Shown piece after piece: positions 1 through 41,576 of a DNA stretch of 41,576 nt (its first letter is position 1; every line of letters begins with the position of its first letter). The translations under genes were made by a program, and so were the position numbers. Below the pieces are notes generated by a model. The model made no database searches and had not been told where the DNA came from. It saw nothing but the letters and a program-made list of their open reading frames with translations. Source of the stretch: a virus; IMG/VR virus record IMGVR_UViG_3300025065_000015, positions 1 through 41,576 of that record. One strand, given 5' to 3'.

Positions 1-1
1 A

Positions 2-127
2 GGGTCGGCAGCAAGGTCGGCAGCAAGGTGGGCAGCATGGTCGGCAGGGTCGGCAGCAAGGTGGGCAGCATGGTCGGCAGCAAGGTCGGCAGCAGAGTCG
101 GCAGAGTCGGCAGCAAGGTTGGCAGAG
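2..127 (+). repeat. Degenerate codon repeat (left part)
   Basis: The unit is tcg-gca-gca followed by agg, tgg or gag, with frequent single-base swaps between the Arg and Trp codons. It is in frame with the partial coding sequence. The same repeat occupies the right end of the window. Confidence 0.9.
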
Positions 128-172
128 AAAGAATGGCAGATTCAGAAACTAAGGCAATTACTCAGTCAATAA
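2..172 (+). CDS. C-terminal end of the Ala-rich repeat protein (partial)
   Basis: The open frame entering from the left edge reads as repeats of Ser-Ala-Ala-Arg, Trp-Ala-Ala and Ala-Glu-Ser, then a short charged tail ending in a leucine-rich helix and TAA. The vocabulary and frame style match the gene running off the right edge (41019-41576), so this is probably its 3' end in a circular molecule. The two parts do not join exactly: the right edge ends on a complete codon, while this frame begins at base 2, so at least some repeat sequence is missing or mis-assembled at the junction. TAA is followed at once by the Shine-Dalgarno site of the next gene. Confidence 0.75.
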   Translation, partial: GSAARSAARWAAWSAGSAARWAAWSAARSAAESAESAARLAEKEWQIQKLRQLLSQ

Positions 173-181
173 AGGAGAAAT

Positions 182-532
182 ATGGGCGTGGCTGAAATGA
201 CCCAACTACGCGACGGCATCCTGTCGATCATCCGGCACGGCCGGGAGAACGCTATCACTGGCAAGGCGCTCGCCGTCGCCTTGGATGAATCCAACGACCG
301 CAGAATCCGCCTAGTGATCCGGGGCCTGATCCGCGAGGGAATCCCCATAGCATCAGCGACCGACGGGGAGCCACGCGGGTTTTTTATTGCCCGGAATCAG
401 GCCGAGGTCAAGCACTACCGGGCGTCTTTGCATTCTAGGCTAGTTGAGGACGCCTACCGGTTGAGGGACTTCACGCGGGCTTATCAGGGCTATGAGTACC
501 ATGAGGAGCCGGTGCAGTTACCACTTTTATAA
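182..532 (+). CDS. Winged-helix-like phage protein, 116 aa
   Basis: Start ATG is preceded by AAGGAGA at good spacing, right after the stop of the upstream gene. Residues 15-70 form a plausible winged helix: a first helix, a short turn at Ala-Ile-Thr-Gly, a recognition helix around Asp-Arg-Arg-Ile-Arg, then a Gly-rich wing ending in a Phe-Phe-Ile-Ala strand. The C-terminal half is helical and charged. Small proteins of this plan are common in phage early operons near replication and recombination genes, usually without proven role. DNA binding is an inference from the fold-like pattern. The exact family is not recognised. Confidence 0.7.
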   Translation: MGVAEMTQLRDGILSIIRHGRENAITGKALAVALDESNDRRIRLVIRGLIREGIPIASATDGEPRGFFIARNQAEVKHYRASLHSRLVEDAYRLRDFTRAYQGYEYHEEPVQLPLL

Positions 533-542
533 GGAGGTTCAC

Positions 543-743
543 ATGTTAGTCAAATATTTCCAAGACTCTATCATACTGCAACCTGAAAATGTGACAGGTG
601 GGTATGACCATGAGGATATCCGGGAAAACTGCGTGAGACGGATGCCCATCATTAACTGGATGCCCTATGAGGTATGGGAAGTGATGGCCCCGCAGTATGC
701 ACAGAGACACGAAAGGCCAGCATTTTTCAGGCATAAAAACTAA
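543..743 (+). CDS. Hypothetical protein, 66 aa
   Basis: ATG at 543 has a perfect AAGGAGG site 5 bases upstream. That makes it preferable to the earlier in-frame ATG at 492, which lies within the preceding gene and lacks such a site. The product is soluble with several aromatic residues (Trp-Met-Pro-Tyr-Glu-Val-Trp). No family is recognised. It sits in a tight run of small early genes, so co-transcription is likely. Confidence 0.65.
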   Translation: MLVKYFQDSIILQPENVTGGYDHEDIRENCVRRMPIINWMPYEVWEVMAPQYAQRHERPAFFRHKN

Positions 744-765
744 ATATAGCAAAGGAATGGAGGAA

Positions 766-954
766 ATGAGTATATATAAAGGAAAGGACCAGAGATCGGA
801 GGCTACTCACCTCAACGATTCCGGCCCTCACCACAGTTATCTTATTATACCACAATACGACTTTTCAGACGAGGAACGACACGCAGATGTAAGCCCAACT
901 ATCGGGGATATGCAAAATTATTTGGAGGAAGAAGATGACAACCCAAGTACCTAA
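766..954 (+). CDS. Hypothetical acidic protein, 62 aa
   Basis: ATG 766 is chosen because AAGGA at 752-756 lies nine bases upstream. ATG 757 in the same frame is possible but has almost no spacer. The product is acidic, ending in a Glu/Asp-rich tail, and its 3' end overlaps the start of the exonuclease gene by 20 bases, which suggests translational coupling. It may be a small accessory of the recombination genes, but this rests on position only. Confidence 0.55.
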   Translation: MSIYKGKDQRSEATHLNDSGPHHSYLIIPQYDFSDEERHADVSPTIGDMQNYLEEEDDNPST

Positions 955-1900
955 ATACGTTCTGACAGATGAAATGAGCCGTGAGGAATGGTTGGGATTT
1001 CGACAGTTAGGAATAGGCGGGAGTGATGCGGGTGCGGTGTTGGGTCTCTCAGACTATCGTACCCAGTATGACGTATGGGAAGACAAGATTGCTCCTGTGC
1101 CTATCGAGATTCCAGACAATGACCGTATGGAGTGGGGCAGAAGGTTAGAGGATACGGTTGCTCAAGCGTGGCAAGACAAGACCGGAATGGAAATCAGGAG
1201 AGACAACAAGATCAGATTCCACCCTACAATACCTTATCTACTGGTCAACTTGGACAGGGTGATAGTTGCGATTGATGACCGTGGACCCGGAGTGTTAGAG
1301 GTCAAGACGGCAGATGAATGGACAATGGACTCATGGGAGCAGGGGATTCCTTTATACTACTATGCTCAAGTCCAACACGAACTCCTGGTAACTGGTTACA
1401 AGTGGGGCGAGTTAGCCGTACTGTTTGGTAAGCATCATTTCAAAAGATACGACTATGTGTATGACGAACTCTTTTGGGAAACCGGACTCGATGTTTATGT
1501 TGACTTTTGGGTGAACCATGTAATGACCAAAGAACCACCCGAATGCAGAACTCAATCAGACCTCAACAAGAGATATCCGTGGGGTGAGGAAGGGATGGAG
1601 AAACACGCCGACGCAGAGATGTTGAAAGAAATCAAGGAAGCTGAGTACATGAAGGAACTCGCTGCGGGAATGGCGAAGGACCGAGACAAACAGTACGTCA
1701 AGATCAAGAACTTCATGGGTGACGCTGAGTTTCTTGTGGAAGTGGACGAGGATACAGGCCAACCTGTTATCCTAGCCACCTATAAAGGAACAAAGCCGAA
1801 ACCCGCAGAGGCTTGCCCTCAGTGCGGTTGTGAGGTGAGGCCACCTTCAAAGCATGGTAGTCGAAGATTTAATTTAAAGGGGGGAATCGATGGTAACTGA
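935..1900 (+). CDS. YqaJ-type (lambda exonuclease-like) recombination nuclease, 321 aa
   Basis: This is likely a 5'-3' double-strand DNA exonuclease of the PD-(D/E)XK class working with an annealing protein. It carries the YqaJ hallmarks in order: Gly-Ile-Gly-Gly-Ser-Asp-Ala near residue 27, a Trp-Gly-Arg-Arg-Leu-Glu helix near 67, the catalytic Asp in Asn-Leu-Asp-Arg (107), Glu-Val-Lys at 122-124, and a downstream Gln-rich helix (Ala-Gln-Val-Gln-His) near 145. The C-terminus adds a Cys-Pro-Gln-Cys zinc-ribbon-like end. GGAGGAAG precedes the ATG. The next gene overlaps its 3' end, fitting an exonuclease/annealase pair. Confidence 0.9.
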   Translation: MTTQVPKYVLTDEMSREEWLGFRQLGIGGSDAGAVLGLSDYRTQYDVWEDKIAPVPIEIPDNDRMEWGRRLEDTVAQAWQDKTGMEIRRDNKIRFHPTIPYLLVNLDRVIVAIDDRGPGVLEVKTADEWTMDSWEQGIPLYYYAQVQHELLVTGYKWGELAVLFGKHHFKRYDYVYDELFWETGLDVYVDFWVNHVMTKEPPECRTQSDLNKRYPWGEEGMEKHADAEMLKEIKEAEYMKELAAGMAKDRDKQYVKIKNFMGDAEFLVEVDEDTGQPVILATYKGTKPKPAEACPQCGCEVRPPSKHGSRRFNLKGGIDGN

Positions 1901-2930
1901 ATCAACAGACTTAACAGTACAGGAAAACAACTTTACTCAAGAACTGGTAGCAACAGAAGACAAACAGGAAATAGCGAGGCATGAAGCCGATGCAGAGATG
2001 AAAGCATCGATGATACTTGCTCGTCAATTCCCCCGTTCTTCAATGGTGTCTTATGGGGAACTGATGGAGTCGTGCAAGCGTCCGGGGTTTGCGGATCAGG
2101 TAACTTACACCTTCCCTCGTGGTGGTGGTTCGGTGTCTGGTCCGTCCGTTGTGTTGGCAAGGGAAGCTGCAAGATGCTGGGGAAACATTAGATATGGTGT
2201 TGACGTAACGTACGACGACCCTCACAAGCGAAAGATAAGGGCTTGGGCTTGGGATGTACAGACAAACACCAAATCGTCGTCTGAGGACGAATTTGAGAAG
2301 CTCATCTATCGGAAACAAGGCGGGTGGATAAAGCCTGACGAAAGAGATTTGAGGGAACTCACCAACCGACGCGCTGCCTTTGCTGAAAGGAACTGCTTAC
2401 TCAAACTTCTTCCTCGGGACATTATCGATGACGCTATCTCCACCGCACAGACAACCATCAAGAACAAGGTACAGGGAGATCCGAAAGGCCAGCTAAAGAA
2501 GATCATTGCAGGGTTCGCAACCTACAACGTCAAGCCTGAAATGATTGAAAAGTATCTGAGACACCCGCTTGACGAGATAGCACCCGATGAAATAGTCAAC
2601 CTGCATGGTATCTTTCAAAGTATCAAAGATGGTAACTCAACGGTTGCTGAGTATTTCCACCAGAAAGAAGAACAGGACGGACCAGCCTCGGCAGAAGGAA
2701 CGAAAGCCCCGGCAGAAGCCCTAGCGGACACACCGGAAGCCAAACGGTCAAGAAAAGGTGCTAAAGCGGACACACCGGAAGCCAAACGGTCAAGAAAAGG
2801 TGCTAAAAAAGATATGTTGATCGACCAACTCATGTCTCTGGAAGAGAACCCGGAACTCAGCAAACAGTTAGACATGGAAGCTGCACAGGAAAGGTTCGCG
2901 AACCAGTGGGGTCTAGAGTGGTCTACTTGA
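1890..2930 (+). CDS. Candidate single-strand annealing protein, 346 aa
   Basis: Start ATG follows AAAGGGGGG and overlaps the exonuclease gene by 11 bases. The central part contains Ala-Arg-Gln-Phe-Pro-Arg, a Phe-Pro-Arg-Gly-Gly-Gly motif, a 'Gly-Pro-Ser-Val-Val-Leu-Ala-Arg-Glu' helix and Trp-Gly-Asn, then an Arg-Arg-Ala-Ala-Phe-Ala-Glu-Arg helix. From memory this pattern is found in phage proteins encoded beside YqaJ nucleases, and it would fit a RecT/Erf-like annealing role; that assignment is inferred. After residue 270 there is a low-complexity Ala/Lys-rich linker with two exact 14-residue repeats, then a short helical tail. Confidence 0.65.
   Translation: MVTESTDLTVQENNFTQELVATEDKQEIARHEADAEMKASMILARQFPRSSMVSYGELMESCKRPGFADQVTYTFPRGGGSVSGPSVVLAREAARCWGNIRYGVDVTYDDPHKRKIRAWAWDVQTNTKSSSEDEFEKLIYRKQGGWIKPDERDLRELTNRRAAFAERNCLLKLLPRDIIDDAISTAQTTIKNKVQGDPKGQLKKIIAGFATYNVKPEMIEKYLRHPLDEIAPDEIVNLHGIFQSIKDGNSTVAEYFHQKEEQDGPASAEGTKAPAEALADTPEAKRSRKGAKADTPEAKRSRKGAKKDMLIDQLMSLEENPELSKQLDMEAAQERFANQWGLEWST
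2724..2807 (+). repeat. Two exact tandem 42-bp units
   Basis: Unit 1 is 2724-2765 and unit 2 is 2766-2807, identical at every base. They encode two copies of Ala-Asp-Thr-Pro-Glu-Ala-Lys-Arg-Ser-Arg-Lys-Gly-Ala-Lys in the linker of the candidate annealing protein. Full identity suggests a very recent duplication. Confidence 0.95.
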
Positions 2931-2993
2931 TAAGGAAGAGTGCTGTAAATTAGCACGATAACCTGAAGAAGCGGCAGATGAATTAACTAGAGA

Positions 2994-3284
2994 ATGAAAC
3001 GCTCCCAGTTAAAACGCAAGACACCACTCAAGAAAGTTAGCAAGAAAGCCAAGAGGATAAAGGCTGAGATGGACGCTCTAATGCCCGAACTAATGAAAAG
3101 GTCAAAAGGTCGATGTGAAAGGCCCGGCGGTTGTCAGAAGCCGTTGGGCTTTTTCATACCCGACAGAGCCGAACTAGAGCGTCATCATATCGATAAGAAC
3201 CGAAATCATAACACCCTAGCTAATGTGCTTTATCTATGTCCCTACGATCATGATACATGGGGGCATGGGTTGGTGTTGGAGTAA
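2994..3284 (+). CDS. HNH-type / zinc-finger protein, 96 aa
   Basis: The N-terminus is very basic (Lys/Arg-rich to residue 40). Then come Cys41 and Cys47, His-His at 64-65, Asn-Thr-Leu-Ala-Asn (73-77) and Leu-Cys-x-x-x-His (82-86), the spacing of a compact HNH fold with structural zinc. Phage proteins of this size include recombination endonucleases of the NinG kind and small homing-type nucleases. The setting between recombination and replication genes fits the former. No strong ribosome site is visible upstream. Confidence 0.7.
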   Translation: MKRSQLKRKTPLKKVSKKAKRIKAEMDALMPELMKRSKGRCERPGGCQKPLGFFIPDRAELERHHIDKNRNHNTLANVLYLCPYDHDTWGHGLVLE

Positions 3285-3315
3285 TGCAACTCGACTGTTA
3301 AGGAGATGAATAGAT

Positions 3316-3948
3316 ATGTCTAAGAGACTTACTGACACAGAAAAATGGAAAAAACAGTTCATAAAGGGTTTATCAACTGTTCATAAACTGTTCTTTTTGT
3401 ATATCCTAGATAGTTGTGACCATGCTGGTATTTGGCATGTCGAACCGGAAATAGCAAGCATCAGATTAAATGAAAAAATCGACATTGAGGCTGCAAAGAG
3501 GGAACTTGGTAAATATATAGTAGAGTTCGATAATGGTGAAAAGTGGTTTATCCCGTATTTTATAGAGTTTCAGTATGGGGAGTTAAATCCATTGGTTAAT
3601 GCCCATAAATCAGTAATTGAAAAATTAAGATATTACAAAATTGAACAGTTCACGAACAGTTCAGGAACTGTTATGGATAAAGATAAGGATAAAGATAAGG
3701 ATAAGGATAAGGATAAGGATAATAAGAGGTTCAAAACACCAACGGCAGAAGAGGTTAGGCAATACTGCCTTGAAAGAAATAACACCGTTAATCCTGAAAA
3801 GTGGCATGACTTCTACTCTTCAAAAGGTTGGATGGTAGGCAGTAACAAAATGAAGGATTGGCGTGCTGCGGTAAGGACATGGGAAGATGGCAAACCCCTC
3901 ACCCAACAGGAAAAAGCTCAACTTAAAGGCCCAACGGAGGAATGGTGA
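3316..3948 (+). CDS. Replication initiator / replisome organiser-like protein, 210 aa
   Basis: AAGGAGATGAATAGAT precedes the ATG. Residues 1-105 look like a winged-helix DNA-binding domain (Lys-Leu-Phe-Phe-Leu-Tyr-Ile-Leu-Asp, then a Trp-Phe-Ile-Pro-Tyr-Phe strand). A run of seven Asp-Lys pairs follows, then a C-terminal domain with Phe-Tyr-Ser-Ser-Lys-Gly-Trp-Met-Val-Gly and Met-Lys-Asp-Trp-Arg-Ala-Ala-Val-Arg-Thr-Trp, a tail typical of phage replication initiators that contact a helicase or its loader. Helicase-like genes follow directly, overlapping by a few bases. Confidence 0.75.
   Translation: MSKRLTDTEKWKKQFIKGLSTVHKLFFLYILDSCDHAGIWHVEPEIASIRLNEKIDIEAAKRELGKYIVEFDNGEKWFIPYFIEFQYGELNPLVNAHKSVIEKLRYYKIEQFTNSSGTVMDKDKDKDKDKDKDKDNKRFKTPTAEEVRQYCLERNNTVNPEKWHDFYSSKGWMVGSNKMKDWRAAVRTWEDGKPLTQQEKAQLKGPTEEW
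3676..3723 (+). repeat. GATAAR hexamer array, possible in-gene replication origin
   Basis: Seven GATAAA/GATAAG hexamers in a row plus a final GATAAT, inside the initiator gene. Iterons within the initiator gene are a common origin arrangement in phages such as lambda. The array is also explained by the Asp-Lys linker it encodes, so origin function is only a possibility. Confidence 0.45.
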
Positions 3949-4424
3949 ACCCTTGTAAAACATACGAATTTGACCATGTTCAAATGAACCCCCACTTTGA
4001 GGCGTGTGTGTTATCTAATCGGATGATTTATGCAGAAATGGGTGAGCTGTGGGATTGGCGAGGGTTGAGCGAGGATGATTTTGTGCGCACGGATTACCGT
4101 ACCGTTTACAACACTTGCTGCAAATTGGAAGCTGAGGGCAAGGAACCTACAACTGTTAACGTGATAGGGGGGTCTGGATTACCACACACCAGGGTTACCC
4201 ACATCCACAAGGTTTCGCTGCACTATGACCGATTATGGGCGACGCTTACCCGTTATGAGTACGACTTTATTGATGCACTTAAACAGGTTTCTGAGCGCAG
4301 AATTGTTCTGACGCTGGCCGATAGTATTATAGAGGCGACAACTCATTATGAAGACCCCCAACCATTCATTGAAGAACTTAAAGTGAATAAAAAGCACCGA
4401 AAGGCGAGTGTGAAGTGGAAATAG
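3942..4424 (+). CDS. DnaB helicase N-terminal-domain-like protein, 160 aa
   Basis: The first third resembles the N-terminal domain of replicative helicases: 'Glu-Ala-Cys-Val-Leu-Ser-Asn', 'Phe-Val-Arg-Thr-Asp-Tyr-Arg-Thr-Val-Tyr', then 'Leu-Glu-Ala-Glu-Gly-Lys-Glu-Pro-Thr-Thr-Val-Asn-Val'. No Walker motif is present. It lies between an initiator and a P-loop ATPase and overlaps both by a few bases. It could be the detached N-terminal domain of a split helicase, or a loader-like adaptor that kept the same fold. ATG 3942 and GTG 3945 are both usable with the GGAGG site. Confidence 0.6.
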   Translation: MVNPCKTYEFDHVQMNPHFEACVLSNRMIYAEMGELWDWRGLSEDDFVRTDYRTVYNTCCKLEAEGKEPTTVNVIGGSGLPHTRVTHIHKVSLHYDRLWATLTRYEYDFIDALKQVSERRIVLTLADSIIEATTHYEDPQPFIEELKVNKKHRKASVKWK

Positions 4425-5290
4425 ATGAGCTTTATATCGAAATTCAAGCCAACATAGACGAGTTTTTAAGTCACACTAAAACGTGGTTTCATCCTCGTGA
4501 TATATGGACCGAGTACAACATCAAGAGTGAAGAAGGGAAGCGGATAGTCAGGGTGGTCTTGGAAGACAAGGTTGTTAATGGCGAATTACAACACGAAGGG
4601 TTGAAGTATCGGGCTTACAATCGGGACTTACGAGAGATCAACTGGTTTGATGCAGATGAAACGGATTATATCCGTATGAACCTACCTTTTGGACTGAATA
4701 GGTACATCAAGCTGTTTTCTGGTGTGGTGGTGATAGCCGGTGAAACTGGTATGGGAAAATCTGCATGGATAATGGACTGCATATTTAGAAATCTGTCTTT
4801 TAATAGACCTCAATATCTGTTTGTTAATGATGCCAAGGATTCGGAACTTAAAGAAAGGATAATTGCTCTGTGTGAAAAGAATGATTGTGCTTTGCCATCG
4901 TCGGATCAATTAGTGGTATACGAGAGGTTTGATAAGTTTGGTGATGTGATTGTGAGGGATGGCCTCAACTATGTGGACTACCTTGATGTTAATGCTGAGT
5001 TTTATTCTATCGGACAAGAGATAGACGACATATTCAGGGCTACAGGAAACGGGTTGACATTCATAGCTCTTCAAAAGAACCCGAAGGAGGCTATAGGTGT
5101 TGGGGGAATTTACTCAATTAAACGATCACAGGTTTATATAGTTCTTTCCGAATCAGAGGACGAGGTGTGGTTTGGCCAGCTTCTTTTGAAGAAAACGAGG
5201 GGGAAGGTCAATAAAACACTAGACCCCACTGGTTGGAAGTGGGGGTACGACATACAGAATGGAGTTAAATTTGTAGTACAGGTGAGATAA
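4415..5290 (+). CDS. RecA-fold P-loop ATPase, DnaB C-terminal-like helicase subunit, 291 aa
   Basis: GTG start overlapping the upstream gene. Residues 1-75 form a small helical or winged segment. A RecA-type ATPase core begins near 100 with Gly-Glu-Thr-Gly-Met-Gly-Lys-Ser (109-116). 'Phe-Val-Asn-Asp-Ala-Lys-Asp-Ser-Glu-Leu-Lys' resembles the second motif of DnaB-like proteins, and 'Leu-Thr-Phe-Ile-Ala-Leu-Gln-Lys' a late core strand and sensor. It is shorter than a full DnaB (about 450 residues), and the missing N-terminal domain is supplied by the preceding gene. Probable replicative helicase or helicase-like motor. Confidence 0.7.
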   Translation: MEIDELYIEIQANIDEFLSHTKTWFHPRDIWTEYNIKSEEGKRIVRVVLEDKVVNGELQHEGLKYRAYNRDLREINWFDADETDYIRMNLPFGLNRYIKLFSGVVVIAGETGMGKSAWIMDCIFRNLSFNRPQYLFVNDAKDSELKERIIALCEKNDCALPSSDQLVVYERFDKFGDVIVRDGLNYVDYLDVNAEFYSIGQEIDDIFRATGNGLTFIALQKNPKEAIGVGGIYSIKRSQVYIVLSESEDEVWFGQLLLKKTRGKVNKTLDPTGWKWGYDIQNGVKFVVQVR

Positions 5291-5303
5291 AGGAGATGAA
5301 GTT

Positions 5304-5459
5304 ATGATGGAACTCATATTTCAAGACCCGAAAGACCCGCGACCCACTGAGGAAAACTCTGAATGGGTGGCGGTTGGCAACATTTACGGTTGGTCGGATG
5401 AAAAGGTTGAGGAAATAAAGCACAACCTTCCGAGGGAGTGTGTAAGGGGTGGTGAATGA
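5304..5459 (+). CDS. Small hypothetical protein, 51 aa
   Basis: AAGGAGATGAAGTT precedes ATG 5304. The product is soluble with Trp-Val-Ala-Val-Gly-Asn-Ile-Tyr-Gly-Trp in the middle and a Lys/Glu helix near the end. A 17-codon frame (5456-5509) overlaps its stop and could act as a coupling leader for the next gene, since both gene ends repeat the string GGTGAATGATG. No family recognised. Confidence 0.5.
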   Translation: MMELIFQDPKDPRPTEENSEWVAVGNIYGWSDEKVEEIKHNLPRECVRGGE

Positions 5460-5505
5460 TGTTACAAAACGTAGGCACATACCAACAAGTGCCGACAAGG
5501 GGTGA

Positions 5506-5874
5506 ATGATGGATAAAAAACGAATTGTCTTTTTGGAATTAGCATCTGAAATAAATTGCTGCATTTGTACATTTTGCAAGTATGCAGAGTGGGAAGCTGG
5601 CGGGTGTTGTGAGGGTTATCACATGTGTGCTCACCCTATAGAAAAACTATGCGAACAAAAAGAAGAAATCGAACCTGGGGATGATTGTTGGGGATTCCAA
5701 CCCTGTCATCCAGTTAATGTCTGCGCTGATATTGTTGGGGCTATATTGTCCCAAGGATTTAATGAATGGGCTATTCGTCCATACTCTAGAAAAGCCGTTA
5801 CTGTGTACGGTCGTGATGATGACAGAAAAGAGTCTAGGGTTCGTATAGGCCACGACGGGGGGATAACACCATGA
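5506..5874 (+). CDS. Cysteine-rich phage protein, 122 aa
   Basis: Start ATG 5506 (or 5509) follows AAGGGGTGA. The N-terminal half has about ten cysteines in the arrangement Cys-Cys-Ile-Cys-x2-Cys-Lys-Tyr-Ala-Glu-Trp, Cys-Cys, Cys-Ala-His-Pro and Asp-Asp-Cys-Trp-Gly-Phe-x-Pro, which suggests a zinc-binding module. This Cys-Lys-Tyr-Ala-Glu-Trp ... Cys-Trp-Gly-Phe signature recurs in small early proteins of uncultured phages as far as I recall; function unknown. Its stop overlaps the next start (ATGA). Confidence 0.7.
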   Translation: MMDKKRIVFLELASEINCCICTFCKYAEWEAGGCCEGYHMCAHPIEKLCEQKEEIEPGDDCWGFQPCHPVNVCADIVGAILSQGFNEWAIRPYSRKAVTVYGRDDDRKESRVRIGHDGGITP

Positions 5875-5999
5875 GCCTTGAGGAACGGATATGGGAGATA
5901 CTCGCTGTAAATGTGAGCAATGTACGTTTGCAGAATCCCTACTACGGGGAGAACTACCAGAATAGGACACTTTTGTACACTTTGCGTGGGATCGGATGA
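5871..5999 (+). CDS. Small coupled protein, 42 aa
   Basis: ATG overlaps the preceding stop (ATGA) and its own stop overlaps the next ATG in the same way, so translation is probably coupled. It begins Met-Ser-Leu-Glu-Glu-Arg-Ile-Trp-Glu-Ile, similar to the start of the 41-residue protein at 7963 (Met-Thr-Leu-Glu-Arg-Leu-Trp-Asn-Leu). Its middle contains a 21-nt segment found again at 7935-7955. Function unknown. Confidence 0.5.
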   Translation: MSLEERIWEILAVNVSNVRLQNPYYGENYQNRTLLYTLRGIG

Positions 6000-6076
6000 A
6001 AGACCAATCTTTTATGTGGAGGAAATATGTATTAGTTAAACGAGCATGGAGAAACTATGGAGTAACGGGGGTATAA
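5996..6076 (+). CDS. Very small basic peptide, 26 aa
   Basis: The frame begins with ATG overlapping the previous stop and ends one base before the GTG of the PP-loop gene. It is rich in Arg, Lys and Trp. It may be translated only to carry ribosomes to the next gene. Support comes from the overlap pattern alone. Confidence 0.3.
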   Translation: MKDQSFMWRKYVLVKRAWRNYGVTGV

Positions 6077-6077
6077 G

Positions 6078-6839
6078 GTGCAACTTAACTTTGATGGCAA
6101 AACCGGTGTAGATACAGCAATCGAGAGGTTGCAAGAGTGGGAGCCACCACGAGGGTATTGGGTTGGTTATTCAGGGGGTAAGGATTCGGAGTTAACGCTA
6201 GACTTAGTTAAAAGGGCGGGGGTTAAGTTTGATGCACATTATAGCGTGACAGGAATAGACCCGCCTGAACTTGTCCACCACATCAAAAACTACCACCCTG
6301 AAGTGGAGTTCCATCTTACGCGTCCTAGTTTCTGGTCAGTGTTACCTAAACGTGGCATCCCTCAAAGAAAAGGTCGTTGGTGTTGTGAGATGTTGAAGGA
6401 AAGTTGTGGGGAGAACCGTGTAATTGTGACGGGTGTTAGGTGGGCTGAGTCACCGCGCAGAAGAAGCACCCGCAAGGTGGTTGAAGAATGTTATCGAGAC
6501 TCAACAAAGATATATGTCAACCCGATCATTGGTTGGGAAGATTATCAGGTGTGGGATTACATCAAGAAAAACAACCTGCCTTATTGCTCACTGTATGACG
6601 AGGGTTGGGAACGCTTAGGGTGTGTGATGTGTCCGATGGTGTCTAGTGATAAAGCCAAGAGGGAGATGGAGCGTTGGCCTAAGATAGCTAATTTATGGAA
6701 GCGTGGTATTTACAAGTATTGGGAGAAAGGGACGGAAGGCACAAAGAAATTTGAAACACCTGAAGCCTTGTGGCAATGGTTCATATCTCGCAAGGGACAC
6801 GGTAAGAACGAAGACCAAATGAAATTCCATTTTGAGTAA
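6078..6839 (+). CDS. PP-loop ATPase, PAPS-reductase / DndC-like family, 253 aa
   Basis: GTG start after the GGGGGTATAAG ribosome site. The PP-loop Ser-Gly-Gly-Lys-Asp-Ser lies at residues 32-37. Further family features are Thr-Gly-Ile-Asp-Pro-Pro-Glu, Arg-Trp-Cys-Cys-Glu-Met-Leu-Lys near 99-107, Gly-Val-Arg-Trp-Ala-Glu-Ser, Asn-Pro-Ile-Ile-Gly-Trp, a Tyr-Gln-Val-Trp-Asp-Tyr-Ile helix and Gly-Cys-Val-Met-Cys-Pro. Such proteins adenylate a substrate and often move sulfur. Relatives include CysH and DndC (DNA phosphorothioation). No DndA/B/D/E-like genes are in this window, so the phage may alter DNA or RNA in another way or support host sulfur metabolism. A methyltransferase gene lies 1.2 kb downstream. 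Confidence 0.85.
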   Translation: MQLNFDGKTGVDTAIERLQEWEPPRGYWVGYSGGKDSELTLDLVKRAGVKFDAHYSVTGIDPPELVHHIKNYHPEVEFHLTRPSFWSVLPKRGIPQRKGRWCCEMLKESCGENRVIVTGVRWAESPRRRSTRKVVEECYRDSTKIYVNPIIGWEDYQVWDYIKKNNLPYCSLYDEGWERLGCVMCPMVSSDKAKREMERWPKIANLWKRGIYKYWEKGTEGTKKFETPEALWQWFISRKGHGKNEDQMKFHFE

Positions 6840-6850
6840 CGGGGGTATAG

Positions 6851-7150
6851 ATGGACACAGACATTGAGCGAAAAATCAAGGATGCCACCGAAGAGGTTTG
6901 GGAACTGTGCCGAGGGCGTAAGAAATGCCCAAGAGAGAGGGTTGAGAAACAGTTTGAGTGGATAGCATCAGCGCAAGAGAAAGTAACTAGGCAAGAGTTA
7001 AGGGGGTTTCTGGAAGAAGTTGATATAAATATTGTTCACGTGATAGTTGATTGGCTTGAAACCCAAGGGCAAGGGCAAGATATTCAGGGTGTTGCCAACG
7101 GCTTTCGGGAAATACTGGAACGACTGAAAAAGAAGTATGAGGGGGAATGA
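6851..7150 (+). CDS. Hypothetical helical protein, 99 aa
   Basis: ATG follows the same GAGTAACGGGGGTATA string that precedes the PP-loop gene. The product is charged and mostly helical, with 'Val-Trp-Glu-Leu-Cys-Arg-Gly-Arg-Lys-Lys-Cys' near the start. The stop overlaps the next start. No family recognised. Confidence 0.6.
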   Translation: MDTDIERKIKDATEEVWELCRGRKKCPRERVEKQFEWIASAQEKVTRQELRGFLEEVDINIVHVIVDWLETQGQGQDIQGVANGFREILERLKKKYEGE

Positions 7151-7356
7151 TGAGTTGGACATACAAAGTTAAATACGACAGTGATGAGTGTGCCGACAGC
7201 TATAACGATACCTACGTCATAGTGGTGACGATTGTAGGGACAACACAACACCCAATGGGATACTGTGAACTATGTAGTAAGCGGGGTCATATAGTAATGT
7301 GTATCTTTGAGAACTGCCCCTACGAGGAAAAGGAAGAAGACCGATTAATGTGGTGA
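7147..7356 (+). CDS. Mosaic small protein with Cys pairs, 69 aa
   Basis: Start ATG 7147 overlaps the previous stop and has GAGGGGGA upstream. Residues 18-33 are encoded by two exact blocks (24 and 23 nt) that also occur in the tail adaptor gene at 33478-33525, but there in the opposite order. A further 18-nt stretch recurs at 7463-7480 in another frame. The C-terminal half has Cys-Glu-Leu-Cys and a second Cys pair, perhaps a zinc ribbon. The gene looks partly assembled from copied fragments, and function is unknown. Confidence 0.5.
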   Translation: MMSWTYKVKYDSDECADSYNDTYVIVVTIVGTTQHPMGYCELCSKRGHIVMCIFENCPYEEKEEDRLMW

Positions 7357-7387
7357 GTGCATATTTACGATTGAGTGAGGTGAAAGA

Positions 7388-7894
7388 ATGATTAAGTGCA
7401 ACTGGTACTGGAATACGAAAGAGTGGACTTGGGGGATTACGAAATTCAACGACTACAACCTAGTAGTAAGCGGGGTCATAATTGAGAGGCGGCGACTTTT
7501 ATTTTTTGAAATTGGTCCCCTGATGATTACCTGGAAACGCTATATTAATGGAGAAAGCTACATGCCAAACAATAACAAAAGACGCGGTGACGTTCTGGAA
7601 TATGAAGTCAGAGACGCCTTTCTAGCGCACGGATTTAACGCTGAGAGGGCTAGGGGGTCAGACGGCAAGTCATTGGGGTTGAGGTCAGAAGTAGACGTTG
7701 CTGTGTGGGATATAGCAATGCCTGTGTCACCCGGCATCCTCACCATTCAATGCAAGCGAAGGAAAGAACTTGCCGATTATCTAACTTCGGAAGAGTGCAA
7801 TATCGTGGCTACCCGCAAGGACGGCAAGGGAGCGAAGAGGTTGTATGTGATACCGGAAGATGTACTGTTTGAGCTTTTGAAGGGGGGGAGATGA
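7388..7894 (+). CDS. Resolvase-like PD-(D/E)XK nuclease, 168 aa, with possible N-terminal extension
   Basis: The nuclease part starts at residue 58 (ATG 7559 region). It has Arg-Arg-Gly-Asp-Val-Leu-Glu-Tyr-Glu-Val, Ala-Arg-Gly-Ser-Asp-Gly, Ser-Glu-Val-Asp-Val-Ala-Val and Thr-Ile-Gln-Cys-Lys-Arg-Arg, the layout of Hjc-like Holliday junction resolvases with Gln-x-Lys in place of Glu-x-Lys. Residues 1-57 (Asn-Trp-Tyr-Trp-Asn-Thr-Lys-x-Trp-Thr-Trp-Gly-Ile and Phe-Phe-Glu-Ile-Gly-Pro) look like an independent small phage protein. ATG 7388 has GAGGTGAAAG upstream and the internal ATG has GGAGAAAG, so both may be used. Probable role: resolving recombination intermediates before packaging. Confidence 0.65.
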   Translation: MIKCNWYWNTKEWTWGITKFNDYNLVVSGVIIERRRLLFFEIGPLMITWKRYINGESYMPNNNKRRGDVLEYEVRDAFLAHGFNAERARGSDGKSLGLRSEVDVAVWDIAMPVSPGILTIQCKRRKELADYLTSEECNIVATRKDGKGAKRLYVIPEDVLFELLKGGR

Positions 7895-7912
7895 CGTTGT
7901 GAAGTCATCTCC
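7887..7912 (+). promoter_or_regulatory. Perfect 9-bp hairpin at gene end
   Basis: GGAGATGAC (7887-7895) and GTCATCTCC (7904-7912) are exact inverted repeats around an 8-base loop, overlapping the stop of the nuclease gene. No T-run follows, so it is more likely an mRNA processing or stability element than a terminator. Confidence 0.6.
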
Positions 7913-7962
7913 TGCCCTATTGAATCTCTACTAAGGGGAGAACTACCAGAATAGGTTAAACG

Positions 7963-8088
7963 ATGACATTAGAACGGCTATGGAACCTCGTTAAAGAACT
8001 TGCAAGAGAGTGTTTTCATGGGCGCATCATAGTCAGCTTTGAGAACGGAAAGGTAACGCATGTACGGAAAGAAGAGACAATAAAATGA
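7963..8088 (+). CDS. Short DUF2292-like protein, 41 aa
   Basis: ATG 7963 to a TGA that overlaps the methyltransferase start (ATGA). The C-terminal half, Gly-Arg-Ile-Ile-Val-Ser-Phe-Glu-Asn-Gly-Lys-Val-Thr-His-Val-Arg-Lys, has the strand-turn-strand plan of small DUF2292-type proteins (about 40-60 residues), whose role is unknown. The assignment is from memory of the family pattern. It may assist the downstream enzyme or be only a coupling leader. Confidence 0.55.
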   Translation: MTLERLWNLVKELARECFHGRIIVSFENGKVTHVRKEETIK

Positions 8089-8723
8089 AACCTTATTTCC
8101 AAGACGATTCAGTAACCATCTATCATGGGGATTGCCGAGACATCCTCCCGAACCTTGAGCCTGTGGATTTGGTGCTGACTGACCCGCCTTATGGGATTAA
8201 CCATGAGTCGCACGGACAAAGATTTGTCCGTGCCTACAAGTGTGCCAACGATGATTCTTTACAAGTAGCATTGAATGTACTTGACACTTTAGTGAACATA
8301 CCCCAAATCGTCTTTTATTCTCCATATAATCCAATACTGTTCGACTGGCGTTCAGTATTGGTGTGGGTAAAAGGGGAAAACTTTGGGATAGGCGGGGACA
8401 GGGCTACATGTTGGAAGAGGGATTTTGAGTTAATAGGTGTAAGAAACAACCCTCCATTGGAAGGTAAAAGGGATTCTGCCGTCTTAAGATATTCAGCAGT
8501 GAAAAACGTTGTTCATTTTTGTGAAAAACCAGTGCCTTTATTACGCTACCTGTTACGCAAAACCCCATCACGGATAACCCTCGACCCCTTCATGGGAAGT
8601 GGCACAACACTGAGAGCAGCCAAAGACTTAGGACGCAAAGCAATCGGAATTGAGATAGAAGAGAAATACTGTGAGGTAGCAGCCAAACGGATGTCACAGA
8701 CTGTAATGAATTTAGAATGTTGA
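8085..8723 (+). CDS. DNA methyltransferase, N4-cytosine/N6-adenine type, 212 aa
   Basis: Catalytic motif IV Asp-Pro-Pro-Tyr-Gly is at residues 33-37, and the AdoMet-binding motif Asp-Pro-Phe-Met-Gly-Ser-Gly-Thr-Thr at 167-175, in that order. This fits the beta group of amino-methyltransferases. It is short, with a small target-recognition region between the motifs (about residues 40-160). No cognate restriction enzyme is adjacent, so it is an orphan enzyme, probably shielding phage DNA from host restriction or marking it. A terminator follows directly, closing this transcript. Confidence 0.92.
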   Translation: MKPYFQDDSVTIYHGDCRDILPNLEPVDLVLTDPPYGINHESHGQRFVRAYKCANDDSLQVALNVLDTLVNIPQIVFYSPYNPILFDWRSVLVWVKGENFGIGGDRATCWKRDFELIGVRNNPPLEGKRDSAVLRYSAVKNVVHFCEKPVPLLRYLLRKTPSRITLDPFMGSGTTLRAAKDLGRKAIGIEIEEKYCEVAAKRMSQTVMNLEC

Positions 8724-8756
8724 GTTAACTTAATCCATACCTGTAGAAACAAATCT

Positions 8757-8788
8757 AGGGTGCGAGCTTCGGCTTGCGCTCTTTTTTT
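8757..8788 (+). terminator. Rho-independent terminator after the methyltransferase
   Basis: An 11-bp stem with some G-T pairs closes on a TTCG loop (8768-8771) and is followed by seven T. It sits 34 bases after the methyltransferase stop and directly before the ribosome site of the next small gene. Confidence 0.85.
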
Positions 8789-8806
8789 ATGGAGGTTAAA
8801 GGTGAC

Positions 8807-8968
8807 ATGAAAGTGTTTGAAAACAGAGGGCAACTGGTAGCCACAGGGCAAAGTGATCTCCTGAAAGCACTAGGAGTATTCATGGGCTACGAGCACCCAA
8901 CAGACACCACGGATGCAGAATGTGAACGGGTAATGAAAGAGAAACCGGAGGTGGGACATGATGACTGA
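8807..8968 (+). CDS. Small hypothetical protein, 53 aa
   Basis: ATG 8807 has GGAGGT ten bases upstream. An upstream in-frame TTG at 8774 lies inside the terminator and is unlikely. The product has a leading 'Lys-Val-Phe-Glu-Asn-Arg-Gly-Gln-Leu-Val' strand and an acidic tail. Its end overlaps the next gene by 11 bases. No family recognised. Being the first gene after a terminator, it may need antitermination or its own promoter. Confidence 0.55.
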   Translation: MKVFENRGQLVATGQSDLLKALGVFMGYEHPTDTTDAECERVMKEKPEVGHDD

Positions 8969-9311
8969 TGATGAAATAGAGATACGGGACACGCTTGAGA
9001 TGGCGTTGGGGAGACCTGATGTATGGTTGATACATGCCAGCAACGGGGAAGGCGGTAGAGGCCCGGAAGATGACACAGAAACCGAATCCGAGAAGATAGT
9101 GAGGTACTGGGTATACTGGAATGAGTTTAATAGAGAAATACCCAAACAACACCGACGAATAATACTGAGTTATTGTCTTTTTAAGAGGCTAGGATATACC
9201 TCACGACAGTTTGGTGTAAGCCGGGGTCAAGCGCGGCGCATAATCAATAATGGATTGGAGGACATAACCGGATCGATAAGCAACTTGATAACGAATTGTC
9301 AGGGTAGTTGA
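8958..9311 (+). CDS. Sigma-region-4 / RinA-ArpU-like HTH protein, 117 aa
   Basis: ATG 8958 has GGAGGTGGG upstream. The N-terminal 50 residues are acidic. The C-terminal part, 'Ile-Pro-Lys-Gln-His-Arg-Arg-Ile-Ile-Leu-Ser-Tyr' followed by 'Thr-Ser-Arg-Gln-Phe-Gly-Val-Ser-Arg-Gly-Gln-Ala-Arg-Arg', is a helix-turn-helix like region 4 of sigma factors. Proteins of this size and plan at the end of phage early operons often switch on late transcription. Its place just before the late region supports this; the role is inferred. Confidence 0.65.
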   Translation: MMTDDEIEIRDTLEMALGRPDVWLIHASNGEGGRGPEDDTETESEKIVRYWVYWNEFNREIPKQHRRIILSYCLFKRLGYTSRQFGVSRGQARRIINNGLEDITGSISNLITNCQGS

Positions 9312-9365
9312 CAAAGATATTGTCAGGGTGGTATAATCAAAGTGTAGGTTAGGAATGGTATCTGA

Positions 9366-9391
9366 AGGGCGCATTACGCGCTCTTTTTTTT
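9366..9391 (+). terminator. Rho-independent terminator after the HTH gene
   Basis: AGGGCGC pairs with GCGCTCT across an ATTAC loop, followed by eight T. It lies 54 bases after the stop codon and immediately before the next ribosome-binding site. Confidence 0.85.
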
Positions 9392-9403
9392 ATGGGAGGG
9401 ATA

Positions 9404-9646
9404 ATGAGTTATTTAGGTATAGCAGCGGCAATTCTTCTCCGGGCAAGGAAAGATTATCTAGATACCCAAAAAGAACTGAGAAAACTATCCTTTCAATACA
9501 AGTCACATTACAAGAGATGCAGAAATCTAACCAGAAAGTTAAGGGAAATAAGATTGTGGTGTTGTGGTGTTTGGTTTAAGTTTCTGTGTAAATGTCTTGG
9601 CATATCCGAAGTAAACGCAAGGCAAAAGATATGCCAGCCCTCATAG
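9404..9646 (+). CDS. Hypothetical basic protein, 80 aa
   Basis: ATG 9404 follows GGGAGGG. Residues 1-12 are hydrophobic (Leu-Gly-Ile-Ala-Ala-Ala-Ile-Leu-Leu), then a Lys/Arg-rich, probably helical stretch follows, with two Cys-containing clusters (Trp-Cys-Cys, Lys-Cys-Leu) near the end. It could attach weakly to membrane. No family recognised. The next small gene starts inside its 3' end. Confidence 0.5.
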   Translation: MSYLGIAAAILLRARKDYLDTQKELRKLSFQYKSHYKRCRNLTRKLREIRLWCCGVWFKFLCKCLGISEVNARQKICQPS

Positions 9647-9732
9647 CAATTTTAATCCTCATCGTTGGTCTAATCCTCATCACGGTAGGCGCAATAGCCA
9701 AGAAATACCAGTGGAAACCATGGAAACCATAA
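9631..9732 (+). CDS. Tiny single-pass membrane peptide, 33 aa
   Basis: The frame encodes Met-Pro-Ala-Leu-Ile-Ala-Ile-Leu-Ile-Leu-Ile-Val-Gly-Leu-Ile-Leu and more, an uninterrupted hydrophobic helix of about 22 residues followed by a Lys/Trp-rich tail. It overlaps the preceding stop by 16 bases and the next gene by 13. A phage membrane peptide (host takeover, superinfection control) is plausible but unproven. Weak AAGG ribosome site upstream. Confidence 0.5.
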   Translation: MPALIAILILIVGLILITVGAIAKKYQWKPWKP

Positions 9733-9878
9733 ACATTCCCTCAGACGCAACACCGGAAGAGGCTAGGGCCATCCTTCGTGAATACTATGGGCGTATGTGC
9801 CCCAAGTGGGACGCTGAATCGAGAATAGTATCCGGTTTAGAAGACGAGGATAAGCAAGACAAGGCGCATTTGAATTGA
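9720..9878 (+). CDS. Small acidic protein, 52 aa
   Basis: The ATG lies within the end of the membrane peptide gene. The product has 'Thr-Pro-Glu-Glu-Ala-Arg-Ala-Ile-Leu-Arg-Glu-Tyr-Tyr' and an Asp/Glu-rich tail. It is the last rightward gene before the convergent minus-strand cassette. No family recognised. Confidence 0.45.
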   Translation: METINIPSDATPEEARAILREYYGRMCPKWDAESRIVSGLEDEDKQDKAHLN

Positions 9879-9933
9879 TGTTTGCAACCACCAATAAGAC
9901 CCAATACAGCCTTTAATGATGGTTAGGGGCAGC

Positions 9934-9953
9934 AAAAAACCCTCCGAAGAGGG
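9934..9953 (-). terminator. Terminator of the minus-strand cassette
   Basis: On the minus strand CCCTC, loop TTCG and GAGGG are followed by six T. It lies about 130 bases beyond the last minus-strand gene and would stop transcription coming from 11.4 kb. The rest of 9879-10084 holds no gene I can support. It contains a short GGTTAG-like direct repeat near 9971-9988. Confidence 0.75.
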
Positions 9954-10084
9954 CTTGATGCTCGACTGTTGAGGTTAGGGTTAGGGTCTGAATACTCGGC
10001 AAGAAACCCCTGTTGGTTGGAATATGTCGCCCTCTTTTTGTTTAGTGCAGAGTAAACACTAATTTATCATTACAATAATGGTGT

Positions 10085-10360
10085 TCATGCTTCACCATCC
10101 GTGGTTCCATTTATTAATCGGCATATATTCCGGATGCAACTGGCATTCGCCTTATCATTCCAGCTATCAGCCCATGCAGTGATAGCGTCTCTCAATTCAT
10201 CGTGAGTTTGGGTGAGTGTGCGTTGCTCTGCCTCGCAGAGATAAAGGCAGTTATCAAACAGGTCTCGTTTAATCTCGTCAGTTATTTTTTCATCCCTATC
10301 CATACCGCATAATGCCCATTCATCAAAATCATCCGGCTCAAATGTTGCTGTGTATTCCAT
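10085..10360 (-). CDS. Acidic hypothetical protein, 91 aa
   Basis: Minus-strand ATG with AAGGAGGAAACGAA upstream, the best ribosome site in the cassette. The product is clearly acidic (over twenty Asp/Glu against about nine Lys/Arg) and helical. Small acidic phage proteins can mimic DNA or block host enzymes, but nothing here proves it. Last gene of a four-gene operon running leftward. Confidence 0.7.
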   Translation of the reverse strand: MEYTATFEPDDFDEWALCGMDRDEKITDEIKRDLFDNCLYLCEAEQRTLTQTHDELRDAITAWADSWNDKANASCIRNICRLINGTTDGEA

Positions 10361-10382
10361 TTCGTTTCCTCCTTATCCTTTA

Positions 10383-10505
10383 TTAGTTCTTCTCGAACTG
10401 TTTTTTATCTTGGCTCCGGTGTCCACACTTCCGACACCAACGGTCATTTAGGGTAGTGACAATCTGTTTAGAATTGCATTTAGGACATTGTAATGTAATG
10501 CTCAT
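10383..10505 (-). CDS. Zinc-ribbon mini-protein, 40 aa
   Basis: ATG overlaps the stop of the upstream gene (ATGA). The sequence has Cys-Pro-Lys-Cys near residues 8-11 and Cys-Arg-Lys-Cys-Gly near 24-28, the two knuckles of a minimal zinc ribbon, followed by a basic tail. It may bind nucleic acid or stabilise a partner protein. Tight coupling suggests it is made with the 109-residue protein. Confidence 0.65.
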   Translation of the reverse strand: MSITLQCPKCNSKQIVTTLNDRWCRKCGHRSQDKKQFEKN

Positions 10506-10831
10506 AGTTCACGCTCCAACTGTTCTATACCATCCCAATCTATATCATCAACGTCAGGCCCGGCCTCCCATATTTCCCTATACTCGTTGTGGTAGGAATC
10601 CCATACTGTGATGTAAACAGATGGGCACATCGTATAACATAGATACGAGCCTTGACACCACACACACGCATCACAGTTATCATCGTCTGGTTCAGGTGGC
10701 GGGACGAGCCAATAATCGTGGATACTATTATTCCCGAGATATTCCCTCATTAGCTCGCGGTGTTTAGATTCGTCTGGTTGCCCCCCGTCACTATCAAATA
10801 ACCCTACTTGCGACCAATGTATTTTAGACAT
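10502..10831 (-). CDS. Cysteine-rich acidic protein, 109 aa
   Basis: ATG 10831 follows AAAGGAGGAGAA, which is better than the earlier in-frame ATG at 10885. The centre has Asn-Cys-Asp-Ala-Cys-Val-Trp-Cys, then Tyr-Leu-Cys-Tyr-Thr-Met-Cys, a likely zinc or metal site, and the ends are acidic. The DNA for this cysteine cluster (10610-10678) is duplicated beside the integrase and repressor genes. Unknown function. Confidence 0.65.
   Translation of the reverse strand: MSKIHWSQVGLFDSDGGQPDESKHRELMREYLGNNSIHDYWLVPPPEPDDDNCDACVWCQGSYLCYTMCPSVYITVWDSYHNEYREIWEAGPDVDDIDWDGIEQLEREL
10610..10678. repeat. Duplicated 69-bp segment, intact copy
   Basis: Bases 10610-10649 are identical to 40072-40111, and 10651-10678 are identical to 40216-40243. 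Here the two parts are adjacent, one base apart; at 40 kb they are separated by 104 bases. Confidence 0.95.
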
Positions 10832-10885
10832 TTCTCCTCCTTTAATTTGATCCTGAAATAGTTCTCTAACAAAATCAGTTTTCAT

Positions 10886-11398
10886 CTAGTGCCCAAACAT
10901 CGGGTTAGTTTGGTGGTGGGTGTCTCCAATAGTGGTAGGTGAGAAAGTATCTAGTCTCTTGCCGTGGTAGTTGTCGTTACTGCCACAGAAGGGGTAAGAT
11001 CCCCTTAAAACAACGCCACCTTGATAACCCAATTTCACCTTCATTGGAAATTCAGGGCCGTGACCATTGGCAGGGGTTAGCACGTCAGACGTTCCACTAG
11101 CCCCCAACATGACAGCACTAGCACACTGGCAATGAGCCGTCTTACCTGATGGGCTGACGCGAGAGACTACAACATAGTCAATGTTCGTTTGGTCGTAACC
11201 CCACGAAGTATAAAAATAGTCTCCCGGTTTCACTAGCGAGTCTTTGTGGCCGTTCCCGTTTCCCTTGGCCTTGCTTGCTTCGTCAATCATTTGACTGGCC
11301 TGTTCTTTGGTCAATGTCCATTCTCTAGTGTCTTTCTTCAGGAGAACGTGCAAAGCCCACAGTTGACGTCTGGTTGCCGGTTCGTTTGGATTTAGCAT
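10886..11398 (-). CDS. Hypothetical protein with N-terminal 'ATxRQLWAL' module, 170 aa
   Basis: ATG 11398 has GGGGTGAT upstream and follows a strong promoter; longer in-frame starts would run through that promoter. Residues 6-46 (Ala-Thr-Arg-Arg-Gln-Leu-Trp-Ala-Leu ... Leu-Thr-Lys-Glu-Gln-Ala-Ser-Gln-Met-Ile) form a small helical module resembling DUF3072-like segments seen in phage proteins. Residues 65-170 look beta-rich with a Cys pair (His-Cys-Gln-Cys), possibly a separate binding domain. First gene of the leftward cassette, so probably well expressed. Confidence 0.7.
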   Translation of the reverse strand: MLNPNEPATRRQLWALHVLLKKDTREWTLTKEQASQMIDEASKAKGNGNGHKDSLVKPGDYFYTSWGYDQTNIDYVVVSRVSPSGKTAHCQCASAVMLGASGTSDVLTPANGHGPEFPMKVKLGYQGGVVLRGSYPFCGSNDNYHGKRLDTFSPTTIGDTHHQTNPMFGH

Positions 11399-11425
11399 TG
11401 TATCACCCCCTATATAAGATGACTC

Positions 11426-11454
11426 ATAATAACACACACGCGCACACATGTCAA
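11426..11454 (-). promoter_or_regulatory. Near-consensus sigma-70 promoter for the minus-strand cassette
   Basis: Minus strand: TTGACA, 17-base spacer, TATTAT. The predicted start lies about 20 bases before the ribosome site of the 170-residue gene. The spacer is an alternating GT/GC run. Confidence 0.85.
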
Positions 11455-11498
11455 GTAAAGATTTTATAAACGTGAAACACATCACAAAAAGGAACGAC

Positions 11499-11624
11499 AT
11501 GATCACACACAAAGGATACAGGAGATTACCAGGTTGTGAGATGATTCTGTTTGCCCGGAGAATACCAGTTTGGCAATTCAGAGGCTTCAACGGTTACAAC
11601 ACAGTCTGGTTTTATGAGAACTGA
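11499..11624 (+). CDS. Small basic protein before terminase, 41 aa
   Basis: ATG 11499 follows AAAAAGGAACGAC, and the TGA shares its last base with the terminase small-subunit ATG. The product is basic and aromatic (Arg-Gly-Phe-Asn-Gly-Tyr-Asn-Thr-Val-Trp-Phe-Tyr). Coupling suggests it is a genuine first gene of the late operon. No family recognised. Confidence 0.5.
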   Translation: MITHKGYRRLPGCEMILFARRIPVWQFRGFNGYNTVWFYEN

Positions 11625-12028
11625 TGGCAAAGAGGAACAAAAGAGGCCAACCACCTAAATATAAAACAGCCAAGGAATTGATTGACGCTGTGCATGATTA
11701 CTTTGTAAAAGGTGTGCCAAAGAGAAAGGTTGTTATAGGACCATCAAATAACAGAACAACGGTATTGATTCCAGTGCCTACAATAACAGGCTTAGCTCTT
11801 TACCTGGGATTTTGTAGCCGACAATCATTCTATGACCTGGAGAAAAGAAAAGAATTCTCTTACGCTATAAAAAGGGCACGTAGTTTTATTGAGTGTGAAT
11901 ACGAAGAACAACTACAAACAAACAATGTAGCTGGCGCGATCTTCGCATTAAAGAATATGGGATGGGTAGACAAGATTGACAACCAAGTGACCGGAGATTT
12001 TACCGTAACCGTCAAAAGAGATGGTTAA
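11624..12028 (+). CDS. terS: Terminase small subunit, 134 aa
   Basis: This is the packaging protein that recognises phage DNA and hands it to the large subunit. The N-terminal 50 residues are basic with a helix-turn-helix. Then 'Pro-Thr-Ile-Thr-Gly-Leu-Ala-Leu-Tyr-Leu-Gly-Phe-Cys-Ser-Arg-Gln-Ser-Phe-Tyr' and 'Ile-Phe-Ala-Leu-Lys-Asn-Met-Gly-Trp' give the signature of terminase small subunits that pair with this large-subunit type. Length is usual for the family. The large subunit follows after 283 bases, an unusually long gap. Confidence 0.85.
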   Translation: MAKRNKRGQPPKYKTAKELIDAVHDYFVKGVPKRKVVIGPSNNRTTVLIPVPTITGLALYLGFCSRQSFYDLEKRKEFSYAIKRARSFIECEYEEQLQTNNVAGAIFALKNMGWVDKIDNQVTGDFTVTVKRDG

Positions 12029-12311
12029 AATGGCGAAAAGGTAAAAATGCTCACCGGCTGGATTAACCATTTTGTTCAAAAGGGGGATATATGGCAATCC
12101 TCCAATTCGGGTTGCATGTTCACAAGATATGCCCATTTAAGTAGGTAAACAAAACCCCGGAACACATCAACAATCCCTCGAATTAACCTCTTCAGGTTGA
12201 CAATAACAGTGTAGGTACACGCTTGCCTACCATTATCCACGAGTGAAACACATAACAAATAACTTCCATAATGGTTATAGTGCGACCCAAACACTAAAAA
12301 GGTGAAAAACT
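12029..12311. other. 283-base gap between terminase genes
   Basis: No convincing gene. A 33-codon frame at 12047-12148 has AAAAGG upstream, and a 17-codon frame at 12091 has a strong AAAGGGGG site; neither resembles anything known. A TTGACA at about 12196 has no good -10 box. A packaging (pac/cos) site would be expected near the small-subunit gene and could lie here, but nothing in the sequence proves it. Confidence 0.4.
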
Positions 12312-13622
12312 TTGCCTACTGAAACACCCAACTATGACGCTCATCTAAGAAGCACAGCCAACCATCCGAGGCAACAGGCGTTTATAGAGTCTAAGGCCAA
12401 ACGGAAGATCATCCGGGCAGGTAGACGATTCGGTAAGACGGTTGGAGTGGCCACCAGGGATGCCGAGTCGTTTGTTGATGCCCTTGAAGAGAACCGGGAC
12501 AAGCGCATCCTTTATGCAGCTCCTACCACAACACAGGTAGATACCTATTGGTACGAGATCAAGAAGGCTCTCAGGGAGCTTATAGACGGCAGGGTGCTCA
12601 AGATCAATGAGACCGAGCATTATGTTGAACTACCCAACACAAGGCTAAGGATCAAGGCTAAGACCGCTTGGAACGCTGATTCTTTACGTGGTGATTACGC
12701 TGACGAGCTGACTCTGGATGAGTTTCAATTGATGTGCGAGGACGCATGGGAAGAGGTAGGTCAACCCATGTTGCTGGACAATGACGGCAATGCCACCTTT
12801 ATCTACACTCCCCCGTCTTTGGTCTCAACCGGTGTCAGTAAGGCCCGAGACCCTCGACATGCTGCCAAGCTATATGCCAAGTATGCAGATGGCCATGATC
12901 CTGATTGGGAGACCTTTCACGCATCATCTTATGACAATCCCACTATAAGCAAGGAAGCATTGGACCGGATCACTAAAGACATGTCTCAAGACTCCTATCG
13001 CCGTGAGATATTGGCTATTGATGATGACGAGGATGAGGAAAGGCTTGTCTTCAAGATGTTCGATGAGAGGACACAGGTCATTGACCCGATACCATTCCCT
13101 AAAGAGTACATGAGGTTCACTGGGCATGACTTTGGTGCATCTAACCCGGCAGCATTGTTTGTGGCTCAGGACCTTGCCAGTAATCTATTCATTTATGACG
13201 AGTATCTTCCGGGTCCGGGCTTTTCTACACATCAGCATACAGAAGCGTTTAAGGCAAGGACTGAGGGACTGACGGTACTCAAGCGGATAGGCGGCAATCT
13301 GACATCTGAGGATGAAATAAGACAGGGGTATGCGTCCCATAGTTGGCCTATCACAGCTCCCAAGTGGGATAGAGTCAACAAGCAACTTGAAATAGTCATA
13401 GCCCTGATGGAGAGGAACCGGGTGTTTATTACCCGGAACTGCGTGCATCTGTTGGGAGAGATCAGGAATTGTTTATGGGACGTGGACAAGGACAACGTGA
13501 GGCTGGACAAGATCAAGAACGAGTCACGGTATCACTTGTTAGCTTGTGTGCGTACTCTGTTGAGTGACTTCCCGGTAGAGACAGCCATACAACCAACCAA
13601 CCTTAGAGCGCACAGGTATTAG
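12312..13622 (+). CDS. terL: Terminase large subunit, 436 aa
   Basis: ATPase and nuclease that packages DNA into the prohead. TTG start preceded by AAAAAGGTGAAAAAC. Walker A Gly-Arg-Arg-Phe-Gly-Lys-Thr is at 37-43, and Walker B with the catalytic Glu, Leu-Thr-Leu-Asp-Glu-Phe, near 133-138. The RNase H-like nuclease domain starts near Gly-His-Asp-Phe-Gly-Ala (271-276), with further conserved acidic residues in 'Leu-Trp-Asp-Val-Asp'. Length fits the family. Expected partners are the portal at 16.3 kb and the small subunit upstream. Confidence 0.93.
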   Translation: MPTETPNYDAHLRSTANHPRQQAFIESKAKRKIIRAGRRFGKTVGVATRDAESFVDALEENRDKRILYAAPTTTQVDTYWYEIKKALRELIDGRVLKINETEHYVELPNTRLRIKAKTAWNADSLRGDYADELTLDEFQLMCEDAWEEVGQPMLLDNDGNATFIYTPPSLVSTGVSKARDPRHAAKLYAKYADGHDPDWETFHASSYDNPTISKEALDRITKDMSQDSYRREILAIDDDEDEERLVFKMFDERTQVIDPIPFPKEYMRFTGHDFGASNPAALFVAQDLASNLFIYDEYLPGPGFSTHQHTEAFKARTEGLTVLKRIGGNLTSEDEIRQGYASHSWPITAPKWDRVNKQLEIVIALMERNRVFITRNCVHLLGEIRNCLWDVDKDNVRLDKIKNESRYHLLACVRTLLSDFPVETAIQPTNLRAHRY

Positions 13623-13633
13623 GAGAGTAAACA

Positions 13634-13714
13634 CTGAAGGAACTTGTGGTTGTGGCATTTATCATAGTCCTGTTCTCGGTAGGTATGGCCATATCTATGA
13701 ACGCGTTTAATTAA
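13634..13714 (+). CDS. Possible tiny membrane peptide with CTG start, 26 aa
   Basis: AGGAG at 13621-13625 is well placed for CTG 13634. The frame encodes Val-Val-Val-Ala-Phe-Ile-Ile-Val-Leu-Phe-Ser-Val-Gly-Met-Ala-Ile, a membrane-helix-length hydrophobic stretch. CTG starts are rare, so this is tentative. It is not seen elsewhere in the window. Confidence 0.3.
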   Translation: MKELVVVAFIIVLFSVGMAISMNAFN

Positions 13715-13739
13715 GATCCACAACCAAAAAGCCCCTTGT

Positions 13740-13753
13740 ACTTTCGCGAAAGT
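13740..13753. repeat. Perfect 14-bp palindrome ACTTTCGCGAAAGT
   Basis: Fully self-complementary, 35 bases before a terminator hairpin in a gene-free interval. It could be a protein-binding site for regulation of the structural operon, or a chance palindrome. Confidence 0.6.
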
Positions 13754-13787
13754 GCGCCGTAAATAGTATAGCTTGTGAGGTCAAGAG

Positions 13788-13811
13788 GGGAGCTTATGGC
13801 TCCCTTTTTTT
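13788..13811 (+). terminator. Terminator between terminase and virion genes
   Basis: GGGAGC and GCTCCC close a five-base loop, followed by seven T. It shares the GGGAG/CTCCC core with the hairpins at 27991, 30602 and 38967. Confidence 0.85.
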
Positions 13812-13834
13812 ATATCTGAAAAGGGAGGTTCAAA

Positions 13835-14155
13835 ATGGCAAAGATAGCTGGCGAGTGGCAGACGGCCACTATTGCCGATGGTCAATCAAAGACCAGCGAA
13901 ATAGACCTTGGTGGATCATATGATTTTGTGCAAGTCTTAATTCCAAGCACAATAACCGCTTGTAATATGAGCCTAGAGGCAGCACTTGAAACCGCTGGCA
14001 CTTTTTATCGATTAGGCAGTTCGGACAATGTTGCTGCCGTAGATGCTGCCGCGCATATGCAAGTGTTTCTACTGGGCAAGTTTCGATATATTAAAGTGGT
14101 GTCATCTGTTGCCCAGGCTAGTGGCGATACTATTCTGGTTCGAGGTATTAACTAA
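13835..14155 (+). CDS. Beta-rich virion-associated protein, 106 aa
   Basis: ATG after GGGAGGTTCAAA. The chain alternates short polar and hydrophobic strands (Gly-Glu-Trp-Gln-Thr-Ala-Thr-Ile, Val-Gln-Val-Leu-Ile-Pro, Arg-Tyr-Ile-Lys-Val-Val) and ends in Ile-Leu-Val-Arg-Gly. It resembles small jelly-roll-like decoration or fibre-base proteins of phages. It is paired with the fibre-like gene downstream. Function is inferred from composition and place. Confidence 0.6.
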   Translation: MAKIAGEWQTATIADGQSKTSEIDLGGSYDFVQVLIPSTITACNMSLEAALETAGTFYRLGSSDNVAAVDAAAHMQVFLLGKFRYIKVVSSVAQASGDTILVRGIN

Positions 14156-14180
14156 TACCAGAACCGAGGGGGAATGATTT

Positions 14181-15359
14181 ATGGAACTTTCATTGCTTAA
14201 TCGAGGTTTAAGTGTTTGGAATACTGGTGTGCCAGCCTCTATTCCAGTGTATATTGGGTCTGCCCAATTGGAATGGTCAAATGATGATGCCAACGCTAAT
14301 GCGTTATTTATTACCACACCAGAGGGTAGTGGTACAGTTGCTACTTGTTTTGTGTTTGGTGATGCGAGCATTAGGTCGCAGGATTTAGGCTGGTTCAACG
14401 GAGTAACTGAACCAAGGGTTGTTGTTGTTGATGACGACATGGACTCATGGATGGGTATAGGTCACAGTGCTGATGACACTGCTGCTTTCATGACTGACAG
14501 TGGCAACGTATTTACTGTTGCTAACGGTGGGCTAGCTGTTACTTTTGGGGGTGCTATTTACTCCGCTTCTGCAAATGCCTTTACACTTGCTGCCACTAAC
14601 GCTGCTGCGCTTAGGTTCAATGATGATTGTGTGCTTGCAATGGGCGGATCATTTACAAATGATCCTCGAATAACCTTTGAAACCGCAGATGCTAATGCTC
14701 ATGTCTTGATGATCTGTCTAGGCGTAGCACAAGCTACCACTGTACCCGTTGCAGTATTCGGTGACAACAGTATCTTTAACACAGACCTTGGATTCTTTGA
14801 CGGTGTCACAGAGCCGAGGATAGCCATTGTAGATGCTGACGATGATAGCTGGTGTGGTATAGGGCACTCGGCAGATGATGTTGCTGCCTTTATGACTGAC
14901 AGTGGTAATGTGTTTACTGTTGGTAATGGTGGACTTGATGTTACTTTTGGTGGTCACATCAACTTCGGTGCATCCTCACTAGACCTCTGTGCTTACGATG
15001 CTAATGCTGCCTTCTTTGAGATTAAAGCAAGAGATACAGACGTAGGGCTAGTAGCTGTAGCTTCTGTAAGAGGTGCTGCTGACCCTTACTTTGGGGTAGG
15101 TGGTTCAAATGCGTTTAAGTTCTACTACTCAGGATATGCTACATTTGGTGGTGCTACTTTCTGGACTTCATCGGTAGACTCAGCAGCAGTAGCAGATGAA
15201 GTGTCCTTTGGCAGGTACGAGATAGGTGCTGGCAATACAGTGATAGCACTCAGCCAAGAAACTGCCGTAGCTGCTGAAGCAGACGAAACTAAATTCAGTA
15301 ACAAGTTACAAGTACGAATCAACGGTGCAACTTATTATATTATGCTCTGTACTACGTGA
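14181..15359 (+). CDS. Repeat-containing fibre-like protein, 392 aa
   Basis: Gly/Ala/Asp-rich beta-type chain with an internal duplication. The sequence from Val-Phe-Gly-Asp-Ala-Ser near residue 54 to Val-Thr-Phe-Gly-Gly recurs, about 140 residues later, from Val-Phe-Gly-Asp-Asn-Ser, including an identical Ile-Gly-His-Ser-Ala-Asp-Asp and Phe-Met-Thr-Asp-Ser-Gly-Asn-Val-Phe-Thr-Val. This is typical of elongated trimeric fibres. No peptidase tail is seen. Location between terminase and portal is unusual for a fibre. The next small gene starts inside its stop (GTGA). Confidence 0.65.
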   Translation: MELSLLNRGLSVWNTGVPASIPVYIGSAQLEWSNDDANANALFITTPEGSGTVATCFVFGDASIRSQDLGWFNGVTEPRVVVVDDDMDSWMGIGHSADDTAAFMTDSGNVFTVANGGLAVTFGGAIYSASANAFTLAATNAAALRFNDDCVLAMGGSFTNDPRITFETADANAHVLMICLGVAQATTVPVAVFGDNSIFNTDLGFFDGVTEPRIAIVDADDDSWCGIGHSADDVAAFMTDSGNVFTVGNGGLDVTFGGHINFGASSLDLCAYDANAAFFEIKARDTDVGLVAVASVRGAADPYFGVGGSNAFKFYYSGYATFGGATFWTSSVDSAAVADEVSFGRYEIGAGNTVIALSQETAVAAEADETKFSNKLQVRINGATYYIMLCTT

Positions 15360-15559
15360 ACGGAAACCACAAAGATATTAGGATACAAGGCAGTATATGG
15401 GGTGATGAGTTAAAAATAGAACTGGATAAATGTGCTTTTCGGCTGCATAAAGGAGTGGACTATATTACACGCAGAATCATAGCTAAATGTTGCGAAACGT
15501 CGGCACTTGTTAATATATGTCGACGTTTTGGCACAAAGGGGAGCTATGGCAAGCAGTAA
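15356..15559 (+). CDS. Small hypothetical protein with patchwork 3' end, 67 aa
   Basis: GTG overlaps the fibre-like gene's stop. The first 50 residues look like a normal soluble protein with three Cys. The last codons run into a 39-bp sequence copied from, or to, the start of the phosphoesterase gene (37931-37969), read here in another frame. The natural C-terminus may therefore have been lost. An inverted repeat (AACGTC ... GACGTT) lies in 15496-15527. Confidence 0.4.
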   Translation: MNGNHKDIRIQGSIWGDELKIELDKCAFRLHKGVDYITRRIIAKCCETSALVNICRRFGTKGSYGKQ

Positions 15560-15576
15560 AACAAAAAACCTATTAA
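15538..15576 (+). repeat. 39-bp exact copy of the phosphoesterase start region
   Basis: Identical to 37931-37969, including the ribosome site and first nine codons of the phosphoesterase gene. Confidence 0.95.
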
Positions 15577-15581
15577 GTTGA
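15546..15581 (+). pseudogene. Truncated copy of the phosphoesterase start
   Basis: ATG followed by Ala-Ser-Ser-Lys-Thr-Lys-Asn-Leu-Leu-Ser and a stop. The first ten residues equal those of the 334-residue phosphoesterase at 37939. The rest of that gene is absent, so this is a fragment left by recombination. Confidence 0.75.
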
Positions 15582-15620
15582 AGAACCCGTTGAGGAATAA
15601 AATAAAAAAGGGGGGACAAC

Positions 15621-16067
15621 ATGAAACTCACAATCGCGGAAAGATCCTACACTCTGGGTATGTTATTGCCGAAGGAAGGTGATTTCACAACATTAAAACA
15701 AGTGCGTGAGTTACGCGAAGAGTTGTCTATCGGTGAAAAAGAGGGAGAGGAAATCGGTCTTACCCAACACTATGAATGTACTACTGAAGGGTGTATCGTT
15801 AATGGCTGGTTCGCCGGCCCTAGACCAAAGTGTTCATTGTGTGTTAAGTTCCTGTCGCCAACTGGCGGTGTACAATGGGACGAAGAAAAAGAGCCAAACA
15901 AAGATATACAGATACCGTCCGTGCTGTTGGTGGAGATAGAAGCAAAATTGCAGAAGATGAACGATGACAAGAAGTTGATCGCCCAGCTCATGTCTCTGTA
16001 TGAAAAGTTCTGTGTGAAAGATACCCCGAAAGAAGAAGTAACCCAATCCCAGTTGGATCCGCATTAA
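15621..16067 (+). CDS. Phage structural-region protein with inserted zinc knuckle, 148 aa
   Basis: ATG after AAAAGGGGGGACAAC. It begins 'Leu-Thr-Ile-Ala-Glu-Arg ... Leu-Leu-Pro-Lys-Glu-Gly-Asp-Phe-Thr-Thr-Leu-Lys-Gln-Val-Arg-Glu-Leu' and ends with 'Lys-Leu-Ile-Ala-Gln-Leu-Met-Ser-Leu-Tyr-Glu-Lys-Phe', a pattern I recall from short proteins in phage head or packaging regions with no assigned role. Between these lie Cys-x4-Cys and Cys-x2-Cys, probably a zinc-bound insert. The segment encoding Gln-Leu-Met-Ser-Leu is close in DNA to 2818-2843 in the annealing-protein gene. Confidence 0.65.
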   Translation: MKLTIAERSYTLGMLLPKEGDFTTLKQVRELREELSIGEKEGEEIGLTQHYECTTEGCIVNGWFAGPRPKCSLCVKFLSPTGGVQWDEEKEPNKDIQIPSVLLVEIEAKLQKMNDDKKLIAQLMSLYEKFCVKDTPKEEVTQSQLDPH

Positions 16068-16306
16068 TGACACCCGAACAAGCAATCAAGAACATTGAAC
16101 TACATCGGTTGAGTGCCGTGTGGAATGAGACTGGTGCTAACCATGATTTGCTACTCGAATCAGTACGTTTACTTCAGGAGAAAATACCCTACTGGCAGAA
16201 GATCGAACAACATTGTCAGGAGCAAGAATTGATCGAATTGATTTTTGAAAAGGATATTGCCAATGGAAGAAAGGGACCCGCAAACGGCCAAGCCGACAGC
16301 GAGTGA
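16067..16306 (+). CDS. Hypothetical helical protein, 79 aa
   Basis: The ATG shares a base with the preceding TAA. The product is a probable helical hairpin rich in Glu/Gln/Leu, with a Ser/Gly-rich tail. It overlaps the portal gene by 44 bases in another frame, so one of the two boundaries may differ. Unknown function, possibly portal-associated. Confidence 0.5.
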   Translation: MTPEQAIKNIELHRLSAVWNETGANHDLLLESVRLLQEKIPYWQKIEQHCQEQELIELIFEKDIANGRKGPANGQADSE

Positions 16307-17957
16307 TATTAACACCCGATACGAAGAGTCCAGAGATAACAGAAAGACTTTGATTGATCGTAATGATGAGGACATGCGTCTGATCACTGATAACTTCGTG
16401 TTGATGTTCCCCGATACAACGGAGAAAGTACCTGAAATCCATAACGTCACATCCAATCAAGCATTGATCGATTACATATCTTACCTCGGCAACCTCAATA
16501 CCCTCAAGCGTCAAATTGATATCAATTCACGCGACAACATGACCGATACACAGCGTAGCTACATAGTTAGATTTTTAGAAGATGTCTTTGTTGGTGTTGA
16601 TGATCATTTAGTCTCAGAATATGATTATGACTGGCCTGATTTCGTCAATCAAATTCTGTGCCTGCGCGGTGATATAGGTGCAATTTGTATACCGAGAGAG
16701 GACGAGGAAGGCGAGTTTATTCCCGATATCAGACCGGTTGACACCCGTTACGTTGAATGCCAGAAGAAACGAAACGATTATTTGTGGTGGACCTACGAGA
16801 TGATGAGGGATTACGACCTCGTGATCGATGAATACCCTGACCTGAAAGACAAGGTCCGCAAACCAGTCGGTAAAAGAGGCAGTATAAATGATAAGTTACA
16901 GGTAAGAATGGACTGGACACCTGACTGGCATACAGTAGTTGTCGAGGACAAGATAGCATTACAAGAGGTAAATCCATACGGATTTGTAGGTGCTTGTGAT
17001 CAATCATCTGGCCTTGGGCTGAATATCATACATAATGAAGCGGTTAAACACAAAAGAGAATCAATCTTCTGGATGAACCGGAAGCTCTATAAGATTGAGT
17101 CAGAATACTTGACGGTACTACGGAACCAGACGCTTGACCAGTTCCGAAGTGGTACGCTTGGGATTTCATCCGATCCCAATGTAATGGGTCCGGACATTGA
17201 ACAAGGCGAACATGTATTCGGCATGAGGCAGCATAAGCCATTGCCCGGGAAAACAAATATCATACGAACACCCGTCGAACCAATGAGTAATGCCAGTATA
17301 GTACACCGGGATCTGCTGTTATCCAAACTCTCTCGCGGGGGTACGAACGATCTTGATTTAGGCAATGCCAGTAACCACGAGTACACACGTTTTCAGATTA
17401 CGGACCAAACCGAGAAAAAGATGAAAACGCTCCGGTTACTCTTGAAAGCCAAGTCTCTTTTCATGAGGAAGGTATGCCGAACCCTGGTGAGACAACTTGA
17501 CGCCCTGGCATTCAATGATGAGCTTTGGGTAGGTGAGTATGGGGCTGAGAACAAATACAGTTTGAAGAAGGTTACGAGTGGGAAATTCAGCATCAGGGTC
17601 AATTACTCCGCGAATGATCCGGTTATGAATCTGGTCAACCTTGAGACCGCTAAGGTACAGAAGGGACTAGGTTTCAGTGATGACTTCACTGGCCGAGAGA
17701 CCATGGGGGTCGAGGACTGGGATAAGGAAGTTCGGCAAAGGAATCTTGAAGCACTTGAAAAGGGTGATCCGATAATTGCCTTGTTCAATGTGGTACTGGA
17801 TTTGATTGAGGATGAGCGAGACGAAGAGGCGAAGATAGAAGAAGCTCGGTTGCTCCCGATGATAAAGCAGTTAGCTATGAGTGGCCAAATGAATCCAAAT
17901 CTGATGGGAGCCATGCAACAGCAAGGCAGACCACAGGGACAGCCGCAGGAGGGGTGA
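16263..17957 (+). CDS. Portal protein, 564 aa
   Basis: Dodecameric head-tail connector through which DNA enters and leaves the capsid. The pattern fits: an N-terminal stretch with many Asp/Arg, a central 'Asp-Ile-Arg-Pro-Val-Asp-Thr-Arg-Tyr-Val' strand block, a 'Lys-Leu-Ser-Arg-Gly-Gly' turn, a long helical stem around 'Glu-Lys-Lys-Met-Lys-Thr-Leu-Arg-Leu-Leu-Leu-Lys', and a Gln/Gly/Pro-rich flexible end. Its position after terminase and before scaffold and capsid genes supports the call. ATG 16263 is preferred over the upstream TTG 16245. Sequence similarity to named portals cannot be tested here. Confidence 0.75.
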   Translation: MEERDPQTAKPTASDINTRYEESRDNRKTLIDRNDEDMRLITDNFVLMFPDTTEKVPEIHNVTSNQALIDYISYLGNLNTLKRQIDINSRDNMTDTQRSYIVRFLEDVFVGVDDHLVSEYDYDWPDFVNQILCLRGDIGAICIPREDEEGEFIPDIRPVDTRYVECQKKRNDYLWWTYEMMRDYDLVIDEYPDLKDKVRKPVGKRGSINDKLQVRMDWTPDWHTVVVEDKIALQEVNPYGFVGACDQSSGLGLNIIHNEAVKHKRESIFWMNRKLYKIESEYLTVLRNQTLDQFRSGTLGISSDPNVMGPDIEQGEHVFGMRQHKPLPGKTNIIRTPVEPMSNASIVHRDLLLSKLSRGGTNDLDLGNASNHEYTRFQITDQTEKKMKTLRLLLKAKSLFMRKVCRTLVRQLDALAFNDELWVGEYGAENKYSLKKVTSGKFSIRVNYSANDPVMNLVNLETAKVQKGLGFSDDFTGRETMGVEDWDKEVRQRNLEALEKGDPIIALFNVVLDLIEDERDEEAKIEEARLLPMIKQLAMSGQMNPNLMGAMQQQGRPQGQPQEG

Positions 17958-18247
17958 TGATAGTAACAATATATTTCGCAAACGGAGAGAGTAAAGCATA
18001 TCCAGATGTAATAAGTGTTGAAGATGAACACAACCTAGTCACCGTCAATGAAATAAAACAATTACACCTTGAATTCCCCAATTATAAACGTGCTGTGTTC
18101 AATCAGGATAAGATCCAAGGGTATGAAGTGGAAAAGACACCTGAAGACCTTGAGCGAGAGAAACGGGAATTTGAAGCTATACTGAAGAATGCCCCAATCC
18201 ATTGGAGTAGAGATGACCGAAAAACTAACCAAAGCCAAATTTCTTGA
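17957..18247 (+). CDS. Hypothetical protein, 96 aa
   Basis: The start shares its base with the portal stop and follows AGGAGGGG. A beta-rich N-terminus (Val-Thr-Ile-Tyr-Phe-Ala-Asn-Gly-Glu-Ser) leads to a charged helical C-terminus. A GTG three bases earlier is an alternative start. No family recognised. Confidence 0.6.
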   Translation: MIVTIYFANGESKAYPDVISVEDEHNLVTVNEIKQLHLEFPNYKRAVFNQDKIQGYEVEKTPEDLEREKREFEAILKNAPIHWSRDDRKTNQSQIS

Positions 18248-18356
18248 ACACGTAGAAGAGGCCATGAAACCCCCTGACATGATGGGAGCGAAAGAGAAAC
18301 TATTGCAAGCGGCTCAGAAGATGCCGAGGAAGAAAGTTGAAGAAGAAACTGCGTGA
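18213..18356 (+). CDS. Small helical protein, 47 aa
   Basis: ATG 18213 with GGAGTAG upstream, inside the end of the preceding gene. Highly charged, with two short helices and Met-Lys-Pro-Pro-Asp-Met-Met in the turn. It may assist portal or head assembly given its place. Unknown. Confidence 0.5.
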   Translation: MTEKLTKAKFLEHVEEAMKPPDMMGAKEKLLQAAQKMPRKKVEEETA

Positions 18357-18441
18357 CACAGGCGAAAAGATAGATGTAATCTTCTGGATACTCTTTCTTG
18401 TTTCTATCTTTGGTATATGGGTTTGGAAGAGGTATTTTTGA
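18337..18441 (+). CDS. Tiny single-pass membrane peptide, 34 aa
   Basis: TTG start with GAGGA upstream. A basic N-terminus (Leu-Lys-Lys-Lys-Leu-Arg) leads to the hydrophobic span Ile-Phe-Trp-Ile-Leu-Phe-Leu-Val-Ser-Ile-Phe-Gly-Ile-Trp and a basic end. The overlap with the previous gene suggests coupling. A membrane peptide in the head-gene region is unusual. Confidence 0.45.
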   Translation: MKKKLRDTGEKIDVIFWILFLVSIFGIWVWKRYF

Positions 18442-18523
18442 AACATGATTTACGTTGTATGATTCTCTGCATAGTAGTGTGTAATTGTACGTGTGCCTTG
18501 GCTCACTGGTTGGGGGTTTGGTA

Positions 18524-18784
18524 GTGGACCTTGCCCCTGTAGTAGTTTACTGGACTGACTCCCGTTCTGATGACGGATGCCCTTCATGGAAGCATTTTAA
18601 TGATGTGAAGTCGTTGAAACCATGTACGGTTATTACTCGTGGGTGGTTGATAGACCAAGACGAGGATTGTATACGCGTGTGTAGGGATTGGATTGAAGGG
18701 GAGATGCATGGGAGTGATTTTATAGCAATATCATTGAAAGATATTATACGAGTTGAGAAACGACATCAAACAACAAGGATGTAA
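18524..18784 (+). CDS. Small phage protein with 'Val-Val-Tyr-Trp-Thr-Asp-Ser' start, 86 aa
   Basis: GTG 18524 has GGGGGT upstream; the longer frame from TTG 18485 adds residues without a ribosome site. The core 'Val-Val-Val-Tyr-Trp-Thr-Asp-Ser ... Trp-Leu-Ile-Asp-Gln-Asp-Glu-Asp-Cys-Ile' and 'Ile-Ala-Ile-Ser-Leu-Lys-Asp-Ile-Ile-Arg-Val' suggests a small beta-barrel, a pattern I associate with hypothetical phage proteins. Ends directly at the start of the giant gene. Confidence 0.6.
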   Translation: MDLAPVVVYWTDSRSDDGCPSWKHFNDVKSLKPCTVITRGWLIDQDEDCIRVCRDWIEGEMHGSDFIAISLKDIIRVEKRHQTTRM

Positions 18785-21700
18785 ATGGTAACACGAAATA
18801 GACCTTTAGACCCCAAGATATCTGAACAGCTTTCTGCGCTATTCGGGGGTCAAAATTATGGACCTGGTGATGTCCGCAGACCTAGAACGGAACCGCCTCC
18901 TGACATATCGGTTCTTGACGAGATGGTAGATGCGTTTGGGAGTGGGACTGAGATAGATAAGTTCCTTGAAGAGTTCATACCTGCGTTTAAGGAACAAGCG
19001 GGTAGATTACCTCAGTTTGGTGAGGTCTTCACGTCTCAACAGATGATAGACTTGGGGTTTGATACCCCTCTAAACGACATCTCGTATGAGTTTGAGAGAC
19101 GGGCAGACAAAGAGAGTGGGGCCGGGATTCTTCAGGTACTCCCTACAGGTGAGAGGATAAGCGACAGGGGTTTTGTGTGGCCTACTGATGGAAGCCCCCC
19201 TCTTACAATAGACCAGTGGCTTGATGATGACAAACCACCTCAGTCTACATTGGCTGCCCGAGAGTATTATAAACTAACCGACCCCTTCTATCGTGAGTAT
19301 GCCGAAAAACAGGGATGGGACTTGATGGGGATTGATGATTCTGTTTATTGGGAACTCGCAGAAGCAACCGAGGAAGACCGAACTAATGCCGTTGATATAC
19401 CCCCCTCTTCCCCTGCACCCTTCGGCTCAGGCTTCGTGATGGTTCCTTGGTTCGTGTCTAAAGATCAGGAACAGGCGTGGGTGGACTTACCCCAAAAGGT
19501 TAGACAAAATATCTACGCTCAGGCCGTTATGCTCACTGCTCAACAGCAAGCGGCTGCTTTTAGAGTAAGACAGGAACAATTTGCTGTTGACTACCACCGA
19601 GTTGCCACTGAGCAAGCCTTTCAAGAGGGTGTCTTTGATGAGATTATAAACGTACAGAGAGGGATACTTTCGATGTTCCCTGATGCGACTTCGAGTGATA
19701 TACAGTACCCTGATGCGTTTCTGACTAAGAAGATTAACGAAAACACTGAAGAGTTCTTGAGTCTTATTCAAGAAAGAGGGAATACCCCCGAGACTGTTGC
19801 TGTTTTAAGAATGCTCGGAATGTCGGATGAGGAAATGTCCAAGATCATACCGGTGGTCCCTTACGCTCTACCTGGACAATACCCATCTGAAGGTGAAATA
19901 TTCACCAAGCTTGGTAAAGACATATTCAAAAGTGGCAGAGAACGACTAAAGGAACTACCTGATGGCGACTGGTGGTATGAAGATGGTAAGCTCCATCTAC
20001 GAGAGGGAGTTAAATGGGAGGGTATAGAAGAGTACCCACAATATATAGAACCAGACTTGAGAGAATTGATAGACGAAATAGGTATGCACGAAAGTTACCC
20101 AAATTCCAAAGCTGAGTATAAATCGGAATTATTGGTGGCTCTTGGGAAAGCATTAGAGGACATTAACGACCCTGCGTTATGGAGAATATTCGACGAGATG
20201 GACTACACACCGTCGATGAGTTCAATCTTAGTTGAGTATTTCAATTTAACTGACCCGTTTTCTCATGTGATGTTGACGGGGGGGTCTGACCATCAACGTG
20301 ATTTATTGAAGGATGTGCTTAAAGATATAAAGAGTAGGCGTGTTGACTTAAAGTCTGACATAGAAGGGTTTGGCACCAAAAAAAGCCAGAAAGGTAAAGA
20401 GGAACAGGAAACTAATAAAGCTGAATACAAAGAACTCGGCGAGATGCTGGAATTGGTAGGAGCGGCCCTTGATGAAAAGAGTTGGCTTGAGAGGCAGGTA
20501 GATCCATTAATGGAGGACTTTGCAAAAGGTATCTCTTACGTGGGAGGCCTGATAAATCCGTTTATAGACAAGACGGCTGAAGGAATAGCTTATAGAGGTG
20601 AGATAGCAGAGCAATATGATAATCTTCCCTTGTGGCTGCAGTTAGTTGGTGATGCACCTGTGTTGTTGTTTGCTCCTTCTGGTGTGGCTGCGAAAGCGTA
20701 TTTTACAACATTGAGGGCAACGACTCAAAGGGTGTTAGTTCGTGAGGTTGCCGGTGCTGCTGAAACCGCGTTGACTCCCTTAGCTGCTGCTGAGGCTGCG
20801 GTTGCTACGGGAGCCAAGGCTACATTATCTACTGCTATTAAGACAGCTAAATTCCCAATAGAGAAAGGTTTTCAAGTCGCCTTAGACCGAGGGTTGGATA
20901 AGTGGTTAGCAATCCAAGGTGTGAGGGGCGACCAAGCGAACAAACTTGTGGCGCGATTCCTTGAAGTAAATGACAGGAAGTTTTTCAAGATCGCAAAAGA
21001 AAACTTGGAAAAGCGACGTGCTGAGAGAATAGGTAAAAAAGGCAAAGAGGTTAATCTACAAGAGGTAGCTGATGATACCATACAGCAAATAGAGCCACTA
21101 CTGTTAGAGGCAGGTAGGGATACTCGGGTTATTACTGGGGAGGTTAACCCGACTGTAGCGGTTGGTGAAACTGTTGTCGAACCTCCTACGTTGGCCTCAT
21201 TCCCCAAGAGGTACTTAAAGGTCGAACCCACTGGTATCCCTACCAAGGCACTTACAGAAGGTGCTACAAAAACTGCACTAAAAGAAATAGGGCTTACTGA
21301 TGCTACTATATCAAAGTTAAGCGTTGAAGAAGCCAACGAAATACTGATACAAGCTGGCAAGATGACCCCTGAAGAGGCGCAGGGGATACTTGCGAAGCCA
21401 CAGGGTAAGCAACCGTGGGAGATGACGAGAGAGGAATATAAGGGATACTTTACAGAAAACAAAGATACCATAAAGGCAAAGAAGGGATTTGTTGAGGGTG
21501 ATACTTACGTTAATGCTCCGGGGGAAAAGATAAAAATTGGTGATGGTATTGAGATGTCATTTGCTGGTAGGCCGAGTAATATGCCCCGGCCTTGGAAATT
21601 AGTAGATGCAGAAAACTATTATTCAACCGTTGATTATGGTAATCATGTCAGATTAACAGTAGAAGCAAAGAATGGGGAACGAATGGTCTTTGATAATGCA

Positions 21701-24700
21701 GAGGTATATTCTCCGCATCCTATAGAATTTGAAGCTCCCACTCTCCCCAAAGCCCCGAAACTACAGGAGGCCAGAAATGCCGCAGAACTGGAAAAACGTC
21801 TTGTGGAACCTGTGGAACCAGCGGAAGTCACGCAACCCGAGACAGCAAGGCTCCGCACAGAACACCAAGACCGCATCACAGAAATAGACAACATCCTCGC
21901 AACCCCCGGCAAAGTACCCTCAGAGTATGGGACTCGTGCCGAATATCATCTTTTACTTGAGCAAGAGGTAGGATGGAACAGGGCGCGTATTACCCAAGCC
22001 AACATCATTGAAAACAGTGATAACTTAGATGATATAATCCAAATTGTTCGTGATGAAATACAAAAAGCAGAATACGAACTTGAAAGACGACCTTCCGCAG
22101 TAGGGAAGGCGATAGAAGCACGGATCAAGAAAAAGGGTGGTAGTGCTGTAAGTCCTAAGATCGGTAACCAGTACCCCGACATGTCAACTAAATCACTTGA
22201 GGAATATCGCGGTGAAATGGCTGACTTCCTCAAGCAGATTGAAGTTCAACCAAAACCCAAAGAACCCCCCAAACCTGTTACAGAGGGTCGTGTTTCAATG
22301 GGTGATTGGGACGACCCGATTGTTAAACTGAAGGAAGAGTTTGAGGAAAGACTTGCAAACATTCTCTTGAAACAACTTTCAAAAGACATGGAAATCAAAG
22401 AGAAAACCGCGCTCATACAGGAAATGAAGGATACTCTAGTACAATACACAAAGCGGAACCTTCCCCCTCAGTTAAGGCATAGACTACTTACCAAGATAGC
22501 CAGAGTGAAAACAGAGCGTCAACTTGAGAAAGCTATGGACCTTGTTGACAAGTACGCTCAAAGACCGAAGGTGATTGAGGAAGCTAAGACGATGGCTAGT
22601 GAAGCCAAGACGCTTGCGGGTGCAGACCAAAGCCCCTTCACTGAGTTACCTTCTGCGCCAAAGACAGAAGTTGCTGCAAATAAGGCCATTGAGAACTTTA
22701 ACAAAAAGGTAGTTCCTGAGAGTCCGTTGGATGTAGGGTCGGTTGGTTATCTTGAAACAGGTAATATCAATAGTTATGTGGACGCTATGCCGGAACACGC
22801 AGCCCTTAAATGGGAAGCGTTACATAAAGAAATTCAGAGGGCCAGTGCTGAGATTGATGCTCTTATTGAGAGTGCTACACACAAGGTTGACAGAGACAAA
22901 CTCACTAGAATTAAAACTAATATGCAGGGCGGGAAAGAACTGACCTTGCACGATATTGCTCAACTGGGTATCGCTTCGATGCAAAAGCCTGACGGGAAAC
23001 TAGCTGCTGCAATTAGGAAGAGTGGGTTTTATGTAACAAAGAAGTTTGCCGAATATCCAAACTTTGAGGATGTCAAGTACATCTCGGGGTATTTCATGGA
23101 CACTTCCAGAATGGTACAGTCTATTGACGGCGGGTTCAATGGTGGTGCTTTACAGAGAAATGTGTTGTGGCCTACCCACAGCGCATACAAAGCTTCACAA
23201 ACCTACCAGGATACCAATAAACATATATTCCAAGATTTGATGAAGAAATACAAGATGGTCGGGTCTAGTCAAAATGCTAAATTAAGGAAGACTATCTTCC
23301 ATCTTTTACAGAACCCCGAAAATGAGAAGGTGATATTAAAGGGATTCACGGATGAAGAACGGGCAAGGGCAAGGGCGTTTACCAAAGAGGTTCGTAAATT
23401 GTACGATGAAAGGCTCAATGACCAGAACTTAGTGAGGGCCAAAGATGGAAGGGAACCGATTGGTAAAATAGAGAACTATGCCCAATGGACGGCTGATAGA
23501 GGGTTGTGGGCTAAGTTGATGGGTAAGAACGTAGCCCCTGACGAGATGTTCAAGGAAACCATTATGCCCGATTTCATCAAACCCAACGCTACGTTCAACC
23601 CAAGAGCGCAAGCCAGAACTCACGGATTGGAACCTTATCTGAAGGAAGACGATATAAAGAGTCTATACTGTGACTATGTGGGTACGGCATCTAAGGACAT
23701 ATTTTATACAGGTATTATCCAGAACGCCAAAGTTCACGCCGCATGGTTGAAAGCATCTGGTTATGATAGTTCATCCGCGCTTGTCCAAGATTGGATAGCA
23801 GAGGTATATGCTGGTAAAACACCAGCAATCACAGCCGCCGCCGAGAAGATAATCCCCAAGTCTGTATTAATGGCAGGATACATGATGAGGCGCAACCTGA
23901 CACGCTCCGTATTCCCCTTGAATTTCAAGTGGAACACACTTATACAGACATCTTCAAGCGCCTTGACTATTATGAGGACCGGGATACGCAACACCGTTAT
24001 GGGCCTTGAGTGGTTCACTAATAGTAAGGTAAGAGAGGGAATACGGGCAAACGCATACAGCCATATCATAAAATCGAAACGGTCTGGTAGTGTGGTTTAT
24101 CAGGATATCGGCACACAGGTAGAGAAGAATCTGGCGCTAGAAGGAAGGTTGATAGACAAGGTGGAGCATTACGCCAATTTCCTTACAAATGTCGTAGAAA
24201 ACAATTTGACGGGGTTGTCTATTGAGGCTGCATACAAAGATGGCTTGAAACGTGGTTATGAAGAGGGTAGTAGAGAGTTGTGGGAGTTTGCTTCTGAAGG
24301 TGGGGCTAAGACTCAGAGTATGTATAACTTCCAAGACCAAGCTGGCGTACTAAGAAACAAGGTTGTTGGCGTAGTGGTCCCGTTCCAGTCATTTGCCTTT
24401 GAGGTTTTCAACACTTCGAGAGAACTGGGGCTTATTTACATCCCGATACCCCATGTAAAAGAGGGGAAACCGGGAATACACCTAGTGAAACCACGAGCCG
24501 GTGCGTGGCAATCAATAGGCGCTAATACAGTTGATGGGAAAACCCTTATATCGAAACGGCTAAAGATGCTTGCCGAGTGGGTTGCTGCTATGATGGTTAT
24601 TAACGCTGTTGCAGACCACTACATTAACCGCAGACCGTGGCAACCATCGTCCTTCATCCCGTTCTATGCCCTTGTAACGCATGGTTTTAACGCTGGTAGT

Positions 24701-27700
24701 CCTTGGGGTGGCCCACTTCCTTATCAGTACATGGATGAATTCAAGAAGGGTGTTGATGACGTTGTAAAATATGAGGACTTCAAAGAGTTAAGACAGTGGT
24801 TTATTCGGTATCACATGATTGCGGGAACGCAGATAAACAGGACGCTTGAAGGGACAGAATTGGTAATCCAGGGTGAGGATAGGGATGCGAGGGGTAATCT
24901 AAGGTACGAGATAGACACTGGCGACTGGACAGAGGTCTTTAAGGCTATATCTATGGGGCCATACGCAACACAAGCCTCTGAGGACTATTATAAAGATAGA
25001 TACAAAGGCGAAGGGGTGATTGAGGAATGGTTTGGTATCCCTGCGCCTGACCGCAAAAGTATTGGGGGTACTGTCAAGGATGCCCACAGGTCTCTCGGAA
25101 CCGTGGATGACTATGGGAATGTTTACGAAGCCAGCGATCTCATGGGTGAGTTGGGTAAATTAGAGGCTTCCGTGGGAAGTAAGCGGTGGAGAGAATCAGA
25201 TAATGAGTTTGTACAAGCCAGAAAGGATTATGAGGACGCTGACTCCACATACAAAGGTTTTGGTTCAAAGAAGCCGATAAACATAAACACTGACCCATCT
25301 GAAGGGGATACACTAGAGGATTATATTGGCCAGTGGGTTGAACGCAGCCAGATAGAGAGCGAAACGGAACTGAAGGAATTTGACAAGAGGAATCCTGACG
25401 CTGAATTAGGAAACCTTTCTCTTCGGACTATCGACCTTTTGAGACAGTATCACGAACTTGACGAGGAAGACCAGGGGGAGTTTTTGAGAGATAATCCCGA
25501 TATCAACATATCCCCTCGTGACGCATGGCTTAAAAAGAACCCCAAAGAGAACGCTATCCTTGCAATATGGGGAAAGGCTCATGTATTGACTCGTGAGGCT
25601 TTCAATATCGCTCAAGGGTTACTTGAGAAATACGATATCCCTGACAGCGCGGTAGAGGACTACTTCCCGAACAAAACCATAGTAGATCAAGGGTTGTTTG
25701 AGTATTACAAGAACGCTGCTATGTACGCTCCGAATAGCGCAGAAGCTATGTTGACTCTCTTGGACTTGCAAGACGAAGGAAAACACGAATTGATAACCTT
25801 CCTTGACCGAGAGATGCCTGAAAAGCCGAGAGAATTTTATGAGATTACGGTAAAGCACAGGGCAGAAGATGACGAGTATGAGGGATACGGACAGTTCAAT
25901 TCCCCTTACTATATCGCTGATGACGAGGCAAGGGCGGTTGCTCGAGATGAGTTCCTTCAGGGGGATGAAGAATATCGAGTGGCAAGGATAAGGCGTGATG
26001 CTTTAGGTGCTGGCCTTCCGGAACACCTTATTCCGAACCACGTTGAATATAGCGAACTGCCTACTCAGGGCTACGCAAGGGAACGATACCTCAGAGACAA
26101 TCAGAAATACTACAAAGCATGGCTGACAATGGGTGAGGGTCATGCCGAGGTAGACTTCGATGCAATCCCGAATCCGAAGTATGACGAACTCCTGTTTAAG
26201 TTTGAGAGTGAGATAGTTGAGTATGACACTCTCGACGAAGACCAGAGACAGCCTTACTTAGACCGTAACACTCAATTCAAATCTGCACGTTACGAGATGA
26301 GGGCATATAAAGACCTATTCCCTGATGGACAAGTCAGGAACTATGTCAAATGGTACACCGATTATCAGAAGAAACCAGAAGGACACGAAGGGACATGGTA
26401 CGAAGATGATTGGTTCTTGATGGAGAATCAAGGCTTTCATAATGCAATGGTAGAACAAGGTGTGTGGAAGTCTCATAGGGATTTATCAAAAGTGCCTACC
26501 CGCGAGGTTTGGGACTGGTTTAACAACGAATATCTCAAAGCAGATGTGGGTGCAGACAGATTAGTTGAACGCTTGAATTTTCCTAAAGGCGATAAATGGC
26601 TAGTTGATAGTGGTAAGGTCTCCAAGATGGCGAGTGACCCGACTTATGGAAAGGTATTATCTCCACCACTACAACCAGAGGACGATGTAGATATAACCAT
26701 AAAAGAACTAGAGAAGCAAGCCTTGGAAGATATACAACTTGGGGGGAGAAAGGCATTGATGCCGCTTCAACCAGAAGACGATGTAGAAAGCCTGTTAACC
26801 GAAGCGGATGAGTTAGACCCTGCTATACTCGAACATTTAGGTATTACCCCTGAAATGAAAGCAAGGGATATTACACCTGACCAAATCACTCAAATCAGAA
26901 ACGCGATGGAGCGAATAAGAACCAATAAAGGAACACCCGATGAGGGGTGGAATCCAACTGAGGAAGAATACAGAGAATGGGAACGGTTAGATAAGATAGA
27001 CGACCCCATTTACGAACATAACAAACGGATACAGTTGAAGGATTGGAGCCGGTCTATGTCTACGGATTTGTGGGAAGGAATGGACATTGGCTATAAACGC
27101 GAAACCATAACTTTTGAGGACGGTTCTTCCAAAGAAATGGATGTGATAGACCCCGAATCAGTTGGTCATGCCGAGTTTGCTCAGATGCACCACCGAGTTA
27201 TAAAAATTGGTGAACTTGAGATGAGGTGGGAAGTTGAGAGAATGGAAGAGTATTATTCAGGATTAAAGCCACCAGAAGAAAGAATACCCGGATATGTAAA
27301 TCAATGGTTAGAATCGTGGGGTGTACCTGAAAGTGAATGGGAGAAATGGAGAAATTACACTGTTAAAATTGCAAAAGGTGAAAATGTAGATTATGCAGGG
27401 GCATACTCACGCCGACGCAGAGATATAGATATAAACGAGCAGTATACTACACTCGAACGCGCACCAGGAATCATAGCTCACGAATTTGCCCACGTAAACT
27501 ATTTTGAGGAATTACCTGAAGAAATGGGTGGTGGTACAGAGCATGGGTATGACACTAATACATGGTATGCCAAAGCCCATGAATACGCTCAAAAGATATC
27601 CCCTGCTTACAAGAAAGCACTTGAAACATACAACGATAAAGGAACTGCTTATCTCCCAGTTGAAGGATACGCTACAGCTTATGGAACTAGACAGGATGAA

Positions 27701-27940
27701 TGGGACGTAGGGACTAAACTCCCTTGGTTCTTAGAGCCTTTCTACGGCAACCTTCTATTTGAAGTTCCTGATTTGCCGGGAGATGAGGAAAAAGCGGCTT
27801 TAGTATGGATTATCAGTTACATGAAGGACAGACTCGGCCAAGACATGACAGACGAGGAAGCAAAACTCGCGTTCTCTCAAATGGCTATGTATACACCGAG
27901 GGAAGCATTTGAAGGTTTCCCGAAAGATATTTGGGAATAA
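18785..27940 (+). CDS. Giant polyvalent virion protein with zincin motif, 3051 aa
   Basis: One frame of 9.2 kb. The first 600 residues are acidic with repeated Asp-Pro-Phe-Tyr/Ser segments. Near 630-690 lies a hydrophobic Ala-rich patch. Residues about 800-1330 contain Pro-Trp-Glu-Met-Thr-Arg-Glu-Glu-Tyr and coiled-coil-like stretches. About 1400-2000 is a helical core ending in 'Val-Val-Pro-Phe-Gln-Ser-Phe-Ala-Phe-Glu-Val-Phe-Asn' and a hydrophobic helix, as in large polyvalent phage proteins. About 2100-2600 carries repeats of the form Arg-x2-Tyr/Phe-Leu-x2-Asn. Near the end His-Glu-Phe-Ala-His (2899-2903) and a later Glu-Gly-Tyr-Ala form a gluzincin-like site. Likely an internal protein ejected with the DNA; no tape measure gene exists. 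Confidence 0.75.
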   Translation: MVTRNRPLDPKISEQLSALFGGQNYGPGDVRRPRTEPPPDISVLDEMVDAFGSGTEIDKFLEEFIPAFKEQAGRLPQFGEVFTSQQMIDLGFDTPLNDISYEFERRADKESGAGILQVLPTGERISDRGFVWPTDGSPPLTIDQWLDDDKPPQSTLAAREYYKLTDPFYREYAEKQGWDLMGIDDSVYWELAEATEEDRTNAVDIPPSSPAPFGSGFVMVPWFVSKDQEQAWVDLPQKVRQNIYAQAVMLTAQQQAAAFRVRQEQFAVDYHRVATEQAFQEGVFDEIINVQRGILSMFPDATSSDIQYPDAFLTKKINENTEEFLSLIQERGNTPETVAVLRMLGMSDEEMSKIIPVVPYALPGQYPSEGEIFTKLGKDIFKSGRERLKELPDGDWWYEDGKLHLREGVKWEGIEEYPQYIEPDLRELIDEIGMHESYPNSKAEYKSELLVALGKALEDINDPALWRIFDEMDYTPSMSSILVEYFNLTDPFSHVMLTGGSDHQRDLLKDVLKDIKSRRVDLKSDIEGFGTKKSQKGKEEQETNKAEYKELGEMLELVGAALDEKSWLERQVDPLMEDFAKGISYVGGLINPFIDKTAEGIAYRGEIAEQYDNLPLWLQLVGDAPVLLFAPSGVAAKAYFTTLRATTQRVLVREVAGAAETALTPLAAAEAAVATGAKATLSTAIKTAKFPIEKGFQVALDRGLDKWLAIQGVRGDQANKLVARFLEVNDRKFFKIAKENLEKRRAERIGKKGKEVNLQEVADDTIQQIEPLLLEAGRDTRVITGEVNPTVAVGETVVEPPTLASFPKRYLKVEPTGIPTKALTEGATKTALKEIGLTDATISKLSVEEANEILIQAGKMTPEEAQGILAKPQGKQPWEMTREEYKGYFTENKDTIKAKKGFVEGDTYVNAPGEKIKIGDGIEMSFAGRPSNMPRPWKLVDAENYYSTVDYGNHVRLTVEAKNGERMVFDNAEVYSPHPIEFEAPTLPKAPKLQEARNAAELEKRLVEPVEPAEVTQPETARLRTEHQDRITEIDNILATPGKVPSEYGTRAEYHLLLEQEVGWNRARITQANIIENSDNLDDIIQIVRDEIQKAEYELERRPSAVGKAIEARIKKKGGSAVSPKIGNQYPDMSTKSLEEYRGEMADFLKQIEVQPKPKEPPKPVTEGRVSMGDWDDPIVKLKEEFEERLANILLKQLSKDMEIKEKTALIQEMKDTLVQYTKRNLPPQLRHRLLTKIARVKTERQLEKAMDLVDKYAQRPKVIEEAKTMASEAKTLAGADQSPFTELPSAPKTEVAANKAIENFNKKVVPESPLDVGSVGYLETGNINSYVDAMPEHAALKWEALHKEIQRASAEIDALIESATHKVDRDKLTRIKTNMQGGKELTLHDIAQLGIASMQKPDGKLAAAIRKSGFYVTKKFAEYPNFEDVKYISGYFMDTSRMVQSIDGGFNGGALQRNVLWPTHSAYKASQTYQDTNKHIFQDLMKKYKMVGSSQNAKLRKTIFHLLQNPENEKVILKGFTDEERARARAFTKEVRKLYDERLNDQNLVRAKDGREPIGKIENYAQWTADRGLWAKLMGKNVAPDEMFKETIMPDFIKPNATFNPRAQARTHGLEPYLKEDDIKSLYCDYVGTASKDIFYTGIIQNAKVHAAWLKASGYDSSSALVQDWIAEVYAGKTPAITAAAEKIIPKSVLMAGYMMRRNLTRSVFPLNFKWNTLIQTSSSALTIMRTGIRNTVMGLEWFTNSKVREGIRANAYSHIIKSKRSGSVVYQDIGTQVEKNLALEGRLIDKVEHYANFLTNVVENNLTGLSIEAAYKDGLKRGYEEGSRELWEFASEGGAKTQSMYNFQDQAGVLRNKVVGVVVPFQSFAFEVFNTSRELGLIYIPIPHVKEGKPGIHLVKPRAGAWQSIGANTVDGKTLISKRLKMLAEWVAAMMVINAVADHYINRRPWQPSSFIPFYALVTHGFNAGSPWGGPLPYQYMDEFKKGVDDVVKYEDFKELRQWFIRYHMIAGTQINRTLEGTELVIQGEDRDARGNLRYEIDTGDWTEVFKAISMGPYATQASEDYYKDRYKGEGVIEEWFGIPAPDRKSIGGTVKDAHRSLGTVDDYGNVYEASDLMGELGKLEASVGSKRWRESDNEFVQARKDYEDADSTYKGFGSKKPININTDPSEGDTLEDYIGQWVERSQIESETELKEFDKRNPDAELGNLSLRTIDLLRQYHELDEEDQGEFLRDNPDINISPRDAWLKKNPKENAILAIWGKAHVLTREAFNIAQGLLEKYDIPDSAVEDYFPNKTIVDQGLFEYYKNAAMYAPNSAEAMLTLLDLQDEGKHELITFLDREMPEKPREFYEITVKHRAEDDEYEGYGQFNSPYYIADDEARAVARDEFLQGDEEYRVARIRRDALGAGLPEHLIPNHVEYSELPTQGYARERYLRDNQKYYKAWLTMGEGHAEVDFDAIPNPKYDELLFKFESEIVEYDTLDEDQRQPYLDRNTQFKSARYEMRAYKDLFPDGQVRNYVKWYTDYQKKPEGHEGTWYEDDWFLMENQGFHNAMVEQGVWKSHRDLSKVPTREVWDWFNNEYLKADVGADRLVERLNFPKGDKWLVDSGKVSKMASDPTYGKVLSPPLQPEDDVDITIKELEKQALEDIQLGGRKALMPLQPEDDVESLLTEADELDPAILEHLGITPEMKARDITPDQITQIRNAMERIRTNKGTPDEGWNPTEEEYREWERLDKIDDPIYEHNKRIQLKDWSRSMSTDLWEGMDIGYKRETITFEDGSSKEMDVIDPESVGHAEFAQMHHRVIKIGELEMRWEVERMEEYYSGLKPPEERIPGYVNQWLESWGVPESEWEKWRNYTVKIAKGENVDYAGAYSRRRRDIDINEQYTTLERAPGIIAHEFAHVNYFEELPEEMGGGTEHGYDTNTWYAKAHEYAQKISPAYKKALETYNDKGTAYLPVEGYATAYGTRQDEWDVGTKLPWFLEPFYGNLLFEVPDLPGDEEKAALVWIISYMKDRLGQDMTDEEAKLAFSQMAMYTPREAFEGFPKDIWE

Positions 27941-27990
27941 TACCATACAAAACAGTTAGTTTATAACTTTATATAGTAAGACCCTTTAGA

Positions 27991-28016
27991 GGGAGTCAGA
28001 AATGGCTCCCTTTTTT
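27991..28016 (+). terminator. Terminator after the giant gene
   Basis: GGGAGTC pairs with GGCTCCC (one T-G pair) around a six-base loop, followed by six T. It lies 50 bases after the stop and before the scaffold gene. Confidence 0.85.
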
Positions 28017-28045
28017 ATTGGGAAAAACAAAACAAAAGGAGAAAC

Positions 28046-28720
28046 ATGAGCGACGAAACTAATCCCATTGCGAGCGCAACGGCAACTGTAGAAGATGGCG
28101 CGAAAGCCCCTGCCCCTACCGTTACGAAGCCCTCAGATGGTCAAGGAAGTCCCTCGACGGAACCCGAAAAGAAACCCGAGTCAGTAGACGTAGACAAGCT
28201 ACAACACGAGCTGGATAGCGTCAAAGGCAGAGTGTCCCAATCCGACAAATCCAGAATAAGGGCTGAAAGGGAATCAAGCCAGTTAACAACTGAGCGCGAT
28301 ACCTACATGAAGCTCTTGGATAACATCGAAAAGCGGGAACTTGCCAACTGGAAAGGTGATGAAGACGGAACTGCTGTGGTCGAATTACGGCACAAAGTCA
28401 GTCGCCTTGAGGTAGAAAATGCTCGTTTGCAAGCTCAAGTCAAGTCTCAAGACGAAATAGAAGCGGCAGGCAACATAAAAGAGACGATTGCCAGTTTAGC
28501 CACCACCTATGGCGTAGATGCCAAAGTCCTTCGAGAAGCGGTTGAAGGGATAACCGATGAAGCGGTTATTGAAAGAGTGGCTAAGGCAATGGCTCCACAG
28601 GGAGTTGCCTCTGAAGAAGGGGACCCCAAGCCTTCCGCGAAAGTTCGTACCGACTCCGGTCACACTTCCGGTTCTTCTCCTGACGCATCTCTCAAAGAGA
28701 GATATCCAACTATGTACTAA
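28046..28720 (+). CDS. Scaffold-like protein, 224 aa
   Basis: ATG with AAAGGAGAAAC upstream. The chain is acidic, rich in Ala/Glu/Lys/Pro, and mostly coiled-coil between residues 45 and 150, with low-complexity ends. The size, composition and place directly before the capsid gene are typical of scaffolding proteins, which shape the prohead and are then removed. The identity rests on these general traits, since scaffolds diverge fast. Confidence 0.75.
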   Translation: MSDETNPIASATATVEDGAKAPAPTVTKPSDGQGSPSTEPEKKPESVDVDKLQHELDSVKGRVSQSDKSRIRAERESSQLTTERDTYMKLLDNIEKRELANWKGDEDGTAVVELRHKVSRLEVENARLQAQVKSQDEIEAAGNIKETIASLATTYGVDAKVLREAVEGITDEAVIERVAKAMAPQGVASEEGDPKPSAKVRTDSGHTSGSSPDASLKERYPTMY

Positions 28721-28734
28721 TAGGAGAAGAATAA

Positions 28735-29727
28735 ATGGCGACACGAGGCGCGACGTACCTGACCCTTATGGATTGGGTACAGCGAAACAAGCCCGGTGGC
28801 GGCATTGACGAAATCATAGAAGTCCTTGCGGCTTCTAATCCGATTGTAGCCGATGCGAATGTTATGGAAGGTAATCTTCCGACCGGGCACCAACACACAG
28901 AAAGAACTTCGGAACCAAGTGGAACTTGGCGTTTGATTAACAAAGGTATACAGCCCACCAAGTCCACGACCGAACAGTCGACCGACACTTGCGGGATACT
29001 CAATGCTTTCTCAAAAGTGGATGCTGACCTTGCCGAACTTAACGGCGATCAAGCAGCTTTCCGGGCATCAGAGGACAACGCTTTTGTTTCCGGTCTATCA
29101 AGCCAGGTAGCCACCGCAATTTTCTACGGTGATCAGGGAGCCAACCCCGAACAAATGCACGGACTGGACAAGCGTTATGACTCTACCAGTCAAGACCAAG
29201 TGCTGAGTGCAAGCGGGTCGGGTTCTGATAACACCTCTATCTGGTTTGTTACATGGGGGCCACAGACTGCTTCCCTTATATTCCCGAAGGGATCACCAGC
29301 CGGTCTTCAATCAAATGATCTAGGGAAAATCATGGTACATGACTCAGACACCTACGACTATATGGCGTGGGTCACTGAGCATAAATGGAAACTCGGTTTA
29401 GCAGTCATGGATTATCGGTATGTCATTCGCATTTGCAATATCGACATATCCAATTTGACCGCTGACGCTGCGAGTGGTGCTGATCTACTGGATCAGATGG
29501 TCGATGCCTATTACGCGCGTCCTACCTCAGAACTTGGGCCAATGTTGGCTAAGACATTCATTTACTGCAATCCAACTGTTGCCAAGTTCCTGCACAAGCA
29601 GGCTCAGAATAAGTCGAATGTCAATCTGACCATCGACATGCCTGCCGGTGTACCTCAAGTCAGTTTCCTGGGTGCACCTATCCATGTTTGCGACAACATC
29701 ACTGAGACGGAAGCAACCATTAGCTAG
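28735..29727 (+). CDS. Major capsid protein, BPP-1-like, 330 aa
   Basis: Start after TAGGAGAAGAATAA. Recognisable pieces include 'Leu-Thr-Leu-Met-Asp-Trp-Val-Gln-Arg', 'Ile-Ile-Glu-Val-Leu-Ala-Ala-Ser-Asn-Pro-Ile', 'Gly-Asn-Leu-Pro-Thr-Gly-His-Gln-His' and 'Phe-Tyr-Gly-Asp-Gln-Gly-Ala-Asn-Pro-Glu'. From memory this pattern matches capsid proteins of the Bordetella phage BPP-1 type, which have the HK97 fold without a large prodomain. The gene next to it, related to BPP-1 Bbp16, supports this. Forms the icosahedral shell with the scaffold and portal. Confidence 0.85.
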   Translation: MATRGATYLTLMDWVQRNKPGGGIDEIIEVLAASNPIVADANVMEGNLPTGHQHTERTSEPSGTWRLINKGIQPTKSTTEQSTDTCGILNAFSKVDADLAELNGDQAAFRASEDNAFVSGLSSQVATAIFYGDQGANPEQMHGLDKRYDSTSQDQVLSASGSGSDNTSIWFVTWGPQTASLIFPKGSPAGLQSNDLGKIMVHDSDTYDYMAWVTEHKWKLGLAVMDYRYVIRICNIDISNLTADAASGADLLDQMVDAYYARPTSELGPMLAKTFIYCNPTVAKFLHKQAQNKSNVNLTIDMPAGVPQVSFLGAPIHVCDNITETEATIS

Positions 29728-29738
29728 GAGGTTATGAA

Positions 29739-30146
29739 ATGTATATAGATCATCAAATGTTACTCAGTGACGAACAAGCCCTCGTAGCTACTGCTGCCTC
29801 TACCAATGTTGTTAATCTCTCGGCTGCGAGAAAATTCTTTGGTGGTAAACCCCTTTTCGTGGTGGTTTGCGTCGATGTTGCATTTACCACAGCTACGTCA
29901 TACGAAATCCAGGTATGCACCGATGTTGACGGAACCATTGACGGTAGTTCCACCGTGCAAATAACGACCGGGGCTATTGCGATTGCCAGTTTGACTATTG
30001 CAAGAAGCCCTATTGTGATTCCGATAGGGGCGGTGCTTGGTACTGAACAGCAGTACCTTGGCCTTTACTATATTGAGGCCGGTTCAACTGAAGAAACGGG
30101 TACTGTCACAGCCTTTATTACCGCTGATCCACAGACAAATGTTTAA
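29739..30146 (+). CDS. Bbp16-like capsid-associated protein, 135 aa
   Basis: AGGAGGTTATGAA upstream. It begins 'Met-Leu-Leu-Ser-Asp-Glu-Gln-Ala-Leu-Val-Ala-Thr-Ala-Ala-Ser-Thr-Asn-Val-Val-Asn-Leu', continues as a beta-sandwich and ends 'Thr-Ala-Phe-Ile-Thr-Ala-Asp-Pro-Gln'. The same plan is known for BPP-1 Bbp16, next to its capsid gene, which stabilises the shell. Assignment by pattern memory and gene order. Confidence 0.75.
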   Translation: MYIDHQMLLSDEQALVATAASTNVVNLSAARKFFGGKPLFVVVCVDVAFTTATSYEIQVCTDVDGTIDGSSTVQITTGAIAIASLTIARSPIVIPIGAVLGTEQQYLGLYYIEAGSTEETGTVTAFITADPQTNV

Positions 30147-30182
30147 CCAATTAGGGAATGGCAACATATCCTATTTGGTTTT
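30146..30182 (+). terminator. Terminator-like hairpin overlapping the Bbp16-like stop
   Basis: ACCAATTAGG (30146-30155) pairs with CCTATTTGGT (30170-30179) with a single mismatch, followed by four T. The T-run is short, so partial termination or an mRNA end barrier is likely. Confidence 0.55.
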
Positions 30183-30192
30183 GGAGGAATGA

Positions 30193-30576
30193 ATGAATAA
30201 ATATATGCTCGCCTTGCTTGTCTTGGTATTGGTGGTTGCCGGTGTTGCTATTGGCTGTTCGTCTGGTGGAGGTGACGACACGGATGAACAAGTACCTGAC
30301 GCAATTTTGTGGAAGGGCACACAGAAATTCAATAACGTAGAAGTGCGTAGCACGTTAACAGTTAAAAGCGGGGCCACACTCACATGTGAGGACGGGGCCA
30401 CACTCACACTGAACGATCCAACATCGGTCGGTACACACACGTTCACCGGAACGATTTATCTTAATCAATCCGGTACACCGAACGGACCTGCCGAGGGGCA
30501 ACTATACTACAACAGCTCGGTAAATGCCTTGTTCATACACAACGGAACCACATGGAGCGCGTGTAACACTTATTAA
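30193..30576 (+). CDS. Exported lipoprotein with fibre-like body, 127 aa
   Basis: ATG after TTTTGGAGGAATGA. Residues 1-22 are a lipoprotein signal peptide: Met-Asn-Lys-Tyr, a Leu/Val-rich core and Val-Ala-Ile-Gly-Cys, then a Ser/Gly linker. The body has two repeats of Ser-Gly-Ala-Thr-Leu-Thr / Asp-Gly-Ala-Thr-Leu-Thr and a 'Gly-Gln-Leu-Tyr-Tyr-Asn-Ser-Ser-Val-Asn-Ala-Leu-Phe' module, as in phage fibre proteins. A lipid anchor on a fibre-type domain is unusual and predicts a host-surface location rather than the virion. Confidence 0.8.
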   Translation: MNKYMLALLVLVLVVAGVAIGCSSGGGDDTDEQVPDAILWKGTQKFNNVEVRSTLTVKSGATLTCEDGATLTLNDPTSVGTHTFTGTIYLNQSGTPNGPAEGQLYYNSSVNALFIHNGTTWSACNTY

Positions 30577-30601
30577 AGCAAGGTAAAAACACAAACCACA
30601 G

Positions 30602-30632
30602 GAGGGAGGTCGGAAACGGCCTCCCTCATTTT
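30602..30632 (+). terminator. Terminator after the first lipoprotein gene
   Basis: An 11-bp stem (30602-30612 with 30617-30627) on a GAAA tetraloop, followed by ATTTTATTT. Same GGGAGG/CCTCCC family as other late-region hairpins. Confidence 0.8.
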
Positions 30633-30648
30633 ATTTAAGAGGTAACAG

Positions 30649-31065
30649 ATGGCACATAAAACACTCACAGGGATTATCGATGAGGTAAAGACATCTCTCA
30701 GGGCAACCGGAGTTTCTACCTCTGTGTATGTCGAAGCTGAGATAACAGATGGGGCTATCACTCGTAGCGCGAGGTATATGTCTCTCACGGTTGAGGATGG
30801 ATCTGGCGCGGGTGCAGATACTCTCAAAACTATCAATTCCGGTGGGTGTGCGGATGGAACGCGGCTGACTCTCAAACTCACCTACGGAACCTCAGATGAC
30901 TATGTGACCCATGAACACGGTTCTGGGAATCTTGAACTGATGGAAATAGCGGATGTAGGGCGAGACTTCACACAAAACAGTCTTACAGATCGTATCGAGT
31001 ATGAGCGGGATTCAACCAATGAAGTATGGGTTGAATGTTGGAGACATAGTGGAGAAGCGATATGA
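30649..31065 (+). CDS. Beta-type fibre module protein, 138 aa
   Basis: ATG after TTAAGAGGTAACAG. Core: 'Asp-Thr-Leu-Lys-Thr-Ile-Asn-Ser-Gly-Gly', 'Gly-Thr-Arg-Leu-Thr-Leu-Lys', 'His-Gly-Ser-Gly-Asn-Leu-Glu-Leu' and a final 'Glu-Val-Trp-Val-Glu-Cys-Trp', the strand order of a common phage fibre end module. No signal peptide is seen. Its stop overlaps the start of the large lipoprotein (ATGA), so the two products are probably made together and may interact. Confidence 0.65.
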   Translation: MAHKTLTGIIDEVKTSLRATGVSTSVYVEAEITDGAITRSARYMSLTVEDGSGAGADTLKTINSGGCADGTRLTLKLTYGTSDDYVTHEHGSGNLELMEIADVGRDFTQNSLTDRIEYERDSTNEVWVECWRHSGEAI

Positions 31066-32942
31066 GTGAAAACAGAACATCCTTTATTATCCTTATTATA
31101 TGCCTTCTGTTACTGTCCATCGTCGGGTGTCTTAACGTAGATCACGAGGACACCCCACAACCACAAGAAACCTCTGTGCCCGAAGGAACGGGAGACCTTG
31201 CTTTACAGGGTTATCCAGCCTCATTCAGCACTCTTGAAGTTACGGGTGTGCTAACCGGAACAACTGGACGCGCGGCGATAATTACTATAGCCCCTTCAAA
31301 TGCAGGTACACTAAGCAGGTTACAAGCAGATGTTCTTTGTGACAGCACAGACGACCAGACAGAAATAAATGCTGCTATTACAGAAGTGGTTAATCTTGGT
31401 GGCGGTAAGGTCGTGCTACTCGAAGGTGACTTTACTATATCTGCACCAATCTACATATACACCCCTCAGTATGCAGGGGTTACGTTGGAAGGGCAGGGTA
31501 TAGAGGCTACTTATGTTGTGCTAGCAAATAATAGCGATTGCAACATGTTTGAGATGCACCAAACTGCGGCATATAATGTCGAGTATTTCACGCTGAGAGA
31601 TATGCAACTTAGCGGAAACGGTTCTAATCAAACAACTGGGGATATTATTAATCTTTCTGCTGGCACAGGATCTTATGTTCCCAACTATTTCTTCATGGAA
31701 AACCTCAGATTGGGTAGTGCTTACGATAACTGTTTTGATTGCACAAGCACTAACAGCACTCGCATAAACACTGTAGTAATGTCCGGTGCTTCAAGTTCGC
31801 CGGTGTTCTTGGAAACTTCTTGCGACGGCATCCAATCAGTTAATCTCACAATATTGAAACAATCCGGTCCCAACTCAACCATGACTTCTGATGCTGCATC
31901 AGGACAAAAAGATGTTGGTGTTAGCAGTACAGCAACCTTTACTGCTGGCGAGGCCGTTAGAATATTTGATGATAATTCCAGGGAAGTCAATACGATTTCC
32001 AGTATCGCCGGCGGCACTCTTACAATGACCACCAATCTCACCAACACATACGCAACTGGTAGTAGTGGCGCGGTGAGGGAAATAGAAGACGCGATTACTT
32101 TCTCCGGTGGGAGTGAGAGCGATTTCGTTAACACAACTGTTGATGGGGCTTATTCCGAGCATGGCATAGTAACATACAACGTAAGTCGATTAGCATTCAC
32201 TAATTTCTATGTGGGCGCTCAGTGGAAGAACGGGATATATTGCTCCGGGTCTGGTGATTCGTTAATATTCTCTAATGGTAATGTGTTAGGCCAATCCCTC
32301 ATGACTGGCAGTTATTACGGGTTGTATATTGAAGCTGATGGAAGTATCTATAATGATATCACTTTAGAACGCAACTCTGGAACTGGGTCTATGAGGGGTG
32401 TCTACATAGCCAGTGGTGGTACCAACAACGTAATTACAAACATCAATGTTGAGGAAGTTGATACCCCTACATCTTACGGTGTTGTAGATGATAGTGGTGG
32501 TGGATGGAACGCTATAAGTAATATTATAGGGGCCGATATAGGTACTCAACTCCTAAACACATTGACTACTGATGACACCGCATACGGCGATTACAAAAAC
32601 AAAACTGTTACCGAGAACACTCAGGGATTCGGGAATCTTCTATCACTCACTACTAATGGGGTATATCAAGATGCTACTTGTGGAACCCCTAACGCAATAG
32701 CAATAGCTATTGCAGGTGAAAGTGGGACAGGAGCCGGGAAACCAGTCTACTTCTCAGGAAGTGAACTTTATGATACTGGATGGTCATGGACTACTGGCGA
32801 CACATTATATCTAGGCTTGGACGGTGGCATTAGTTCAGGCACACCGTCAACGTCCGATCATATGGTGCAGGTTGTTGCTATTGCTTCAGGGACGTATTCG
32901 GCGATATTTGAACCCTCACTCTCAACAAGGGTTGTTAATTGA
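31062..32942 (+). CDS. Lipoprotein with pectate-lyase-like beta-helix, 626 aa
   Basis: The N-terminal signal has Ile/Leu-rich residues 8-21 and a canonical Ser-Ile-Val-Gly-Cys lipobox, then a Pro/Gln-rich linker. From about residue 105 ('Asp-Asp-Gln-Thr-Glu-Ile-Asn-Ala-Ala-Ile') the chain reads as a right-handed beta-helix, the fold of phage tailspikes and pectate lyases, with many Asn/Gly/Thr turns. The C-terminal 120 residues look like a separate trimerisation or binding cap. No catalytic motif can be named with confidence. A tailspike-like body with a lipid anchor implies display on the host surface. Confidence 0.8.
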   Translation: MSENRTSFIILIICLLLLSIVGCLNVDHEDTPQPQETSVPEGTGDLALQGYPASFSTLEVTGVLTGTTGRAAIITIAPSNAGTLSRLQADVLCDSTDDQTEINAAITEVVNLGGGKVVLLEGDFTISAPIYIYTPQYAGVTLEGQGIEATYVVLANNSDCNMFEMHQTAAYNVEYFTLRDMQLSGNGSNQTTGDIINLSAGTGSYVPNYFFMENLRLGSAYDNCFDCTSTNSTRINTVVMSGASSSPVFLETSCDGIQSVNLTILKQSGPNSTMTSDAASGQKDVGVSSTATFTAGEAVRIFDDNSREVNTISSIAGGTLTMTTNLTNTYATGSSGAVREIEDAITFSGGSESDFVNTTVDGAYSEHGIVTYNVSRLAFTNFYVGAQWKNGIYCSGSGDSLIFSNGNVLGQSLMTGSYYGLYIEADGSIYNDITLERNSGTGSMRGVYIASGGTNNVITNINVEEVDTPTSYGVVDDSGGGWNAISNIIGADIGTQLLNTLTTDDTAYGDYKNKTVTENTQGFGNLLSLTTNGVYQDATCGTPNAIAIAIAGESGTGAGKPVYFSGSELYDTGWSWTTGDTLYLGLDGGISSGTPSTSDHMVQVVAIASGTYSAIFEPSLSTRVVN

Positions 32943-33049
32943 GAATAGTTCTAGTCTATATCCTGTTGTTGACATTTCTGTTTCCTTTTCAAGCCAACGC
33001 TGATGACATTCAGGATTCAAGAGACGAGTATGCAGTTACTCAACCATAG
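32939..33049 (+). CDS. Small secreted peptide with Sec signal, 36 aa
   Basis: TTG overlaps the stop of the large lipoprotein gene (TTGA). The first 20 residues are a textbook signal peptide, Met-Arg then Ile-Val-Leu-Val-Tyr-Ile-Leu-Leu-Leu, ending in Ala-Asn-Ala, a good signal-peptidase site. A polar, acidic mature peptide of about 16 residues follows. Such a short export product could signal, block a receptor or be a decayed gene. Confidence 0.55.
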   Translation: MRIVLVYILLLTFLFPFQANADDIQDSRDEYAVTQP

Positions 33050-33081
33050 ACGCTGTAAGCCCGACTTAAAGGAGTAAAGCT

Positions 33082-34323
33082 ATGCCCGATTGGTCAGACG
33101 ATGAATTTACCCAAATATCAACAACAGTTATCCAGGAGATAAGCGCAAAAGCTCCTTCTATTAAAGTAAGGCGCATGACTACCACAGGGGGAACCAGACG
33201 CCCGTATAATCTCGACCTCGACCTTTCATACTTCACTGACAATGTTTCGCGGGTGAGAGAAGTGATTCTGGTTGAGTGGCCGTATCGAAGCGACCCGCCT
33301 GTTTATCGTAACAAAAAATGGAAAGAGGATGAAAAGATCACGATGGAGACGTACTCTTGCCCCTCCACCGGGCTTGAGATTACCGCGGTAGCGGACAACG
33401 GAGACGGTATCACGGTCAATGTCACGCTTGATGTTTCAGGAACGGATAACACGGACCACGAATTACAGACAAACGACGTGGTGACGATTGTAGGGACAAC
33501 CAGCTATAACGATACCTACGTCATAACCAGAGTGAGCGCGAGTGTGTTTAAGATCACAGCTACCTATGTAGCCTCAGAAACCGGGAATATCGGTGAGATC
33601 GTAGGACTCACGCTTGCAGAGGACCATACTTGTGGTGATACTGCTGCCTCAAACACCATGAACCCTGATCAAGAACAGGTAACGATTCAAGGCATGATAG
33701 CTCATGCGTGGGAGCACTGGCTTGAGGAAAGTAGAGATGAAGTCAACAACGCTGTTACAACTATCGGGACGGCTGAGACAGCAATAGGGCTTTCAACTGC
33801 AAGGGTGACTCAAGCTCTGGCTGACGTAGCTAGTGGAAGGACGGAAGCTGCTAAGGTATCGGATATTGTTGACGATGCTGCAACAGAAATCGGATTGATT
33901 AAAGCTGAAGTTGACCAGGCTGTTACTGACCTTGATAGCGGTCGCGCCTTACTCAACACCAATACCATAGTTGGTAAAGCCTCTCTTGATTATATCTCTC
34001 AGGCCAACGGTGAATTGAATACTGCTGTTGGGTTTTTCAGATCCGCACAAAGCTATCTTGGACAGGCCAAAGCAGATGAATCGATAGCCGCCTCATACGC
34101 TGGTCTTGCTGGAAGAGAATTACAGGTTGCGGCTACCAATATCAATAAAGGTGCCGCTTATCTGTCTGAAGTTAACGCAAGGCTCAATGCTGCAACAAAG
34201 ATTATTCAGTTATCCCAACGGGAATGTGAGCGCAAGATGGCACTGTATCGTAAAGAACTTTTGAGATTGGAGTATGAATACAAGAATAAAATGTCTCGTT
34301 ATAACCGTTTGTATGCACGATGA
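33082..34323 (+). CDS. Head-tail adaptor with Ig-like insert and coiled-coil tail, 413 aa
   Basis: ATG after AAAGGAGTAAAGCT. The first 90 residues ('Val-Ile-Leu-Val-Glu-Trp-Pro-Tyr ... Pro-Pro-Val-Tyr') fit a connector or adaptor protein. Residues about 93-188 are a beta-domain with Asp-Val-Val-Thr-Ile-Val-Gly-Thr-Thr-Ser-Tyr-Asn-Asp-Thr, a common Ig-like insert. From about 205 onward the chain is a long Ala/Thr/Asn-rich coiled coil ending in a basic helix. The whole could form a neck or tail stem. Overlaps the next gene by four bases. Confidence 0.6.
   Translation: MPDWSDDEFTQISTTVIQEISAKAPSIKVRRMTTTGGTRRPYNLDLDLSYFTDNVSRVREVILVEWPYRSDPPVYRNKKWKEDEKITMETYSCPSTGLEITAVADNGDGITVNVTLDVSGTDNTDHELQTNDVVTIVGTTSYNDTYVITRVSASVFKITATYVASETGNIGEIVGLTLAEDHTCGDTAASNTMNPDQEQVTIQGMIAHAWEHWLEESRDEVNNAVTTIGTAETAIGLSTARVTQALADVASGRTEAAKVSDIVDDAATEIGLIKAEVDQAVTDLDSGRALLNTNTIVGKASLDYISQANGELNTAVGFFRSAQSYLGQAKADESIAASYAGLAGRELQVAATNINKGAAYLSEVNARLNAATKIIQLSQRECERKMALYRKELLRLEYEYKNKMSRYNRLYAR
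33478..33525 (+). repeat. Two adjacent blocks duplicated in swapped order at 7198-7244
   Basis: Block A, 33478-33500 (23 nt), and block B, 33502-33525 (24 nt). In the early gene at 7147, B (7198-7221) precedes A (7222-7244). Every base of each block matches. Confidence 0.95.
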
Positions 34324-36533
34324 GGACACTTAATTCTGGCCTTTTAGCAGCACAGAAACTCACCTATCTAGAAGCTGCCTATAAGGTGACGTTAACTCAC
34401 GCCTCGCCACCGGGAGAGCAAGACGGTACTTACATCTATTATCTGGACAACAACACTGAGTCCGGGCGTATCCTGAAGAAAATATTGGGGCATGAGGAAC
34501 AGCTTTTTGAAGGTAAAGCGACCCTCGTACTGGATAACAGCGACAAGGCACTCAATGATATTGACTTCAAAGGGTATACAGTAGTTATCTCCTATGGTGC
34601 ATGGATAAGTGATGCGGGTGTTTACTCTGACTGCACGGATGTAAAAGTAATTGACCAGGATTACACGGACTCTCCCGGTGACCTGAGTATCATCCTGTAC
34701 TGCGAGAGTGAGATGTCGATGCTCGGGCATGACCGGGCATCAGACAGTGTAGTGCCTACTGATTCGGACACCCGGACGGTCAAGGACTGGATACGGGAAA
34801 TCATGGGGGATACCGGGAAGACCCATCTAGCGGAGTTCAACCACTGTACCGCTTATGATGTGGCGTTTGACTCTGAAGACTCGATGATGACCAATTATGT
34901 CCCGAAAGACGGTTTCAGGATTTACAGGAACAGCACGAGGAAGTCTGCAATTCGAAGATTACTGGACATGACCCAGTGCATAGCCCGTTTTGAAGACGAT
35001 GGAGAACTGCACGTATTTAACCCCACGATAACAGGGGCTACCTACGATTACGAGTACAAATTTAACGTAGCAAATGAGCATGAGTTCTTCTCGAAGCGAT
35101 ACAGGGATTCATCAACCGTTCCTAATTATATAGTAGTTGACTCTCTTCCCGATGCTACTGCGTATCAAGGAACCGCAAATACATCAGAAAAGATAGGTGA
35201 GTTTAGAGCGTATTTCCAGAGAGCATTAGCCAGTGACGCGGAAGGGAACAACCTTGCTGCTGCAATTCTAGCAAAGTTTCAACTTCACAGGAATATAGGT
35301 CAAACCATCATACCGTTCATCAATGCCGGCCAAGAGGTGGGGGATTATATCAAGATAACTTCCTCTCGAAGCGGTAAAGACCGGACAGGGAATGTCTCAA
35401 AAATTGTCCGCAATGTTGACCCGTTTGGCGAAACGTACATGCAGGTCACTTTTGGCGGGTGGAAAGACGCTAAAAGGGTTACTGCTTTACTGGAAACCTA
35501 CGATGACAACTATGCTGCAATGGAAAGGTTGCAGGTCAAGAACCTGTACGCCGAGTCTATTCAGGCTGAAGATATCAATTTAACATCGATAGACCAAGAT
35601 GATATAGCAGATGGAACCACATATGCAAGAGTTCTCTCAACTCATATCTCGGAAGGGAGGATTCAACTTACTGCTGAAACTGTAGTTAATGGTTTTGACC
35701 TTGACGGGATGCCTGACGGGTCTGTTTATGAGAGGGTACGTGCCACACAGATAAGCGAGGGAAAGATTGAACTTGCCTCAACCAGTTATCTGGTAAACGA
35801 GGAACAGGTCAGGCTGGGGGTTGGATCTCAGAACAGGCTTGAACTGAAGTCTACTGGAATCAAAGGGTTTTCGTATTCAGGCCAAACGGAGACAGAGGAA
35901 TTTCACATAGATGCCACAGACGGGACGATCAAAGCTGGTGCCGGTGATGTTGTTATAGGCTCAGACGGTATAAAGATTAGTGGTAATGATAATGAGCGCA
36001 TTACCTTTCATTATTCCGGCGACAAAGTCGGGTCCATAGATTATAGTAATGTATTTGGCAATTTCCGCGTATTCGCTGGTGATGGTAAAGACATGTACTT
36101 AGCGACTGGATTAGGAGATGGTGTTGGTGGTGGAAATGTAGTTTTATACACAACAGATGGTGACGACGTAGTTATATGGAATGCTGATGCTATATACCCT
36201 GGATATGATTATGGGGGTAATTCTCCTACTGATCTCGGACTCAGTAATCGCAGGTTTAAGAAATTATATGTATATGACATCTTAGCTAGTAATGAGATAG
36301 AGATTGGCGGCGACCTTAACATTGACGGCGACCTTAACCATGATGGTAGTAATATCGGCTTTTTCGGAACTGCCCCGGCGGTCAAGGACAGTGTAGCGGA
36401 TTTATCTTTAGCTCCATATGATGTCGCAGGTGGCGATACTGTGGATGAGTCTGATATTGAATGGTACTTTGCTCTGCACGAAACAAAGATCAACGAAATC
36501 ATAAATGCCCTGCAAAGCTACGGTTTACTCTGA
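34320..36533 (+). CDS. Tail/baseplate-hub to fibre protein, 737 aa
   Basis: Overlaps the adaptor gene (ATGA). Residues 1-370 form a globular part with 'Leu-Phe-Glu-Gly-Lys-Ala-Thr-Leu-Val-Leu-Asp-Asn-Ser-Asp' and 'Ile-Arg-Glu-Ile-Met-Gly-Asp-Thr-Gly', resembling phage tail-hub proteins. Residues 400-700 are fibre-like, with two copies of a 'Gly-Thr/Ser-x-Tyr-x-Arg-Val ... Ile-Ser-Glu-Gly-Arg/Lys-Ile' unit and shaft repeats. The last 35 residues end in a short helix (Glu-Thr-Lys-Ile-Asn-Glu-Ile-Ile) repeated in the next small gene. Likely receptor-binding apparatus. Confidence 0.7.
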   Translation: MRTLNSGLLAAQKLTYLEAAYKVTLTHASPPGEQDGTYIYYLDNNTESGRILKKILGHEEQLFEGKATLVLDNSDKALNDIDFKGYTVVISYGAWISDAGVYSDCTDVKVIDQDYTDSPGDLSIILYCESEMSMLGHDRASDSVVPTDSDTRTVKDWIREIMGDTGKTHLAEFNHCTAYDVAFDSEDSMMTNYVPKDGFRIYRNSTRKSAIRRLLDMTQCIARFEDDGELHVFNPTITGATYDYEYKFNVANEHEFFSKRYRDSSTVPNYIVVDSLPDATAYQGTANTSEKIGEFRAYFQRALASDAEGNNLAAAILAKFQLHRNIGQTIIPFINAGQEVGDYIKITSSRSGKDRTGNVSKIVRNVDPFGETYMQVTFGGWKDAKRVTALLETYDDNYAAMERLQVKNLYAESIQAEDINLTSIDQDDIADGTTYARVLSTHISEGRIQLTAETVVNGFDLDGMPDGSVYERVRATQISEGKIELASTSYLVNEEQVRLGVGSQNRLELKSTGIKGFSYSGQTETEEFHIDATDGTIKAGAGDVVIGSDGIKISGNDNERITFHYSGDKVGSIDYSNVFGNFRVFAGDGKDMYLATGLGDGVGGGNVVLYTTDGDDVVIWNADAIYPGYDYGGNSPTDLGLSNRRFKKLYVYDILASNEIEIGGDLNIDGDLNHDGSNIGFFGTAPAVKDSVADLSLAPYDVAGGDTVDESDIEWYFALHETKINEIINALQSYGLL

Positions 36534-36671
36534 ATGGGAGCATTAACTGATTGTGCAGGGGCAGACACAGTTTCGGAAAATACTATTGAGGCAAATTTTC
36601 TAGTCCTCCAATTAAAAATCAATGCAATCCTCACATCTCTCAGGGTTAATGGTTATATAGGTGGTTCATAA
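36534..36671 (+). CDS. Fibre-tip paralogue, 45 aa
   Basis: Starts on the last base of the fibre stop. Its sequence (Cys-Ala-Gly-Ala-Asp-Thr-Val-Ser-Glu-Asn-Thr-Ile-Glu ... Leu-Lys-Ile-Asn-Ala-Ile-Leu) parallels the end of the 737-residue protein (Val-Ala-Gly-Gly-Asp-Thr-Val-Asp-Glu-Ser-Asp-Ile-Glu ... Thr-Lys-Ile-Asn-Glu-Ile-Ile). It is therefore a free-standing version of the fibre C-terminus, perhaps a co-assembly or capping subunit. Confidence 0.6.
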   Translation: MGALTDCAGADTVSENTIEANFLVLQLKINAILTSLRVNGYIGGS

Positions 36672-36692
36672 AGGTTTCGTATAGGGGGGATT

Positions 36693-37376
36693 ATGTGTCT
36701 TAAAAGGAATCGGGTTCAACAGGATTGTTCAACGTGGGCCGTCATCTCAGAACTTGAGGAAGTAATCAAACAGAAGGACACTCAACTATTCCAGATGAGA
36801 AGTAACCTTGCAATATGTAACACTACGGTTGCCGAATTGAACCAGGAAATCGCCACTCTCAATGACCAGATGTGGGTACTGGAAGACATTATAACCCTTC
36901 GTGATTTGCGAATTAAGGAACTGGAAGAGGGTGCACAAGAGGAATATCCGTATGAAGTAACCAACTTCAAGGTAGTCAACGGTGACGTGATTGAACGCAC
37001 GATGGACAAGTACGGTGTCAAGTTCCATCGTTCACCTATGGATACTGAGTACAGAATCCCAACCATGGTGGATGTAGCCACTTGGATTGATTGGAGTCAG
37101 ATTAACACATCCAGGTACATAACTAATTATCGAGATTGTGACAAATCAGCCCGTAAAGCATGGGGGGACTACGCGTGGGATACTCTTTGCAACAACATCG
37201 TGCTTATCACGGATTATTCCGGGGGGCATGGCTATAATGCGTTCTTCGTTTGGGATGAAGAGACAGATGATATCGAGCTGTGGGTACTCGAACCTCAGAA
37301 CGATTTACTTTGGGAATTTGATAATGAGGTAATGACTGGACTCTATGATTGCGAGTTTGGACTTTGGCAGATTTAA
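36693..37376 (+). CDS. Coiled-coil protein with transglutaminase/papain-like domain, 227 aa
   Basis: ATG after AGGGGGGATT. Residues 15-80 are a coiled coil. Residues 110-227 form a domain with Cys149 (Arg-Asp-Cys-Asp-Lys-Ser-Ala), His179 (Gly-Gly-His-Gly-Tyr-Asn-Ala-Phe) and Glu200-Pro-Gln-Asn-Asp, in the order of the Cys-His-Asp/Glu site of cysteine peptidases of the transglutaminase fold. Such domains occur in phage proteins near tail or lysis genes. It could cut peptidoglycan peptides during entry or lysis. Directly upstream of the holin-like pair, so an endolysin role is possible but unproven. Confidence 0.6.
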   Translation: MCLKRNRVQQDCSTWAVISELEEVIKQKDTQLFQMRSNLAICNTTVAELNQEIATLNDQMWVLEDIITLRDLRIKELEEGAQEEYPYEVTNFKVVNGDVIERTMDKYGVKFHRSPMDTEYRIPTMVDVATWIDWSQINTSRYITNYRDCDKSARKAWGDYAWDTLCNNIVLITDYSGGHGYNAFFVWDEETDDIELWVLEPQNDLLWEFDNEVMTGLYDCEFGLWQI

Positions 37377-37387
37377 GGAGATATGAC

Positions 37388-37549
37388 ATGAAGTACATAG
37401 ACGACATAATCTTTTCAGTTGGGCTAATAGCCCTGTGCGTGGTAGGGGGGATTGAGGGATTCCTAGACGGCTCACAGATAATCGCATTAGTGGGCATCGG
37501 GGGAGGTTTTGCATACGGTAAGCAAGCTGTGAAGAATGGTGCTATATGA
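37388..37549 (+). CDS. Holin-like two-helix membrane protein, 53 aa
   Basis: ATG 37388 has AAGGAGATATGAC upstream, better than the earlier in-frame start within the preceding gene. Two hydrophobic stretches (Ile-Phe-Ser-Val-Gly-Leu-Ile-Ala-Leu-Cys-Val-Val and Ile-Ile-Ala-Leu-Val-Gly-Ile-Gly-Gly-Gly-Phe) fit a small class II-like holin. The next gene overlaps its stop. Role inferred from size, topology and place. Confidence 0.6.
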   Translation: MKYIDDIIFSVGLIALCVVGGIEGFLDGSQIIALVGIGGGFAYGKQAVKNGAI

Positions 37550-37695
37550 AAAAACCAACCCTCTCAGAACGAGTCACACTACTTGAAGAAGCCGTAAACA
37601 ACCACTTAACTACTCGAATTAAACGAACTGAACGGCTCCAATACATTATACTTGGGGCTATTGTCGCTGCTGCCATAGCAAATATGTTTACTTAG
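37546..37695 (+). CDS. XhlA-like membrane protein, 49 aa
   Basis: ATGA overlap with the holin-like gene. The N-terminal half is a charged helix ('Ser-Glu-Arg-Val-Thr-Leu-Leu-Glu-Glu-Ala-Val-Asn-Asn'), the C-terminal half a single hydrophobic helix (Ile-Ile-Leu-Gly-Ala-Ile-Val-Ala-Ala-Ala). This is the plan of XhlA/hemolysin-type lysis accessories that work beside holins. It supports a lysis module here. Confidence 0.65.
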   Translation: MKKPTLSERVTLLEEAVNNHLTTRIKRTERLQYIILGAIVAAAIANMFT

Positions 37696-37716
37696 GGAGG
37701 TGAATCTTATGCCAAA

Positions 37717-37875
37717 TTGCCCCGATGCAAAGGACGGCTAGAACCTATCCCGCAAAGATCTGGCTATCGATGGTGTGATGAATGTCAGGAAGTCATACCC
37801 CCACGTTATAGACCCGACATGCCCTATCCACCCTTCGGGGATACATCAGCGGAAGACGGTGATGATTGGGAGTGA
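37717..37875 (+). CDS. Possible zinc-ribbon protein, perhaps frameshifted at its start, 52 aa
   Basis: The frame from TTG 37717 has two Cys knuckles (Arg-Cys-Lys-Gly and Trp-Cys-Asp-Glu-Cys) and a Pro/Asp-rich tail ending at TGA 37875. The best ribosome site (GGAGG, 37696) instead serves an ATG at 37709 in a neighbouring frame that stops after ten codons. One missing base between them would restore a normal start, so a frameshift, a sequencing error or a weak TTG start are all possible. Confidence 0.35.
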   Translation: MPRCKGRLEPIPQRSGYRWCDECQEVIPPRYRPDMPYPPFGDTSAEDGDDWE

Positions 37876-37969
37876 CAATATAAAACGGGAACGATGTAAG
37901 GCTTGCGGAATAACGAGGAAATGTAACAAGGGGGAGCTATGGCAAGCAGTAAAACAAAAAACCTATTAA
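37778..37969 (+). CDS. Alternative overlapping zinc-finger-like frame, 63 aa
   Basis: Runs in another frame across the previous candidate. It shows Cys-Pro-Ile-His and Arg-Cys-Lys-Ala-Cys-Gly, which could bind zinc, and continues into the phosphoesterase start. A shorter start at ATG 37860 would avoid most of the overlap. Only one of the two overlapping frames need be real. Confidence 0.35.
   Translation: MNVRKSYPHVIDPTCPIHPSGIHQRKTVMIGSDNIKRERCKACGITRKCNKGELWQAVKQKTY
37931..37969 (+). repeat. 39-bp segment copied at 15538-15576
   Basis: It contains the GGGGGAG ribosome site and first codons of the phosphoesterase gene. The other copy is a stray fragment in the head-gene region. Confidence 0.95.
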
Positions 37970-38943
37970 TCAGTTACCTAGAGAAATATCCAGACTTGCC
38001 AAACCGAACTTTAGCACGGATGGTATTCGGGCAACACGGCCACTTATTCAAAGACCTGGAGCAAGTTCGGTCGAACATCAGGAATTACCGGGGCCGCAAC
38101 GGGGATTGTAACCGCAAGTATAATTTCGCGGATAAGCGATTTTATCTACCGGAACCAACACAGAACAACCCGTACTCACTACCCCCTTATATCCCGTTGA
38201 ACTATAAGGATTACACCATCCCCGCCGAGTTAAAACGTGGGCTTATCCTGGCCGATACACAGATTCCGTTTCAGGATAATAAGGGCTTGTCAGTCGTATT
38301 GGACAGGGCCAAGCAATTCGACCCGGACTTCTTGATCCTCAACGGTGACATTATAGACTTTTATCGTCTATCAAAATTCCGGACAGACCCGACGGTTGAC
38401 GATACCAAGGAAGCGATAAACGCCCTAATTCAATTCCTGATGGCGTTACGAACATTGTTTCCGGACGCCGAAATCGTTTATAAACTCGGCAACCATGATG
38501 ACAGATTCTATTATTATATGCAGCAAAAGGCTCCGGAGTTTTTCGGTATTCCCGAATTCCGAATAGAGTCAGTGCTGCACACTGATAAACTAGGAATCGA
38601 GGTTGTTGGGGATAAGCGGAGGATACGAGCTGGCAAACTGTATATTATCCACGGTCATGAATTCTGGCAATCGCTTAACAATCCGGTAAATCCAGCCAGG
38701 GGTTTATATCTAAAGGCCAAGAGGTCATCTTTATGCGCCCACCACCACCAGACATCAGAACACACCGAGCCGGATATCGGGGATGATCTGATAACGTGCT
38801 GGTCGATTGGTTGCTGTTGCCAGTTGCACCCGGAATATATGCCTATTAATAAATGGAACCACGGATTTGCCCTGATGGAAAAAACTTCGGGCGGTAATTT
38901 CCAACTGGACAACATGAGGATTATAGACGGGGAAATAGTCTAA
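37939..38943 (+). CDS. Calcineurin-like metallophosphoesterase with N-terminal HTH-like part, 334 aa
   Basis: Two-metal phosphoesterase motifs appear in order: Ala-Asp-Thr-Gln at 105-108 (Gln in place of the usual His), Asn-Gly-Asp at 135-137, Gly-Asn-His-Asp at 184-187, His-Gly-His-Glu at 238-241 and His-His-His at 268-270. Residues 1-60 (Leu-Ala-Arg-Met-Val-Phe-Gly ... Val-Arg-Ser-Asn-Ile-Arg-Asn-Tyr-Arg-Gly) look like a small DNA-binding helix bundle. Substrate is unknown; nucleic-acid end processing or nucleotide signal removal are options. Last gene of the late region before a strong terminator. Confidence 0.85.
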   Translation: MASSKTKNLLISYLEKYPDLPNRTLARMVFGQHGHLFKDLEQVRSNIRNYRGRNGDCNRKYNFADKRFYLPEPTQNNPYSLPPYIPLNYKDYTIPAELKRGLILADTQIPFQDNKGLSVVLDRAKQFDPDFLILNGDIIDFYRLSKFRTDPTVDDTKEAINALIQFLMALRTLFPDAEIVYKLGNHDDRFYYYMQQKAPEFFGIPEFRIESVLHTDKLGIEVVGDKRRIRAGKLYIIHGHEFWQSLNNPVNPARGLYLKAKRSSLCAHHHQTSEHTEPDIGDDLITCWSIGCCCQLHPEYMPINKWNHGFALMEKTSGGNFQLDNMRIIDGEIV

Positions 38944-38966
38944 CCTGTTGGTCCCCCACAGGGATT

Positions 38967-39000
38967 GAGGGAGTCGGCTTCGGTCGGCTCCCTCTTTTTT
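38967..39000 (+). terminator. Strong terminator ending the late region
   Basis: A 12-bp stem on a C(TTCG)G tetraloop (stem arms 38967-38978 and 38983-38994) followed by six T. It separates rightward late genes from the leftward integrase gene. Confidence 0.92.
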
Positions 39001-39003
39001 CGT

Positions 39004-39099
39004 CTATACCTTCCGGGCCAAGGCGAGTGCCAGCGGTGTTATAAAGCAGGCCAAACCGATGGCAATGAAACCTAAACCATCATATGTTTTATAATCGAT
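39004..39099 (-). CDS. Possible membrane peptide downstream of integrase, 31 aa
   Basis: A minus-strand frame overlapping the integrase end encodes Gly-Leu-Gly-Phe-Ile-Ala-Ile-Gly-Leu-Ala-Cys-Phe-Ile and Pro-Leu-Ala-Leu-Ala-Leu-Ala, clearly membrane-like, ending Arg-Lys-Val. No ATG, GTG or TTG precedes the hydrophobic part; an ATC at 39099 would be needed. Listed because the hydrophobic pattern is strong. Confidence 0.2.
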   Translation of the reverse strand: MDYKTYDGLGFIAIGLACFITPLALALARKV

Positions 39100-40009
39100 C
39101 CGCCGGGGAATGTTCCCTCATTTCCTCAAGTCGTTTCTGATCCATAGCCGGTTGAATGTAATGCTCATATGTTACCTTGAAATCAGTGTGACCTAAAGAC
39201 CGTTGGACATATTCGGGGCTCATGCCATTTAGTGTCCATTCACACCCGGCGCTTTTCCTTAGATTGTGTTCCTTTCTTCGCCTGACGCCAGAGCGTTTAC
39301 AAGCAACTTGCACAGCATACCAGACAACCCTGGGCTTTAACTGTTTCCCTCTCCGGTTGACAAAAAAGTATTCACTTTTAGGCCGAATTGCCAACCATTG
39401 TGTTAATGCTTCCGGTGTGCGCTTTTCCCCAAACCTCAATAGGTTGTATTTCCCTCCCTTTTCTATCACCAGAACGTCACCGGTTTCCATATCGACATCA
39501 CCCAATTTGAGTTTGCACAACGCCCCGGACCGGACGCCGATATCATAGACCATCAAGATAATCGCTTTGTAAAGAGTTTCCATTTCATGACCCGTTAACC
39601 CGTCTATCATACGAGAGACTTCGAGTTTTGTGAATGGGTCAGGTGGTTTCAGCGAGGCTTTGGGTTTGGGAACATCTAACATTATGTCTTCAGTTAAGTA
39701 CCCATCTTTAACCGCTATCTTATAAATACGCCTGATGATCCGGTCATAGGTGGCGATTGTAACATCCGTAACCTTTCGGGTTTTCTTTAAATACTGGTAG
39801 AAATTGTGTATAGCCGCAGTGTCAATTGGTTTATCAGTGTATCCGTTCTTTTCCAGCCAAGCCAATAACACTTCAGCTACACTATAATTCTGCCTTATGT
39901 ACTCTTCACTCTTACCTTCTGTGACCAACTTTTCAATAATCACGCCTGTGATAGTGCGCCTCCACTTCCACCGCTTCAGTTTCTTCTCAAGCATTAAACT
40001 TACGTCCAT
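39089..40009 (-). CDS. int: Tyrosine recombinase (integrase), 306 aa
   Basis: Site-specific recombinase for insertion into and excision from the host chromosome. The catalytic residues are all present: Arg160 (Gly-Val-Arg-Ser-Gly), a beta-hairpin Lys (Glu-Lys-Gly-Gly-Lys, 183-187), His248-x-x-Arg251, His274 (Leu-Gly-His-Thr-Asp) and the nucleophile Tyr281 or Tyr284. The SAM-like core-binding domain spans about 36-110. Length is usual for phage integrases without a large arm-binding domain. The probable attP lies about 260 bases upstream of its start, inside the repressor gene. Transcription is leftward, likely following the repressor. Confidence 0.93.
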   Translation of the reverse strand: MDVSLMLEKKLKRWKWRRTITGVIIEKLVTEGKSEEYIRQNYSVAEVLLAWLEKNGYTDKPIDTAAIHNFYQYLKKTRKVTDVTIATYDRIIRRIYKIAVKDGYLTEDIMLDVPKPKASLKPPDPFTKLEVSRMIDGLTGHEMETLYKAIILMVYDIGVRSGALCKLKLGDVDMETGDVLVIEKGGKYNLLRFGEKRTPEALTQWLAIRPKSEYFFVNRRGKQLKPRVVWYAVQVACKRSGVRRRKEHNLRKSAGCEWTLNGMSPEYVQRSLGHTDFKVTYEHYIQPAMDQKRLEEMREHSPADRL

Positions 40010-40071
40010 AGTGTGCCAATATTACCACTCCGCAATATATATTTCAAGCCTGTAAACAAAACTCTACCCTC

Positions 40072-40243
40072 GATGTAAACAGATGGGCACATCGTATAAC
40101 ATAGATACGAGGTTGTCAATTTTGTTACCGATTGTTTATGTGGATTTAGATAGGAGATTCCGGGGTTCTGTGTCAGGTGATTTTGAGAATTCTGACGGAA
40201 GGTTGTTGGCACAATCTTGACACCACACACACGCATCACAGTT
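40072..40243. repeat. Split copy of the 69-bp segment from 10.6 kb
   Basis: Bases 40072-40111 equal 10610-10649, and 40216-40243 equal 10651-10678. The 104 bases between them are unique. The second part encodes Asn-Cys-Asp-Ala-Cys-Val-Trp-Cys in the repressor's C-terminal tail, in the same reading frame as in the 109-residue gene. Confidence 0.95.
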
Positions 40244-40585
40244 GGGATTTTCTATAGACTCTAATCCAGAGTCACCTGTGTTACCGCTACACCAATCCCC
40301 AGCACGTCTAAAATGTAAGTGTCGAAATGTTGGATTCTGGGTCAACTCGTTTGTCTGCCCCATTATATAGGATACACGTTGCCCTGTCACGTAGGCTATC
40401 TTAAAAGCCCTCTCGATATCTAGGTCGGCCTCGCCACTTTCAATCCTCTGGATGATTGTTTGGCTTACCCCTATCTCCTTCCCTAAAATCACCTGACTTA
40501 GCCCCGCCTTAATACGGCAATCTTTCACCCTGCCAGGGATTTCCGCCACAACCCGATCTATTTCCGGTACTGGATTCATAACCAT
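40136..40585 (-). CDS. XRE-type (CI-like) repressor with attP-spanning C-terminus, 149 aa
   Basis: ATG 40585 follows GGAGGTGAAAC; the longer frame upstream lacks such a site. Residues about 18-75 are a classic helix-turn-helix of the XRE family (Ala-Gly-Leu-Ser-Gln-Val-Ile-Leu-Gly-Lys-Glu-Ile-Gly-Val-Ser-Gln). Residues about 95-107 are encoded by a 5' tRNA-Gln fragment (40265-40301), and 116-123 by a copy of the cysteine cluster from the 109-residue gene. There is no LexA-like peptidase domain. It would silence the early promoter on its right. Because the attachment site lies in the gene, the prophage form should have a different C-terminus. Confidence 0.8.
   Translation of the reverse strand: MVMNPVPEIDRVVAEIPGRVKDCRIKAGLSQVILGKEIGVSQTIIQRIESGEADLDIERAFKIAYVTGQRVSYIMGQTNELTQNPTFRHLHFRRAGDWCSGNTGDSGLESIENPNCDACVWCQDCANNLPSEFSKSPDTEPRNLLSKST
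40257..40301 (-). other. attP: Probable attP: 5' half of tRNA-Gln(CUG) plus core palindrome
   Basis: Minus strand 40301-40265 reads as tRNA-Gln positions 1-38: TGGGGAT acceptor strand, TG, a D-arm with GTG/CAC stem and AGCGGTAA loop, then anticodon arm strand GGTGA and loop CTCTGGA with anticodon CTG. The expected TCACC 3' strand is absent and the sequence diverges. Over the same loop, plus-strand 40257-40273 GACTCTAATCCAGAGTC is an inverted repeat with a 5-7 base centre, like a tyrosine-recombinase core site. Together with the adjacent integrase this marks the attachment site. Confidence 0.7.
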
Positions 40586-40650
40586 CTGTTTCACCTCCTT
40601 CCCCTTTGATATTTTGTTAACCTTTTCAGCTAACACTTCGGGATAATTAC

Positions 40651-40679
40651 ACCTTACCATAAATTGTTGCAATTGTCAA
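40651..40679 (-). promoter_or_regulatory. Repressor promoter
   Basis: Minus strand TTGACA (40679-40674), 17-base spacer, TAAGGT. The -35 is perfect and the -10 weak, as often seen for regulated repressor promoters. Confidence 0.6.
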
Positions 40680-40682
40680 CAA
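40664..40682. promoter_or_regulatory. Operator-like palindrome TTGTTGCAATTGTCAACAA
   Basis: Six-base arms TTGTTG/CAACAA around CAATTGT. It covers the -35 box of the repressor promoter, so binding would give autoregulation. Confidence 0.6.
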
Positions 40683-40716
40683 ATTACAACATAAACAAAT
40701 ATTAACTTTTGCGGGG

Positions 40717-40745
40717 TTGACGGTTATTACATATTGTGGTATTGT
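40717..40745 (+). promoter_or_regulatory. Early rightward promoter
   Basis: TTGACG, 17-base spacer, TATTGT, 26 bases before the first early ATG. The AT-rich interval 40683-40770 holds no gene and separates it from the leftward repressor promoter. Confidence 0.7.
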
Positions 40746-40752
40746 ATTACAA
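40742..40752. promoter_or_regulatory. Operator-like palindrome TTGTATTACAA
   Basis: Perfect 11-base palindrome on the -10 box of the early promoter. It shares TTGT/ACAA ends with the site at 40664-40682, suggesting the same repressor binds both. Confidence 0.55.
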
Positions 40753-40771
40753 ATTAAGGGGTGATTAAAAC

Positions 40772-40948
40772 ATGAAGCAAGCTGAAATTATTAAATCCAT
40801 CGGTTTTCCCCAAGACCTCCACAAAATTATTGAACTCGATGCACAAAACGAAACTCGTAGTTTCCCTCAACAGGTCAGACATATTTTAGCACAGCATTAT
40901 AAGGAAGTGGCTAAAGATGTACAAGTACAAGAAAGTAAAGCTATCTGA
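40772..40948 (+). CDS. Arc-like ribbon-helix-helix regulator, 58 aa
   Basis: ATG after AAGGGGTGATTAAAAC, first gene of the early operon. 'Ile-Gly-Phe-Pro-Gln-Asp-Leu-His-Lys-Ile-Ile-Glu-Leu-Asp-Ala-Gln-Asn-Glu-Thr-Arg' then 'Phe-Pro-Gln-Gln-Val-Arg-His-Ile-Leu' is the strand-helix-helix order of Arc/MetJ proteins. Placed opposite the repressor, it is a candidate Cro-like or antirepressor-control protein. Confidence 0.7.
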   Translation: MKQAEIIKSIGFPQDLHKIIELDAQNETRSFPQQVRHILAQHYKEVAKDVQVQESKAI

Positions 40949-40979
40949 CGGAACCACGCGGGATGAGCATCGACAGTGA
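40917..40979 (+). pseudogene. HNH/AP2-type endonuclease N-terminal remnant, 20 codons
   Basis: The frame reads Met-Tyr-Lys-Tyr-Lys-Lys-Val-Lys-Leu-Ser-Asp-Gly-Thr-Thr-Arg-Asp-Glu-His-Arg-Gln and stops. 'Lys-Leu-x-Asp-Gly-x-x-x-Asp-Glu-His-Arg' is the opening of many small phage HNH endonucleases, where a 'Val-Met-Glu' helix should follow. Here the gene ends, so it looks like a decayed homing-type nuclease. A chance or regulatory leader is the alternative. Confidence 0.5.
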
Positions 40980-41018
40980 TGTTGACTGCGCTGTTTTGGG
41001 TGAAAGGAGAATGGATAA

Positions 41019-41576
41019 TTGATAACCACATCTTTTGAACTAGCAAGGCAAGCGGGTGCGTGTCAGGAAAGTTACAGAAAATACGCTAAACATATTGGTG
41101 GGATAAAGAAATTTGGTGAAAGCACCCCGATCGATGTAGTTGATGTACTTGACGTACTTGGGTTGAGAGATACCTTATGGGTACTTAGTTGTGCAGTCCC
41201 ACAAGCACAAAGAGAGGGTGTAAACAAATTACTTAGGTTATTCTCTTGTGAGTGTGCGGAGCATACGCTAAAGAATTACGAGAACTGGGAACCTGATGAC
41301 ACAAGGGTGCGAGACAGTATCAATGTGGCGCGACGATACATTGATGGTGACGCAACATTGAAAGAATTGAGGTCGGCAGAGTCGGCAGCAAGGTCGGCAG
41401 CAAGGTGGGCAGAGTCGGCATGGTCGGCAGCAGAGTCGGCAGCAAGGTGGGCAGCAGAGTCGGCAGCAGAGTCGGCAGTAAGGTGGGCAGGGTCGGCAGC
41501 ATGGTCGGCGGAGTCGGCAGCAGAGTCGGCAGCAAGGTGGGCAGAGTCGGCATGGTTGGCAGCAGAGTCGGCAGAG
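41019..41576 (+). CDS. Immunity-protein-like protein with Ala-rich repeats (partial)
   Basis: TTG 41019 follows AAAGGAGAATGGATAA. Residues 45-118 ('Leu-Arg-Asp-Thr-Leu-Trp-Val-Leu', 'Leu-Leu-Arg-Leu-Phe-Ser-Cys-Glu-Cys-Ala-Glu', 'Pro-Asp-Asp-Thr-Arg-Val-Arg-Asp-Ser-Ile') fit the helical domain of putative Imm-5-like immunity proteins, which commonly continue into Ala/Trp/Arg repeats. From 119 to the window edge it is repeats of Ser-Ala-Ala-(Arg/Glu/Trp). The end is probably the frame at 2-172. Function may be toxin immunity or phage exclusion; unproven. Confidence 0.65.
   Translation, partial: MITTSFELARQAGACQESYRKYAKHIGGIKKFGESTPIDVVDVLDVLGLRDTLWVLSCAVPQAQREGVNKLLRLFSCECAEHTLKNYENWEPDDTRVRDSINVARRYIDGDATLKELRSAESAARSAARWAESAWSAAESAARWAAESAAESAVRWAGSAAWSAESAAESAARWAESAWLAAESAE
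41370..41576 (+). repeat. Degenerate codon repeat (right part)
   Basis: More than twenty units of tcg-gca-gca with agg, tgg or gag as the variable codon. The same repeat begins the window, showing that both ends come from one gene. Confidence 0.92.

Follow-up and report, generated by a model that had tools for sequence, protein, structure and literature searches.

The window, by which we mean the whole 41,576-nt stretch of virus DNA that was analysed, carries an XRE-family repressor gene, a tyrosine integrase gene downstream of it on the same strand and a short divergent gene on its other side (Table 1). The repressor ORF starts at an ATG at position 40585 with GGAGG upstream and stops at 40136. 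Its helix-turn-helix domain (HTH_3, E 8.5e-10) covers about residues 16–85, and in a PHROG search the ORF matched repressors. The integrase gene, reported as complete in an earlier, preliminary description of the window, was found to be intact. Its XerA/XerD-like match starts at residue 25 or later and its SAM-like region at residue 30, and no separate arm-binding domain was found in this protein. Candidate promoters were located by consensus matching; the one assigned to the integrase lies between the attP and the integrase gene, so the integrase would keep its promoter after integration.

Table 1. Features at and around the candidate attachment site (coordinates of the window)
Feature	Position	Strand	Evidence
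Duplicated segment of gene 10502-10885, copies in the att arm at 40072-40111 and 40216-40243	10610..10678	-	
Armless tyrosine integrase, 306 aa	39089..40009	-	PF00589, E 1.1e-24
Candidate integrase promoter, TTGACA-N17-TACGAT	40091..40119	-	7th best genome-wide
XRE-family repressor gene, viral form, 149 aa	40136..40585	-	ORF and RBS, HTH_3, PHROG repressors
Repressor tail predicted to be lost on integration, 42 residues LESIENPNCDACVWCQDCANNLPSEFSKSPDTEPRNLLSKST and stop	40136..40264	-	Computed junction; no AA-type tag
17-bp palindrome GACTC-TGGATTA-GAGTC, overlapping the phage-specific core end	40257..40273	.	Sequence
Putative attP common core, nt 1–38 of tRNA-Gln(CUG), in the same orientation as the repressor	40264..40301	-	38/38 identity to the bin.164 tRNA
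Promoter-like GTGACA-N17-TATAAT within the repressor ORF, from which the rebuilt tRNA may be transcribed	40362..40390	-	Consensus match
Candidate repressor promoter, TTGACA-N17-TAAGGT	40651..40679	-	Consensus match
Candidate divergent early promoter, TTGACG-N17-TATTGT	40717..40745	+	Consensus match
First divergent gene, 58 aa, no family, cro-like position	40772..40948	+	

Within the repressor ORF, the minus strand from 40301 to 40264 corresponds to nucleotides 1–38 of a tRNA-Gln(CUG) gene, one nucleotide more than the 37 recognised previously. This tRNA half is read in the repressor frame, where it encodes ..A-GDWCSGNTGDSG.., and in linear numbering its anticodon CTG occupies 40269–40267 and its 7-nt anticodon loop 40271–40265. 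ARAGORN detected no complete tRNA in the window. The viral attP RNA gave an unconvincing tRNA-like fold (z −1.4 to −1.8), and an Rfam search returned no match. The palindrome that had been put forward as a core-type site is real. Its 7-base spacer, TGGATTA in the phage, differs at one base from TGGATCA in the candidate host described below, and because of this mismatch the spacer is less likely to be the overlap region. As judged from the two sequences, the overlap more likely corresponds to the anticodon loop CTCTGGA, which is identical in phage and host; the anticodon loop is the usual overlap position of this integrase class. A 13-bp exact inverted repeat, GTCAGGTGATTTT, flanks the attP (40172–40184 and 40485–40497), and CAGGTGA is also present in the core, with three of its six genome copies lying within 320 bp. 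We considered the inverted pair as arm-type sites and rejected it, as the integrase seems to have no arm-binding domain.

Homology of the repressor to those of other phages stops near residue 87, and the codon usage of the tail is ambiguous (−0.05 compared to +0.1 for real genes). The tail also holds a 28-bp piece that is present, in the same frame, in gene 10502-10885. It is plausible that the tail was recently assembled, because of this shared piece and the ambiguous codon usage. An AlphaFold model of the repressor, computed without an alignment, had a pLDDT of 32, too low to be of use. The end of the homology, the shared piece and the codon usage would suit a passive overlap, in which the helix-turn-helix domain functions on its own and translation continues through the tRNA half and the tail merely for want of a stop codon. 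We regard such an overlap as somewhat unlikely, since about 60 further open codons are expected by chance in only about 4–6% of cases by our estimate, and the same layout recurs, in functional form, in other phages.

Other short duplications were observed in the genome. The stretch of gene 10502-10885 that is contiguous over 69 bp is split by 104 bp in the att arm. The repressor stop codon falls in this 104-bp insert, as does the −35 box of the candidate integrase promoter, the −10 box of which lies within the copied 40 bp (40072–40111). Short patches of 34–49 bp with 94–98% identity are shared between distant genes (37926–37969 with 15533–15576, 38818–38866 with 10145–10097, and 5933–5966 with 7922–7955); one of them is inverted, and one carries the ribosome site and the start of gene 37939. 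At 33478–33525 and at 7197–7244, two blocks of 23 bp and 25 bp recur without mismatch and directly abut each other, but their order is exchanged; this looks like a 48-bp piece copied from a circularised or permuted form. From these sequence comparisons, short ectopic copies seem to accumulate in this genome.

The same phage is also represented by a second contig, IMGVR_UViG_3300006733_000172, which is 99.99–100% identical and runs from the end of the window into its start with 8 extra bases. As this contig crosses the window ends, the genome is circular or circularly permuted, with a length of about 41,584 bp. Both known copies of the phage are thus free forms. The second contig also reproduces the stretch in which the 33478 block copy falls. 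An ORF (41019–41576 joined to 1–195) has an Imm5-like match and, after it, long Ala-Glu-Ser/Ala-Arg-Trp repeats; it extends to the window end and probably over the circular junction. The repeat is also where the 8 bases absent from the window lie. Of the phage records listed, Methanosarcina virus MetMV has by far the closest relative of the terminase at 12312–13622 (41% identity, E 6e-59). The early region has PAPS reductase-like and DNA methyltransferase-like genes (6078–6839 and 8085–8723).

We searched 84,980 species genomes for the host tRNA, using an exact 40-mer and then a relaxed 35-mer pattern. The exact 40-mer had no match among these species, as it spans the TTA that is replaced by TCA in the host. 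The relaxed pattern matched a single one of the 84,980, the Chloroflexota MAG bin.164 (contig JABMQN010000112.1). Its tRNA-Gln(CUG) gene is complete and identical to the phage over 38 of 38 nt, the next base being T in the phage and C in the host. A host tRNA with a matching 5′ half, which the preliminary description had proposed looking for, was therefore found. Chance does not account for an exact 38-nt match with a tRNA that turned up in a single one of the 84,980 species. The tRNA-Gln(CUG) genes of relatives from the same order are clearly different (82% identical or less), so the match between the phage and bin.164 is specific. In these relatives the differing tRNA-Gln sequence adjoins tRNA-Glu, which prompted the idea that the bin.164 tRNA is a phage-modified copy; this was rejected, since the two strands of the anticodon stem differ in concert and the gene has ordinary chromosomal neighbours.

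Besides this tRNA gene we found no other Gln(CUG) gene in bin.164, which also has a Gln(UUG) gene. A promoter-like TTGCCA-N17-TATAAT lies 25 nt upstream of the tRNA-Gln(CUG) gene, into which no repressor-like ORF runs; together with its chromosomal neighbours, these observations indicate an unoccupied site. The closest relative of the phage integrase that we found is also encoded in bin.164 (37% identity, E 4.8e-41), and the two proteins share the C-terminal HSPADRL. This gene is the first of three consecutive recombinase-like genes (9802–13085 of their contig), and the contig that bears them also carries apparent phage terminase genes. Judged from two links to one MAG, the tRNA and the integrase relative, the host of the phage is probably a Chloroflexota bacterium.

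We computed the junctions by a script that joined the flanks of phage and host where their identity ends. On the repressor side, the computed attL consists of the repressor from 40585 to 40264 joined to ..CACCGGCCACAGGTTCGACTCC and contains a tRNA identical to that of the host. In the computed attR, TTAGAGTCTATAG follows the host promoter and the 5′ half of the host tRNA, and neither attR nor attP contains a tRNA. The rebuilding of the tRNA from a phage 5′ half and a host 3′ half, as had been proposed, is consistent with this computation. So is the proposed replacement of a repressor tail of about 40 residues: in the computed attL, the repressor loses LESIENPNCDACVWCQDCANNLPSEFSKSPDTEPRNLLSKST (42 residues) and gains SPATGSTPVSPASLRFTHCITRLSR (25 host-encoded residues). 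On the candidate host, its predicted length is thus 132 aa in the integrated and 149 aa in the viral form, with the same HTH DNA-binding domain in both.

An integrated copy or a real junction was found neither in the scans of viral contigs nor in 393 genomes of the MAG's class, and the relatives with anticodon-loop junctions that had been anticipated did not appear. The viral-contig scans were queried with the integrase, the repressor, the tRNA half and gene 10502, and returned only the second contig of the same phage; the scans match short exact peptides and would miss distant relatives. Among the 393 genomes, neither a repressor (E 1e-8) nor a further integrase (E 1e-30) was detected, and a terminase search in the MAG's order had no match. 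The searched collections held no relative beyond the second contig in which conservation of the tail or of the promoter could be seen. This absence of integrated copies, along with the fact that the two known contigs are free forms, one of them crossing the circular junction, is what one would expect if the tRNA half were a relic and the phage integrated elsewhere or never. We find this most improbable, because the exact 38-nt identity ends beside the anticodon loop, an intact integrase is adjacent, and the matching host tRNA occurs in the very genome that has the nearest integrase. We infer that the phage integrates at tRNA-Gln(CUG).

The orientation of the tRNA half has a consequence for the expression of the rebuilt tRNA. 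Since the 5′ half comes from the phage and runs in the same sense as the repressor, the host tRNA promoter would go to the other junction, and with this promoter moved away the rebuilt tRNA would have to be transcribed from phage DNA. The promoter-like site inside the repressor ORF is located 60 nt upstream of the tRNA half. It matches 11 of 12 consensus bases and ranks third among about 83,000 genome positions. None of 347 coding-sense windows of other genes scored as well, and synonymous recoding of the same protein segment reached this score in 1.5% of the trials (P 0.015). Consensus matching, with the synonymous null included, lends moderate support to this putative promoter.

A sense tRNA inside the ORF, in a candidate host that has tmRNA, could also work as a switch in the opposite direction: RNase P would cut the repressor mRNA of the lysogen within codon 95, leaving a non-stop mRNA, tmRNA tagging and less repressor. 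We consider this very unlikely. Translating ribosomes would compete with folding of the tRNA, a separate internal promoter could provide the tRNA, and a lysogen that lowered its repressor would defeat itself unless the effect were tuned.

Our preferred reading is that this is probably a temperate phage with its attP in the repressor gene, in a mirrored arrangement that ties both tRNA supply and the repressor tail to integration. The armless integrase would recombine within the anticodon loops of attP and of the host tRNA-Gln(CUG). At one junction, the 38-nt phage 5′ half and the host 3′ half would make an unchanged tRNA-Gln, and the host tRNA promoter would be left at the other. The rebuilt tRNA would most likely be expressed from the promoter-like site inside the repressor ORF, from read-through of the repressor promoter, or from both. 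The same event would exchange 42 repressor residues for 25 host-encoded ones (149 to 132 aa) and separate the repressor from the integrase, so that tail, tRNA supply and separation from the integrase are predicted to be coupled. We think that the attP is kept in the repressor unit mainly because this unit is active in the lysogen. That the tail swap also switches repressor activity is possible, but we incline against it. More doubtful still is a full mirror-image, integration-dependent circuit outside Actinobacteria, in which the repressor unit becomes the source of a host tRNA after integration, and in which the lysogen has repressor expression, repressor tail and supply of tRNA-Gln(CUG) bound to one another. 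If true, loss of repressor transcription or a mis-excision would cost the cell a tRNA. The arrangement predicts two forms of the repressor and a host tRNA driven by the phage.

Only a minority of islands in tRNA genes restore the tRNA from its 5′ side (159 of 3,919 in Islander), and the anticodon loop is one known crossover subsite (PMC4383910). In those 5′-side islands the element brings the 5′ part of the tRNA, as the attP does here, but in the present case this half lies within the immunity repressor gene and is read as part of it. The suicidal integrases of pTN3-like archaeal elements likewise have the tRNA 5′ half within an element gene, and the promoter of the element's integrase drives their rebuilt tRNA; a similar situation is described as rare in bacteria (PMC8371274). 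There the integrase is interrupted, whereas here the repressor is interrupted and the integrase remains intact. In the tRNA-dependent lysogeny of Fionnbharth, viability of the lysogen is tied to a tRNA provided by the phage (PMC10865867), as is predicted here. The core of Fionnbharth measures 10 bp and its tRNA gene is complete and separate, whereas the 38-bp core found here would restore the host tRNA. The combination typical of tRNA-dependent lysogeny, a short non-rebuilding core with a complete phage tRNA, is absent, as there is no tRNA gene in the window.

The closest likeness is to integration-dependent immunity, of which the defining features and the AA tag have been described (PMC9934374, PMC4557955). 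In actinobacteriophages such as BPs and Brujita, Gordonia phages of clusters such as CW, and Bifidobacterium prophages, the attP core also lies in the 3′ part of the repressor (PMC4557955, PMC9934374, PMC6109161). As here, the repressor is upstream of a co-directional armless integrase and next to a divergent early gene. Integration alters the repressor C-terminus in those systems, and is predicted to do so here. The Gordonia phages Walrus and Gudmit, used as controls for the layout, had the same order of repressor and then armless integrase. The BPs-type layout suggested in the preliminary description thus holds for the position of the attP, the gene order and the integrase, but the tRNA half and its strand are reversed: the repressors of Walrus and Gudmit contain a tRNA 3′ half in antisense, compared to the 5′ half in sense in our phage. 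In the Gordonia phages the host half keeps its promoter, while here the rebuilt tRNA would need one from the phage.

The second difference lies in the tags. In the BPs type, both repressor and integrase carry ssrA-like tags, and such a tag has been reported for the BPs integrase itself. The Gudmit repressor ends in SVAA, that of Walrus in AIAS, and the Gudmit integrase in LVA. The viral repressor of our phage ends in NLLSKST and its integrase in HSPADRL, neither of which is ssrA-like; the tmRNA tag of the candidate host is DDKVLVAA, and order relatives mostly have tags ending in ALAA or VAA. The destabilising tail expected from the earlier comparison thus has no counterpart in the C-terminus found. 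Immunity of the BPs and Brujita type, in which the viral tail is a degradation signal or an inhibitor and its removal by integration activates the repressor, would agree with the gene order, the attP in the repressor, the armless integrase, the divergent early gene and the predicted tail exchange. Given the tag sequences we judge it unlikely, with the limit that they argue against an ssrA-type signal and leave room for another kind of degron. Because the tags are absent, we do not file this phage as a member of the BPs type; the layout is common to both, and the mode of action may be related. In the incomplete literature that we searched, attP-in-repressor systems are known only from actinobacterial phages and have been proposed as an ancestral form of the genetic switch. 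BPs-type hosts are actinobacterial, and the candidate host here belongs to a different phylum. A case in a probable Chloroflexota phage, with the opposite tRNA half and strand and with no tag, would suggest an independent origin of the layout and a driving force that may go beyond proteolysis of the repressor.
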